Of a stretch of DNA of 64,000 nucleotides, positions 1-64,000 are shown piece by piece. This DNA comes from an uncultured Pelagibacteraceae bacterium (GTDB lineage Bacteria; Pseudomonadota; Alphaproteobacteria; Pelagibacterales; Pelagibacteraceae). How positions within the stretch are numbered: position 1 is the stretch's first letter; each line of letters opens with the position of its first letter. The DNA is taken from NCBI GenBank assembly GCA_902573425.1, contig CACGJO010000003.1, forward strand, positions 1-64,000, in the 5' to 3' direction. Both the position numbers and the translations under genes were made by a program. Below the pieces are notes generated by a model. It was not told where the DNA came from, did no database searches, and was given only the letters and a program-made list of their open reading frames with translations.

Positions 1-799
1 ATTCAAAGGATCCTAGTAAATTACCAATTGGATCATTCCAAAGAACTGGCCAAAATATATATAAAGATAGAAAGTAAAAAATAAAAAAAATAAATATTTT
101 AATAATGTTATGAAATTTTTCTTTATCTGATTGAGTAGTCAATATAAAGAATATTAAAAAAGCTATCGGTAAAAAAAAACCGAAGATCCTCTGCGCTGTA
201 CTCAAACCAGCAAGTATTGAAAAAAGAATTAAATTTTTTTTGCTTAAATTATCAAATGATTTAAAGCAATAATAAAGTGAAATTGTGATAAGAGATAAAA
301 AAATTACATCTTTATTATTAAAAAAACTACTTCCATAAATTCTTGGTGATAAAATAAAAAATAAGGTTCCGATAAATGAAATACTAAAGCTTGAGAACCT
401 ATTTTTTAATATTTTATAAAAAAATATAGATGAGGTAAAAAATAGCGCGAAGTTTAAAAAATGTTTTAAGTAAAATGCTTTTTTAATATCATCAACCTTA
501 AAAATAACCTCAATAAAAGCCACAGGTAAATCAAAAACTACACCATAAAAAGGAAAATCTTTAGGTGATGGCAATGTAAAACCGTAAATTTCATTTATTT
601 TTTGATCAACTGAATTTTTTAAAACCTCGAAAGGTGTAAAATTTAAAATATACTGAAGCCAATAAAACCCACTTGATCTATGGAATTCTTCGTCAACAGA
701 TATTCCATAGTCGCGAAAAGTAAATAATCCAACTAAAAAAAAGCAAGAAAACAATAAAAATATAATTTTTTTTGAAGTTTTAGTATCTATTTTGATCAT
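1..799 (-). CDS. Membrane glycosyltransferase-like protein (ArnT/PMT family-like), C-terminus truncated by window edge
   Basis: Reading the minus strand from ATG at 799 gives MIKIDTKTSKKIIFLLFSCFFLVGLFTFRDYGISVDEEFHRSSGFYW..., open to the window edge, multi-TM, with an acidic motif after TM1 typical of GT39/GT83-like enzymes. Not in the supplied ORF track. Confidence 0.6.
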   Translation of the reverse strand, partial: MIKIDTKTSKKIIFLLFSCFFLVGLFTFRDYGISVDEEFHRSSGFYWLQYILNFTPFEVLKNSVDQKINEIYGFTLPSPKDFPFYGVVFDLPVAFIEVIFKVDDIKKAFYLKHFLNFALFFTSSIFFYKILKNRFSSFSISFIGTLFFILSPRIYGSSFFNNKDVIFLSLITISLYYCFKSFDNLSKKNLILFSILAGLSTAQRIFGFFLPIAFLIFFILTTQSDKEKFHNIIKIFIFFIFYFLSLYIFWPVLWNDPIGNLLGSFE

Positions 800-907
800 T
801 TGAATTTAGTTATTTAACTTTATAACATTGCATCTTTTCTTGTGCACTAAATAGTTTTGATTTGTATATTATTTGAAAATTGTGTTTAAAAGTATTAAAA
901 ATTTAAG

Positions 908-2065
908 ATGAATATTCACGAATACCAGGCAAAAGAAATATTAAAAGATTTTGGGGCACCAGTCTCAAATGGTTTTGTTATTTTTAATCCTCAGGAATTA
1001 GATAAAAATTTAAATAATCTAAAATCAGAAAAACTTGTCGTAAAAGCTCAAATCCATGCTGGAGGAAGAGGAAAAGCTGGGGGAGTAAAACTAGTTGGTA
1101 GGCCTGAAATTTTTTCTGAAGTTAAAAAAATGTTTGGCAAAGTTCTTGTTACACATCAAACAGGACCTCAAGGAAAGAAAGTCAAAAGAGTTTATATACA
1201 GGAAGCATATGATATTGAAAAAGAATTTTATTTATCTTGCTTAGTAGACAGAGAAAGTTCAAAAATTGCTTTTATAAGTAGTACAGAGGGCGGTGTGGAC
1301 ATCGAGTCAGTTGCACAAAATAACCCAGAAAAAATTCTAACTACCAAAATAGATTTTAAAGAAACTTTAACTTATGAAGATATTCAAAAGATTATCGAAA
1401 TATTTTCTTTAGATCAAAGTCAAAAAAAAGAAGCTGAAAATTTGGTAAATGCCCTGTTTAATACTTTAATTTCAAAAGATGCATCTCTAATCGAAATTAA
1501 TCCACTAGTTATTACAAAACAAAAAAAACTAATTTGTTTAGATGCTAAAATGAACTTTGATTCAAACGCAATGTATCGTAGACCAGAAATTTTAAAACTT
1601 AGGGATCTGAATGAAGAAGAACCAGCAGAAATTGAAGCAAGTAAATTCGGTCTTGCTTATATTAAATTAAATGGATCTATCGGTTGTATGGTAAATGGAG
1701 CCGGTCTTGCAATGTCAACAATGGATATAATAAAATTATATGGAGAAGAACCCGCAAATTTTCTTGATGTAGGGGGAGGTGCATCCAAAGAACAAGTCTC
1801 TGCTGCCTTCAAATTAATTTTATCTGACAAAAAAGTTAAAGGAATATTAATAAATATTTTTGGGGGGATAATGCAATGCGATGTGCTTGCCCAAGGTGTC
1901 GTAGAAGCGGCAAAGGAGATCAATATTAAAGTGCCACTAGTAGTTAGGTTAGCAGGAACAAATTTTGAAAAAGGTAAAGAAATTTTAGATAAATCAGGAC
2001 TTAAAATTTTATCTGCATCAGATTTAAATGATGCAGCGAAAAAAATCGTAAACGCAATAAAATAA
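908..2065 (+). CDS. sucC: Succinate-CoA ligase (ADP-forming) subunit beta
   Basis: MNIHEYQAKEILKDFGAPV...; GGGASKEQV and INIFGGIMQCD motifs; followed by sucD. Confidence 0.98.
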   Translation: MNIHEYQAKEILKDFGAPVSNGFVIFNPQELDKNLNNLKSEKLVVKAQIHAGGRGKAGGVKLVGRPEIFSEVKKMFGKVLVTHQTGPQGKKVKRVYIQEAYDIEKEFYLSCLVDRESSKIAFISSTEGGVDIESVAQNNPEKILTTKIDFKETLTYEDIQKIIEIFSLDQSQKKEAENLVNALFNTLISKDASLIEINPLVITKQKKLICLDAKMNFDSNAMYRRPEILKLRDLNEEEPAEIEASKFGLAYIKLNGSIGCMVNGAGLAMSTMDIIKLYGEEPANFLDVGGGASKEQVSAAFKLILSDKKVKGILINIFGGIMQCDVLAQGVVEAAKEINIKVPLVVRLAGTNFEKGKEILDKSGLKILSASDLNDAAKKIVNAIK

Positions 2066-2941
2066 ATGTCAGTTTTAGTAGACAAAAATACAAAAGTTAT
2101 TTGCCAGGGTTTTACAGGAAAGCATGGAACTTTTCACTCGGAACAGGCATTAAAATATGGAACTAAACTGGTTGGTGGTGTTACACCCAAAAAAGGTGGC
2201 AATAAGCATCTTGGACTTCCAGTTTTTAATACTGTAGCTGAGGCAAAAGAAAATACATCAGCAAATGCCACAATGATTTATGTACCCCCAAAGTTTGCGG
2301 CTGCAGCAATTATTGAAGCAATTGATGCAGAAATAGATTTAATTGTTTGTATAACTGAGGGAATACCAATTTTTGATATGATGAAAGTAAAAAAAAAAAT
2401 TATAAATAGTAAAAGTAGACTTATTGGACCTAACTGCCCAGGGATAATTACACCAGAAGAATGTAAGATTGGAATAATGCCAGGTTCGATTCACAAGAAG
2501 GGTTCTGTAGGTATTGTTTCAAGATCAGGTACATTAACTTATGAGGCGGTAGCTCAAACAACTGAAAACGGTTTGGGGCAATCAACCTGTATTGGTATTG
2601 GAGGAGATCCCATTAATGGAACAAACTTTATTGACTGTCTAGATCTTTTTTTAAAGGATAAAGATACTCACTCAATCGTTATGATTGGAGAAATTGGAGG
2701 TTCAGCAGAGGAAGAAGCTGCAGAATTTCTTAAAAAGTCAAAATTAAAAAAACCTACAGTTGGTTTTATAGCTGGATTGACAGCCCCTCCAGGCAGAAGA
2801 ATGGGACATGCTGGCGCAATAATATCAGGTGGTAAAGGAGGCGCAGAAGACAAAATAGAGGTTATGAAATCAGCTGATATTACGATATCAAAATCTCCAG
2901 CTGATATCGGAAAAACTATTTACGAAAAACTTAATAATTAA
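2066..2941 (+). CDS. sucD: Succinate-CoA ligase subunit alpha
   Basis: [50 protein letters not shown] active-site His motif. Confidence 0.98.
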
Positions 2942-2978
2942 AAATTCTTTTTTTGTGTTATTATAATTATTAATAAAT

Positions 2979-5876
2979 ATGGCCAACGGAAAAAATAATA
3001 ACATTTTTGAAAAAACATCATTTCTAGGAGCAAACAGCTCTCAGTTCATTCAAGAATTATACGCAGAGTATCTTAATAACCCTCAGAAAATACCAAACGA
3101 ATGGAAAATATTTTTCGAAGGGCTGAACGATGAAAAAGATGGAATTATAAAAAATGCAAATGGTCCAAGTTGGGCAAGAAAAAAAAAGATAAAAAATAAT
3201 TTAGAAAATAATTCTGATTTCAATAAGAATAAAAATGGAAATTTAGAAATTTTTACTGATAAAGGCAATGTATTAGAAGCAGCGAAAAATTCTGTAAGAG
3301 CAAATATGCTCGTGAGAGCTTTTAGAATTAGAGGACACTTAATCTCAAATCTTGATCCACTTGGTCTTCAAAAAAGAGAAAAACACTCAGAGTTAAAACC
3401 TGAAAGCTATGGTTTTTCAGAAAAAGATTTAAGTAAAAAAATATTTTTAGATGGAGTTCTTGGTATACAGTCAGCAACTCTACGAGAAATTTTATCAATT
3501 GCAAAAGAAACCTACTGTAAAAGTATAGGATTCGAATTTATGCATATGTCAGATCCTGAAGAAAGAACATGGATAAGAGATAGAATTGAGGGTAAAGAAA
3601 AGTCAATCAAATTCACATTAAATGGAAAGAAAGCAATTTTAAATAAATTAGTCGAGTCAGAGGGTTTTGAAAAATTTTTACATGTAAAATTTGTAGGTAC
3701 AAAAAGATTTGGCTTAGATGGTGCAGAGTCATTAATCCCAGCCTTGGAACAAATTATTAAAAGAGGAGGTAATTTAGGAGTTAAAGAAGTCAAAATTGGA
3801 ATGCCTCATAGAGGCAGACTAAACGTACTTGCCAACATGATGCAAAAACCTTTCAAAGCTATTTTTAAAGAATTTTTTGGTGAAAAAATTACCTCAAAAA
3901 AAGATTTTGAAGGAGATGTAAAATATCATTTAGGAGCATCGGCAAATAGGGAATTTGATGGAAACTTAGTTCATATAAGTTTAACAGATAACCCATCGCA
4001 TTTAGAGGCTGTAAATCCAGTTGTTCTTGGACAAGTTAGAGCAAAACAATTTTTTCATAAAGATAAGGAAAGAAAAAAAGTAATACCAGTTTTAATTCAC
4101 GGAGACGCCGCATTTGCTGGACAAGGAGTTGTTGCAGAATGTTTCGCTATGTCCGGGTTACCAGGACATAATACTGGTGGAACAATTCATATTATAGTTA
4201 ATAATCAAATTGGATTTACAACAGCACCACGGTTTGCGAGATCCTCTCCTTATCCCTCAGATTTAGCAAAAATGGTTCAAGCACCAATATTTCATGTGAA
4301 CGGGGATGATCCAGAGGCGGTAGTGCACTGCGCAAAAATTGCAACTGAGTTCAGACAAAAATTTAATAGAGATGTAGTTATTGACATGGTTTGCTACAGA
4401 AGATTTGGCCATAACGAAGGCGATGAGCCATCGTTTACTCAGCCATTGATGTATAAAAAAATAAAAAATCATCCTTCTACTCTAGAAATATATGGTCAAA
4501 AACTTATTAAAGAAGGGTTAGTTACAAAAGTAGAAATTGAAAGTAACAAGAAAAAATTTAGAGAGTTTCTAAATAATGAGTTTGTTGGAGCAAAAGATTA
4601 CAAAGTTAAAATGAAATGGTTTGATGGAGTATGGTCACGTTTTAAACCAGAAATAGGCAAAGATAGAAGAGGTGTGACCGGAGTAAAAAAAGAAAACCTC
4701 ATAGATATTGGAAAAAAAATTACACAATTACCAGAAAATTTTAATATTCATAAAACTTTGATAAAAATTTTTGAAAATAAGCAAAAAATGTTCACACAAA
4801 ATCACCAGATTGATTGGTCCACAGCTGAATCACTTGCCTTTGCAACACTTTTAAATGACGGTTTCTCTGTAAGATTATCAGGGCAAGACTCAGGAAGAGG
4901 AACCTTTAGTCAAAGACATTCGGTCCTAAGAAATCAGGATAGCCATGAGAGATATATCCCCTTGCAACATGTGTCGGAAAAACAAAAAAACTTTGAAGTA
5001 ATAGATAGTCTTCTTTCTGAATTAGGTGTTCTTGGTTTTGAATTTGGTTACTCTCTATCTGAACCTGAGACTCTTGTGCTCTGGGAAGCACAATTTGGAG
5101 ATTTTGTTAATGGTGCACAAGTCGTTATTGATCAATTTATTTCATCGGGAGAGTCAAAGTGGTCAAGAGCAAGTGGACTTGTGATGCTTTTACCTCATGG
5201 ATACGAAGGCCAAGGTCCTGAACATTCTTCAGGTAGATTAGAAAGGTTTTTGCAGTTATGTGCCCAGGATAATTTACAAGTAGTAAATTGTACAACACCC
5301 GCAAACTATTTTCATGTTCTAAGAAGACAAATGCATAGAGACTTTAGAAAACCACTTATAGTCATGACACCTAAGTCACTCTTAAGGCATAAAAGATGTT
5401 TATCAAATCTAGAAGATTTTACAAAAAAGAATTCATTTCATAGAATTTTAGAAGACAGTGCTTATTTAAAAGGAAGCAGACTTGTTTCTCTAAAAAAAGA
5501 TAATAAAATCAAAAAAGTTGTAATGTGTTCAGGCAAAATTTATTATGATCTTATAGAGCAAAGAGAAAAGATAAAAAGTGATAGCGTAGTGTTCTTAAGA
5601 ATTGAACAGCTATACCCCTTTCCTGTAAAACAAGTTGGAAAGCAGCTTAAAAGATATAAAAATGCAAAATTTTTTTGGTGTCAAGAAGAGCCAAAAAATA
5701 TGGGCGCATGGAATACAGCGCGACACTATATTGATAGAACTTTAGATATCATTCAAGTAAAAGGAGAAAAGGTCAAATATGTTGGACGAAATGCTGCCGC
5801 ATCACCTGCCACAGGAAATTTAAATAAACATCTTGCAGAACAAAAAGAAATATTAGAAAAGGTAATAAATAAGTAG
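2979..5876 (+). CDS. sucA: 2-oxoglutarate dehydrogenase E1 component
   Basis: 965 aa; N-terminal SSQFIQELYAEYLNNP; GMPHRGRLNVL; adjacent to sucB. Confidence 0.98.
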   Translation: MANGKNNNIFEKTSFLGANSSQFIQELYAEYLNNPQKIPNEWKIFFEGLNDEKDGIIKNANGPSWARKKKIKNNLENNSDFNKNKNGNLEIFTDKGNVLEAAKNSVRANMLVRAFRIRGHLISNLDPLGLQKREKHSELKPESYGFSEKDLSKKIFLDGVLGIQSATLREILSIAKETYCKSIGFEFMHMSDPEERTWIRDRIEGKEKSIKFTLNGKKAILNKLVESEGFEKFLHVKFVGTKRFGLDGAESLIPALEQIIKRGGNLGVKEVKIGMPHRGRLNVLANMMQKPFKAIFKEFFGEKITSKKDFEGDVKYHLGASANREFDGNLVHISLTDNPSHLEAVNPVVLGQVRAKQFFHKDKERKKVIPVLIHGDAAFAGQGVVAECFAMSGLPGHNTGGTIHIIVNNQIGFTTAPRFARSSPYPSDLAKMVQAPIFHVNGDDPEAVVHCAKIATEFRQKFNRDVVIDMVCYRRFGHNEGDEPSFTQPLMYKKIKNHPSTLEIYGQKLIKEGLVTKVEIESNKKKFREFLNNEFVGAKDYKVKMKWFDGVWSRFKPEIGKDRRGVTGVKKENLIDIGKKITQLPENFNIHKTLIKIFENKQKMFTQNHQIDWSTAESLAFATLLNDGFSVRLSGQDSGRGTFSQRHSVLRNQDSHERYIPLQHVSEKQKNFEVIDSLLSELGVLGFEFGYSLSEPETLVLWEAQFGDFVNGAQVVIDQFISSGESKWSRASGLVMLLPHGYEGQGPEHSSGRLERFLQLCAQDNLQVVNCTTPANYFHVLRRQMHRDFRKPLIVMTPKSLLRHKRCLSNLEDFTKKNSFHRILEDSAYLKGSRLVSLKKDNKIKKVVMCSGKIYYDLIEQREKIKSDSVVFLRIEQLYPFPVKQVGKQLKRYKNAKFFWCQEEPKNMGAWNTARHYIDRTLDIIQVKGEKVKYVGRNAAASPATGNLNKHLAEQKEILEKVINK

Positions 5877-7202
5877 ATGTCAGAAAAAATAATAGTTCCA
5901 GCTTTAGGAGAATCAGTTACAGAAGCCACAGTATCAAAGTGGCTTAAAACTGTTGGAGAAGAAGTAAATTCAGATGAGCCATTAGTAGAACTAGAAACCG
6001 ACAAGGTAAATGTTGAAGTTCCATCACCCTCTGATGGTATTTTAGAAAAAATCTCAGTAAAAGAGGGAACAACCGTTGAAGTTGGTACCCTTTTAGGAAG
6101 TGTGGGAGCTAATGACACAAAACCAGTTACAGATAAAAAAGAAAAAAAATATACACCACCTACAAAAAAAGAAAAAAGTACTCCTATTTATAATGAAGAA
6201 CCGAAAAAAAATGAGGAAGTAGTTGAAATAAATAAACCAATCTCTAATGGAATGGAAACACTTATTTTAAACGAGGAAGAAAAAGAGGAAACTCCATTAA
6301 TTTTAGATCAAGAACATAAAACTGAAAAAATAAAAAAAACAAAAGTAAAAACAGCCTCACCATCTGCCAGAAAAATAGCCCAAGACAAAAATATTAGCTT
6401 AGACCAAATCGAAGGCTCTGGAAGAAGAGGCATGGTTTTAAAAGAAGATTTGATTAATCTAATGGGCGCTAAGCCTGCTCCAAATTTAAAAAAGACAAAA
6501 GATGGTCCAGAGGAAAGAATTAAAATGACAAGATTAAGATTAACAATAGCAAGAAGATTAAAAGAAGCCCAAAATAATGCTGCAATGCTTACAACTTTTA
6601 ATGAAGTTGATATGCATAATATAATGGAAATAAGAAAAAATTATCAAGAGGAGTTTAAAAAAAAATATTCAGTAAAATTAGGTTTCATGTCATTTTTTGT
6701 TAAAGCTAGCATTGCTGCCTTAAAAAATTACCCAGCTATAAATGCTGAAATTCAGGATGAGGAAATTGTTTATAAAAATTATTATAATTTAAGTTTTGCA
6801 GTTGGCACTGAAAAAGGTCTAGTTGTTCCAGTTTTAAGAAATCCTGATGAAATGTCTTTTGCTGATATTGAAAAAAATATTGCTAGCATCGGTGAGAAAG
6901 CCAGAAATGGCAAATTAACAATCAATGATTTACAAGGAGGCACTTTTACAATAACTAATGGAGGTATTTATGGATCAATGCTTTCTACTCCAATACTCAA
7001 TCCACCTCAGTCAGGAGTATTAGGTATGCACAATATAATTGATCGAGCAATTGTGATAAATGGTGAAATAAAAATTCGCCCAATGATGTATTTAGCGCTA
7101 TCCTATGACCATAGAATTGTTGATGGCAAAGAGGCAGTATCATTTTTAAAAAATATCAAGGACTTTTTAGAAGAACCAAAAAGACTTTTTTTAAACGTTT
7201 AA
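5877..7202 (+). CDS. sucB: Dihydrolipoyl succinyltransferase (2-OGDH E2)
   Basis: N-terminal lipoyl domain ([12 protein letters not shown]), E3-binding domain, C-terminal SYDHRIVDG catalytic motif. Confidence 0.98.
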
Positions 7203-7205
7203 GAA

Positions 7206-8609
7206 ATGGAAAAAAATTTTGATTTAATAGTAATAGGTGGTGGGCCCGGTGGATATGTGTGTGCAATCAGGGCTGCTCAGTTAGGTCTAAAAACTGCTTG
7301 CGTCGAGTCTAGAGGAACATTAGGTGGAACTTGTTTGAATGTTGGATGTATTCCCTCTAAGAGTTTACTTAATTCTTCAGAGCTTTTTTCAAAAGCAAAA
7401 AATCATTTTAATAACATTGGTATAGAAACTGGAGATGTGAAATTAAATCTTAATAAAATGATGACAAATAAAAGTAAATCTGTCCAAATTTTAACCAAGG
7501 GTGTTGAATTCTTATTCAAAAAAAATAAGGTAACTTATATAAAGGGAAAAGGAGTCCTGTTTTCAAAAAATGATGTAGTAGTTTATCAAGATGGAAAAAA
7601 AACATCTTACAAATCTCAAAATATTGTTATTGCTACTGGCTCATCTTCCGTGTCCCTTTCTGGTATAAATATAGATGAAAAAAATATAATATCATCGACT
7701 GGCGCACTTTCATTGGAGAAAGTCCCAACAAATTTAGTGATAATTGGTGGTGGTTATATTGGTCTTGAAATGGGTTCAGTTTGGTCGAGACTTGGTTCAA
7801 AGGTTACGGTAATTGAATATTTAGATCATATAACACCTGGGATGGATAAAGAAATTTCTAAGGAATTTCAGAAAATTTTAACAAAGCAAGGAATTAAATT
7901 TTTGCTGGAAAACAAAGTTACATCTGTAAAAAATAAAAATGACAAAGTCCTAGTTGATTTTATTGATAATAAAACAAATAAAAAATCTAGTTTAGAATGT
8001 GATAAGGTTTTAGTTTCAGTTGGTAGAAAACCCTACACAGAGGGCTTAAATTTGACAAAATTAGGTATAAAAAAAGATCAGGCAGGAAGAATAGAAGTAA
8101 ATAAAAATTTTCAGACTTCATTAGAAAATATTTTTGCAATAGGTGACGTTATTAAAGGACCGATGCTAGCTCACAAAGCGGAGGAAGAAGGAATAGCAGT
8201 CGCTGAAATTTTAGCTGGGCAATCTGGCCATGTGAATTACGACGTTGTACCAGGTGTAATATATACTTCTCCTGAAGTTGCAACTGTAGGAAAAACTGAG
8301 GAAGATCTTAAAGATTTAAAAATAGATTACAAAGTTGGTAAATTCCCATTTCTTGCCAATTCAAGAGCCAAAGTTAACAATGAGTCAGAAGGATTCGTAA
8401 AAATTTTGGCCGATGCAAAAACAGATAAGGTTTTAGGTGTTCATATAATTGGACCTCATTGTGGTGATATGATTGCTGAAATGGCTTTAGCTATGGAATT
8501 TGGTGCAAGTTCAGAAGATATAGCTAGAACTTGTCATGCTCATCCAACTCATACTGAAGCAATTAAAGAAGCAGCTCTGGCAGTTGACAAGAGACCTATT
8601 CATTTTTAA
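7206..8609 (+). CDS. lpdA: Dihydrolipoyl dehydrogenase (E3)
   Basis: GGGPGGYVCAIRAAQLG; GGTCLNVGCIPSK redox motif; HAHPTHTEA C-terminus. Confidence 0.98.
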   Translation: MEKNFDLIVIGGGPGGYVCAIRAAQLGLKTACVESRGTLGGTCLNVGCIPSKSLLNSSELFSKAKNHFNNIGIETGDVKLNLNKMMTNKSKSVQILTKGVEFLFKKNKVTYIKGKGVLFSKNDVVVYQDGKKTSYKSQNIVIATGSSSVSLSGINIDEKNIISSTGALSLEKVPTNLVIIGGGYIGLEMGSVWSRLGSKVTVIEYLDHITPGMDKEISKEFQKILTKQGIKFLLENKVTSVKNKNDKVLVDFIDNKTNKKSSLECDKVLVSVGRKPYTEGLNLTKLGIKKDQAGRIEVNKNFQTSLENIFAIGDVIKGPMLAHKAEEEGIAVAEILAGQSGHVNYDVVPGVIYTSPEVATVGKTEEDLKDLKIDYKVGKFPFLANSRAKVNNESEGFVKILADAKTDKVLGVHIIGPHCGDMIAEMALAMEFGASSEDIARTCHAHPTHTEAIKEAALAVDKRPIHF

Positions 8610-8620
8610 GCAACTAATTC

Positions 8621-10576
8621 ATGAAAGTACCAGTTCTAATTCCAAGAATATTTGACCATCCCCATACTTATTTATCTGGAAGGTTTGGGAAGTTGAAAGC
8701 GGGTTCTATAGTTCAAGTTCCCTTTGGCAGGGAAAAGGAAATAGGAGTTGTATGGGACAAAGCAGAGGAAACTAAAAAAAATTTTCGACTAAAAACTATT
8801 TTAGAAATTAAACCATTTTCATTTAGTGATAAATTAATTAAATTTATTAACTGGTTTTCTATTTACAATTTAGTTCCAAAAGGAATGGTTTTAAAAATGT
8901 TTTTAGGAAATGACTTGTTGTCATCTAAGAAATCTGATTTCAAACTTCAATATATTAGTAACGAAAAAACTAGATTTGAGTTAAATAATGACCAAAAAAA
9001 ATGTTTAAAAGACATTCAAAATTTTGGAAACAACTTTAGTGTTACTTTGTTGCAAGGTATTACTGGATCTGGAAAAACTTTAGTTTATTTTGAGAGAATA
9101 AAAGAAAGTTTAAAAAAAAATAAACAAGTTTTAGTTTTGTTACCAGAAATTTTCTTAACGAATCAATTTAACAAAAGATTTGAAGATTATTTTGGTTTTA
9201 AACCCTCTATTTGGCATTCTAAAATTACAAAAAAAAATAAAAGAATTATTTGGCAAAATATAAATAATGGGAAAATAGGATTAGTAGTTGGAGCAAGATC
9301 ATCTTTATTTTTACCTTTTAAAAATCTTGGTTTGATAGTTGTAGATGAAGAACATGACAACTCATACAAGCAAGACGAAGGTATAAGATACAATGCCAGA
9401 GACATGGCTATTTCACGTGGATCCTTCGAGAATGTTCCTGTAATTCTTTCCACTTCAATTCCATCTCTAGAAACTTATAAAAATGTTAAAAGCAAAAAAT
9501 ATAATATAACTAAATTGAATAAAAGATATAAAGATTTTTCTCTTCCTAATGCAGAAATTATAAATCTCAACTTAACAAAAAAAAGTAAGAATATTTGGTT
9601 AGATATCAAAACATTAAATTTAGTGAAAAAATATTTAGATAAAGGAGATCAAGTTCTATTTTTCCTAAACAGAAGAGGATATGCACCATTCATGATTTGT
9701 AAAATTTGCGGTTATAAACTTGAATGTCCCAACTGCTCAATATTTTTAACATTTCATAAATATTTAGATAAGGCATTGTGCCATCATTGTGGTCATAAAA
9801 CTCAAGTTAAAAATAAATGTAAAAATTTTGGTACAGCTTGCGATTTTCAAATGTATGGGCCTGGAGTAGAAAAGATTTTTTCTGAATTAAAACAAATTTT
9901 TCCTCAAAAAAAAATTAAGATTTTATCTAGTGATTTTTTAACTAAAAAAAAAGAAACTTACGAATTATTGAATGATATTGAAAAAAATAAAGTAAATATT
10001 TTGGTGGGTACTCAGTTGATTTCAAAAGGTTTTAACTTTCCAAATTTGAATTGCATAGTGGTTGTAGATGCAGATTTTTCAGGAATGGGATTTGATTTAA
10101 GATCCACGGAAAAAAATATACAACTTTATAATCAACTTAGTGGAAGAGCAGGAAGGTTTAGTAAAGATTCAATTATAATTTATCAAACATTCAATCCCAA
10201 AGATGAAACTTTGAAAAATATACTTAAAAATAAACAAGATGAATTTCTCGAAGAAGAATTTTTATTAAGAAAGAAAAAAAACCTTCCACCATTTACAAGA
10301 TTGATCGCTTTTATCGTTTCATCAAAAAACGAGAGAGATGGTTTAATTGAAGCAAAAAAAATTAAAAAAATTTTGTCATCTATACAAAATATTGATGTAA
10401 TGGGCCCTGTAACTTCACCAATATTTAAAATTAAAAATAATTACCGAACAAGATTATTGTTAAGATCGTCAATAAACTTATTTCCCCAAAAACAAATTAG
10501 CCAAGCTTTAAAATTATTTAAAGTTTCGAAAAAAATAAAACTTACAGTTGATGTTGATCCATTAAACTTTAGCTAA
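8621..10576 (+). CDS. priA: Primosomal protein N' (PriA helicase)
   Basis: LLQGITGSGKTLVYF Walker A, VDEEHD, RRGYAPFMICKICGYKLECPNC zinc-binding region, SGRAGR. Confidence 0.95.
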   Translation: MKVPVLIPRIFDHPHTYLSGRFGKLKAGSIVQVPFGREKEIGVVWDKAEETKKNFRLKTILEIKPFSFSDKLIKFINWFSIYNLVPKGMVLKMFLGNDLLSSKKSDFKLQYISNEKTRFELNNDQKKCLKDIQNFGNNFSVTLLQGITGSGKTLVYFERIKESLKKNKQVLVLLPEIFLTNQFNKRFEDYFGFKPSIWHSKITKKNKRIIWQNINNGKIGLVVGARSSLFLPFKNLGLIVVDEEHDNSYKQDEGIRYNARDMAISRGSFENVPVILSTSIPSLETYKNVKSKKYNITKLNKRYKDFSLPNAEIINLNLTKKSKNIWLDIKTLNLVKKYLDKGDQVLFFLNRRGYAPFMICKICGYKLECPNCSIFLTFHKYLDKALCHHCGHKTQVKNKCKNFGTACDFQMYGPGVEKIFSELKQIFPQKKIKILSSDFLTKKKETYELLNDIEKNKVNILVGTQLISKGFNFPNLNCIVVVDADFSGMGFDLRSTEKNIQLYNQLSGRAGRFSKDSIIIYQTFNPKDETLKNILKNKQDEFLEEEFLLRKKKNLPPFTRLIAFIVSSKNERDGLIEAKKIKKILSSIQNIDVMGPVTSPIFKIKNNYRTRLLLRSSINLFPQKQISQALKLFKVSKKIKLTVDVDPLNFS

Positions 10577-10674
10577 AATGCCTTTTGTATACACTTGAAC
10601 AGTGCATTTTCGTATGATACGAAATCTCTTAAATTCATGAAGAAAATCATCAAAAAACTAAAAAATAAATTAAT

Positions 10675-11223
10675 ATGAACTCTTTTTCATCTGAAATATC
10701 CCAGAGGTATGCATTAGCGCTATATGATCTTTCAAAGGAAAATAATCAAACAGAAGAGTTTGTAGCGAATATTAAAGAATTCATGAAAGTTTTTAATTCT
10801 AATGAAAGCTTACGATTTTTTGTAAAAAATCCCACATATTCTGTTGAGGATCAAAAATCTGTATTTAATAAAATTTTAGCACAAATGAACACGAACAAAA
10901 TGATAAAAAATTTCTTTTCACTATTAATAATTAAAAAAAGAATTTTCTTTGTAGACCAAATTGCTGAAAAATTTTTGAATATAATTTCTATTAAAAAAGG
11001 GGAATTATCTTTAAATATTGTAACTGCAAACAAACTTGAAGAAAAAGAAATTTTGGATTTAGAAAAAGAAATTTCATCAAATCTTAAAAATAAACTTAAA
11101 CTAAATTGCAAAACTGACCCTTCATTAATTGGCGGTTTAGTTTTGCAAATTGGAAGTTTGATGATAGACACCTCTTTGAAAAACAAATTAAATAAATATA
11201 AAAAATCAATGATGGAGAACTAA
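10675..11223 (+). CDS. atpH: ATP synthase F1 subunit delta
   Basis: Delta/OSCP-like sequence ([14 protein letters not shown]); first gene of atpHAGDC. Confidence 0.95.
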
Positions 11224-11224
11224 A

Positions 11225-12766
11225 GTGGACATTAATCCTTCTGAAATAACTAAAATTTTAAAAGAACAGATAAAAAACCTTGGAGAGAAAACAGAAGTTT
11301 CTGAGATAGGCAAAGTTCTTTCTGTTGGAGATGGTATTGCAAGGGTATATGGCCTTGATAATGTGCAGGCTGGGGAAATGGTTGAGTTTAAAGATGGCTC
11401 TAAAGGGATGGCATTAAATTTAGAAAGCGATAACGTTGGAATCGTGATTTTTGGTGATGATAAATCAATTAAAGAGGGCGATACCGTCAAAAGAACTGGA
11501 ACCATAGTTGATGTTCCTGTTGGAAAAGAATTATTAGGAAGAGTAGTAGATGCTTTAGGTAACCCAATTGATGGCAAAGAAGCTCTTAAAAAAGGAATTA
11601 AAAGAAAAAGAGTTGAGGTTAAAGCACCAGGTATAATTCCAAGAAAATCAGTTAACGAACCTATGCAAACAGGTTTAAAGGCAATTGACAGTTTAATACC
11701 AATTGGAAGAGGTCAAAGAGAATTAATAATTGGTGACAGACAAACTGGAAAAACAGCAGTTGCAATAGATACAATAATTAATCAAAAAAAAATAAACGAG
11801 TCATCTGATGAGAAAAAAAAGCTATATTGTATTTATGTTGCAATTGGTCAAAAAAGATCAACTGTAGCTCAAATTCTTAAAACACTTCAAGACGCTGGAG
11901 CAATGGATTATACAATAATTGTATCTGCAACAGCATCAGACCCTGCACCTTTGCAGTTTTTGGCACCATATACCGGTTGTACTTTTGGAGAATTTTTTAG
12001 AGATAACGGGATGCACGCTTTAATTATATATGACGATTTATCAAAACAAGCTGTTGCATATAGACAAATGTCACTATTATTGCGAAGACCTCCAGGACGA
12101 GAAGCATATCCCGGTGATGTATTCTACTTGCATAGTAGATTATTAGAAAGAGCAGCTAAACTAAACGACGATAATGGAGGTGGTTCACTTACAGCATTAC
12201 CAATCATTGAAACCCAAGCAGGAGATGTTTCAGCATATATTCCTACAAATGTAATTTCGATTACTGATGGTCAAATCTTTTTAGGCACTGAGTTATTTAA
12301 CCAAGGTATCAGACCAGCTGTAAATGTCGGACTTTCTGTTTCGAGGGTCGGATCAGCCGCCCAAACAAAAGCTATGAAAAAAGTGGCAGGATCGATTAAA
12401 TTAGAACTGGCTCAATATCGTGAAATGGCAGCGTTTGCTCAATTTGGTTCAGATTTAGACGCGTCAACGCAGAAACTTTTGAATAGAGGATCCAAACTAA
12501 CTGAATTATTGAAACAAGATCAGTACAGCCCTATGACAGTTGCTGAACAAGTAGTGATTATATATGCAGGAGTTAAAGGATATTTAGATAGTATTGATAT
12601 AAGTGAAATTCGTTCATTTGAAAAAGGTCTCTTAGACTTAGTTAAAACCGAAAATTCAGAAATAATAGACTCAATTCAAAAGAGTGGAAAAATAGAGGAA
12701 AATATAGATAAGATCCTGACTGAAGTTATCACAAATTATAAAAAAAAAAATTTTGAGAAAAAATAA
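11225..12766 (+). CDS. atpA: ATP synthase F1 subunit alpha
   Basis: [16 protein letters not shown]-loop; 513 aa; operon context. Confidence 0.99.
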
Positions 12767-13641
12767 TGCCAAGCTTAGATGACCTACGAAAAAGAATTTC
12801 AAGTGTTAAATCAACACAAAAAATTACAAAAGCTATGAAGATGGTTGCAGCCGCAAAGCTTCGTAAAGCACAAGAAATGGCCGAAAATGGAAGGCCTTAT
12901 AGTGATAAAATGAATGTGATTATTCAAAATTTAAGCAAAGGTATAAACGATCCCTTGAATGCGCCAAAACTTTTAATTGGTTCTGGCGATGATAAAACGC
13001 ATTTGTGTGTCGTGATGACAGCTGACAGGGGTTTATGTGGAGGTTTTAATACTAATATTGTCAAGCAGGCAAAGAATTACTTTAACAAAATTTTAAAAGA
13101 ATCTAAAAATCTCAAAATAATTACTGTAGGAACGAAGGGGTTAGATCAATTAAAAAGAGAATACGGCAAGTATATTGTTAAAAAAATTGATTTCAAAAAT
13201 AAAAAACAAATCTCCTTTAAAGACGCTTCACTAGTCGGAGATGAAATTGTAAAATTATTTAAAAATAATGAATTTGATAAATGTATAATTTTTTATAATA
13301 AATTTAAAAATGTAATGACACAAATACCTCAGTCACAACAATTAATACCTGCAAAAAAAGAGGATGAGACTAAAACAGAACAAGAGTCGTCCTATGATTT
13401 TGAACCTGAGGAAGATGAAATATTAGAAGATCTTCTACCAAAAAATATCTCTACACAAATTTATAAAGGATTTTTGGAAAATTCTGCAAGTGAACAAGGA
13501 TCCAGAATGACAGCCATGGATAATGCGACAAGAAATGCTGGTGATTTAGTGGAAAAACTAACAATAAATTATAATAGAAGTAGACAAGCCGCTATCACAA
13601 AAGAATTAATTGAAATAATATCAGGGGCAGAAAGTTTATAA
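12766..13641 (+). CDS. atpG: ATP synthase F1 subunit gamma
   Basis: [36 protein letters not shown]; operon context. Confidence 0.98.
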   Translation: MPSLDDLRKRISSVKSTQKITKAMKMVAAAKLRKAQEMAENGRPYSDKMNVIIQNLSKGINDPLNAPKLLIGSGDDKTHLCVVMTADRGLCGGFNTNIVKQAKNYFNKILKESKNLKIITVGTKGLDQLKREYGKYIVKKIDFKNKKQISFKDASLVGDEIVKLFKNNEFDKCIIFYNKFKNVMTQIPQSQQLIPAKKEDETKTEQESSYDFEPEEDEILEDLLPKNISTQIYKGFLENSASEQGSRMTAMDNATRNAGDLVEKLTINYNRSRQAAITKELIEIISGAESL

Positions 13642-15063
<1,422 letters not shown>

Positions 15064-15450
15064 ATGAATGAAAATTTTAATATAGAAATTATTTCTCCTG
15101 AAAAAAAACTATTTGCAGAAAAGGGCAAGTCAATAACCATACCCTCTTTTGAAGGTGAAATGACCATTTTACCCGATCATATTTCTATAATTACTTTTTT
15201 AAGGCCCGGAGTCATAAATATTAATGAAAATAAAAAGAAATATTTTGTAGAGGAGGGAACAGTTGAGTTCTCAAAAAATAATCTAACAATATTATCCTCA
15301 ACCATCATCGACCTCGATAGTCTCTCAAAAGATGTTATTTCAAGTATGCTTGAAGACAGTAAAAAAGAGTTAAACCAAGAAAATATAGATGATAAAAAGC
15401 GATATATTATTTCTCATAAAATTGACTGTTTATCACAAATTAGTTTATAA
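15064..15450 (+). CDS. atpC: ATP synthase F1 subunit epsilon
   Basis: N-terminal epsilon beta-sandwich sequence; last gene of atpHAGDC. Confidence 0.93.
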   Translation: MNENFNIEIISPEKKLFAEKGKSITIPSFEGEMTILPDHISIITFLRPGVININENKKKYFVEEGTVEFSKNNLTILSSTIIDLDSLSKDVISSMLEDSKKELNQENIDDKKRYIISHKIDCLSQISL

Positions 15451-15913
15451 AATTTCTTATTTTTGGTAGAAGTTGCTCGTAAACTTTCTTTTTAAAATCA
15501 ACGATTACATTTGGTAAATTTTCAATATCTAACCATTGCCACTCAATAAACTCTGGTTTATCCATTTCTAAGTTTATTTCTTCATCATTACCCAAAAATT
15601 TAACAATAAACCACTTTTGTTTTTGACCTCTAAATTTTCCTCTCCAAATTTTTCCCAATAGGTAATTTGGTAATTCATATTCAAACCAACCATCAATTTC
15701 ACTGAGTATTTTGATATTATTAATTCCAGTTTCTTCATGAAGTTCTCTTTTCATTGCATCAGTTAAGTCTTCGCCCTTATTAACACCACCTTGCGGCATC
15801 TGCCATTTATCTACTGGATTATCTTTCCTTTTACCAACAAAAACTTGATTTTTTTTATTTAAAACAATTGCTCCAACACCTATCCTTAAAGGTAGTTTTT
15901 TTATAGAGATCAT
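15440..15913 (-). CDS. rppH: RNA pyrophosphohydrolase (Nudix)
   Basis: RIGVGAIVLNKKNQVFVGKR; Nudix box GGVNKGEDLTDAMKRELHEETGI. Confidence 0.93.
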   Translation of the reverse strand: MISIKKLPLRIGVGAIVLNKKNQVFVGKRKDNPVDKWQMPQGGVNKGEDLTDAMKRELHEETGINNIKILSEIDGWFEYELPNYLLGKIWRGKFRGQKQKWFIVKFLGNDEEINLEMDKPEFIEWQWLDIENLPNVIVDFKKKVYEQLLPKIRNFIN

Positions 15914-17043
15914 AGAGTTAAAAGTTTTAAAGCATAATTTAATTGATTATCAGATGGACTGTCAGTTTTAAAATTTTGACCCTGCTCTTCAATAAAAATA
16001 TCTGGAGCTACACCCACTTCCGAAATTGATTTACCTGATGGTAAATAGTATTTAGAAACAGTTAACCGTATTCCACCACCATCACTCAGTGGAATAATAG
16101 ATTGAACTGAGCCTTTTCCATATGTATTTTCTCCAAGTATGATTGCTCTTTTATGATCTTTAAGCGCACCAGCAACTATTTCAGATGCTGATGCAGAGCC
16201 ATTATTAATTATAATTATTAAGGGCTTTCCATTAACTTTATCTCCCTTTCTTGCAAAAAATCTTCTGTTCTCAATGGATTTCCTTCCTTTTGTTGAAACA
16301 ATTTCTCCATCGTCTAAGAAAAAATCTGTAATACTTACTGCTTGGGTTAAAAGTCCTCCGGGATTATTTCTAAGATCAAGAATATATCCGATTGGTCTAT
16401 TCTTTTTTTCAAAATCTTTTATTTTTTGGTTTAATTGGTTGCTACTGTTACTATTAAAAGCTTTTAACTTTATATAGGCAATATTTTTTTGTATTATTTT
16501 AGCTTCTACAGATTTAATTTGAATTATTTCTCTTTTTAAAATTTTTTCTAAAGCTTTTTTTTCACCTTTTCTTCTTATTGTAAGTTTAATTTTCGAATCA
16601 ATTGGACCTCTCATCATTTTAACTGCCTCCATGAGTGATTTGCCTTGAACCTGCTTGTCATCAATTTTTACAATATAATCACCAGATTTAATCCCCGCTC
16701 TAGATGCCGGGGTATCATCGATTGGGGAAATTACTTTCACTACTCCAGCCTCCATACCAACCTCAATTCCAAGTCCACCAAACTCCCCCCTCGTGTCTGT
16801 TTCCATACTTTTAAAAAGTTCAGGATTCATGTAAGCAGAATAAGGATCTAGAGATTGAAGTGCACCATTAATGGCAGAGTCTAGCATTTCAGATTGATCT
16901 ACGTCTTCGACATATTCTTTTTTAATTTTCTCTAAAACCTCTCCAAACAAATCAATTTTTTTATAAAGCTTTTCATTCGTGTTACTATGAAGATTTCCTG
17001 TAAGTATGAAAAATAGTATTAATATTTTAAATATTCTAATCAT
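15910..17043 (-). CDS. ctpA: S41 family C-terminal processing peptidase
   Basis: Signal peptide, PDZ (GGLGIEVGMEAG), NGSASASEIVAGALKDHKRA...GKGSVQ catalytic region. Confidence 0.93.
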   Translation of the reverse strand: MIRIFKILILFFILTGNLHSNTNEKLYKKIDLFGEVLEKIKKEYVEDVDQSEMLDSAINGALQSLDPYSAYMNPELFKSMETDTRGEFGGLGIEVGMEAGVVKVISPIDDTPASRAGIKSGDYIVKIDDKQVQGKSLMEAVKMMRGPIDSKIKLTIRRKGEKKALEKILKREIIQIKSVEAKIIQKNIAYIKLKAFNSNSSNQLNQKIKDFEKKNRPIGYILDLRNNPGGLLTQAVSITDFFLDDGEIVSTKGRKSIENRRFFARKGDKVNGKPLIIIINNGSASASEIVAGALKDHKRAIILGENTYGKGSVQSIIPLSDGGGIRLTVSKYYLPSGKSISEVGVAPDIFIEEQGQNFKTDSPSDNQLNYALKLLTL

Positions 17044-17387
17044 GTAACAACTCCACTAATTTCAGATGGATCACACCACATTTTTTCTAAATCATAAAAT
17101 TTTCTTTTTTCGGGGTGAAATATATGAACAATTATATCTATTGCGTCTATCAATTTCCAATCTGAACTAGTTTTTCCTTCAATATTATATTTTCCTAAAC
17201 CATTTTTAACTAATTCTTTTACAATTATTTCTGACAAAGATTGTATATGCCTCGAGGATGTTCCAGAGGCTATAATCATATAATCAGCAATTGAAGACTT
17301 GCCTTTTAAATTTATTGATATAATATTTTTTGCTTTACTATCACTTAGAGCTTTTTCTATTATTTTTTTTTGTTTTAAAACTTCCAT
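17040..17387 (-). CDS. rsfS: Ribosomal silencing factor RsfS
   Basis: DYMIIASGTSSRHIQSLSE; DWKLIDAIDIIVHIFHPEKRKFYDLEKMW. Confidence 0.95.
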   Translation of the reverse strand: MEVLKQKKIIEKALSDSKAKNIISINLKGKSSIADYMIIASGTSSRHIQSLSEIIVKELVKNGLGKYNIEGKTSSDWKLIDAIDIIVHIFHPEKRKFYDLEKMWCDPSEISGVVT

Positions 17388-17935
17388 TATTTATATTTTA
17401 AGTAATTTTTTCTTAATTTTGAAGAAGAAATATTGATCCTTTTTGACTTAATAAATTTAATTTTTTCTTTTCCTAGATAATTGTAAGCTTTACATTTAAA
17501 TATTTGTTTTAAATAGCCATTTCTTGGAAAAACAATAATTTTACAAAAATCAGAAATTTTTTGCCAATCATGCCATTTATGAAATTTTAAAAGGTTATCC
17601 GATCCCATTAAAAAAAATATTTCTGACTTTTTATATTTTTTTTTAAGATACTTTACTAAATTAATGGTTTTAGATGACTTTATGGCATCATCATAAGCCT
17701 CAATTTTAATTCTATTGACCTTTGATATTACGTTTCTTGAAAAATTGATTCTTTTTTGTAATGAAAAATAAGACTTATTCTTTAAAGGATTTTTCTTTGT
17801 TACTGCCCAAATCAAAAACTTAAGCTTTAATTTTTTTATAGCAAATTTAGAAATCTCTAAATGACCTATATGTGGTGGATCAAAAGTACCACCCAAAACT
17901 CCAATTTTTTTATGATTATTCTTCGGCACACCCAT
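17387..17935 (-). CDS. nadD: Nicotinate-nucleotide adenylyltransferase
   Basis: IGVLGGTFDPPHIGHLEI; MGSDNLLKFHKWHDW. Confidence 0.95.
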   Translation of the reverse strand: MGVPKNNHKKIGVLGGTFDPPHIGHLEISKFAIKKLKLKFLIWAVTKKNPLKNKSYFSLQKRINFSRNVISKVNRIKIEAYDDAIKSSKTINLVKYLKKKYKKSEIFFLMGSDNLLKFHKWHDWQKISDFCKIIVFPRNGYLKQIFKCKAYNYLGKEKIKFIKSKRINISSSKLRKNYLKYK

Positions 17936-17938
17936 TAG

Positions 17939-19179
17939 TTAAGATCTTATTGAACCATTGCCTTTAACTATGTACTTGTAAGAAGTTAATTGATTTATGC
18001 CAACAGGACCTCTCGGCGGCATTTTATTAGTTGAAATTCCAATCTCACCACCAAATCCAAATTCCCCCCCATCAGCAAATTGTGTTGAAACATTATGCAT
18101 CGCAATTGAACTGTTAACACCTTTTAAAAAACTTTTTGCAGTTTTATTATTATTTGTAATGATACTATCTGTGTGCATAGTGCCATATTTTAAAATATGA
18201 GACACAGCTTCATCCACACCTTTTACTGATTTAATTGAAATTATTGAATCCAAGTATTCGGTTTGCCAGTCCTTTTCAGTTGCCTTTTTTAATCTATAAT
18301 TAAATAATTTATTTATTTTATCGTCTACTCTAACCTCACAACCCATTCTAGTTAAAGCATGAATAATCTTAGTACCATGAGATGATAAAATCCTGTCATT
18401 TATTAAAAGAGTTTCTAATGCTCCACAAATGCTTGTTCTTCTCATCTTGGCATTAATTATAATCTTTTTTGCCATTTCTAAATTTGAGTTTTTATCTAAA
18501 TAAATGTGACATAATCCTTCAAGATGTCCGATTACATTTACTTTAGATAGTTTCTGAACTTTTTTGACTAAATTTTTACCCCCTCTTGGAACAATCAAAT
18601 CAATATAATTACTCATTTTAGAAAGAATAAAGTCGACAATTTTTCTGTCTTTTTTTTCAATGAATTGGACACAATTTTTATCAATTCTATTTTTTTTTAA
18701 AGCTCTTCTAAATAAGTTAGCTAAAAATCTATTTGTATAATAAGCCTCAGAACCACCTCGCAAGATTACACTGTTGCCAGATTTTAAGCATAGTGATGCG
18801 ACGTCTGCGGTGACATTTGGTCTACTCTCATATATTACAGATATAACGCCTATTGGAATTGATACTTTCTCAATTTTTAGTTTATTTGATCTTTTCCATT
18901 TAGATAAAACTTGACCAACAGGGTTCTTAAAATTTTCAATAGTTTTTATACTTGATATAATTTGGTTAATCTTTTCGCTGTTTAACATTAATCTGTCTAT
19001 AAGTTTTTTTCTTTTTGCTTTTTTTATATCCTTTGAGTTTTCCCTTAAAATTTTTAACTTATTTTTCTTCACAAGGGACGCGTATTCTTTTAAAGCTTTT
19101 TTAATTTTTGAATGTTCCACATTCTTTAAGTTCTCAAATGCTTTTAAAGATTTTTCTCCAATATTTTTAATATAATTCA

Positions 19180-19180
<1 letters not shown>
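17939..19180 (-). CDS. proA: Glutamate-5-semialdehyde dehydrogenase
   Basis: PIGVISVIYESRPNVTADVASLCLKSGNSVILRGG. Confidence 0.97.
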
Positions 19181-21269
<2,089 letters not shown>

Positions 21270-21278
21270 TTACAGAAT

Positions 21279-21533
21279 TTATTTGGGAACTACAGAAACC
21301 AAAGTTCTATTTGACTTGGTTTTTTTGAATTTAACTTTTCCCGCAATAAGAGAAAAAATTGAATGATCTTTACCCATGCCGACATTATTTCCAGGATGTA
21401 TTTTGGTGCCTCTTTGTCTGACTATTATATTTCCAGGCTTAACTAATTGTTCGCCATATCTTTTAACGCCTAGACGACGACCTGCACTATCTCGGCCGTT
21501 CTTCGATGATCCACCTGCTTTTTTTGTTGCCAT
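21279..21533 (-). CDS. rpmA: 50S ribosomal protein L27
   Basis: [43 protein letters not shown]. Confidence 0.99.
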
Positions 21534-21538
21534 TTATT

Positions 21539-21964
21539 TTATTTCTTATTTTTAATTAGTTCTTTTTTTTTAACAGTTTTTTTACCTGATTTTTGTTCTT
21601 TTGACAAATTCATTTGATTATCTTTAATTTCAGAAACTAATTTTCCACCTTTAGATAAAATTTTAATAATTTGGATTTTTGAAAGTTGTTGTCTGTGTCC
21701 ATATTTTTTTCTTGAGTTTTGTCTTCTTCTCTTTTTAAAAACCAAAATTTTTCTATCTTTAATATTGTCTAAAACCAAGCCCTCAACTAATGCACCTTCA
21801 ACAGTTGGATTTCCAACTTCAGTGTTTTTGTCATCGTTAACTAAAAGAACTTTTTTAAATTCGACTTTATTTCCTTTTACAATATTTAATTTTTCCACCT
21901 TCAAAATATTACTAGCAGAAACTTTATATTGTTTTCCACCTGTTTCTATTATTGCAAAAGACAT
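21539..21964 (-). CDS. rplU: 50S ribosomal protein L21 with lysine-rich C-terminal extension
   Basis: MSFAIIETGGKQYKVSASNILKVEKL; GHRQQLSKIQIIKI. Confidence 0.97.
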   Translation of the reverse strand: MSFAIIETGGKQYKVSASNILKVEKLNIVKGNKVEFKKVLLVNDDKNTEVGNPTVEGALVEGLVLDNIKDRKILVFKKRRRQNSRKKYGHRQQLSKIQIIKILSKGGKLVSEIKDNQMNLSKEQKSGKKTVKKKELIKNKK

Positions 21965-21990
21965 AAAATATTCCTTTTTAATTTTAAGGC

Positions 21991-22018
21991 AATATAACTC
22001 TGTAACTTATCAAGTCAA
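21991..22018 (-). promoter_or_regulatory. Predicted sigma70-type promoter for rplU-rpmA-obgE
   Basis: Minus strand TTGACT (22013-22018), 16-nt spacer, TATATT (21991-21996), upstream of AAGGA and the rplU ATG. Confidence 0.5.
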
Positions 22019-22029
22019 GTTGAATGATG

Positions 22030-22794
22030 TTAGAATTGATCTTTTAAATTCCTTAGTTTTTTAAAAACTTCAATATTTGAAGCATTATCTATTCCTATGC
22101 TTTTTTTAATTTTTTTATCATCGTATCTTAAAAATATATTTGTCTCGATTTCCTCTTGCAAAGTTGTCGGAATAGTTGGTTCTTTGAAATCAATTTTACT
22201 TTTCACTTCTTTAATCCTTTTTTTTAAATTCAAATTATCTTTATCTATTTTGATACAAAATTTACCATTATTATTTGTATACTCGTGCCCACAATAAATT
22301 TTTGTATTCTTTGGTAATTTTTTTATTTTTTCCAATGAACTGAACATTTGTTCATAAGATCCTTCAAAAACTCTACCACACCCTAGTGAAAATAATGTAT
22401 CTCCCGAGAATAAAACTGAGTCTATTTCTGAAAAAAAGATAATATGGTCAAGTGTATGACCAGGAACATGAATAATTTTAAATTTTGTTTCACCAAAAAT
22501 AAAGTAATCATTATCTTTCTTTTTAATATCTGCTCCAGGAACTTTGTCTTGATCATATGCTGAACAAATAATTTGTGATTTATATTTTGCCTTTAAAGCT
22601 AAGTTTCCACCCACATGATCAGAATGATGATGAGTATTAAGAATAAAATCCAATTTTTTATATTTTTTATTTATCTCTTGATCCACCTTTAAAAATTCTG
22701 AAGGATCAACTATAGCAATTAAATTTGTTTTCTTATCTCTTACTAAATAACTATAATTATCTTGTAAGCATTTTATAATTGAAATTTCTAACAT
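22030..22794 (-). CDS. gloB: Hydroxyacylglutathione hydrolase (glyoxalase II)
   Basis: THHHSDHVGG metal-binding motif; HVPGHTLDHIIFF; CGHEYTNNN. Confidence 0.96.
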   Translation of the reverse strand: MLEISIIKCLQDNYSYLVRDKKTNLIAIVDPSEFLKVDQEINKKYKKLDFILNTHHHSDHVGGNLALKAKYKSQIICSAYDQDKVPGADIKKKDNDYFIFGETKFKIIHVPGHTLDHIIFFSEIDSVLFSGDTLFSLGCGRVFEGSYEQMFSSLEKIKKLPKNTKIYCGHEYTNNNGKFCIKIDKDNLNLKKRIKEVKSKIDFKEPTIPTTLQEEIETNIFLRYDDKKIKKSIGIDNASNIEVFKKLRNLKDQF

Positions 22795-23388
22795 CTAACT
22801 TAATAAAAAAATCCCTATTTTTGAAAATAAATTTTTTATCTCAAGGTTACTTCTTTTTATTTGAGAAGTTTTATCCTCATTTATTCCTAAAATTTTATCT
22901 ATTTTAATATTTTTTTCATTACAAAAATTGAACATATCTTTTATGGTGCACATATGAAGATTAGGTGTGTTATGCCAATTATAAGGTAAAGTTTTTGTCA
23001 TGGGCATCTTTCCAAAGATTAATAAGCTTGTTCTCACTTTCCAATAACCAAAATTCGGAATAGATACAATTGCTGATTTTCCAACTCTTAATAATTCCTT
23101 TAAAACTTTTTCTGGATTATAAAAAGCTTGAAGTGTTTGACTTAAAACAACATAATCAAATGATTGATCTGGGAATTGATGAAGCTCAGTCTCTGCATTC
23201 CCCTCAATCACAGACAAACCTTTGTAAATGCATTTTTTAACATATTCTTCTTTTATTTCTAATCCTCTAGCTTCTATATTTTTCTCTTTGATTAAAAGGT
23301 CCATTAAAGAACCATCTCCACAACCAACATCTAACACTCTTACATTCTTCGGGAGCAACTCAGCTATTACTTTAAATTCTTTTTTCAT
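22795..23388 (-). CDS. metW: Methionine biosynthesis protein MetW
   Basis: RVLDVGCGDGSLMDLL; SIPNFGYWKVRTSLL; adjacent to metX. Confidence 0.94.
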   Translation of the reverse strand: MKKEFKVIAELLPKNVRVLDVGCGDGSLMDLLIKEKNIEARGLEIKEEYVKKCIYKGLSVIEGNAETELHQFPDQSFDYVVLSQTLQAFYNPEKVLKELLRVGKSAIVSIPNFGYWKVRTSLLIFGKMPMTKTLPYNWHNTPNLHMCTIKDMFNFCNEKNIKIDKILGINEDKTSQIKRSNLEIKNLFSKIGIFLLS

Positions 23389-24499
23389 TTTTAAATTTTA
23401 AGTGCATTGAGTCTATAAAACCTTTTATAGTTTTTAAAAACTCTGGTTCATTTACTAAAAAAGAGTCATGTCCTTTATCTGTTTTAATTTCTGCAAAGGA
23501 AACATCAGCTCCTGCCGCATTAAGGGCTATTACAGTCTCCTTATTTTCTTTAGTTGTGTAAAGCCAGTCTGATGAGAATGATATTACTAGAAATTTGGTT
23601 TTTTGATTTTTAAATGCTTCTGTCAATCCACCTTTAAATTGTTTTGAAAGGTCAAAATAATCCATTGCTCTTGTAATATACAAGATAGAATTAGCATCAA
23701 ATCTCTCTACAAAAGCAAATCCTTGGTGTCTCAAATAACTTTCTACTTGGAAATCTGCATTAAAACTAAAGTCATAATCCCCTCTTTCTTGAAGTTTTCT
23801 ACCAAATTTTTCTTGCATTCCTTTTTCTGACAAATAACTAATGTGGCCAACCATTCTTGCTACAGCTAAACCATTTTTTGGTTGAATATTTTTTTTTATA
23901 TATTTTCCTTTGTCCCACACTGGATCAGCCATTACAGCTTGTCTTGCTAATTCATTTAGAGCGATATTTTGAGCGCTATGACTAGTACTACATGCAATTG
24001 GCATTGCAGAAAAAGTTCTGTTCGGAAAAGTTGCACAAAATTGTAAAGATTGCATACCTCCCATCGATCCTCCCGTTACACATAAAAGTTTTTTTATACC
24101 CAGATATTCTAAAAGAGTTTCTTGAGACCTAACAATATCTCTGATTGTAATAACTGGAAAATTTAAACCATATGGCTCATTAGTTTTTTTGTCTATTTCT
24201 TTAGGCCCCCATGAACCCATGCAGCCTCCAATTACATTTGCACAAATCACAAAATATTTATTTGTATCTATTGCTTTGCCTGGTCCAACTGCTGTTGTCC
24301 ACCAGCCATCTTTTTTAGTTATTGGATTTAATCCGGTTACAAACTGATCACCAGTTAAAGCATGGAAAACTAAAATAGCATTATCTTTGTTTTCATTTAA
24401 TTTTCCGTAAGTTTCGTATGCTAAAGGAAAATCTTTGATTGTTTGCTTACAGTCTAGCAAAAGAGATTTAGATATATTTAGTTTTTTTATATTTGTCAT
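23372..24499 (-). CDS. metX: Homoserine O-acetyltransferase
   Basis: LAYETYGKLN; HALTGDQFV; GGSMGGMQSLQ nucleophile elbow; SAM-II leader upstream. Confidence 0.96.
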   Translation of the reverse strand: MTNIKKLNISKSLLLDCKQTIKDFPLAYETYGKLNENKDNAILVFHALTGDQFVTGLNPITKKDGWWTTAVGPGKAIDTNKYFVICANVIGGCMGSWGPKEIDKKTNEPYGLNFPVITIRDIVRSQETLLEYLGIKKLLCVTGGSMGGMQSLQFCATFPNRTFSAMPIACSTSHSAQNIALNELARQAVMADPVWDKGKYIKKNIQPKNGLAVARMVGHISYLSEKGMQEKFGRKLQERGDYDFSFNADFQVESYLRHQGFAFVERFDANSILYITRAMDYFDLSKQFKGGLTEAFKNQKTKFLVISFSSDWLYTTKENKETVIALNAAGADVSFAEIKTDKGHDSFLVNEPEFLKTIKGFIDSMHLKFKNEKRI

Positions 24500-24511
24500 T
24501 TTGTTTTCACT

Positions 24512-24535
24512 AAAAAAAAACCCAGCTAAACTGGG
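24512..24535 (-). terminator. Intrinsic terminator-like hairpin in the metX leader (riboswitch expression platform)
   Basis: Minus strand ACCCAG-TTTAG-CTGGGT directly followed by a T run (24512-24520). Confidence 0.8.
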
Positions 24536-24544
24536 TAAAAAAAT

Positions 24545-24596
24545 CCCTGTTTAGCTGCATTTACTCAGCGCTCGCAATTTGGTTAAATCAGCGCTA
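24545..24596 (-). ncRNA. SAM-II riboswitch aptamer
   Basis: Minus strand TAGCGCTGATTTAACCAAATTGCGAGCGCTGAGTAAATGCAGCTAAACAGGG matches the SAM-II core (GCGCTGATTTAACC...TTGC.AGCGC...TAAATG.AGCTAAA..GGG), upstream of metX. Confidence 0.95.
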
Positions 24597-24602
24597 GGCG
24601 AA

Positions 24603-24631
24603 TGTATACTAAATCGCCACAAACATGTCAA
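24603..24631 (-). promoter_or_regulatory. Predicted sigma70-type promoter of the SAM-II/metX leader
   Basis: Minus strand TTGACA (24626-24631), exactly 17-nt spacer, TATACA (24603-24608). Confidence 0.75.
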
Positions 24632-24699
24632 TTTATTCAAATATTTTGATTTACGTTATACAAATTAAGTTGCTTTTAATATAAGACATCTAAAATATT

Positions 24700-25782
24700 A
24701 TGAAATTACCCAAGCCAAGAAAAATCATAGCTGAGAAGTATGTTGCTGGTCTTAGTTTATTTAAAAGCAGAAGAAGCCCTATAAAGCTTTCAGCAAATGA
24801 GTCAGCTTTAGGACCAAGTCCAAAGGCTGTAAAATCATATAACTCTATAGGCAAAGGATTTGTTAGATACCCGGACTCAGATGGAACCTTTTTCAGAAAA
24901 GTTCTTGCAAAAAAATTTAATCTTAAAAAAGAGAGAATCATACTCGGGTCTGGATCTGATCAAATTTTTGAATTAGTTTGTAAACTTTTTTTAAACAAAG
25001 GTGACGAGGTAATTGTTCCAGAATACAGTTTTATAATTTACAGAATATATAGCAGAATGTTTGGGGCTAAAGTGAGGTATGCGAAAGAAGAAAATTTTAA
25101 AGCTTCAGTCGACTCGATTTTAAATTGTGTAAACAAAAAAACTAAAATTGTTTTTTTAGCTAATCCTAATAATCCAACTGGAACATACATAGACAAATTT
25201 GAAATTATTAAATTAAGAAAAAAGTTAAGGAGTGATATTTTGTTGGTCTTAGACGATGCTTACTACGAATATATTTATGATCCTAATTATTCATCAGGAA
25301 TAGATTTATTCTCTAAATCCGAAAACGTAATAGTGACAAGAACTTTCTCCAAAATCTACGGTTTAGCGGGTTTAAGAATAGGTTGGGGCTATGGTTCAAA
25401 AAATATAATTAAGAAGCTTTATGAAATTAAACCACCATTTAATGTCAGCAGACCTGCTCTTTTTGCAGCCACACAAGCTGTGCAAGATAGCAGATGGTTA
25501 AAAAAGGCAATCGATCACAATACTTTTTGGGCGGAAAAAATATTTGAAGTCGCTGATCAAATAGGAATTACAACAAATAAAACAAATGTAAATTTTTTTC
25601 TTTTTAATTTTAATTACGTAAAATTAAACTCATCTCAAGTATTTAATAAATTAGCGAATTCAGGAATTTTAGTAAGACAAATGGATGTTTATAATATTAA
25701 AAATTCTTTAAGAGTTACGATAGGAAACAGTTACGAAAATAAAAAATTAATTTTAACTTTAAAAAAAATCTTCAATGTTTGA
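24700..25782 (+). CDS. hisC: Histidinol-phosphate aminotransferase
   Basis: LSANESALGPSPKA; FLANPNNPTGTY; RTFSKIYGLAGLRIGW. Confidence 0.93.
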   Translation: MKLPKPRKIIAEKYVAGLSLFKSRRSPIKLSANESALGPSPKAVKSYNSIGKGFVRYPDSDGTFFRKVLAKKFNLKKERIILGSGSDQIFELVCKLFLNKGDEVIVPEYSFIIYRIYSRMFGAKVRYAKEENFKASVDSILNCVNKKTKIVFLANPNNPTGTYIDKFEIIKLRKKLRSDILLVLDDAYYEYIYDPNYSSGIDLFSKSENVIVTRTFSKIYGLAGLRIGWGYGSKNIIKKLYEIKPPFNVSRPALFAATQAVQDSRWLKKAIDHNTFWAEKIFEVADQIGITTNKTNVNFFLFNFNYVKLNSSQVFNKLANSGILVRQMDVYNIKNSLRVTIGNSYENKKLILTLKKIFNV

Positions 25783-26659
25783 TCAAATAACAATTATTGG
25801 TTGTGGTTTAATAGGCTCATCAATATTTAAAGCCTTGAAGAAAAAAAGTTCAATAAAAAAAATAATTACATTCGATAATAATAAATCCGTCATGGAAGTC
25901 ATAAAAAAAAATAATTTATCTGACGAAATGGTTTCAAGTCCAGTAGACGCTGTAAAAAATTCTGATTTAGTTTTAATATCTACCCCATCAAGCAGCTTTA
26001 GTTTAGTGATGAATGAAATTAAGGGAAGTCTAAAAAATGGATCAATTTTAACTGATACGTTCTCTGTTAAAAAAGGACCGAAGCCAAAATTGGATGATAT
26101 AAATTGGATACCATCACACCCAGTTGCCGGAACTGAAAAAAGCGGACCCACAGCAGGTCAAGAAAATTTATTTGAAAACAGGTGGACAATAATAACCCCT
26201 GGTACAAATGTAAAAGAGTCAGATATTAAAAAAGTTTCACTTTTTTGGGAGACAATGGGCAGCAGAGTAAAAATAATGTCCCCTGAGGAACACGATAAAA
26301 TTTTGTCTATAACAAGTCATTTACCTCATGTAGTAGCATATAATATTGTAAAAACTGTTATGGGCTTCGATGAAAAAATACAAAACGATATTATTAGATA
26401 TAGTGCTGGAGGTTTAAGGGATTTTACAAGAATAGCATCATCAGACCCAACAATGTGGAGAGATATATTTATCGATAATAGTGATTTAATAATTCAAGCT
26501 ATAGATAAGTTCAGCAAGAATTTAGATGAATTTAAAAAAGTAATTACTGATAAAGATAGTAAAAAACTTTTAGAAATTTTTAATAAATCTAAAGAATTGA
26601 GAAAATCAATAATTAAAGCTGGCCAAGAAACTGACAAACCAGATTTTGGAAGAAAATAG
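25775..26659 (+). CDS. Prephenate/arogenate dehydrogenase family protein
   Basis: ITIIGCGLIGSSIFKALK Rossmann; HPVAGTEKSGP; LSITSHLPHVVAYNIV. Confidence 0.93.
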   Translation: MFDQITIIGCGLIGSSIFKALKKKSSIKKIITFDNNKSVMEVIKKNNLSDEMVSSPVDAVKNSDLVLISTPSSSFSLVMNEIKGSLKNGSILTDTFSVKKGPKPKLDDINWIPSHPVAGTEKSGPTAGQENLFENRWTIITPGTNVKESDIKKVSLFWETMGSRVKIMSPEEHDKILSITSHLPHVVAYNIVKTVMGFDEKIQNDIIRYSAGGLRDFTRIASSDPTMWRDIFIDNSDLIIQAIDKFSKNLDEFKKVITDKDSKKLLEIFNKSKELRKSIIKAGQETDKPDFGRK

Positions 26660-27367
26660 TTAATCTATAGAGTCAATTTCATTATATATATCTGTCTCAA
26701 GTTTATTTATAAATTTTTCCCTCTCTAAACCAGAATTTATAGGATTGAGAAAAGATATTATAATCTTGCCTGGATATTTATTAAATTTATTTTTTGGCCA
26801 AACCTTGCCTGAGTTTAAGGCTACCGGAATACATGGCAATTTTATCTTATTATATATTCTTCCAACTCCTTTTTTAAACGGAGGGCGTTCTTTATAAGGA
26901 ACTCTTGTGCCTTGCGGAAAAATTAATAATGGCCTTTTACTTTTATTTGTTCTATCTAAAATTTTATCAAAAAAACTTAAATTTTCTTTTGTTGTTGTAT
27001 CCCTCACAATATCTATTGCCCCGATTTTTTTTAAACACCATCCAAACAAAGGTATTCTCATTAACTCTTTTTTTAATATAAAAATTGGACCCGGTAAAAC
27101 AGTTTGTAAAGCAAAAGTTTCAAACATTGATTGATGCGCTGAAGCAATAAAATACTTTTCACGTTTACTAAGGTTTTCAAGGCCCCTGAATTCAATAGTA
27201 ACACTGAGAAAAACTTTGACTAAAAATACTATATAATCTGAAAGAATTTTTGCAGCACAAATCATATACTTATCTCTCATTGCTAAAAGCGGTAATGCAA
27301 TCACGCATGCACTTGCTATTCCAAAGTATAAGAAAATATTAAAAAAAAATGACCTTAAAAATATCAT
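26660..27367 (-). CDS. plsC: 1-acyl-sn-glycerol-3-phosphate acyltransferase family protein
   Basis: SAHQSMFET (HX4D-like motif variant with E) and FPQGTRVPYKERPPFKKGV. Confidence 0.9.
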   Translation of the reverse strand: MIFLRSFFFNIFLYFGIASACVIALPLLAMRDKYMICAAKILSDYIVFLVKVFLSVTIEFRGLENLSKREKYFIASAHQSMFETFALQTVLPGPIFILKKELMRIPLFGWCLKKIGAIDIVRDTTTKENLSFFDKILDRTNKSKRPLLIFPQGTRVPYKERPPFKKGVGRIYNKIKLPCIPVALNSGKVWPKNKFNKYPGKIIISFLNPINSGLEREKFINKLETDIYNEIDSID

Positions 27368-27370
27368 TTA

Positions 27371-28591
27371 TTAAATGATCTCAGAAATTTTTTGTCTTTT
27401 TCTGATTACTTTTATCTGACCTTTTTTAATAATAATTTCAGCTGCTAAAGGTCGGGTATTATAATTGGAAGAAAGCGTAGATCCATAAGCACCAACGTTT
27501 GTAATTGCAACCAAACTTCCTTCATTTATAGATGTAAAGTTATTGTATTTGAGAAAAGTATCTGAGCTCTCACAAATCGGTCCAACAAATTCAACATTTC
27601 CATTTATTCTTTTTTTTGATTTCAGAACTGGAATAATTTCATGTTTTGCATTATATAACGCAGGTCTCATAAAGTCATTCATACCCGCATCAATTATAAT
27701 AAAATATTTTTTTCCACTTTTTTTGACAAAAACAACTTTTGATATTAGTGTTCCTGTATTTCCTATTATAAATCTTCCAGGTTCGAAAATAATTTTACAG
27801 TTGAGTTTATTTTTAAATGTTTCAACTAATTTAGCATAATTTTTTATATCAATTATTTTATCCTTTTTACTATATGGAATTCCAAATCCACCACCTAGAT
27901 CTACAAATTCAAAACTTATTCCGCTTGATTTAATAGTTTTTAATAAAAAATCCAAAGTTTTTTTATAGGGACCTATTGAAGTTATTTGACTTCCAATGTG
28001 AACACTAATTGCTTTAATTTTTATATTTTTATATTTTTTTGAGTTTTTACAAAATTTTAAAAAATCAGATTTAATAAGACCAAATTTACTATCTAATTTA
28101 CCAGTCGTAATTTTAGACATAGTTTTTGCATCCACGCCAGGATTTATTCTGATACCAATATTAGTAATACAATTAAGTTTTTTTGACAATTTGTTAATCA
28201 ATATTGCCTCGCTCTCAGACTCAATATTTATTAACAAAACTTTTTTCTTAATTGCATATAAAAGTTCGTTTTCAGTTTTTCCCACACCAGAAAAAACAAT
28301 TCTGTTTGGTTTAATTTTAGCTTTTAATGCTTTCATTAGCTCACCTTTTGAAACCACATCAGCACCTGATCCTAATTTACCAAGTTCAGATATTATAAAT
28401 ACATTAGAGTTTGATTTAACCGAAAAACATACTAGGGGATCTACTTTTTTAAAGTAATTAGAAAAATTGTTAAAATTATTTCTAATTTTTTCATATGAGT
28501 AAAGATAAAAAGGCGTGGGATTTTCTCTTACAACTTTTTTTACAGATGTATTATTTATTAATAGGTTTTGGCTTTTATAATTTAAACTCAT
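27371..28591 (-). CDS. lysA: Diaminopimelate decarboxylase
   Basis: PFYLYSYEKIRNNF; SVKSNSN PLP-Lys motif; HIGSQI; GGGFGIPY; CESSDTF. Confidence 0.96.
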   Translation of the reverse strand: MSLNYKSQNLLINNTSVKKVVRENPTPFYLYSYEKIRNNFNNFSNYFKKVDPLVCFSVKSNSNVFIISELGKLGSGADVVSKGELMKALKAKIKPNRIVFSGVGKTENELLYAIKKKVLLINIESESEAILINKLSKKLNCITNIGIRINPGVDAKTMSKITTGKLDSKFGLIKSDFLKFCKNSKKYKNIKIKAISVHIGSQITSIGPYKKTLDFLLKTIKSSGISFEFVDLGGGFGIPYSKKDKIIDIKNYAKLVETFKNKLNCKIIFEPGRFIIGNTGTLISKVVFVKKSGKKYFIIIDAGMNDFMRPALYNAKHEIIPVLKSKKRINGNVEFVGPICESSDTFLKYNNFTSINEGSLVAITNVGAYGSTLSSNYNTRPLAAEIIIKKGQIKVIRKRQKISEII

Positions 28592-28710
28592 ATTTTTAAA
28601 TTTAATATGTTATTTTGTTCTATTCTCATTCCCTGGTATTCCGGATTACCCTTTTTTCCACAACCTTGTAGGAAAAAGAATATTAATAATGTCAAAACTA
28701 TTTTACGCAT
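28588..28710 (-). CDS. Small lipoprotein, LptM-like (40 aa); not in supplied ORF track
   Basis: MRKIVLTLLIFFFLQGCGKKGNPEYQGMRIEQNNILNLKI; lipobox LQGC followed by GKKG; stop overlaps the lysA start (ATGA) and its start overlaps the argH stop (TAATG). Confidence 0.85.
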   Translation of the reverse strand: MRKIVLTLLIFFFLQGCGKKGNPEYQGMRIEQNNILNLKI

Positions 28711-30098
28711 TAATTCAAATAAGATTTATACTTCTTAATCATTTTTTTTATATTTTTTGTTGATGTTCCGCCATATGAAGTTTTTGAATTCATTGAATTT
28801 ACAACATCAAATATTTTTGGAATATTTATTTCTGTATTTTTAATAAATTTATTTATCTCTTTCGTAGAAAGTTGATCCAATCTTATTTTTTTTCTCTCAG
28901 CATAATTTACTAACTTTGATGAAATGACATAACCTTTTCTAAAAGGCAGATTTTTTTTCTGAGCCAAGTAGTCAGCAAAATCTGTTGCAGTTGTATATCC
29001 TTTCTGCGCCATATTTCTCATATTATTTTTTTTAGTATTTAAGTTATCAATGAGCTCGATTGACATCGACAAACTATCTTTTAACGTATCAAAACTATCA
29101 AAAACTAACTCTTTATCGTCTTGTAAGTCTTTATAATAAGAAATTGGTAGACCCTTCATGATTGTAAGCATAGAATTTAAGTTTCCATAATTTATTGCTG
29201 TTCTTCCTCTTATTAATTCTGCAGGGTCTGGATTCTTCTTTTGTGGCATTATTGATGAACCTGTTAGAACTTTGTCTGTGAATTCTATGAAACTAAATGC
29301 TTCTGAATTAAATATTATAAAATCTTCAGCTAATCTAGATAAATGCATTGCACAAGTAGCGGATGCAGACAAAAAATCTATTGCAAAATCTCTATCAGAA
29401 ACTGAGTCAATAGAATTACCAGTAGGTTTTCTGAAACCAAGTTTTTTAGCAGTATAATTTCTGTCAATATTGAATGAGGTTCCAGCTAAAGCTGCAGATC
29501 CCAAAGGACATTCATCAATTAAACTTATATTATTTTTAAATCTTTTTTTGTCCCTATAAAGCATTTCAATATAAGCGAGCAGATAATGAGCAAAAGAAAT
29601 TGGTTGTGCATTCTTTAAATGGGTGAACCCAGGCATAACAGTATCAATATTTCTAGATGCTTTTTTTAAAAGAGATTTAATCAATAAATTAATGGTTTCA
29701 TTTATATCTAATGAAGCCTTTTTAACCCATATTTTAAAATCTGTTACAACTTGATCATTTCTAGATCTCGCTGTATGCAAATAACCTGCAGAGTCACCAA
29801 TAATTTGAAAAAGTCTCTTCTCAATATTTTGATGAATATCCTCAAACTTCTCCTTGAATTTAAACTTATTTTTATCGATTTCAGTTTTAATTTTTTTTAA
29901 TCCTTTGATTATTTTAATCCCATCGTTTCTTGGAATTATTTTTTTCTTTATTAGCATTTGCGTATGAACAATCGATGCCTGAATATCCTCATTATAAAGT
30001 CTTTTATCAATATTTATTGAAGCACCAATTCTTTGAAAATTTTTAGAATTAGTTTTTCCAAATCTATTTGACCAAACAGTCTTATTTTTATTTCTCAT
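28710..30098 (-). CDS. argH: Argininosuccinate lyase
   Basis: HTARSRNDQVVTDFK; GSSIMPQKKNPDPAELIRG signature. Confidence 0.98.
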   Translation of the reverse strand: MRNKNKTVWSNRFGKTNSKNFQRIGASINIDKRLYNEDIQASIVHTQMLIKKKIIPRNDGIKIIKGLKKIKTEIDKNKFKFKEKFEDIHQNIEKRLFQIIGDSAGYLHTARSRNDQVVTDFKIWVKKASLDINETINLLIKSLLKKASRNIDTVMPGFTHLKNAQPISFAHYLLAYIEMLYRDKKRFKNNISLIDECPLGSAALAGTSFNIDRNYTAKKLGFRKPTGNSIDSVSDRDFAIDFLSASATCAMHLSRLAEDFIIFNSEAFSFIEFTDKVLTGSSIMPQKKNPDPAELIRGRTAINYGNLNSMLTIMKGLPISYYKDLQDDKELVFDSFDTLKDSLSMSIELIDNLNTKKNNMRNMAQKGYTTATDFADYLAQKKNLPFRKGYVISSKLVNYAERKKIRLDQLSTKEINKFIKNTEINIPKIFDVVNSMNSKTSYGGTSTKNIKKMIKKYKSYLN

Positions 30099-30122
30099 TT
30101 TGTATGTTAAACCTATTCAAAT

Positions 30123-30638
30123 ATGAATATTTTAAAGTTTTTAATATTATTAGTTTTTTTCAAATTCAATTTTTCAATTGCAGCTGAACCATTACCATTC
30201 AATAATATAGTTCTTCATAAAAATCCATTACAAGTTTCTCAAGTAAAATTTAAGGATTTTTACCTTAAAGATATCGAAGTTAATAAAAATGATGGCAAGA
30301 TTAAGGTATTAAATTTCTGGGCAACTTGGTGTGATCCTTGCAGAAAAGAAATGCCCTCATTAGATAATTTTAGTAATTTAAATAAAGATATCCTCATTTA
30401 TCCGGTTAATTTGGAAAAACCCAATAAAGACAAAACTAGAAAATTTTATCAAGATTTGAATTTAAAAAATCTTAAAATTTATTTTGATCCAGAATTTGAG
30501 TTAACTAAACAATTTAAGCTCAGAGGGGTTCCTACAACCATTTTATTAAATAAAGAAGGAAATGAATTTGCTAGAATTATTGGAGATATTAATTTTGAGG
30601 ACAAAAAATTTATAGAATGGATTAATAATTTCATATAG
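30123..30638 (+). CDS. TlpA/ResA-like thioredoxin-fold protein
   Basis: Signal peptide plus NFWATWCDPCRKEMPSLDNF and GVPTTILL. Confidence 0.9.
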   Translation: MNILKFLILLVFFKFNFSIAAEPLPFNNIVLHKNPLQVSQVKFKDFYLKDIEVNKNDGKIKVLNFWATWCDPCRKEMPSLDNFSNLNKDILIYPVNLEKPNKDKTRKFYQDLNLKNLKIYFDPEFELTKQFKLRGVPTTILLNKEGNEFARIIGDINFEDKKFIEWINNFI

Positions 30639-30649
30639 GTCTACAGGTA

Positions 30650-31294
30650 ATGAAATATTCTTTAAATACAAAAATTATTAATTCAATCGAGTCACCCGAA
30701 AGCGCTATTATTCTGTGTCATGGTTATGGAGGTGACGGTAACGATATTTCTATTGTCGCAAATTATTGGAAAAATTTTTTACCCAAAACTATATTTCTAT
30801 GTCCAGATGCACCTGAAATATGTAAAGTTAATCCCTCCGGGTTTCAATGGTTTGACTTAATGGACCAAACACCTGAAGAAACTCTTGCAAAATCACTGGT
30901 GGCAGAAAATAAATTAAACAAATTCATAAATGAAGTAATTCAACAAAATAAAATTAATATAAATAAAATAGCTTTAGTTGGATTTAGTCAAGGTTGCATG
31001 ATTTCATTACAAACATCACTTAAAAGAAAAGATAAGATTAGTTGTGTGATTGGTTATTCTGGAAAAATTATTAATCAAGAACATTTAGACAAAAATATAG
31101 CTTCAAAACCAGAAATTTATTTGATGCATGGTGATATTGATCAGGTTGTACCGTTAGATAATTTTTTAGCATCCAAAGAATTTTTTATTAATAAAAATAT
31201 TAAAATAAATACAAAAATTTTTCAAAATTGTGAACATCGTATACCCACAGAAGGCTTGAGCATTGGCTTGGAATTTTTAAAAAAAAATTTATAA
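30650..31294 (+). CDS. Phospholipase/carboxylesterase family alpha/beta hydrolase
   Basis: ILCHGYGGDGND; GFSQGCMISL; HGDIDQVVP; CEHRI. Confidence 0.88.
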   Translation: MKYSLNTKIINSIESPESAIILCHGYGGDGNDISIVANYWKNFLPKTIFLCPDAPEICKVNPSGFQWFDLMDQTPEETLAKSLVAENKLNKFINEVIQQNKININKIALVGFSQGCMISLQTSLKRKDKISCVIGYSGKIINQEHLDKNIASKPEIYLMHGDIDQVVPLDNFLASKEFFINKNIKINTKIFQNCEHRIPTEGLSIGLEFLKKNL

Positions 31295-31360
31295 TATAAT
31301 TTGATAAAGTGTAACAAATTTATACCTTGATAATTTCTTTTCCATAAGTTAGCATTAATA

Positions 31361-31930
31361 ATGATAATTAGTTCAAGTGAAAAAATTCCATTGGAAAAAT
31401 GTCCAGCTCTGGTTTTAAATGCTGATTTCAGACCATTAAGTTATTATCCACTTTCATTGTGGTGTTGGCAGGATGCGGTTAAATCTGTTTTTTTAAATAG
31501 AGTGAGTATTGTATCAAGATATAAAAGGAAAGTCAGGAGCCCATCATTTGAAATGGAATTGCCAAGTGTAATCGCGTTAAAAAGTTTTATAAAACCATCT
31601 GAAAATCCAAATTTTACACGCTTCAATGTTTTTCTTAGAGATAAATTTACGTGTCAGTATTGTGGTGATAAAAAAGATCTCACCTTTGACCATTTGCTCC
31701 CAAAATCCAAAGGAGGAAAAACTGACTGGCAGAATGTTGTTACCGCTTGTTCTACTTGTAATGTTAAAAAAGGTGGGAAACTTTATAGCAAATGTGATTT
31801 AAGGTTAAAAAGAAAACCATTTATCCCAACTGTTGACGATCTTCATAAAAATGGAAGAAATTTTCCTCCAAATTTTTTACATGAAAGTTGGATGGACTAT
31901 TTATATTGGGATATTGAGTTAGAACCTTAA
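31361..31930 (+). CDS. HNH endonuclease (common housekeeping-type alphaproteobacterial family)
   Basis: CQYCGDKKDLTFDHLLPKSKGGKTDWQNVVTACSTCNVKKG. Confidence 0.9.
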   Translation: MIISSSEKIPLEKCPALVLNADFRPLSYYPLSLWCWQDAVKSVFLNRVSIVSRYKRKVRSPSFEMELPSVIALKSFIKPSENPNFTRFNVFLRDKFTCQYCGDKKDLTFDHLLPKSKGGKTDWQNVVTACSTCNVKKGGKLYSKCDLRLKRKPFIPTVDDLHKNGRNFPPNFLHESWMDYLYWDIELEP

Positions 31931-32464
31931 TTAAATTTTCTCGGAAACTTTAATAGCTATTTTAGAGGTATTTTGAATTATTTTGTCTAGCACTGAGTAA
32001 AGACCAGATTTAGTTGCTCCTTCATCATATGCAATATTTTTATGATCATCTTCGTCTTCTCTGAATTTTTTTATTGATTTTTTTAATTCTTTTTCATCAT
32101 CACCAAGTCTATCCAATTGATCTTTGTAATGATCGCAAATTACTTCTTCAACTGAAGCAGTACATAGCATAGCAGCTTTTGGACCAAGCAATGTTGTGCC
32201 AAATCCAAGTGTTACACCCAGCAAATCCCAAAGAGGCAAAAATATTGTTGGCTTAATATTCCTTTTTTGAATTTCTTTATCAAAATATTCAAAATGCTCT
32301 TTTTCATGTTCCTTCATATCTTCAATTAACTTTTTTAATTTTTCGTCTTTTCTGAAAGTATTTAAAGCAAGCAACTGCCCCTCATAAATCTTAATGGCGC
32401 CTCTTTCCCCAGCATGATCAACTCTTATAATTTCTTCTAAAGTTTTTTTATTTGTTTCTTTCAT
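31931..32464 (-). CDS. coq7: Demethoxyubiquinone hydroxylase (Coq7/UbiF-like)
   Basis: IRVDHAGERGAIKIYEGQL; EHEKEHFEYF; ASVEEVICDHY; REDEDDHKNIA diiron motifs. Confidence 0.95.
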   Translation of the reverse strand: MKETNKKTLEEIIRVDHAGERGAIKIYEGQLLALNTFRKDEKLKKLIEDMKEHEKEHFEYFDKEIQKRNIKPTIFLPLWDLLGVTLGFGTTLLGPKAAMLCTASVEEVICDHYKDQLDRLGDDEKELKKSIKKFREDEDDHKNIAYDEGATKSGLYSVLDKIIQNTSKIAIKVSEKI

Positions 32465-32930
32465 AATTTTTATACAATTTAATAAATATACTGAATAATA
32501 TAAATGATAAAACAGTATTTATTGAAGCAAGCGATAGGCCAAAAACTCTAAAAGTGACTGTTTTACAACTTATATTATTTTCGCTAAGACTTTTTAATAA
32601 CTCATCTTTACTCAAATTATTTTCAAAATTTTTAGCTTCGCAAATCAGCGATTCATTGAAAAAACCCTCTTCAATACCAAAATGATAAAAGGCAATTGCT
32701 GATCCAAAAAAAGACACCAAAGCGAGAGTTAACAAAGTTAATTTTACATATTTTTTTAAAACGAGAATATTAAGAATTAAAAAAACTGACACAAAATAAG
32801 GATATCTTTGATATAAACAAAGTTTGCAAGGTTTATGACCTAAAACGTATTCAATAAAATAAGCAGAAAAAATTGATAGTATTGAAAATCCTAAAATAGC
32901 TAGTAAAATTTTGTTAAAATTTTTTTTCAT
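32448..32930 (-). CDS. dsbB: Disulfide bond formation protein DsbB
   Basis: CKLCLYQRYPY CXXC motif in a TM context; second Cys pair CEAKNF...NNISC. Confidence 0.88.
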   Translation of the reverse strand: MKKNFNKILLAILGFSILSIFSAYFIEYVLGHKPCKLCLYQRYPYFVSVFLILNILVLKKYVKLTLLTLALVSFFGSAIAFYHFGIEEGFFNESLICEAKNFENNLSKDELLKSLSENNISCKTVTFRVFGLSLASINTVLSFILFSIFIKLYKNYERNK

Positions 32931-32933
32931 TCT

Positions 32934-33530
32934 TTACTTTAATAAGAAATAAAAGCCACCTGCTATAACCAAAACAAAAATAGTTATAATAATTGACCAT
33001 TTAGCACCTTCCTTTTCTAGGAAAGGCCCAAATTTTTGACCAAATTTATAAGTTAAAAATGCTACTAAAAAAAACCTCGACCCTCTTGTTAAAACACAAA
33101 TTACTATAAAAAAAATTAAATTAAAATGAATAAAGCCGCTCGAAATAGTTAAAAGTTTAAAGGGCAATGGAGTAAAACCAGCAGTCACAAGAATTCCTAA
33201 CCAAGAAAAAAAACCACCTTTTGTAGAAAATTTATCTTTTAAGAAATTAGGATCTTCATATCCATAAAGTTCAAATATTTTAACGCCTATCTCATTAAAA
33301 AAAACATAACCAATTAAATATCCAAAAAGTGCACCTAATACAGAAAAAATTGTAGCTATTAATGCTATACGAAGAAATTCATTTTTTTTTGCAACTACCA
33401 TTGGAATTATCATTACATCAGGTGGTATTGGGAAAAATGAACTTTCAATAAAAGATTCAAAAGCTAAAAGAGGCTTTGCATATCTGTGTCCAGCCCAAGC
33501 CACACATTTATCGTATATTTTTTTTATCAT
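32934..33530 (-). CDS. DedA/YqaA family membrane protein
   Basis: ESFIESSFFPIPPDVMIIPMVV; TRGSRFFLVAFL. Confidence 0.85.
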   Translation of the reverse strand: MIKKIYDKCVAWAGHRYAKPLLAFESFIESSFFPIPPDVMIIPMVVAKKNEFLRIALIATIFSVLGALFGYLIGYVFFNEIGVKIFELYGYEDPNFLKDKFSTKGGFFSWLGILVTAGFTPLPFKLLTISSGFIHFNLIFFIVICVLTRGSRFFLVAFLTYKFGQKFGPFLEKEGAKWSIIITIFVLVIAGGFYFLLK

Positions 33531-33595
33531 TTTTTATGTTGCTAAGTAAATTAATTCAAAAGATAATGTTTGTACAAAGATAAATTAGGGGGTGT

Positions 33596-33682
33596 GGGCG
33601 AATGGTGGAACTGGTAGACGCGTTGGACTCAAAATCCAATGGTAGCAATACCTTGAGAGTTCGAGTCTCTCTTCGCCCACCA
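33596..33682 (+). tRNA. tRNA-Leu (anticodon CAA)
   Basis: Acceptor GGGCGAA/TTCGCCC, TGGTGGAACTGGTAGAC D-arm, TTGGA-CTCAAAA-TCCAA anticodon arm, GTTCGAGTC T-arm, encoded CCA. Confidence 0.97.
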
Positions 33683-33686
33683 AATA

Positions 33687-35369
33687 ATGAAATTATCAGA
33701 AATAAATAGCTTAGTTGAGTTATACTTTAAAAAATCAGAAGAAATTGAAGGAAAAAAACCATTCTTAAAATGGCTGAAACCTGACAAACAAACCTACAAT
33801 TGGGAAGATATTACAAATAGAATTTTTAAACTTTCTCACAAAATAAAATCTTTAATAAATGATGGAGACAGATGTCTAATACTTTCAGAGAATAGACCTT
33901 ACTGGCTAGTTTCTGATATTGCTATAATGAATGCCGGCGGAATATCAGTTCCAATATTCACAACTTATTCTGAAAACGATTATAAATATATTTTAAACGA
34001 TTGTAAGCCTTCTTTAATTATTGTTTCAAATCAAAATCAATTTAAAAAAATAAAAAATTTTATTAATCCCGAAGTAAAAAAAATTATTTCTTTTGAAAAA
34101 ATTGATACCCAAAGCTTATTAATATCAGATATACTAAATGAAAAGGACTTCCAAAAAAAAATAAATAAAAATTTAAAACGAAATACACCAGCCTGTATAA
34201 TCTATACATCCGGTACTTCAGGCAATCCAAAAGGCGTAATTTTAAGCCATGGAGGTATCTTGGCCAACTGCGAAGGTGCTTACGATTTACTGAAACCATT
34301 GGTAAATAAACGAGACCCAGTATTTTTAACTTGGTTACCTCTTTCACATTCTTATGAGCATGCTGTTCAGTTTATACAAATATTACTCGGGGCCAAAGTT
34401 TTCTATGCAGAAAGCTTAGAAAAGCTTTTATCAAATATGTCCATTGCAAAACCCACTATAATGACAGCAGTTCCGAGATTTTATCAAAATTTATACAATA
34501 AAATTTCTGTAAATTTAAATAAACAATCTGGGCTTAAAAAAGCGCTAATTAATAAAACGATTAAATTAGGAAAAAAAACATTAAATAATGAGAAATTAAT
34601 ATTTTATGAAAAACTAACAAATTTTTTATGTCAAATCTTAGTGAGAAAAAAAATTCAAAAACAGTTTGGGGGAAATTTACAGGCTTTTGTTTCAGGAGGT
34701 GGTGCACTTGATAAAAATGTTGGTGAATTTTTAAATGCGGTCGGTTTGCCAACTTTACAAGGATATGGATTAACAGAAACATCGCCAGTTGTAAGCTGTA
34801 ATTTGCCGGGTCATATTAAAGTTGAAACTGTAGGACCTCCTTTTAAAACAAATCAAGTAAAAATAGCAGATGATGGTGAAATTTTGGTTAAAGGGGAAAA
34901 TGTTATGCTTGGATATTGGAATAAAGAAAAAGAAACAAATGAAATATTAAAAAATGGTTGGTTACATACTGGCGATATTGGAGAGATTGATTCTAATGGT
35001 TATTTGAAAATTACTGACAGAAAAAAAGATATAATTGTAAATCACGGTGGAGATAATATTTCCCCCAGTAAAATAGAAAATACTATTTGTAATGAAGAAA
35101 AAATAAAACAATGTTTAGTTTATGGAGATAAAAAAAATTATCTTGTTGCTCTAATTGTTGTAGACAAAAAAGATAAAAATGATTCAACTATAAGAAGTAT
35201 TATCGAAAATAATAATAAAAAGTTATCAATTATAGAAAAAATTAAAAAGTTTAAATTAATCGAGGAAGAATTTACAATTGAAAACGGTTTAATGACTCCA
35301 ACTCTTAAGTTAAAAAGAAAAAAAATAATTGAAAAGTATAAACAAGATTTAGAAAATCTTTATTCTTAA
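33687..35369 (+). CDS. AMP-dependent acyl-CoA synthetase/ligase (long-chain, FAA1/FadD-like)
   Basis: IIYTSGTSGNPKGVILSHGG; QGYGLTETSPVVSCN; GWLHTGDIGEIDSNGYLKITDRKKDI. Confidence 0.95.
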   Translation: MKLSEINSLVELYFKKSEEIEGKKPFLKWLKPDKQTYNWEDITNRIFKLSHKIKSLINDGDRCLILSENRPYWLVSDIAIMNAGGISVPIFTTYSENDYKYILNDCKPSLIIVSNQNQFKKIKNFINPEVKKIISFEKIDTQSLLISDILNEKDFQKKINKNLKRNTPACIIYTSGTSGNPKGVILSHGGILANCEGAYDLLKPLVNKRDPVFLTWLPLSHSYEHAVQFIQILLGAKVFYAESLEKLLSNMSIAKPTIMTAVPRFYQNLYNKISVNLNKQSGLKKALINKTIKLGKKTLNNEKLIFYEKLTNFLCQILVRKKIQKQFGGNLQAFVSGGGALDKNVGEFLNAVGLPTLQGYGLTETSPVVSCNLPGHIKVETVGPPFKTNQVKIADDGEILVKGENVMLGYWNKEKETNEILKNGWLHTGDIGEIDSNGYLKITDRKKDIIVNHGGDNISPSKIENTICNEEKIKQCLVYGDKKNYLVALIVVDKKDKNDSTIRSIIENNNKKLSIIEKIKKFKLIEEEFTIENGLMTPTLKLKRKKIIEKYKQDLENLYS

Positions 35370-35577
35370 TTTTAATTTTTTAAATCATAGAAGCAATTAA
35401 ATAACCGTTGATTTTACTAGCTTTTATTAAGTTATTTTAAATAACAAAAAAAAAAATATTTTATTTTATTTTTCAAAAAAAACATTAACTAGTTTATGTT
35501 TGACATCTATTCAAAAAAACTTAAAGTTAAATCAATAAACGAATCACTTCGATTTGTTTAAAAAAAGGGAGATAACG

Positions 35578-35646
35578 ATGGCTAAAAGACGTAAAAAAAA
35601 GAAAAAAGCTAAAAAGAAGACTAAAAAAAGAAGAAGAAGAAGATAA
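35578..35646 (+). CDS. 22-aa polycationic peptide; not in supplied ORF track
   Basis: SD-like GGGAG at 35567-35571, then ATG; MAKRRKKKKKAKKKTKKRRRRR*; own downstream terminator. Confidence 0.7.
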   Translation: MAKRRKKKKKAKKKTKKRRRRR

Positions 35647-35660
35647 ATAGTTTTCTCAAA

Positions 35661-35702
35661 AAACGCTCTTTCCAAATCTCACGGAAAGAGCGTTTTTTTT
35701 TT
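35661..35702. terminator. Bidirectional intrinsic terminator
   Basis: AAACGCTCTTTCC (35661-35673) / GGAAAGAGCGTTT (35683-35695) with T run on the plus strand and TTTTTT on the minus strand. Confidence 0.92.
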
Positions 35703-36342
35703 ACTGCATTTCTTGTGTTTTTTCTTCTCTACCTAAGGCTTTGTCCATTCTTTTTTTGACATCCTCCTGTGAAATTTTTAAAACTACTTCAAATTCACTT
35801 TCTAGTCTGTCATACGCTTTTTCGAACAATAGTCTCTCACTGTAAGATTGATCTGCAATAGTGTTTGTATTTTTGTTTAGATCTCGTACTACTTCAGCTA
35901 ATTCATAAATTTTACCTGAATTAATTTTTTGCTCATATTCTTGCGCTCTCCTGCTCCACATTGTTCTTTTTACTTTTGGTTTAGTTTTAAGAATAGAAAT
36001 ACATTTGTTTATTTGGTGCGTTGAACAAATTGGTCTCAAAAGGGATTGTTTATTTATTGGCAATTGTAGAGTTAATTTATCTTTAAATATTTCAATTTTG
36101 TAATTCTGACTTTCAATTCCACCTATTAGTGCCTTTTCAACACTAACAATTTTACCCACTCCGTCTTTAGGATAAACCACAAAATCATTAATATTGTAAA
36201 TTTTCTTTTCTGTAGGTTGCCTTTTGATTTTTTTTATTTCTACCTTTTGGTCCGCAGAAGAAGACTTAACTGTTAAACTTACTTTTTTCTCTATTTTCTT
36301 TTTTACGGTTTTAATCTTTTTTTTCTTCTTTTTTCTACCCAT
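35701..36342 (-). CDS. CarD family transcriptional regulator with lysine-rich N-terminal extension (start revised from the ORF track)
   Basis: INDFVVYPKDGVGKIVSVEK CarD_TRCF N-terminus; AGGAG SD 7 nt before ATG at 36342 (MGRKKKKKKIK...); the track start at 36399 lies inside fdxA. Confidence 0.9.
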   Translation of the reverse strand: MGRKKKKKKIKTVKKKIEKKVSLTVKSSSADQKVEIKKIKRQPTEKKIYNINDFVVYPKDGVGKIVSVEKALIGGIESQNYKIEIFKDKLTLQLPINKQSLLRPICSTHQINKCISILKTKPKVKRTMWSRRAQEYEQKINSGKIYELAEVVRDLNKNTNTIADQSYSERLLFEKAYDRLESEFEVVLKISQEDVKKRMDKALGREEKTQEMQ

Positions 36343-36343
36343 T

Positions 36344-36685
36344 TTATTCTCCTGGTTTTTTTGAAAAATATTTTTTATATTTATCTTTTTCAGTCTCATA
36401 TTTTTTCCAGTCTTTAGGTGGATCTTTTTTCTTAGTAATATTTGGCCATTCTTTAGAATATTTTTTATTCAAATCTAACCACATAATCTTATCATCTTTT
36501 TCATATGTTGTATCTGGAACAATTGCTTCTACAGGGCATTCAGGTTCACATACTCCGCAATCTATACACTCGTCAGGATCAATTACTAACATATTTTCTC
36601 CTTCATAAAAACAATCTACAGGACAAACTTCAACGCAATCCATTAGCTTACATTTAATACATTCATCTTTTACAAAATATGTCAT
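36344..36685 (-). CDS. fdxA: 7Fe/8Fe ferredoxin FdxA
   Basis: [29 protein letters not shown]...[16 protein letters not shown]. Confidence 0.96.
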
Positions 36686-37107
36686 TATTTATTTTTTTCT
36701 ATAATACTCAATTTTACTTCACCACTTATTTTATCTGAGATATAAAGCAAACCACAAATTCTTCTAATTAAATTACTTTCATATATTCCAGATTTTTTAT
36801 CAGACAAAACAATTTCCCAAAGAGTCTCTAAAACAAGAATTCTAATTTTCATATCCATTTTTTTTATTTCTCTAGTAAATTCCAAAATATGATTTGAATC
36901 TTTCTCTTGTTTTTCAGCTTCTTCAAAAATTTCACTAGAAGTTTTATTTTGAGAATTTTCTTCTGAAAACTTATTAATAAAATTATTTATTAAATCTTTC
37001 TCTTTATCAGTATAATTTTCATCTATTTTTGCTGCATGTATTAATAACGAAACTATTTTAGTTAATTCTATATTTTGTTTATCTTTATTATTTGATAATT
37101 TAATCAT
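36685..37107 (-). CDS. TerB-like domain protein
   Basis: [68 protein letters not shown] resembles the TerB family. Confidence 0.72.
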
Positions 37108-39572
37108 TATTTTAAATTAAGAGATGACAGTTTTTGAAATGGATTATTTTTCTTTTTAAAAAATTTAATTTTATTAATTTTTCTTGATCCCTTATAATAA
37201 AATAAATCTTCATCTTTTTTTTCGCGTTTATAATCCATTAATTCCATAACTTTATAAAAATTTTCTTTTGAACATCCCAAAAGGTTCATCATTTCAGAAC
37301 TAATTTTAAACTTACCATTTTTCGTACTATCTATAATTTTGAGAAATAATTTTTCCAAAATATCAACTCTTATATAGTAATTACCAAAATTTTCAAATCC
37401 GCATAAAAGTAGAAAATTTTTATCTAATTTATTTTGGTTATCAGTTAAAAAATTTAATCCAGATTTTGGAATTTCATTATTTTCGTTAATTTTATTATAA
37501 AACTTCCATAGCAAAATTCTCAAAGCCACAGCTTTTGGTTTAAGCATTTTTGGTAAAAAAATATGATATCTACCAATTTTTATTCCAAGTTTTCTAAACT
37601 GCTTCCTATCCTCCTTTGAAATAGCTTTAACAACCTCTTCAACATCTCTTCTTTTTAGTACCCCATTATTTTCATACAGCTGAAAAGATAATGCTCTTAA
37701 ATACTTATTTTTATTTTCACTTTTTGTTAAATTTATTAAATCTTCGAGTTCCTCTTCAATATATTTTTTTAACCATGTATTCAAAAAAAATAACAATTCA
37801 TCTTTCGAGTTAATTGTTAAATTTTCGTCTGCAATTATATCTATTTCAGGATGTAAATAATTGTTACCTTTTCTAATTTTCGCAATTGGATTGTCTTTCC
37901 ATATTATTTTATAATTAAGCCCAAAGTGTATTTCTTTATTTTTAATAATTTCTTTCACTCTTTTGACTAGCTCCTCGGAAATACCCTGTCTTGCAGCTTT
38001 CTTTAAAGATTTTACATCTGTGTCCAGTGTACCCGAGGTAAATTCTAAATTTAATTTTAAACCTTTTAATCTTCCAATTAATTGACCGTCTATTATTAAT
38101 TCATCTTTGATATTAATTTCTGTATTTAGCTTAATATCTTGTTTCAAACCTCTAGATAAAACACTTATTCTCTTATCAATAAAACTTTTGGTAATTTCAT
38201 TGTGCAATTTATCTGATAAGCTATCTTCAATATTTTTACTCATTTGTATCCAGTAATCAGCATTTTCTACCCAGTGTTTTTTATTTGCTACGTAAGACCA
38301 GGTTCTGACGTTAGAAATTTTATTGGAAATCATATCTATATTACCCCGATAGTTTTCGAGGCCTTTCAATTGGTTTTTCATATATTCATTTGGAATTTTG
38401 TTTTTACCAGAATTTAAAAAATTAAAAACTTTACTGACCACATCAATATGAGTAAAAGCTTTTTTTTGAAAGTCTGGAATTTGACAACAATCCCATAGTA
38501 ACTCAAGTTTGTCATTTGAAAATTTTATTTTTTTGTCTCTTACTAGGTATTTCAAAACATTTTCATCTAGTGACTCTGAAATTTTCAAAAAGTTCTTACT
38601 CGATGGTTTTTTTTCAAGAGATTGAACCAAATCTTCTGCACTTTTAAAATTTAAATCAGAATTTCTCCAAAATAAAAACTTAATTTCATCAAGTATATGA
38701 TTTTCTATTCTTTCAATTTCATCAGATTGAAGATTTTCGCATCCCCCAGTTACTCCAAATGATCCATCAACTTTGTATCTTCCGGCTCGTCCAGCTATTT
38801 GAGAAATTTCTGTTGTTCGCAAACGTCTTGTTTTTTTTCCATCAAATTTCTTTAGACTAGAAAAGCTTACTTGTTCAATATCCATGTTTAGACCCATTCC
38901 AATGGCATCTGTGGCGACCAAATAGTCAACATCGCCAGCTTGGTAAATATCAACTTGTGAATTTCTTGTTTTAGGACTCAAAGAACCCATTATTACCGCA
39001 GCCCCGCCTTTTTGTCTCCTGACTAATTCAGCGATTGCATAAACTTCCTCTACTGAAAAAGCTATAAGCGCAGATTTTCTATCTAATCTTGAGATTTTTT
39101 TATGCCCATTATAAGAAAGTTTTGAAAAACGTTGTTGTTCAACAAAACGCGTTTCAGGTATGATTCTAGAAATAATATTTTTCATAACTTGTGAACCAAG
39201 AAACATTGTTAAAACTTCTCCCCTAAAGTTTAAAAGCCTATCCGTAAAGATATGTCCTCTTTCTCTATCACCACACATTTGAATTTCATCAACAGCAATA
39301 AAATCAACCACTTTATCTTTTGGCATAGCCTCAACTGTGCAAATAAAATATTGCGCTGTATTTGGTATAATTTTTTCTTCACCCGTAATTAAGGCTACTT
39401 TTTTTGAACCAATTTTTTTTGCACATTTGTCATACACTTCTCTTGCAAGAAGTCTTAATGGAAAACCAAAAATTCCAGAATTGAACTCAAGCATTTTTTC
39501 TATCGCCATATGTGTTTTGCCTGTGTTTGTGGGACCCAAAACTGCAATTATTTCATTTAGCTGAGATTTCAT
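37107..39572 (-). CDS. Suv3-like ATP-dependent RNA/DNA helicase
   Basis: VLGPTNTGKTHMAIEKML P-loop; DEIQMCGDRERGHIFTDRLL; ATDAIGMGLNMDI; QIAGRAGRY. Confidence 0.93.
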   Translation of the reverse strand: MKSQLNEIIAVLGPTNTGKTHMAIEKMLEFNSGIFGFPLRLLAREVYDKCAKKIGSKKVALITGEEKIIPNTAQYFICTVEAMPKDKVVDFIAVDEIQMCGDRERGHIFTDRLLNFRGEVLTMFLGSQVMKNIISRIIPETRFVEQQRFSKLSYNGHKKISRLDRKSALIAFSVEEVYAIAELVRRQKGGAAVIMGSLSPKTRNSQVDIYQAGDVDYLVATDAIGMGLNMDIEQVSFSSLKKFDGKKTRRLRTTEISQIAGRAGRYKVDGSFGVTGGCENLQSDEIERIENHILDEIKFLFWRNSDLNFKSAEDLVQSLEKKPSSKNFLKISESLDENVLKYLVRDKKIKFSNDKLELLWDCCQIPDFQKKAFTHIDVVSKVFNFLNSGKNKIPNEYMKNQLKGLENYRGNIDMISNKISNVRTWSYVANKKHWVENADYWIQMSKNIEDSLSDKLHNEITKSFIDKRISVLSRGLKQDIKLNTEINIKDELIIDGQLIGRLKGLKLNLEFTSGTLDTDVKSLKKAARQGISEELVKRVKEIIKNKEIHFGLNYKIIWKDNPIAKIRKGNNYLHPEIDIIADENLTINSKDELLFFLNTWLKKYIEEELEDLINLTKSENKNKYLRALSFQLYENNGVLKRRDVEEVVKAISKEDRKQFRKLGIKIGRYHIFLPKMLKPKAVALRILLWKFYNKINENNEIPKSGLNFLTDNQNKLDKNFLLLCGFENFGNYYIRVDILEKLFLKIIDSTKNGKFKISSEMMNLLGCSKENFYKVMELMDYKREKKDEDLFYYKGSRKINKIKFFKKKNNPFQKLSSLNLK

Positions 39573-39706
39573 TTTTTAGTGTTATATTTTTTTTTAAATA
39601 CTATATATAGATCAGCACTGAGAACAAAAGATGATTAAATCATGACCGAATCACTTTGTCAAACGTTCTATTTTAATAAATTTAATCTGTAGTAAGTTAT
39701 TTAATT

Positions 39707-40942
39707 GTGGACGATTTTATAAAAAAAAATATTAGAGGACTTAAACCCTCCGCTACACTAGCTATAAACGAAAAAGCAAAAAAATTATTAAAACAGGGAA
39801 ATAAAATTTATAATTTTGGTTTTGGTCAATCACCATTTCCAATTCCAGAAAAAATAGTATCAACATTAAAAGAGAATGCCGGTAAAAAAGATTATTTGCC
39901 TATGCAAGGACTAAAAGAACTTAGAGTGGCAATATCAAAATCATTATTAAGCAAGACTGGTATAGAGTACGATAAAGACAACATTATTATAACACCAGGA
40001 TCCAAAGAAGCAATGTTGCTAATGCATGTGGCATTTAACGGTGAAATAATTTTACCAGCTCCTAGTTGGGTATCTTATGAGCCTCAAGCACAAATAGCTG
40101 AGAACAAAGTACATTGGCTTCAGACCTCAAGAGATAACAATTGGTTTCCAACTGCAGAAGATATAGAAAAAAAAATCAAATCTATTGAAAATAAAAATAT
40201 AATTTTAATTATTAATTCTCCAAATAACCCTTCGGGCACTGTTTGTAATAACTTAAAGGAAATCGCAAAGGTGGCAAAAGAATACAAAATTAAAATTCTA
40301 TCAGATGAAATTTATACAGATTTAACTTTTGACCGAAATTATTTATCAATATCTAAGTTTTACCCAGAAGGAACATTTATAAGTGGTGGACTAAGTAAGT
40401 GGTGTGGGGCTGGTGGTTGGAGGTTAGGTTTTTTTGCTTCACCAAACGGAAATAAAGAATTTATTAATGCTTTAAAAACTCTAGCAAGCGAATCTTATTC
40501 TACTGTTAATAGTCCTGTGCAATATGCTGCAGTAGAAGCATATCAAGGTAACTATGATGACTACAAAGCAAAAACTACACATATTTTAAAAAGTGTAGGT
40601 AACTATGTTTATAATAATTTAAAATCAAACAAAGTACTAATTAATCCACCTCAAGGTGGATTTTATTTAATGCCTGAATTTTTGAATTCAAAGTTTAAGA
40701 CATCAAGTGAAATGTGTGATGATATTCTTTCAAAATCCGGAGTGGCTTTATTACCTGGATCAGATTTTGGATTTAAAAATGATAAAATGCTTACAAGATT
40801 AAGCTTTACTGATTTTGATGGAGATTTATTTTTAAAAAATATCAGTGGTAGTAAAGAACTAGATGATGATATAATAAAAAAGTATGCTCCAAATGTTGTT
40901 GAGGGAACAAAAAAACTAGCTGAGTGGCATAAAAACCTTTGA
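39707..40942 (+). CDS. Class I/II pyridoxal-phosphate aminotransferase (aspartate aminotransferase-like), GTG start
   Basis: FGFGQSPFPIPEKIV; INSPNNPSGTV; SDEIYTDLTF; GLSKWCGAGGWRLGF. Confidence 0.9.
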   Translation: MDDFIKKNIRGLKPSATLAINEKAKKLLKQGNKIYNFGFGQSPFPIPEKIVSTLKENAGKKDYLPMQGLKELRVAISKSLLSKTGIEYDKDNIIITPGSKEAMLLMHVAFNGEIILPAPSWVSYEPQAQIAENKVHWLQTSRDNNWFPTAEDIEKKIKSIENKNIILIINSPNNPSGTVCNNLKEIAKVAKEYKIKILSDEIYTDLTFDRNYLSISKFYPEGTFISGGLSKWCGAGGWRLGFFASPNGNKEFINALKTLASESYSTVNSPVQYAAVEAYQGNYDDYKAKTTHILKSVGNYVYNNLKSNKVLINPPQGGFYLMPEFLNSKFKTSSEMCDDILSKSGVALLPGSDFGFKNDKMLTRLSFTDFDGDLFLKNISGSKELDDDIIKKYAPNVVEGTKKLAEWHKNL

Positions 40943-41045
40943 TAATTTGATTGTATAATCTGTCCAATTTAAGCTTTTACCCTTACATGTTTCATTTTGA
41001 ATTGATAACATTTTCTTAATTTAATTATAATTAAGGAGGAAGATT

Positions 41046-42044
41046 ATGAAAAAAATAATCTCAACAATCTCTGGAGCGTTGTTTTTATTTGCGATCAGTT
41101 TGCCTCTTACAACTATAGCAAAATCTGCTGAATTCTTTTCAATAGGAACAGGTGGACCGACTGGGGTTTATTTCCAGGTTGGTAATGCTATATGCAAAAT
41201 GGTAGCAAAAATTCAATCTGCAGAACATGGAAGAAAAAAGGGGACAGATAAGGCATTACGTTGTTCAGCTCCTTCCACAGGTGGTTCGACTTATAATATA
41301 GGTCAAATCATGCAAGGTGAACTTCAGTTTGGTGTTGCACAATCAGACTGGCAGTATCACGCGTATAATGGAACTCGACCTGATAAAGTAAAACCTTTTA
41401 ATGGTTTAAGAGCTGTTTTTTCAGCTCACCCTGAGCCATTTCAAATAATTACTAGAAAAGGTTCTAAAATAAAAGACTGGAATAGTTTAAAGGGAAAAAA
41501 AGTTAATATTGGAAACCCGGGATCTGGTCAAAGAGGAACTTTTGAAGTTTTAATGGAAGCTCATGGAGTTGATACTGGTTATTTTGGATCAACATCTGAA
41601 CTTACTTCTTCAGAACAATCAGGTGCACTTTGTGATAAAAAAATTGATGCATTTGGATATACCGTTGGTGTTCCAAACGCAGGTGTTGCTCAATCAACTG
41701 ATGGATGTGGCGCGAGTATCATTAATTTAGATACAGACCCTGTAAAAAAATTAGTTGCTGACAACCCATTTTATGCATTTGCAACAATTCCAAAAGGTAC
41801 TTACAAAACTTCTAAAAAAGATGTAACTACTTTCGGTGTTATGGCTTCAGTTGTAACAAGCGAAGCAGTGCCAGAAGACTTAGTATATGCAGTTGTAAAA
41901 GCTGTTTTTGAAAATCTTGATGACTTCAAAAAACAACACCCTGCATTTGCTAATCTAGATCCAAAGAAAATGATCGTAGATGGTTTATCTGCGCCATTAC
42001 ACCCAGGAGCAGTTAAATATTATAAAGAAAAAGGCTTAATGTAA
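41046..42044 (+). CDS. TAXI family TRAP transporter solute-binding protein
   Basis: Signal peptide, FFSIGTGGPTGVYFQVGNAICKMV, strong AAGGAGGAAG SD; followed by TRAP permease. Confidence 0.95.
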   Translation: MKKIISTISGALFLFAISLPLTTIAKSAEFFSIGTGGPTGVYFQVGNAICKMVAKIQSAEHGRKKGTDKALRCSAPSTGGSTYNIGQIMQGELQFGVAQSDWQYHAYNGTRPDKVKPFNGLRAVFSAHPEPFQIITRKGSKIKDWNSLKGKKVNIGNPGSGQRGTFEVLMEAHGVDTGYFGSTSELTSSEQSGALCDKKIDAFGYTVGVPNAGVAQSTDGCGASIINLDTDPVKKLVADNPFYAFATIPKGTYKTSKKDVTTFGVMASVVTSEAVPEDLVYAVVKAVFENLDDFKKQHPAFANLDPKKMIVDGLSAPLHPGAVKYYKEKGLM

Positions 42045-42054
42045 GCTATTTATT

Positions 42055-42090
42055 AAAAAGGCCCAGTTGATTAACTGGGCCTTTTTTTTT
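42055..42090 (+). terminator. Intrinsic terminator between TAXI SBP and TRAP permease
   Basis: AAAAAGGCCCAGTT-GATT-AACTGGGCC followed by an uninterrupted T run. Confidence 0.9.
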
Positions 42091-42101
42091 ATTGTCTCAT
42101 A

Positions 42102-44462
42102 ATGAGTTCAGCACCAGATCCAGACAAACCAAATTTTTTTGAAAGATTTGATGAAGAAGGTGGTTCGAGAAGAAAATTAAAAAATTGGAATTTAAAACTT
42201 GTTGCTACGATTGCAATTTCGTGGTCATTATTTCAGCTTTGGTATGCATCTCCGTTACCATTCATATTAGATTTCGGAAAGATAATTGATGTACCAGCAC
42301 GGTCAGTCCATCTTGCATTTGGATTAGTTTTATGTTTTTTAGCGTATCCAGGTCTTAAGAAAAGAAGAGACAAACCAATATCTATATTTGATATTTTCTT
42401 AGTAATTATAGGTTTAGTTGCAACATTATATATATTCTTTGATTATGAAGGCTTAGTTTATCGACAAGGAATAATGGCCAAAACAAATTTATTTGGTTTT
42501 GCTATACCTTATGAAGTTATACTGGGATCTTTAGGAATTATTCTTTTGTTAGAGGCCACACGAAGAGCCATTGGAACTCCATTAGTAGTTATTGCATTAA
42601 TTTTTTTATTTTTTTCAGTATTTGGACAATCAATGCCAGATCTTATTTCGCATCAAGGATTATCTCTGACGAGATTAGTAGGTTATCATTGGTTTGGAGG
42701 AGAGGCAATATTTGGGATACCAATAAGTGTCTCAGTCAGTTTTATATTTCTATTTGTATTATTTGGCGCAATTTTAGATGTTGCTGGAGGTGGAAAATAT
42801 TTTTTAAATTTAGCATTTGCTTTAGTTGGAAAAATGAGAGGCGGTCCGGCAAAAGCAGCAATTTTAGCTTCAGGATTAACCGGTTTGATTTCTGGTTCGT
42901 CTGTTGCAAATACTGTAACTACAGGAACATTCACAATACCAATTATGAAAAAAACTGGTTTACCGCCAGTCAAGGCTGGAGCTGTTGAAGTAGCTGCTTC
43001 TGTAAATGGACAGATTATGCCACCAATTATGGGGGCTGCAGCTTTTGTTATGGCAGAACTTTTAGGCATATCATATTTTACTGTTATTACTCATGCGTTT
43101 TTACCGGCGGTTATTTCCTACATTGCTTTATTTTATATTTCACATTTAGAATCCGTGAAATTAAATATTAAAGGATTACCTGAAAGTGAAATACCTAAAT
43201 TGGGAAAAACTTTTTTAGGAGGAATTCACTTTCTAATTCCAATTTTTATTCTTATTTATTTGCTATTAGTTGAAAGATGGACAGCTGCTTCATCCGTATT
43301 TTATTCAATATTATCATTAATGGTAATAATTTTTGTAAAAGAATTATTAGATGCAAAGAAAAATGATCTTAGTTTATCTAATGCTGTTAAAGTAGGTTTT
43401 AACAAAGTTGTAGGCGGTCTTGAAAAAGGAGCAATCAATATGATCAGCGTTGCGATCGCGATAGCAACTGCAGGAATAATAGTCGGGTCAGTAGCTTCAA
43501 CTGGGTTGAGCAACAACTTAATAGTTATAGTAGAAGCTATATCTGGTGGGAATATAATAACTTTATTAGTACTCACTGCCTTACTTTGTATTATCTTGGG
43601 AATGGGTTTACCAACAACTGCAAACTATTTAGTAGTTGCCGCTTTGATGGCGCAGGTAGTTGTAGAAGTAGGAAACGCTTCTGGTTATATTTTTCCACTA
43701 ATCGCAATTCATTTGTATGTTTTTTATTATGGATTAATGGCCGATGTCACACCCCCTGTTGGTTTGGCATCTTATGCAGCAGCAGCAATTTCAAGAGCAG
43801 ACCCGATCAAAACTGGAATACAAGCTTTTTGGTACAGTTTAAGAACTGGAATACTTCCGATTGTTTTTATATTTAATAATGAATTATTATTAATCGGTAT
43901 AGAAAGTTTGTGGCATGGATTTTTAGTTGTCTCAACTTCTCTGGTAGCAATTTTAGTGTTCACCTCAGCAACACAAGGTTGGTTTATAAACAAACTCAGA
44001 TGGTACGAAATTATTATTTTTATTGTAATTGCTATGTCATTATTTAGACCAGGATATATTTTAGATAAATTTTCTCCAAAATTTGAAAGCAAACAGCTCA
44101 ATGCTGAACGAATTAGTTTGATCCAGTTTGAACCGAATAGGAATGTGCATATTAAAGTAACTAGAAGAACAGAGTATGGTGATCGGTATAGACTTTTTGT
44201 GATAGATAAAAAAAGTTTTGAAAATCACTACTCTTTAGAAGATGCGGGTATAACTTTAAAAAATATCGATGGCAGGATTACAATTGATAATTTAAAATGG
44301 AATGGAATAGCAAAAAAAATGGGAATGGAAACAGGAGATGTAATCAGTGAATTTAAAATCGAAAACTTAGACAGACCCAACAAAGCAATCATTTATCCAT
44401 TTTCACTAACATTATTATTTATTTTTGGGTATTTTAATTATAGAAGAACTAAAGCGAATTGA
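42102..44462 (+). CDS. TRAP transporter permease, 4TM/12TM fusion with C-terminal DUF3394-like region
   Basis: LTGLISGSSVANTVTTGTFTIPIMKKTG; GMGLPTTANYLVVAALMAQ; MADVTPPVGLASYAAAAIS. Confidence 0.95.
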   Translation: MSSAPDPDKPNFFERFDEEGGSRRKLKNWNLKLVATIAISWSLFQLWYASPLPFILDFGKIIDVPARSVHLAFGLVLCFLAYPGLKKRRDKPISIFDIFLVIIGLVATLYIFFDYEGLVYRQGIMAKTNLFGFAIPYEVILGSLGIILLLEATRRAIGTPLVVIALIFLFFSVFGQSMPDLISHQGLSLTRLVGYHWFGGEAIFGIPISVSVSFIFLFVLFGAILDVAGGGKYFLNLAFALVGKMRGGPAKAAILASGLTGLISGSSVANTVTTGTFTIPIMKKTGLPPVKAGAVEVAASVNGQIMPPIMGAAAFVMAELLGISYFTVITHAFLPAVISYIALFYISHLESVKLNIKGLPESEIPKLGKTFLGGIHFLIPIFILIYLLLVERWTAASSVFYSILSLMVIIFVKELLDAKKNDLSLSNAVKVGFNKVVGGLEKGAINMISVAIAIATAGIIVGSVASTGLSNNLIVIVEAISGGNIITLLVLTALLCIILGMGLPTTANYLVVAALMAQVVVEVGNASGYIFPLIAIHLYVFYYGLMADVTPPVGLASYAAAAISRADPIKTGIQAFWYSLRTGILPIVFIFNNELLLIGIESLWHGFLVVSTSLVAILVFTSATQGWFINKLRWYEIIIFIVIAMSLFRPGYILDKFSPKFESKQLNAERISLIQFEPNRNVHIKVTRRTEYGDRYRLFVIDKKSFENHYSLEDAGITLKNIDGRITIDNLKWNGIAKKMGMETGDVISEFKIENLDRPNKAIIYPFSLTLLFIFGYFNYRRTKAN

Positions 44463-44463
44463 T

Positions 44464-44877
44464 TTATTTATCAACTTTCAAAATTTTCCACACACCCGAG
44501 GTAACAGCTACTACACCTTGCGAGTTAATAATCTCACAAGTTAAGAATACTAAAGTATTAGTTTTCTTTTGAACTTTTACTTTGGCAATAAGTTTGTCAC
44601 CTAATTTACCCGCAGATATAAATTTCATTTCTAAAGAAATTGTTACACATCTTTTATTACCAGCAACTTGATGCGCAGCATTGCCCATACCAGTGTCAGC
44701 TATAAACGTAAGGAACCCACCGTGTGCCATACCAGCTGTGTTAAGGTGTATTTCCTTTACTTCAGTTTCGTATTCAAAAAGAGTGCTATCAATTTTTTTA
44801 CCCTTAAGTCCGCCAACATGCTTTGCATAACCTGAATTAGTTTCGTCCATATTTTCTTTTACCATACATCGGAGCAA
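44464..44877 (-). CDS. PaaI-like hotdog thioesterase (true start may be a few codons downstream)
   Basis: LNTAGMAHGGFLTFIADTGMGNAAHQ; SLEMKFISAGKLGDKL. Confidence 0.88.
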   Translation of the reverse strand: MLRCMVKENMDETNSGYAKHVGGLKGKKIDSTLFEYETEVKEIHLNTAGMAHGGFLTFIADTGMGNAAHQVAGNKRCVTISLEMKFISAGKLGDKLIAKVKVQKKTNTLVFLTCEIINSQGVVAVTSGVWKILKVDK

Positions 44878-45739
44878 GTTGTGAGAAAATAACTGCTGAT
44901 AATATTATTATTATTCCAAATATTTTAAATTCATTTAAATATTGATTTAAGACTATCCAGGCTGCAATGGATCCAAAAACACCCTCTAGAGAAAAAATAA
45001 TAGCTACAGGTGCAGGGGAAAGATTTTGCTGCCCAAAAACTTGTAACATAAAAGCTATTCCACTTGATAACACTCCCGCATAAATTAATTCAGTAGTCTC
45101 CATTGATATAAGTTTTAGCGAAATAAATTCAAAGGAGAAAGCCGGTATAAAGGAGATTAATGAGGCACTTAAACATTGAAAAGTTGCAATTGTGATTGGG
45201 TAATTAAAAATCTTTAGAAATTTAGATATAAATACTATGTGGAAGGCCCAAAAAAAAGCACCTACTACAACTAAAGAGTCACCAAATCTCACTCGTAGAT
45301 TTCCAAGTTCACTTAAAAATAAACCTCCGACTAAGCACATCAAAACTGAAGGCCAAACAGAATTATGAATTTTTTTTGAGAAAAGAAAGTAGGCTATTAT
45401 AGGAACGATCACTACATACAAAACTGTAAAAACTGCTGAATTAGCAACATCGGTATACAAAAGAGAAACCTGTTGAAAAATATTTCCACCTGCTAAGAAA
45501 AAACCAAGAAAAAAAAGATAAATAAATATTTTTTCAAAACTTAATTTTGTCTCTTTGACTTTTTTAAATTCAAAAATAAAAAAAAAAGGTAATAGGGTGA
45601 AAAATCCTAACAATAATCTGACAGCAGAAAATGTATAAGGTCCTATATAGTCCATACCCATATCTTGAGCAACAAATGCTGTTCCCCAAATTAATGAACA
45701 AGAGACTGCGCAAATTAGCGAAAATATTTTTTTATTCAT
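44837..45739 (-). CDS. EamA/DMT family transporter
   Basis: LIWGTAFVAQDMGMDYIGPYTFSAVRLLLG; LEGVFGSIAAWIVLNQYL. Confidence 0.92.
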   Translation of the reverse strand: MNKKIFSLICAVSCSLIWGTAFVAQDMGMDYIGPYTFSAVRLLLGFFTLLPFFFIFEFKKVKETKLSFEKIFIYLFFLGFFLAGGNIFQQVSLLYTDVANSAVFTVLYVVIVPIIAYFLFSKKIHNSVWPSVLMCLVGGLFLSELGNLRVRFGDSLVVVGAFFWAFHIVFISKFLKIFNYPITIATFQCLSASLISFIPAFSFEFISLKLISMETTELIYAGVLSSGIAFMLQVFGQQNLSPAPVAIIFSLEGVFGSIAAWIVLNQYLNEFKIFGIIIILSAVIFSQLAPMYGKRKYGRN

Positions 45740-46993
45740 TTAGACAGCTAACTTGAATGCAAAATCTTTACCTAAGCTTTTAGATAAATGGACACAAAAT
45801 CTTGCACCTTCAGCACCATCTATAACTCTATGGTCATATGACAAAGAGATTGGTAATATTTTTCTTTCGATAAACTGACCGTTTACTTTCTTCACTTTTT
45901 CAAATGTTTTTCCCACTCCTAGAATTGCTACCTCAGGAGGATTTATAATTGGTGTGAAAAAATTTCCTCCGATACCGCCAAGGCTTGATATTGTCATCGA
46001 ACCACCAAAGAATTCTTTTTTATCAATTTTTAGCTCCTTACATAATTTACTTACTCTTTTAAGTTCTTCATAAATTTCTTTTAAACCCATTTGATCGACA
46101 TTTCTCATTTTTGGAACCATCAAACCATGCGGTGTATCTACGGCAAAACCAACATGATAATATTTTTTAAATATTAATTTGTTAGTAACAGTATCTATAG
46201 ATGAATTAAAATTAGGATATTCTTTTAATGCATTAACTACAGCTCTAGTTATAAATGCTAAAGGACTTATTCTGATCCTTTCACCAGTATAGTTATCAAT
46301 TAAAGTTGTTCTAAACTGTTCCATTTCAGTTATATCTATCTCATCATGTTGAGTAACGTGAGGGATCTCAGTCCATGATCTAACAAGTTGAGGTCCTGAT
46401 AACTTTTTCACTCTAGGAAGGTCTTTTTTTTCTATTTCTCCGAATGCTTCATGAGGATACTCATCCTTGTAAACTTTCTTTTCAACCTTTCCTTCATTAA
46501 CTGATACCTGAGATCTTACAAATTTTTTCACATCATCTTCAGTTACTCTACCAGCTCTTTGTGATCCAGGTATCTGAACAATATCAGCACCTAATTCTCT
46601 TGCAAATTTTCTTACCTTCGGACTTGCAGATGATACACCGTCTTTACTCAATTTTTTTACTACAGGAGCTATTTCTTTTGGAGTTTCAGTTACTATTTTC
46701 TTTTCAGGAATATTTTCTTTTATCTCAACTGCTTTTTTACTTTCTTCCTTTTTACTTACAGAATCTAACGATAATATTTCACTTCCTTCTGAAACTTTGT
46801 CACCAACTTTAACAATAATCTTATTGATTTTTCCTTCATCAGTTGCAGGAACTTCTACACTTGATTTATCACTTTCCAAAGTAATTAAGGGATCATTTTT
46901 TTTTATCTGTTCTCCTGACTTAACTAATACCTCAATCACTTCAACATTTTTAAAATCTCCGATATTTGGAACTAATATTTTTTTTTCAGGCAT
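45740..46993 (-). CDS. aceF: Pyruvate dehydrogenase E2 (dihydrolipoyl acetyltransferase)
   Basis: N-terminal lipoyl domain (LESDKSSVEVP), E3-binding domain (ASPKVRKFARELGADI), SYDHRVIDGAEGARF. Confidence 0.95.
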   Translation of the reverse strand: MPEKKILVPNIGDFKNVEVIEVLVKSGEQIKKNDPLITLESDKSSVEVPATDEGKINKIIVKVGDKVSEGSEILSLDSVSKKEESKKAVEIKENIPEKKIVTETPKEIAPVVKKLSKDGVSSASPKVRKFARELGADIVQIPGSQRAGRVTEDDVKKFVRSQVSVNEGKVEKKVYKDEYPHEAFGEIEKKDLPRVKKLSGPQLVRSWTEIPHVTQHDEIDITEMEQFRTTLIDNYTGERIRISPLAFITRAVVNALKEYPNFNSSIDTVTNKLIFKKYYHVGFAVDTPHGLMVPKMRNVDQMGLKEIYEELKRVSKLCKELKIDKKEFFGGSMTISSLGGIGGNFFTPIINPPEVAILGVGKTFEKVKKVNGQFIERKILPISLSYDHRVIDGAEGARFCVHLSKSLGKDFAFKLAV

Positions 46994-46999
46994 TAAACA

Positions 47000-49900
47000 C
47001 TATAATTTTGTTGGAAAAACTTTTGTTTGATCAATATTGTATTTTTTAATTGCTTTTTCTGCATGTTCTGAAGCCATCAATTGTTCTTTTGCTAATGCAC
47101 TTAAAGTGTATGTAACAATATGCTTTTTATCAACTTCAAAAAATTTTCTTAATTCCTTTCTTGTATCACTTCTTCCAAAACCATCAGTTCCCAATGTATA
47201 GAATGGTTTATTAAGATATGGTCTTATTTGGTCTGTATGTGATCTTATATAATCTGATGCTGCAAATATAATCCCCTCTTGAGAATCTAAACATTTTTGT
47301 ACATAACTTTTCTTAGGTTTCTCTTTTGGATTTAATAAATTTCTTCTTTCAACTTCCATACCATCTTTCTTTAATTCATTGAAACTAGTAGCACTCCAAA
47401 CATTACAATCTACTCCGTAATCTTTTGATAAAGTTTCAGCGGCTTTAATAACTTCTCTTAAAATTGATCCAGATCCTAACATCTGTACTTTTGCTTTTCC
47501 TTTTCCCTTATAACTTTTAAACAAATACATCCCTTTCAAAATTCCTTGATCTGAACCAGCAGGTTTTTCTGGATGAGTATAATTTTCATTCATTGCAGTT
47601 ATGTAGTAATAAATATTTTCTTTTTTTTCATGCATCCTCTTAAGTCCATCTCTAAAGATAACCGCCATCTCATATGAAAAAGTAGGGTCATAACTTACGC
47701 AGTTAGGTATTGCAGATGCCATGAGAAGACTATGTCCATCTTGGTGCTGCAAACCTTCTCCTGCTAAAGTTGTTTTTCCGGATGTTGCTCCAATCAAAAA
47801 ACCTCTGGTCTGAGAATCTGCAGCAGCCCATGCTAAGTCTCCAATTCTTTGAAAACCAAACATTGAATAAAATAAATAAATGGGAACCATTTCTAAATCA
47901 TGATTTGTGTAAGAAGTTCCAGCTGCAATCCATGATGACATTGCTCCTGCCTCTGTAATACCTTCTTGTAAAACTTGGCCACTTTTATCTTCTCTGTAAG
48001 AACTTAATTGCTCAGAGTCCACAGGTTCATACTTTTGACCTTCATGCGCATAGATACCAATTTTTTGAAAAAAACCTTCCATACCAAAAGTTCTTGCTTC
48101 ATCTGCAATGATTGGCACTAGTCTTGGAGCAACATTTTTATCTCTAAGTAAATTCGCAAGCATTCTTACAAGGGCCATGGTAGTTGACATTTCCTTATCA
48201 CCCGTGGACTTCATAAAACTTTCAAAGATGTCTTGTGGGGGTGTTTTAACAGGTTTAGCAAAAGTAGTTCTCTCAGGAATGTGTCCACCAAGCTTAACTC
48301 TACAATTTTTTAAATACTTTATTTCTGGTGAATTTTCTGGTGGTTTGTAATATTCAATATTTTTAACCTGTTTATCAGTAAGCGGCACATTAAATCTATC
48401 TCTATAAAATAATAAATCTTCCTCGTCTAATTTCTTTTGTTGGTGTGTTGTATTTATACTCTCACCAGATTTACCCATTCCATAACCTTTAATTGTTTTA
48501 GCTATTATGACAGTTGGCTTACCTTTGCATTGAACAGCAGCATGATAAGCCGAGTAAACTTTATGAGGATCATGTCCGCCTCTATTTAGTTTCCAAATGT
48601 CCGCATCAGTCATATTTGCCACCAAGTCTTTTAATTCGGGATATTTACCAAAAAATTTCTCTCTTACGTAAGCACCACCTTTTGCTTTGAATGCCTGATA
48701 TTCACCATCAACTGCTTCAGTCATTCTTTTAACCAGTAAACCAGTTTTGTCTTTGGACAAAAGCTGATCCCAGTAAGATCCCCAAATTACTTTAATTACA
48801 TTCCAACCTGACCCTCTAAATCTTCCTTCAAGTTCTTGAATAATTTTTCCATTACCTCTTACAGGGCCATCTAATCTTTGAAGGTTACAATTAATAACAA
48901 AAATTAAATTATCAAGTTTCTCTCTTGCTGCTAGTCCGACTGCACCAAAACTTTCAGGTTCATCCATTTCACCATCACCCAAATGACACCAAATTTTTCT
49001 GTCCTGATCTTTTAAAAGACCTCTGTTAATTAAATACTTAGTAAACCTTGCTTGATAAATTGCCATCATTGGTCCAAGTCCCATAGATACAGTTGGGAAC
49101 TGCCAAAATTTTGGCATCAACCATGGGTGTGGGTAAGAAGACAATCCACCCTTTTCAACTTCTTGTCTAAATTTATCTAATTGTTTTTCCGAAATTCTTC
49201 CTTCTAAAAAAGCTCTTGCATACATACCTGGTGCGCTATGGCCTTGGAAATATACCAAATCTCCCCCGAACTTATTATTTTTTGCTCTCCAAAAATGGTT
49301 CATACCGACGTCATACAATGTTGCTGCAGATGCAAAAGTACCAATATGACCACCTAACTCTGGATTTTTTTTGTTAGCTTTAACAACCATGGCAGCTGCA
49401 TTCCATCTTATGTAAGCTCTTATTTTTCTTTCTAAATTTTGATCTCCCGGAGATCTGACGTCAGCTGTTGCTGGTATAGTATTAATATAAGGTGTAGTTC
49501 TTGTATCAGGCAAAGTTAATCCTTGAGTATATGCTTCATCAATTACTTTCTTTAGTAGATAACCAGCTCTAGAGGATCCGTCTGACTTTACTACAGCCCT
49601 AAGCGAGTCTAACCATTCTTGTGTTTCCGCAGGATCTATATCATCTTTAGAAATTGGTTGAGCATAAGTTGTTTCTTTACCATTCGTAAGCCCATTTGTT
49701 TTTTCTGTGTGTTGAACTATTTCTTTTTTGGGTTCTTTAATTTCTTTTTTTGGAGAGGCAATTTCATCTTTCTCTTCATTTCTACCTTCTAAAGTAGCAA
49801 GAATACTTCCTTCAGAAACCTTATCTCCAATTTTTACTTTTAATTCAGAAATCTTACCTTCAATTGGGGAGGGTACCTCGACACTTGATTTGTCGCTCTC

Positions 49901-50014
49901 TAAAGTAACAATTGGATCATTTTTTTTTACTTGGTCACCAGGTTTTACAAGTACTTCGATTATTTCAACATCTTTAAAATCACCTATATCAGGAACAGAT
50001 ATATTCTTAGCCAT
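47000..50014 (-). CDS. aceE: Pyruvate dehydrogenase E1, homodimeric type, with N-terminal lipoyl domain
   Basis: Residues ~1-80 form a lipoyl domain (LESDKSSVEVPSPIEGKI); then linker; then AceE sequence from DPAETQEWLDSLRAVV; LGDGEMDEPESFGAVGLAAREKLDNLIFVINCNLQRLDGPVRGN. Confidence 0.97.
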   Translation of the reverse strand: MAKNISVPDIGDFKDVEIIEVLVKPGDQVKKNDPIVTLESDKSSVEVPSPIEGKISELKVKIGDKVSEGSILATLEGRNEEKDEIASPKKEIKEPKKEIVQHTEKTNGLTNGKETTYAQPISKDDIDPAETQEWLDSLRAVVKSDGSSRAGYLLKKVIDEAYTQGLTLPDTRTTPYINTIPATADVRSPGDQNLERKIRAYIRWNAAAMVVKANKKNPELGGHIGTFASAATLYDVGMNHFWRAKNNKFGGDLVYFQGHSAPGMYARAFLEGRISEKQLDKFRQEVEKGGLSSYPHPWLMPKFWQFPTVSMGLGPMMAIYQARFTKYLINRGLLKDQDRKIWCHLGDGEMDEPESFGAVGLAAREKLDNLIFVINCNLQRLDGPVRGNGKIIQELEGRFRGSGWNVIKVIWGSYWDQLLSKDKTGLLVKRMTEAVDGEYQAFKAKGGAYVREKFFGKYPELKDLVANMTDADIWKLNRGGHDPHKVYSAYHAAVQCKGKPTVIIAKTIKGYGMGKSGESINTTHQQKKLDEEDLLFYRDRFNVPLTDKQVKNIEYYKPPENSPEIKYLKNCRVKLGGHIPERTTFAKPVKTPPQDIFESFMKSTGDKEMSTTMALVRMLANLLRDKNVAPRLVPIIADEARTFGMEGFFQKIGIYAHEGQKYEPVDSEQLSSYREDKSGQVLQEGITEAGAMSSWIAAGTSYTNHDLEMVPIYLFYSMFGFQRIGDLAWAAADSQTRGFLIGATSGKTTLAGEGLQHQDGHSLLMASAIPNCVSYDPTFSYEMAVIFRDGLKRMHEKKENIYYYITAMNENYTHPEKPAGSDQGILKGMYLFKSYKGKGKAKVQMLGSGSILREVIKAAETLSKDYGVDCNVWSATSFNELKKDGMEVERRNLLNPKEKPKKSYVQKCLDSQEGIIFAASDYIRSHTDQIRPYLNKPFYTLGTDGFGRSDTRKELRKFFEVDKKHIVTYTLSALAKEQLMASEHAEKAIKKYNIDQTKVFPTKL

Positions 50015-50109
50015 TCATTTATTATACACAATTTTTGACACAATTTATCCGCTTTTTTGACACTTGGATTTTGCAATATGTTTTATGCAACTTTTAAGAC
50101 TTATATTTA

Positions 50110-50140
50110 AAAAGAAAAGACCCGATATAAACTCTCAGGT
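50110..50140 (-). terminator. Weak intrinsic terminator candidate upstream of aceE
   Basis: Minus strand ACCTGA-GAGTTTATA-TCGGGT (one G-U pair) followed by CTTTTCTTTTT. Confidence 0.4.
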
Positions 50141-50159
50141 ATTAATTCAGAAAATTTTA

Positions 50160-50300
50160 TTAAGAAAATACTTGGCTAAAACCAATTAATAGAACTACTA
50201 AAATTATTGCTCCATAGTAATACTGATATCCTCTTACAGTAAATGGTACTTTACTGATTGCTCTATTTTTTAGTTTTTTTCTTGGTTTAGATAATTTCAT
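50160..50300 (-). CDS. 46-aa single-TM small membrane protein; not in supplied ORF track
   Basis: MKLSKPRKKLKNRAISKVPFTVRGYQYYYGAIILVVLLIGFSQVFS; ATGA overlap with the acetyltransferase stop codon. Confidence 0.72.
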   Translation of the reverse strand: MKLSKPRKKLKNRAISKVPFTVRGYQYYYGAIILVVLLIGFSQVFS

Positions 50301-51481
50301 TTTCGTTCAATACACATAGCAACGCCCATGCCTCCCCCAATACATAGCGTAGCTAGACCCTTTTTGGAATCTCTTTTTAACATTTCATGAATTAGTGTGA
50401 CAAAAATTCTTGTGCCCGAAGCACCAATTGGATGGCCAAGAGCAATTGAACCACCGTTTACATTTACCTTTTCCATTGGAAGTGAAAGTTCCTTTACAAC
50501 AGCACAGCTTTGAGCCGCAAAAGCTTCATTGGCTTCTATTAGGTCCAAATCTTTTGAAGACCATCCAGCTATTTCCAAAGCTTTTTTTGAAGACGGTATA
50601 GGTCCTGTTCCCATAATTGATGGGTCTACTCCACATGATGCCCATGATTTAATTTCTGCCAGAGGTTTTAATCCTCTTTTTTCTGCCTCCTCCTTTGACA
50701 TTAAAATAACAGCTGCTGCACCATCATTAATACCTGATGCATTACCAGCAGTTACAGTTCCATCTTTTTTAAATGCTCCCCTTAACCTACTTAAAGTATC
50801 TAACGATGTAGTAGCTCTTGGGTGCTCATCTTTATTAAAAGTAGTATTACCTTTTTTAAGTTCAATTTCATAAGGCACTATTTCATCATCAAATTTATTT
50901 TCCTTTTGAGCCTTTAATGCCTTTGACTGCGAGTCAAAAGCAAATTTATCCTGATCTTTTCTTGTTACCTGAAATTGCTGAGCTACATTTTCTGCTGTGA
51001 TCCCCATGTGGTAACCATTAAATGCATCCCAAAGGCCATCCTTAATCATAGAGTCGACCAGTTCTGTATCTCCTAATTTTTTTCCATTTCTTAGATGAAC
51101 TACGTGAGGAGCTTGTGACATACTTTCCTGACCACCTGCAATTACAATATTTGAATTATTAGAAAGTATAGAATGATAACCAGAAGCTATAGATCTTAAA
51201 CCTGAACCACAAACTTGGTTTACAACATATGAAGGAATTTCTTTTGGTAATTTAGATTCGATAGCAGCTTGTCGAGCTGGATTCTGTCCAGCCCCACCAG
51301 TTAATACATGCCCCATTATAACTTCGTCAATTTCCGAGGGTTTTAAATTAGATTTTTTAATTGCACTAGAGATTACAGAAGAGCCCAATTTATATGCTGG
51401 TATATTCCTCAGAGTTCCCCCTAAAGAACCGATGGCCGTTCTGACTGCCGATGTAATTACTACTGATTTTTTTTCAGACAT
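50297..51481 (-). CDS. Acetyl-CoA acetyltransferase (thiolase)
   Basis: VVNQVCGSGLRSI active Cys; NVNGGSIALGHPIGASGTRI; LCIGGGMGVAMCIE. Confidence 0.96.
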   Translation of the reverse strand: MSEKKSVVITSAVRTAIGSLGGTLRNIPAYKLGSSVISSAIKKSNLKPSEIDEVIMGHVLTGGAGQNPARQAAIESKLPKEIPSYVVNQVCGSGLRSIASGYHSILSNNSNIVIAGGQESMSQAPHVVHLRNGKKLGDTELVDSMIKDGLWDAFNGYHMGITAENVAQQFQVTRKDQDKFAFDSQSKALKAQKENKFDDEIVPYEIELKKGNTTFNKDEHPRATTSLDTLSRLRGAFKKDGTVTAGNASGINDGAAAVILMSKEEAEKRGLKPLAEIKSWASCGVDPSIMGTGPIPSSKKALEIAGWSSKDLDLIEANEAFAAQSCAVVKELSLPMEKVNVNGGSIALGHPIGASGTRIFVTLIHEMLKRDSKKGLATLCIGGGMGVAMCIERK

Positions 51482-51573
51482 GAATAGACTAATTACATTC
51501 TATTTTAACTTATATCAATGCCATATAAAAAGCCTTTAAAGTTGGTAATTTCTTTGATACTTCAATAAATTGT

Positions 51574-51651
51574 GGTCCCATAGCTCAATTGGATCAGAGC
51601 GTCTCGCTACGGACGAGAAGGTTGAGGGTTCAAATCCTTCTGGGACCTCCA
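51574..51651 (+). tRNA. tRNA-Arg (anticodon ACG)
   Basis: Acceptor GGTCCCA/TGGGACC, anticodon arm TCTCG-CTACGGA-CGAGA, T-arm GGTTCAAATCC, encoded CCA. Confidence 0.97.
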
Positions 51652-51674
51652 GATAAAGCAAGGAGAGAAATTAC

Positions 51675-52322
51675 TTGAGTAAAATTATTATAGTAGATAC
51701 CGGTAGTAGCAACATTCTTAGTTTAAAAAGGGCTGTAGAAATTTTTGACAATAATGTTGAGGTCACAACTAATTCTAACAAAATTTTGTCAGCAGATAAA
51801 ATTTTTTTTCCAGGCGTTGGTGCTTTTAAAAAAGTTATGGATAATTTAGAGAAAAATAAATTAACTGAAACTTTAATGAAAACCAGAGATAAAAAAATAC
51901 CTCTTCTTGGTATCTGTCTAGGTTTACAATTATTTTTTGATAGCAGCGAAGAGTTTGGAACAAGCAAAGGATTAGGTTTAATTGATGGAAATGTAAAAAA
52001 ACTTCCTACAATTTCCTTAGAAAATCAAAGACTTAAAATTCCTAATATGGGTTGGTTTAAAGTTGATTTAAATAATCAATTTATTAATGATAAATTTTCT
52101 AAATTTGTTAAATCAATAAATGAAAATGATCTGTATTACTTTGTACACTCGTTTTTTGTAGATCCAATCGAAAAGAAGAATATTGCAGCAACATATAATT
52201 TTGGAGGGCATAAAATCCCGGCTATAGTATCAAAGGATAATTTCATTGGATGTCAGTTCCATCCTGAGAAGAGTGGAAAAAAAGGATTAGAAATTATATC
52301 AAATTTTTTAAAATTATCTTGA
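51675..52322 (+). CDS. HisH-like glutamine amidotransferase (imidazole glycerol phosphate synthase subunit family), TTG start
   Basis: VDTGSSNILSLKRAVE; PLLGICLGLQLFF nucleophile; FIGCQFHPEKSG; SD AAGGAGAG. Confidence 0.9.
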   Translation: MSKIIIVDTGSSNILSLKRAVEIFDNNVEVTTNSNKILSADKIFFPGVGAFKKVMDNLEKNKLTETLMKTRDKKIPLLGICLGLQLFFDSSEEFGTSKGLGLIDGNVKKLPTISLENQRLKIPNMGWFKVDLNNQFINDKFSKFVKSINENDLYYFVHSFFVDPIEKKNIAATYNFGGHKIPAIVSKDNFIGCQFHPEKSGKKGLEIISNFLKLS

Positions 52323-53360
52323 TGACAAAAGTTCATCAATAATTTTTTCAGAATTATATATTTGTTTCCATTTAGGGTAATGATTTTTAAACTTTTCCAT
52401 ATTTGAAACATACCAAATATGATCGCCAACTCTATTTTGTTTCTTAAGATCTTTTTTAATTGAGATACCTGTAAGTTTATAAATAGTATTTATTGCTTCT
52501 ATTATAGAGCAATTAGATTTTCTACCTCCACCCATATTATAAATCTGACCAATTCTAGGTTTTTTAAAAAAATGCCAAAAACAATTTACAACATCATAAC
52601 TATGGATGTTATCTCTTACTTGTTTGCCCTTGTAACCGAAAATGTAATATTTTTTTTTGTCTAAAGCAGTTTTTACCAAATAGGATAAAAATCCATGTAG
52701 TCTTGCACCTGAGTGATTAGGTCCTGTTATGCATCCTGCTCTAAAACATACTGTTTTAAGACCAATATTTTTTCCATATTCTTGCACCGCTAGATCAGCA
52801 TAACTCTTTGAAGCCCCAAAAAAACTATGAACACAATTATCAATCGACATGTTTTCTGTAATTCCATTTTTAAATGAATGATTATTTTTTATCTCCCATC
52901 TAGTTGATTTTTCTACTAGTGGAAGTTTATTTGGATTATCACCATAGACTTTATTTGTAGACATAAAAATAAAGGGTGCATCGAAGCAATAGTTTTTAGT
53001 CATTTCTAAAAGGTTAATCGTTCCCCTTGCATTTACATCAAAATCTTTAAATATATTATTTTTCGCCCAATCATGCGAAGGTTGCGCAGCAGAATGGATA
53101 ACTAGTTTTATATTTTTTTTATATTTTTTAAATATTTTTTTAACAGCATTTGGATCAGAGATATCTATATTAAAATGTTTATAATTTTTTATATTTTTTT
53201 CTAATTTTCTTCTTACCCAACTAACATCACCGTCTTTTCCAAAGAATAATTTTCTTGAGTTATTATCTATTCCAATTATATCGAAACCTTTTTCTGAAAA
53301 AAAAGCAGAAGCTTCAGAGCCAACCAACCCACACGAACCGGTTACTAATACAATTGACAT
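52314..53360 (-). CDS. NAD-dependent epimerase/dehydratase, CDP-paratose/tyvelose 2-epimerase-like
   Basis: VLVTGSCGLVGSEASAFF; IHSAAQPSHDWA; FRAGCITGPNHSG; QVRDNIHSYDVV. Confidence 0.85.
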   Translation of the reverse strand: MSIVLVTGSCGLVGSEASAFFSEKGFDIIGIDNNSRKLFFGKDGDVSWVRRKLEKNIKNYKHFNIDISDPNAVKKIFKKYKKNIKLVIHSAAQPSHDWAKNNIFKDFDVNARGTINLLEMTKNYCFDAPFIFMSTNKVYGDNPNKLPLVEKSTRWEIKNNHSFKNGITENMSIDNCVHSFFGASKSYADLAVQEYGKNIGLKTVCFRAGCITGPNHSGARLHGFLSYLVKTALDKKKYYIFGYKGKQVRDNIHSYDVVNCFWHFFKKPRIGQIYNMGGGRKSNCSIIEAINTIYKLTGISIKKDLKKQNRVGDHIWYVSNMEKFKNHYPKWKQIYNSEKIIDELLSSR

Positions 53361-53486
53361 TGATTTAGGTATCCTTTTTCGTTATAAAATATAAGTATGA
53401 AATTTTTAACACATTTGTCCTTACAAAAATCTGTGATAGTATTTTTTCTATCTGTTCTAATCATTTTAATAATCTTAACAATCATA

Positions 53487-54254
53487 CTATAAGTATACTA
53501 TTGATAATAATATTATTCCTAGTATTAATCTATAAATTACAAACAAATTAAGGTTAAATTTCTTAAGATATATTAAAAAATATTTGATGGTGATATAGGA
53601 AAATATAAATGACAGAAAAGTTGTTAATATCGAGCTTACAGTTAATATTTGATCATTTTGCTTTATTAAGTCAAAATAACCATACAAACTCCATGCCCCC
53701 AAAGCAGGAATAGAAAGTAAAAAAGATATTTTTGCAGCATCAATTCTATTAAATTTTAAAAATCTAGCGCCAGTTATTATTATACCAGATCTGCTTACTC
53801 CTGGTATTAAAGCTAATGTCTGATAAAAACCAATAATTATTGCATTTCTAAATGTGAAGTTATTTTTCATTTTAAGTTTGATTTTAAATTTATCCGAAAT
53901 ATACAACAAAATACCAAAAATAATTGTGGTCCATCCCATTATCTCTATGGTTCTTAAATTTGAAATTATTTTAAGCTCTATTAAAATATAACCAATTATA
54001 AAAATTGGTATTGATGCAATTATTACTTTGTAAAATAAATTCTTGTTTTTTGAAAAATTATAAATTTCTTTATTAAAATAAAACAAAACAGCAACCAAAG
54101 ACCCGAAATGTGCACTGACGTTAATTGTAAGCTCAAATTTTTCGTAATTAAATAAATTAGATAATAAATTAATATGAGCTGAAGAGCTCACCGGAATAAA
54201 TTCAGCTATACCTTGTATTATTGAGATTAAAAGAATTTGAATTATATTTTCCAT
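53487..54254 (-). CDS. uppP: Undecaprenyl-diphosphatase UppP/BacA
   Basis: IIQGIAEFIPVSSSAH; LIPGVSRSGIIITGARFL. Confidence 0.95.
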   Translation of the reverse strand: MENIIQILLISIIQGIAEFIPVSSSAHINLLSNLFNYEKFELTINVSAHFGSLVAVLFYFNKEIYNFSKNKNLFYKVIIASIPIFIIGYILIELKIISNLRTIEIMGWTTIIFGILLYISDKFKIKLKMKNNFTFRNAIIIGFYQTLALIPGVSRSGIIITGARFLKFNRIDAAKISFLLSIPALGAWSLYGYFDLIKQNDQILTVSSILTTFLSFIFSYITIKYFLIYLKKFNLNLFVIYRLILGIILLSIVYL

Positions 54255-54307
54255 TAAATGACAGCTGATTTATATTTAATTCAACCAATGAGTTCATCTT
54301 AAAAATT

Positions 54308-54334
54308 GCATATCTGTTATGCGACGAAATATGC
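54308..54334. promoter_or_regulatory. Candidate operator upstream of gltD (three GCATA/TATGC half-sites)
   Basis: GCATA-TCTGT-TATGC-GACGAAA-TATGC in the uppP/gltD divergent intergenic region. Confidence 0.4.
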
Positions 54335-54421
54335 ACAAAATAAAGGGTTTTTTATTAAATAAGTAAATAATAGTGACCTAATTTTACTTTAAATTATCTC
54401 TAATTTAATTATGTTCTCTCA

Positions 54422-55861
54422 ATGTCTGAAAAAATGTTAAAATTTGTAAATTTAGATCAACAAAATCCACCTAAAAGATCCGTTGATCAAAGAAAAACAG
54501 ATTTTAAGGAAATCTACGATGAGTATATTAATAAAAAAGCTAAAGAGCAATCTAGCAGATGCTCACAATGTGGAGTTCCTTTCTGCCAAGTTCACTGCCC
54601 ATTACACAACAATATCCCAGATTGGTTAAAATTAACTGCTGAGGGAAGATTACAAGATGCATATGAACTCTCTCAAAGCACTAATAACATGCCAGAAGTT
54701 TGTGGTAGAATATGCCCACAAGATAGATTATGTGAAGGCAATTGTGTAATAGAGCAATCAGGTCATGGAACTGTTACAATTGGTTCAGTTGAAAAATATA
54801 TTACTGATACCGCGTGGGAAAAAGGATGGGTAAAACCCATAAAAGTTGAAAAACAAAAAAAACAGTCCGTTGGTATTATTGGTGCAGGTCCAGCTGGATT
54901 GGCTTGCGCAGAAGAATTAAGAAAAATTGGTTTTCAAATAACAGTTTACGATCGGTACGATCGCCCAGGTGGTTTATTAATCTATGGTATTCCTAATTTT
55001 AAATTAGAAAAATTTGTTGTTGAAAGAAGAACTAAACTTTTAAAAGACTCAGGTATAAAATTTAAACAGAATTTTGAAGTTGGAAAAGATGCAACCCTTG
55101 AACAATTAAAAGAAAAACATGATGCTGTATTAATTGCTACTGGTGTTTATAAACCAAGAAACGTGGATATTGAGGGAAACAACCTAGGAAATATTTTTCC
55201 TGCAATGGAATTTTTAACAGCATCAAATAAAAAAGGTCTGGGTGATAAGGTAAAATTATTTGATGACGGTACCCTTAATGCTGAAAATAAAAAAGTTGTA
55301 GTAGTTGGAGGAGGCGATACTGCAATGGACTGTGTCAGAACAGCAGTAAGACAGAATGCAAAATCAGTTAAATGCTTGTATAGAAGAGATAGAGAAAATA
55401 TGCCTGGGTCTGCTAGAGAAGTGGGTAATGCTATAGAGGAAGGAGTAGAATTTTTATGGTTATCCAGTCCAAAAAAATTCATTGGACAAAAAGATGTTAA
55501 AGCTGTTGAAGTTCAGAAAATGAAATTAGGGGATCCAGACTCCTCAGGAAGAAAAAAACCAGTCATTATTGAGAACTCAAATTATGAATTAGAAGCTGAC
55601 ATTGTAATAAAAGCTTTGGGTTTTGATCCTGAAAATTTACCAAAATTATTTAATTCAGAAAATTTAGCTGTATCTAAATGGGGTACAATAAAAATTGATT
55701 TAACTTCAATGCAGACCAATATACCTGGAGTATTTGCTGCAGGAGATATTGTAAGAGGTGCATCATTAGTTGTTTGGGCCATAAGAGACGGAAGAGATGC
55801 AGCAGTTCAAATCGAAAAATATTTAAAATCGATTGAACTGAGAAAAGGGGTGGCAGCTTGA
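54422..55861 (+). CDS. gltD: Glutamate synthase small subunit
   Basis: CSQCGVPFCQVHCPLHNNIPDWL; GRICPQDRLCEGNCV; VGIIGAGPAGLACAEELRK. Confidence 0.97.
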   Translation: MSEKMLKFVNLDQQNPPKRSVDQRKTDFKEIYDEYINKKAKEQSSRCSQCGVPFCQVHCPLHNNIPDWLKLTAEGRLQDAYELSQSTNNMPEVCGRICPQDRLCEGNCVIEQSGHGTVTIGSVEKYITDTAWEKGWVKPIKVEKQKKQSVGIIGAGPAGLACAEELRKIGFQITVYDRYDRPGGLLIYGIPNFKLEKFVVERRTKLLKDSGIKFKQNFEVGKDATLEQLKEKHDAVLIATGVYKPRNVDIEGNNLGNIFPAMEFLTASNKKGLGDKVKLFDDGTLNAENKKVVVVGGGDTAMDCVRTAVRQNAKSVKCLYRRDRENMPGSAREVGNAIEEGVEFLWLSSPKKFIGQKDVKAVEVQKMKLGDPDSSGRKKPVIIENSNYELEADIVIKALGFDPENLPKLFNSENLAVSKWGTIKIDLTSMQTNIPGVFAAGDIVRGASLVVWAIRDGRDAAVQIEKYLKSIELRKGVAA

Positions 55862-58800
55862 AATTATATAAAGAAAATAAAAAACTCTTGGAAGAAAATC
55901 ACTCTTATGACCCATCATTTGAGCATGATGCTTGCGGAGTCGGTCTAATAACTTCACTTGATGCTAAAAAAAAGAGAGAAGTGGTTGAATATGGAATTCA
56001 ATCTCTTAAAGCGGTTTGGCACAGGGGTGCAGTAGATGCAGATGGCAAATCTGGCGATGGTGCGGGTATTTGTATTGAAATACCTAAGGAATTTTTTTTG
56101 GAAAAAATAAAAGATACAGGTCATACCCACGAAGGTGAAAATCAAATATGTGTTGGCATGATTTTTTTACCAAGAACTGAGTATTCAGAACAAGAAAAAT
56201 CTAAAACAATTATTGAGCAAGTCTTAATCAAAAACGACTTTTATATCTATGGCTGGAGACAAGTCCCAGTAAATCCAGCTGTTCTTGGTCAAACAGCAGA
56301 CTCAAATAGACCTGAAATTACACAGGTAATTTTTAAAAGCAATAAACTGATGGAGAGAGATGACCTTGAAAGATTACTTTATGAGTCTAGAAAAAAAATA
56401 TTAAAAATTACAAGAGGCCAACAGATTAATGATCTCTATATTTGTTCATTAAGCTCTCGTTCTATTATTTATAAAGGAATGTTTTTAGCAGAAGCCTTAT
56501 CTGATTTTTACCCAGATCTTAACGATAAAAGATTTATTTCAAGATACGCTATTTTTCACCAAAGATTTTCAACAAATACTTTTCCTAGTTGGAAATTAGC
56601 ACAGCCCTTTAGATGTGTAGCACATAATGGAGAAATCAATACCCTAAAAGGAAATATAAATTGGATGAAAATTCATGAACAAGACATGTCGAGTAAATTA
56701 TTTAAGAATGTGGAAGATCTAAAACCGGTTATTACGCCCGGAAACTCTGATTCAGCTGCATTAGATAATGTTTTTGAATTATTAATACATTCTGGAAAAA
56801 CAGTTCCACTAATTAAACTTATGATGATGCCAGACGCATGGTCAAAAAGAAATAAAATTTTACCAAAATCTCATCAACAACTTTTTGATGTTCTTAACAG
56901 CACAATTGAGCCCTGGGATGGTCCTGCTGCAATCTGTGCCTCAGATAGTAAATGGGCTATAGCCGCAACAGACAGAAACGGATTAAGACCACTAAGATAT
57001 TCAATTACTACTGATAAGATATTCTGCGCAGGATCAGAAACAGGAATGGTAGAAATTCCTGAAAAAAAAATAATTGAGAAAGGAAGACTGGGTCCAGGCC
57101 AATTAATTGCTGTTAATTTAAAGAAAGGTAAGATTTACAAAGATAAAGAAATTAAAGACTATTTATCAAAAGACTATAAACAATTTAATAAACAAATAAT
57201 TCATTTAGATAAAAAAATAACAACACAAAAAGAGTTTGCCAATTTTTCAGAGGAAGATTTGAGAAGAAGACAATATCTTTCGGGATACAGTATTGAAGAT
57301 TTAGAATTAATACTGCATCCAATGGTCGAAGATGCCAAAGAAGCAACAGGATCAATGGGTGATGATACACCTGTAGCTGTGTTATCAAACCATTACCGAC
57401 CGATTTCACATTATTTTAGACAAAATTTTAGTCAAGTTACAAATCCGCCGATCGACTCCTTGAGAGAGAATAATGTGATGAGTTTGAAAACAAGATTTGG
57501 AAATCTGGGAAACATCTTAGATTTTGAAAATTTAACAAAAGAAAATATATATGTTCTTGACAGCCCAATACTTAGCAATTCGCAATTAAAAAAATTTAAA
57601 TCAATGTTTTCTGAAAAAGTGAAAGTTATAGATTGTACTTTTAATGTAAATGAAAGTTTAAAAGAAAGAATTGAAAAAATTAAAGTTGAAGCTGAAGTGG
57701 CAGTTAGAGAAGGTGCAAGTCACTTAATTCTCTCTGATAAGAATATTTCATATCAAAGAGCTGTTGTGCCAATGATTTTAGCAGTTGGTGCGGTGCATTC
57801 AAATTTAGTAAAATTATGTATCAGAGGTTACGCTTCTATCAACGTTGAAACTTCCGAGGCAATGGATACTCATTCTTTCGCAGTTCTTATAGGAGTCGGC
57901 GCAACTACAATTAATCCTTACTTAGCAATTGATAGTATTCACCAGAGATTTGATAAAAAATTATTTGGTAAATTAGATTTTGAGTCTTGTGTGCTTAGAT
58001 TTAAAAGATCTATAAATGCCGGACTATTAAAAATAATGTCTAAAATGGGAATATCTGTATTAAGTTCTTATAGAGGTGGATGTAATTTTGAAGCTGTTGG
58101 TTTAAGTAGAGGATTAGTCGCGGACTACTTTCCTGGCATGGTATCTAGAATATCAGGGATCGGAGTTTCAGGAATTGAGAAAAAAATAAAAGAATTACAT
58201 TCCAAAGCATATCAGAAAAATGTTGTAGTACTCCCAATTGGTGGACTTTATAAATACAGAAAAACTGGTGAGGATCATCAATTTCAAGGAAATCTTATTC
58301 ATTTACTTCAACATTCTGTTGGCAAAAATTCATATGATCTTTTTAAAAAATATACTTATGGAATCTATAAACTTAACCCAACAAATTTAAGAGATCTTTT
58401 AGAATTTAGAAGTTCAAACAAATCTATAAATATTGACGAAGTAGAACCAATTGAAAAGATCACACCAAGGTTTGGAAGCGGAAGTATGTCCCATGGCGCT
58501 CTTTCATCCGAGGCACATGAAACTCTAGCGATAGGAATGAATAGAATAAAAGGTGCTTCATGCAGTGGCGAAGGTGGTGAGGATGAAAAAAGATTTAAAG
58601 TTCTAGAAAACGGAGATTCTGCAAATTCTAAAGTAAAACAAGTGGCATCAGCAAGATTTGGAGTTACTGTTAAATACCTAAATAATTGTAAAGAGATCGA
58701 AATAAAAATTGCACAAGGTGCAAAACCTGGGGAAGGTGGACAGTTACCAGGGTTCAAAGTCACAAAAGAAATTGCCAGATTACGTCATTCTACTCCCGGA

Positions 58801-60357
58801 GTAACTTTAATTTCTCCTCCGCCTCATCATGATATCTATTCTATAGAGGATTTAGCCCAATTAATTTACGATTTAAAACAAGTAAATCCAAAAGCTAGAG
58901 TTGGGGTAAAATTAGTTGCTTCAACTGGTATAGGAACCATTGCAGCTGGAGTTGCGAAAGCTAAAGCGGATATAATTTTAATTTCTGGTCATTCTGGCGG
59001 AACAGGCGCAAGCCCTCAAACGAGTGTAAAATATGCTGGTGTTCCATGGGAAATGGGATTAACAGAAGCAAATCAAATTCTTACTCTTAATCAACTTCGA
59101 CATAAGGTAACTTTAAGAACTGATGGCGGAATAAAAACTGGGAGAGATGTTGTAATGGCAGCCATGATGGGTGCAGAGGAATTTGGAATGGGCACATCAT
59201 CGCTTATCGCTATGGGATGTATAATGGTTAGACAATGTCATTCAAATACTTGTCCAGTTGGAGTTTGCTCACAAGATGAAAAACTTAGAGCAAAGTTTAC
59301 AGGAACCCCGGAAAAAGTTGTCAATTTCTTTACTTATGTTGCTATGGAAGTAAGAGAAATTTTAGCCTCTTTAGGATTTAAATCTTTAAAAGATGTCATT
59401 GGAAGAACTGATTTACTTCATCAGGTCAGTAGAGGATCACCTAACCTTGATGATTTAGATTTAAACCCTTTATTAGTAAAAACCGACCCAGGAGACAATG
59501 CAAGATATTCAGAGAGCGATTTAATAAACCATGTGCCTGATAACAATATTGATGAGAAAGTATGGAGCCAAGTTAAGGATGAACTAAAACAAAACAAAAA
59601 AATGACGTTGAATGCAGTTGCAAAGAATACAGATAGGGCAATTGGAACAAAATTATCCCATTACATTTTTAAAAAGTTTGGAGAAAATTTTACAAGTGAA
59701 GCATTAAATATTTCTTTAGAAGGTTCCGCAGGTCAATCCTTAGGAGCTTTTTTATGCAAAAGTATTAAAATTAAATTATTTGGCGATGCAAACGATTATG
59801 TAGCAAAAGGATTATCTGGTGGAAAAATTGTAGTAGTGCCCTCAAAAGAAAATAATTTTAAATCAAATGAAAATACAATTATTGGTAATACAGTTCTTTA
59901 TGGAGCGACTTCAGGAAAATTATTTGCAGCAGGTAAAGCTGGAGAAAGATTTGCAGTAAGAAATTCAGGTGCTATTTCAGTAATTGAGGGTTGCGACGCA
60001 AATGGTTGTGAGTATATGACCGGAGGCGAAGTTTACATCTTGGGCAGAGTAGGAGACAACTTTGCTGCTGGAATGACAGGAGGAATGGCATTTGTCTATG
60101 ACCCAGAAAATATTTTTGAGAATTATGTAAATTCCGCAAGTGTTGTTTGGCAGAAACCAGAAACTAAATATTGGAAAGAAAGGTTAAAAACTGTTTTGGA
60201 AGAATATAATTCAGAGACTCAATCTGAAATATCTAAACAAATTTTACAAAACTTTTCAGACGAAGTTGCAAATTTTAAACAAGTTTGTCCAATAGAAATG
60301 TTGAATAAACTGCAAAATCCAATTACTCTAAAGAAAAATATTTTAGAGACCGGATAA
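55858..60357 (+). CDS. gltB: Glutamate synthase large subunit
   Basis: HDACGVGLITSLDAKKKREVV; 1499 aa; ISGHSGGTGASPQTSVKYAGVPWE; CPVGVCSQDEKLRAKFTG. Confidence 0.98.
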   Translation: MKLYKENKKLLEENHSYDPSFEHDACGVGLITSLDAKKKREVVEYGIQSLKAVWHRGAVDADGKSGDGAGICIEIPKEFFLEKIKDTGHTHEGENQICVGMIFLPRTEYSEQEKSKTIIEQVLIKNDFYIYGWRQVPVNPAVLGQTADSNRPEITQVIFKSNKLMERDDLERLLYESRKKILKITRGQQINDLYICSLSSRSIIYKGMFLAEALSDFYPDLNDKRFISRYAIFHQRFSTNTFPSWKLAQPFRCVAHNGEINTLKGNINWMKIHEQDMSSKLFKNVEDLKPVITPGNSDSAALDNVFELLIHSGKTVPLIKLMMMPDAWSKRNKILPKSHQQLFDVLNSTIEPWDGPAAICASDSKWAIAATDRNGLRPLRYSITTDKIFCAGSETGMVEIPEKKIIEKGRLGPGQLIAVNLKKGKIYKDKEIKDYLSKDYKQFNKQIIHLDKKITTQKEFANFSEEDLRRRQYLSGYSIEDLELILHPMVEDAKEATGSMGDDTPVAVLSNHYRPISHYFRQNFSQVTNPPIDSLRENNVMSLKTRFGNLGNILDFENLTKENIYVLDSPILSNSQLKKFKSMFSEKVKVIDCTFNVNESLKERIEKIKVEAEVAVREGASHLILSDKNISYQRAVVPMILAVGAVHSNLVKLCIRGYASINVETSEAMDTHSFAVLIGVGATTINPYLAIDSIHQRFDKKLFGKLDFESCVLRFKRSINAGLLKIMSKMGISVLSSYRGGCNFEAVGLSRGLVADYFPGMVSRISGIGVSGIEKKIKELHSKAYQKNVVVLPIGGLYKYRKTGEDHQFQGNLIHLLQHSVGKNSYDLFKKYTYGIYKLNPTNLRDLLEFRSSNKSINIDEVEPIEKITPRFGSGSMSHGALSSEAHETLAIGMNRIKGASCSGEGGEDEKRFKVLENGDSANSKVKQVASARFGVTVKYLNNCKEIEIKIAQGAKPGEGGQLPGFKVTKEIARLRHSTPGVTLISPPPHHDIYSIEDLAQLIYDLKQVNPKARVGVKLVASTGIGTIAAGVAKAKADIILISGHSGGTGASPQTSVKYAGVPWEMGLTEANQILTLNQLRHKVTLRTDGGIKTGRDVVMAAMMGAEEFGMGTSSLIAMGCIMVRQCHSNTCPVGVCSQDEKLRAKFTGTPEKVVNFFTYVAMEVREILASLGFKSLKDVIGRTDLLHQVSRGSPNLDDLDLNPLLVKTDPGDNARYSESDLINHVPDNNIDEKVWSQVKDELKQNKKMTLNAVAKNTDRAIGTKLSHYIFKKFGENFTSEALNISLEGSAGQSLGAFLCKSIKIKLFGDANDYVAKGLSGGKIVVVPSKENNFKSNENTIIGNTVLYGATSGKLFAAGKAGERFAVRNSGAISVIEGCDANGCEYMTGGEVYILGRVGDNFAAGMTGGMAFVYDPENIFENYVNSASVVWQKPETKYWKERLKTVLEEYNSETQSEISKQILQNFSDEVANFKQVCPIEMLNKLQNPITLKKNILETG

Positions 60358-60363
60358 CAATAA

Positions 60364-61362
60364 ATGAAAATACTGATTACGGGTGGTTGTGGGTTTATAG
60401 GCTCAAGTCTTGCTATTTTCTTAAAAGAAAAAATTAAAACAGCTCAAATTACTAGTATTGATAATTTATCTAGAAAAGGTTCAACTTTAAATAAAAATAG
60501 AATCACAAAAAAAAAAATTTCAAACATTAAAAAAGATATTTCTAATTTCAGTAGTATAAAAAAATTAAAAAAGTTTGATTTAGTAATACATTGCGCTGCA
60601 GAACCCGCTATAGAGGCATCTAGAAAAAAGATCGAAGAGGTATTTAATTCTAATTTATTAGGGACTTTTAATATTTTAAAGAAATGTGCCAAAGATAATT
60701 CAAATATTATATATCTATCAAGCTCCAGAGTTTATTCGATTGAAAATTTATATAAATTAAAAAAAAAAGGAACAGTAAAAGAAAACTTTAATATAAATAA
60801 TCCAAAGTCTATTTATGGATTTACAAAACTTAGTTCAGAGTTATTGATAAAAGAATATGCTTATTTACATAAAATAAAATACTTAATTAATAGAGTTGCT
60901 TTAGTATCTGGCCCTTGGCAATTTGGCAAAGAGGAGCAAGGTTTTGTAAGTCTATGGTTATGGAGACATCTTAACAATTTAAAACTTAACTATATTGGTT
61001 TTGGTGGTACTGGAAAACAAGTACGTGATGTGCTCCATATAGAGGATCTTTGTGAATTAGTTTTATTACAAATCCAGAAAATAAAAAAAATCAACAACAA
61101 ACTTTTTAATGTTGGTGGTGGGAAGAAAAACTCAATTAATCTTTTGCAACTCACTAAACTCTCACAAGATATAACAAGAAATAAAATTAAAATTGGAAGA
61201 GTAAAAAAAACTTCATCTTATGATGTGCCTTATTTTATTTCAGATTTAAATTATGTAAAAAAACTTTATAAATGGGAACCTAGAAGAAACTTAAAAAAAG
61301 TTGTTGCAGATCTATATTTTTGGATGTTGGATAATAATTCTATTCTTAAAAAATATTTTTAA
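60364..61362 (+). CDS. NAD-dependent epimerase/dehydratase (extended SDR)
   Basis: ILITGGCGFIGSSLAIFL; IHCAAEPAIEAS; YGFTKLSSE YxxxK; QVRDVLHIEDL. Confidence 0.9.
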   Translation: MKILITGGCGFIGSSLAIFLKEKIKTAQITSIDNLSRKGSTLNKNRITKKKISNIKKDISNFSSIKKLKKFDLVIHCAAEPAIEASRKKIEEVFNSNLLGTFNILKKCAKDNSNIIYLSSSRVYSIENLYKLKKKGTVKENFNINNPKSIYGFTKLSSELLIKEYAYLHKIKYLINRVALVSGPWQFGKEEQGFVSLWLWRHLNNLKLNYIGFGGTGKQVRDVLHIEDLCELVLLQIQKIKKINNKLFNVGGGKKNSINLLQLTKLSQDITRNKIKIGRVKKTSSYDVPYFISDLNYVKKLYKWEPRRNLKKVVADLYFWMLDNNSILKKYF

Positions 61363-62122
61363 CCATTCTATCTAATTCAGCGGTAATTCTTTTCAGATTT
61401 TTTTTGTTAGAGAGGCTATGATCTCCATTTTTTATAATCACAATTTCTTTTTTAGCTTTTGTGAATAAGGTTAAAACTTTCCTTGAAAAAGAGACAGGAA
61501 CTGCTTCATCCTTTTGGCCATGGAACATAGTAACATTTATTCTAAGACCTATTTTTTTTGATAAAACTTTATTTTTTCTTCCATCTTTTATCAATTGATA
61601 AGTTACAGGATATTCATATTGTTTTTTTTTATTATTTGGATCACCATGCTTAATTATACTAATACCTTTCGAGATTATTTCTTGCTTTATTTTTTTTGGA
61701 AATTTTTTCCACATAAGTCTTTCCAAAAATTCTGGGGCAGAACCAATACCTATAAAACCTTTAATTTGATTTTTAAAATATTCAAATTGATTTAATGAAA
61801 TCCAAGCACCCATACTTGATCCAATTAAAATAAAGCTATTTTTTTTTATAATTTTTTTAATTGAGTTTTTTACATCTTTCGACCATTCACTTATATTTCC
61901 TTTAGTAAACTCCCCAGATGATTTGCCATGTCCAGAATATTCTATTGCTAAAAATCCTAATTTATTTTTTCTTGCATACTTATTAAATGCTGTAGGCTTT
62001 TCACCATCAATATCTGACATAAAACCGGGTAAAAAAATTATATATAGTTTTTTTTTGTAATAATTGACCAAATATCTAAGTTTTTTTGTTCTCGATATTT
62101 TTAGGTATCTAAATTTTTTCAT
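61346..62122 (-). CDS. Alpha/beta hydrolase
   Basis: LPGFMSDIDGEKPTAFNKYA; YSGHGKSSGEF; LIGSSMGAWISL; HGQKDEAVP; GDHSLS. Confidence 0.88.
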   Translation of the reverse strand: MKKFRYLKISRTKKLRYLVNYYKKKLYIIFLPGFMSDIDGEKPTAFNKYARKNKLGFLAIEYSGHGKSSGEFTKGNISEWSKDVKNSIKKIIKKNSFILIGSSMGAWISLNQFEYFKNQIKGFIGIGSAPEFLERLMWKKFPKKIKQEIISKGISIIKHGDPNNKKKQYEYPVTYQLIKDGRKNKVLSKKIGLRINVTMFHGQKDEAVPVSFSRKVLTLFTKAKKEIVIIKNGDHSLSNKKNLKRITAELDRMVKNIF

Positions 62123-62195
62123 ATAAATTAAATATAACTAATCTGATAATATATTATTTTGTGATTTGATTTAAATAAATGTTAAATTCATCTAT

Positions 62196-63170
62196 ATGAA
62201 CATTCTATTAACTGGTGGTGCGGGTTATATTGGAAGCCATACCGCATTATCCTTAATTGATAACGGTCACTCAGTGACAGTTATTGACAACCTCATAACT
62301 GGCAGCAAGACACTAATACCCTCAGAAGCAAAGCATTACAATTTTGATATTGCAGACGAAAGTTTAATAAAAAAAATTTTAAAAGAAAATAAATTCGATA
62401 TAGCTATGCATTTTGCTGGGCTCACAAGAGTAGATGAATCAGTTAAATATCCAGAGAAATATCAACTTCACAACTTTGAAAAATCAAAAATATTTTTTTC
62501 ATCATGTATTAAAAATAATCTAAAAAAAATTATATTTTCTTCAAGTGCTGGGGTTTATGGAAATAGTAACTCTACCAATTTAACTGAAGATAGTGAATTA
62601 AAGCCAATTAACCCATACGCTGACTCGAAATATAAAATTGAAAATTATTTAATTGAAATTTCAAAAAAAGATAAAGTCGATTACACAATTTTAAGATATT
62701 TTAATGTAGCAGGAGCTGACAAAAGCAAAAGGTCTGGGCTTATTGCAAGATCCTCTACAAATCTGATTAAAGTTATATGTGAAGTAGCAACTAAAAAAAG
62801 AGAGAAAATTATAATAAATGGAGATGACTATGAAACAAAAGATGGTACAGCTATAAGAGATTTTATACATGTAACTGATATAGCTGATATGCATGTTTTA
62901 GCTGCTGATAATCTTTTAAAAAAAACTACTACAAATATTTTTAACTGTGGTTATGGAAGTGGATATTCCGTCAAAGAAGTTATTACCGAAATGGAAAAAA
63001 TCATTAAAAATAAATTACAAGTAGAAATTGGACCACGCAGACCAAATGATATAGCAGTTTCAATTGCAAATAGTGATAAATTTAAAAAAGAATTTAATTG
63101 GAAACCAAGGTTTAATAATTTAAATATTATTTTAAGTTCAGCATTGAATTGGGAAAGAAATAATTCATGA
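62196..63170 (+). CDS. galE: UDP-glucose 4-epimerase
   Basis: ILLTGGAGYIGSHTALSLIDNGHSVTVIDNL; YADSKYKIE; RYFNVAGAD; GTAIRDFIHVTDIADMH. Confidence 0.93.
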   Translation: MNILLTGGAGYIGSHTALSLIDNGHSVTVIDNLITGSKTLIPSEAKHYNFDIADESLIKKILKENKFDIAMHFAGLTRVDESVKYPEKYQLHNFEKSKIFFSSCIKNNLKKIIFSSSAGVYGNSNSTNLTEDSELKPINPYADSKYKIENYLIEISKKDKVDYTILRYFNVAGADKSKRSGLIARSSTNLIKVICEVATKKREKIIINGDDYETKDGTAIRDFIHVTDIADMHVLAADNLLKKTTTNIFNCGYGSGYSVKEVITEMEKIIKNKLQVEIGPRRPNDIAVSIANSDKFKKEFNWKPRFNNLNIILSSALNWERNNS

Positions 63171-64000
63171 ATTTTAAAGTATTGCAAGTTATACCAAAAT
63201 TAGGATATGGCGGTGCAGAAACAGGCTGTTATGATATTGCCCACTATCTAGCAGAAAAAAATTGTAAATCTTACATTGTTACAAGTGGTGGGCCATTATT
63301 AAAATTTATTCGAAAAGATAAGGTCAAAGTTTTTAGGCTTCCTGTCCAATCAAAGAATCCTTTGCTAATTTTACTTAATACAATTTTTATTTCTTTAATC
63401 ATAATTTTTTTAAGAATTGATATAGTACATGCCAGAAGTAGAGCACCTGCCTGGTCTTGTCTTCTTTCTTGTATAATCACAAGAACTAAGTTTGTGACAA
63501 CATTTCACGGAGTATACAATTTTTCAAATAAACTTAAAAAAATTTATAACTCTGTTATGGTAAGATCAAATTTAATTATAGCTGGATCAAATTTTGTCTT
63601 TAATCATATCCATAAAAATTATGGAGAATTGATAACATCCAAAAAAAGATTGTTAGTTATTTTTAGGGGAATCAATACAGAATATTTCGATAACTCAAAA
63701 ATAACGAGTGATAAAGTCAAAGACTTCAAATCATTAGTAAATTTTGATCCTGAAAAGTTTAAAATTTTATTACCCGGAAGACTAACTAAGTGGAAAGGTC
63801 ACGAAATGTTCATTGAGTCTTTATTCATTTTAAAAACAAAGTACGGGAAAGAAAATTTTCAAGCTGTTATTCTTGGATCTGATCAAGGAAGAAAAGTGTA
63901 TTTTAAAAAATTGATATCTATGATTGAAAAATATAGTTTAAAAAGCAATGTATTTTTCTTACAGCATGCAAAAGAAATGCCAGTTGCTTATTATATTTCA
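63167..64000 (+). CDS. GT4-like glycosyltransferase, truncated at window end
   Basis: MNFKVLQVIPKLGYGGAETGCYDIAHYLAEKN...; FHGVYNF; ILLPGRLTKWKGHEMFIESL; ATGA overlap with galE stop; not in supplied ORF track. Confidence 0.9.
   Translation, partial: MNFKVLQVIPKLGYGGAETGCYDIAHYLAEKNCKSYIVTSGGPLLKFIRKDKVKVFRLPVQSKNPLLILLNTIFISLIIIFLRIDIVHARSRAPAWSCLLSCIITRTKFVTTFHGVYNFSNKLKKIYNSVMVRSNLIIAGSNFVFNHIHKNYGELITSKKRLLVIFRGINTEYFDNSKITSDKVKDFKSLVNFDPEKFKILLPGRLTKWKGHEMFIESLFILKTKYGKENFQAVILGSDQGRKVYFKKLISMIEKYSLKSNVFFLQHAKEMPVAYYIS

Follow-up and report, generated by a model that had tools for sequence, protein, structure and literature searches.

Protamines, found in eukaryotic sperm, are short disordered polycations with arginine runs, and the ribosomal peptides Thx/bS22 and eL41 contain aromatic or hydrophobic docking residues. 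SAR11 bacteria, whose genomes measure ~1.3 Mb, count among Earth's most abundant bacterial groups. AlgP (Pseudomonas aeruginosa) and PhaF are histone H1-like KPAA-repeat proteins with a Lys/Ala/Pro-rich disordered basic tail; AlgP joins a 124-aa helical N-terminal domain to 154 aa of KPAA repeats, and its KPAA-repeat peptides bind DNA in vitro (PMC9239181). Chlamydial Hc2 (165–237 aa) and its Bordetella-type relatives are lysine-rich, DNA-binding proteins that differ in length through their number of repeats (PMC2848022).

Here we describe a micro-gene found in a 64,000-nucleotide stretch of DNA, hereafter the window, from an uncultured Pelagibacteraceae bacterium. Unlike AlgP, the window protein has 22 residues, nearly all Lys or Arg, and no domain. 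Among the SAR11 forms, those of a second family come close in style to AlgP and PhaF with their Lys/Ala/Pro-rich, probably disordered basic tail; the SAR11 proteins differ in size from Hc2. The likeness to protamines is one of composition, homology being untestable, and protamines are Arg-dominated and eukaryotic whereas the SAR11 peptide is Lys-dominated and bacterial. Thx/bS22 and eL41 resemble it in size and charge, but docking residues of their type are absent from it and no profile match was obtained. This gene for a 20–30-residue, almost pure Lys/Arg protein beside carD was previously uncurated: no description of it was found in the literature or family libraries searched, and the table of a 2009 structured-RNA search in Ca. 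Pelagibacter ubique HTCC1062 does not include the micro-gene spacer (PMC2704228).

A lysine/arginine micro-gene convergent with carD

The micro-gene lies between an AMP-binding (fatty-acid-CoA-ligase-like) gene (33,687–35,369, plus strand; Pfam AMP-binding) and carD (35,701–36,342, minus strand; Pfam CarD_C and CarD_TRCF_RID). Its elements, on the plus strand, begin with a −35 hexamer, TTGACA (35,500–35,505), followed after a 16-nt spacer by a weak candidate −10 element, TAAAGT (35,522–35,527). The 7-mer CGAATCA (35,540–35,546), whose expected place in the transcript is roughly +5 to +11, takes part in a predicted 5′ mRNA hairpin (35,536–35,560) with the stem CGAATC:GATTTG and an A-U extension. 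A Shine-Dalgarno (SD) sequence, GGGAG (35,567–35,571), whose spacing is near-constant among orthologues, precedes the ORF (35,578–35,646), which runs from the ATG at 35,578 to a TAA at 35,644–35,646 and whose 22 codons, 11 for Lys and 7 for Arg, encode MAKRRKKKKKAKKKTKKRRRRR. A bidirectional intrinsic terminator (35,658–35,698) is common to the micro-gene and the convergent carD. Promoter, hairpin, SD, ORF and terminator had all been proposed in a preliminary description of this DNA, and each was confirmed base for base.

Within the single sequence, these elements differ greatly in how far they depart from chance. The terminator is far from it (−22.6 kcal/mol, z = −7.2 against shuffles), whereas the 5′ hairpin alone gives z = −1.9, with 9/200 shuffles equally good, and promoter-like sites show no excess over shuffles (6 found against a shuffle mean of 10.6). 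Since promoter and small hairpin do no better than chance in one sequence, the question was settled by comparison. The preliminary description had also pointed to a 21-codon ORF at 35,496–35,561; the reading frame exists but is not a gene, being unconserved and overlapping the promoter. In same-genus relatives it meets a stop after 5 codons (L006) or another early stop (L010), or has no ATG (L005).

Conservation across the Pelagibacterales

A DNA search of 101 genomes plus fetched loci yielded 49 first loci, all of which carry an intact Lys/Arg ORF behind a GGGAG- or GGAG-type SD. The ORF, SD, TTGAC, CGAATCA hairpin and terminator (stem of 11–22 pairs in 49/49) all recur in them, and on these comparative grounds conservation lifts the whole set of elements above chance. 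A pattern scan of named genomes found an intact 20–31-aa Lys/Arg ORF in 116/116 SAR11 stretches (Pelagibacteraceae or related), while a stricter pattern, which misses variants such as ATGCC starts, matched 128/248 genomes within the order and one control. To avoid circularity, a motif-independent search anchored on CarD was added. In this survey, the micro-gene and CGAATCA were present wherever the 3′ flank of carD was complete, both in the window's family (f1) and in a second family (f2). The micro-gene is always adjacent to and convergent with carD; the AMP-binding ligase gene is its syntenic upstream neighbor in the window's family only. Genomes without the micro-gene are also missing carD; in those checked for the orthologous upstream gene, it was absent or ran off the contig end. 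Because these genomes lack the whole locus, their gaps are best ascribed to assembly, and there is no demonstrable loss. The search for Lys/Arg-rich ORFs next to carD across SAR11 genomes, proposed as a check in the preliminary description, was positive at every assembled locus of two families. The dedicated transcription unit proposed there for a basic micro-protein withstood both of the refuting conditions set with it, relatives showing no frameshift or stop and no real absence.

Each SAR11 genome with an assembled locus carries one copy; that of HTCC1062 lies at 410,512–410,601 (+) (MATKKKAKKAKKKTKKKAKKAKKAKKRKR). The complete genome read for this copy was assigned to HTCC1062 because its HU gene (791,591–791,860) abuts the hupA spacer at 791,867–792,012 tabulated for that strain (PMC2704228). 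At carD loci of ~50 alphaproteobacterial genomes from other families, the Lys/Arg micro-ORF was not found. Judged from this distribution and the coding sequence, it is near certain that the micro-gene is a real, order-wide (Pelagibacterales), protein-coding gene.

Several further pattern matches were discarded. Four non-SAR11 records (Latescibacterota, Verrucomicrobiales, Pseudorhodoplanes and Sphingomonas) contain no Lys/Arg ORF, and a phage origin was rejected, 14 viral matches being chance hits that are devoid of a comparable Lys/Arg ORF. One metagenome contig (L046, G057:C6) bears two inverted copies of the micro-gene and its neighbors, which is probably an assembly artefact.

Selection acts on the encoded residues

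Codons were counted in 106 distinct ORFs of the window's family, 2600 codons in all; as these ORFs are related, the counts are not independent events. The encoded residues are K 1371, R 662, A 452, T 62, G 20, P 18, S 10, V 3 and M 1, with no acidic, aromatic or amide residue among them. One transition converts AAA into AAG (Lys), AGA (Arg) or GAA (Glu): the first two occur 345 and 638 times, while GAA is absent (GAA/GAG, 0), and no Lys-to-Glu change was seen in the 106 ORFs. Although 2018/2600 codons (78%) lie one substitution from a stop, none has turned into one. The codon-level check called for in the preliminary description therefore came out in favor of a coding gene, Lys/Arg being kept throughout these ORFs. 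The order of Lys codons also keeps A-runs short (mean 7.2 bases, against 9.4 when Lys codons are shuffled), and A-runs are at or below expectation in 104/106 ORFs, as would be expected if slippage in transcription or translation were costly. On this evolutionary evidence, we take the micro-ORF to be translated and under strong purifying selection for a lysine/arginine/alanine polycation. A pure sRNA is ruled out by selection at the codon level.

Short and long forms of the micro-protein

The micro-protein has 20–23 residues in the window's genus, 20–58 in sister genera and 40–91 in f2. The f2 orthologues open with a short MEELKVIFAKA-like segment, after which come KKAAPKKKKKAAKRKPAKKK repeats, a style close to AlgP (PMC9239181), and their variation from 40 to 91 aa parallels that of Hc2. 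This K/A/P-rich repeat tail is present in f2 and partly in the outer genera; in the window's genus the protein is reduced to Lys/Arg with few Ala. The longer forms (31–91 aa; outer genera and f2) look like histone H1 C-terminal tails. Long forms in the sister genera and f2 have the same leader and terminator as the short forms, and the shared locus, promoter, leader motif and terminator argue for one gene, of which the short form would be a shortened relative of the 31–91-aa proteins; this homology rests on locus and leader, protein complexity being too low for a sequence test. One feature counts against the H1-tail reading: the C-terminus is rich in arginine (RRRRR), which recalls protamines or ribosomal proteins more than H1.

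Profile searches assigned no family. Pfam gave none for the 22–50-aa forms (a spurious match at E 0.5 concerned the 40-aa form only) or for the 85- and 91-aa forms, and NCBIfam none for the 22–50-aa forms, which were the only ones tried. No PDB chain matched at E up to 10. The low complexity of the proteins limits the power of these searches.

The leader and its promoter

TTGAC stands 38–42 nt before CGAATCA in 153/153 measured leaders (TTGACA in 147/153, TTGACT in 6/153). The −10 region is A/T-rich and loose, with no fixed hexamer, and TAAAGT itself is poorly conserved. CGAATCA is invariant across f1 and f2, also at loci that were reached through carD only. In the genomes checked, a single instance per genome was found of TTGAC-N30-40-CGAATCA and of the hairpin, except for one extra TTGAC match in G066, and this single copy rules out a regulon with common promoter and motif. 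Many alphaproteobacterial promoters are without a consensus −10, and CarD may be needed for their activity (PMC8407463); by analogy, the micro-gene promoter might be CarD-dependent too.

The stem CGAATC:GATTYG is found in 143/157 distinct leaders, by G-C or G-U pairs. Most of the remaining leaders, from the outer genera, instead form a neighboring stem that starts inside CGAATCA, and in these genera an upstream CTCC is the predicted pairing partner of the SD. The main stem shows only a one-sided G-C/G-U change and no compensatory two-sided changes, so the structure is supported by its retention and by the alternative stem in the outer genera. The hairpin may be an mRNA leader element with a role in stability or translation. 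No Rfam family matched above the gathering threshold in the micro-gene region.

Leaders of outer genera (L037, L040, L041, L043, L045, L046, L050, L052) and of f2 (L208, L210, L213) contain a second conserved part (CTCCAAAC...GGAG; CCTCTAACTAAACCC...GGG) whose predicted pairing would make the SD or start codon inaccessible. Its stem is CGC:GCG in G069 and CCC:GGG elsewhere, a compensatory change. Folding of this kind is compatible with translational control or autoregulation, either of which is possible.

CGAATCA also includes GAATC, a GANTC (CcrM) site (window 35,540–35,556). Genera with a perfect palindrome have two such sites near the transcription start, the second of which is lost in the window's genus, and the invariant part is longer than GANTC; a CcrM role for the motif is a lead only. 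A babIM methylase gene is among those listed for HTCC1062 in the 2009 study (PMC2704228).

A putatively disordered polycation that may bind nucleic acid

We favor, with a probability of about 0.6, the reading that the micro-protein is a disordered, H1-tail- or protamine-like polycation that binds DNA and/or RNA, with the nucleoid as the first candidate site and RNA or the ribosome as the second. The protein has no hydrophobic core and no acidic or aromatic residue, which makes electrostatic binding to nucleic acid by far the likeliest chemistry. Nucleic-acid binding, as put forward in the preliminary description, would be the natural reading of such a composition, and a function of this type appears well founded. 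The peptide would be disordered and bind the phosphates of nucleic acid through electrostatic, sequence-independent contacts, serving as an H1-tail- or protamine-like counter-ion or condensing protein on the nucleoid, RNA or the ribosome being a second possible target; the 5′ hairpin would protect the transcript or tune its translation. Composition alone cannot tell DNA from RNA as the ligand. We give DNA preference on three grounds: the longer orthologues resemble H1 tails, AlgP KPAA-repeat peptides bind DNA in vitro, and the adjoining CarD, a protein in contact with both promoter DNA and RNA polymerase, has a lysine-rich tail of its own.

This N-terminal tail spans 44–127 aa with 32–44% K+R in the SAR11 CarD proteins examined (window, L022, L023, L035, L040, L052 and L207–L213) and consists of KKKVAKKKV repeats in f2. 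A comparably long basic tail occurs in about one-fifth of the other alphaproteobacterial CarD proteins examined, most having only 10–30 residues. The lysine-rich tail of CarD, beside a micro-protein that is itself lysine-rich, is suggestive of a link, and the fixed place of the micro-gene might reflect a shared role at transcribed chromatin, a weaker step of the proposal. SAR11 synteny is high in general, however, and the adjacency to carD may thus carry no functional meaning.

Polyphosphate, the partner of AlgP, had been named among the possible ligands and is disfavored. PPK1 was detected in 1/10 SAR11 carriers and PPK2 in 0/10, while control genomes matched, so most carriers probably make no polyphosphate. 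The single PPK1 gene belongs to an f2 genome (G061:C2:217500–218030); the nine other SAR11 genomes have neither enzyme.

Alternative explanations

A lineage-specific ribosomal or ribosome-associated peptide, filling an rRNA crevice as eL41 or Thx does, would fit the size of 20–30 aa, the Lys/Arg content, the strong SD, the single copy and the order-wide presence without real losses. We nevertheless consider this unlikely, as neither Pfam nor PDB returned a match, 2600 codons encode no aromatic and almost no hydrophobic residue, and the length drifts from 20 to 91 aa, with long forms made of A/P/K repeats, unlike a docked ribosomal peptide. Membership of the Thx/bS22 type, proposed earlier by analogy of composition, is likewise unsupported, given the lack of profile matches and of aromatic or docking residues. 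Still less probable is a micro-protein that binds RNA or acts as an RNA chaperone, or a transcript serving as both sRNA and mRNA, with its leader and terminator functioning in trans. Both RNA structures are indeed conserved, and one study reports small basic proteins together with the Fur-regulated sRNA of Bacillus subtilis. Against this stand the absence of an Rfam match above the gathering score, a leader stem that changes in some genera and has no two-sided changes in its main form, selection at the codon level, and the fact that no conserved unpaired targeting segment was seen beyond CGAATCA.

The arrangement of a short Lys/Arg-rich ORF followed by a terminator is also the classical layout of an attenuating leader peptide responsive to Lys/Arg supply, or of a ribosome-stalling uORF. 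This is highly improbable here: at every locus carD, which follows immediately downstream, points toward the micro-gene, leaving no co-directional gene to attenuate, and the protein keeps its composition over a fourfold range of length. A spurious ORF in an A-rich spacer, which an AT-rich host genome with common A-runs might be expected to produce, is already refuted by order-wide conservation, zero stops, the lack of Lys-to-Glu changes and A-run avoidance.

Possible implications for the SAR11 nucleoid

Returning to the proposed disordered nucleic-acid-binding polycation, one may ask how far this reading could be extended. Tentatively, SAR11 might have reduced an H1-like chromatin protein to a 20–25-residue protamine-like peptide, perhaps the smallest dedicated bacterial nucleoid protein, that would work with the lysine-tailed CarD to compact or charge-neutralize the chromosome and to set transcription in a minimal genome, its own dose being set via the CGAATCA leader hairpin; we regard this extension as doubtful. 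The small genome, together with no demonstrable loss in two families, makes it probable that the micro-gene is of importance to the cell. Standard annotation may overlook a product so short, and tryptic proteomics may miss it as well, since with Lys or Arg at nearly every residue trypsin would cut almost everywhere. The natural series at one locus, from a 91-aa H1-like tail to a 20-aa polycation, makes the minimal sequence for nucleoid or RNA binding testable.

HU/IHF-family genes are present alongside the micro-gene in SAR11, so the peptide would add to the usual nucleoid proteins and not replace them.
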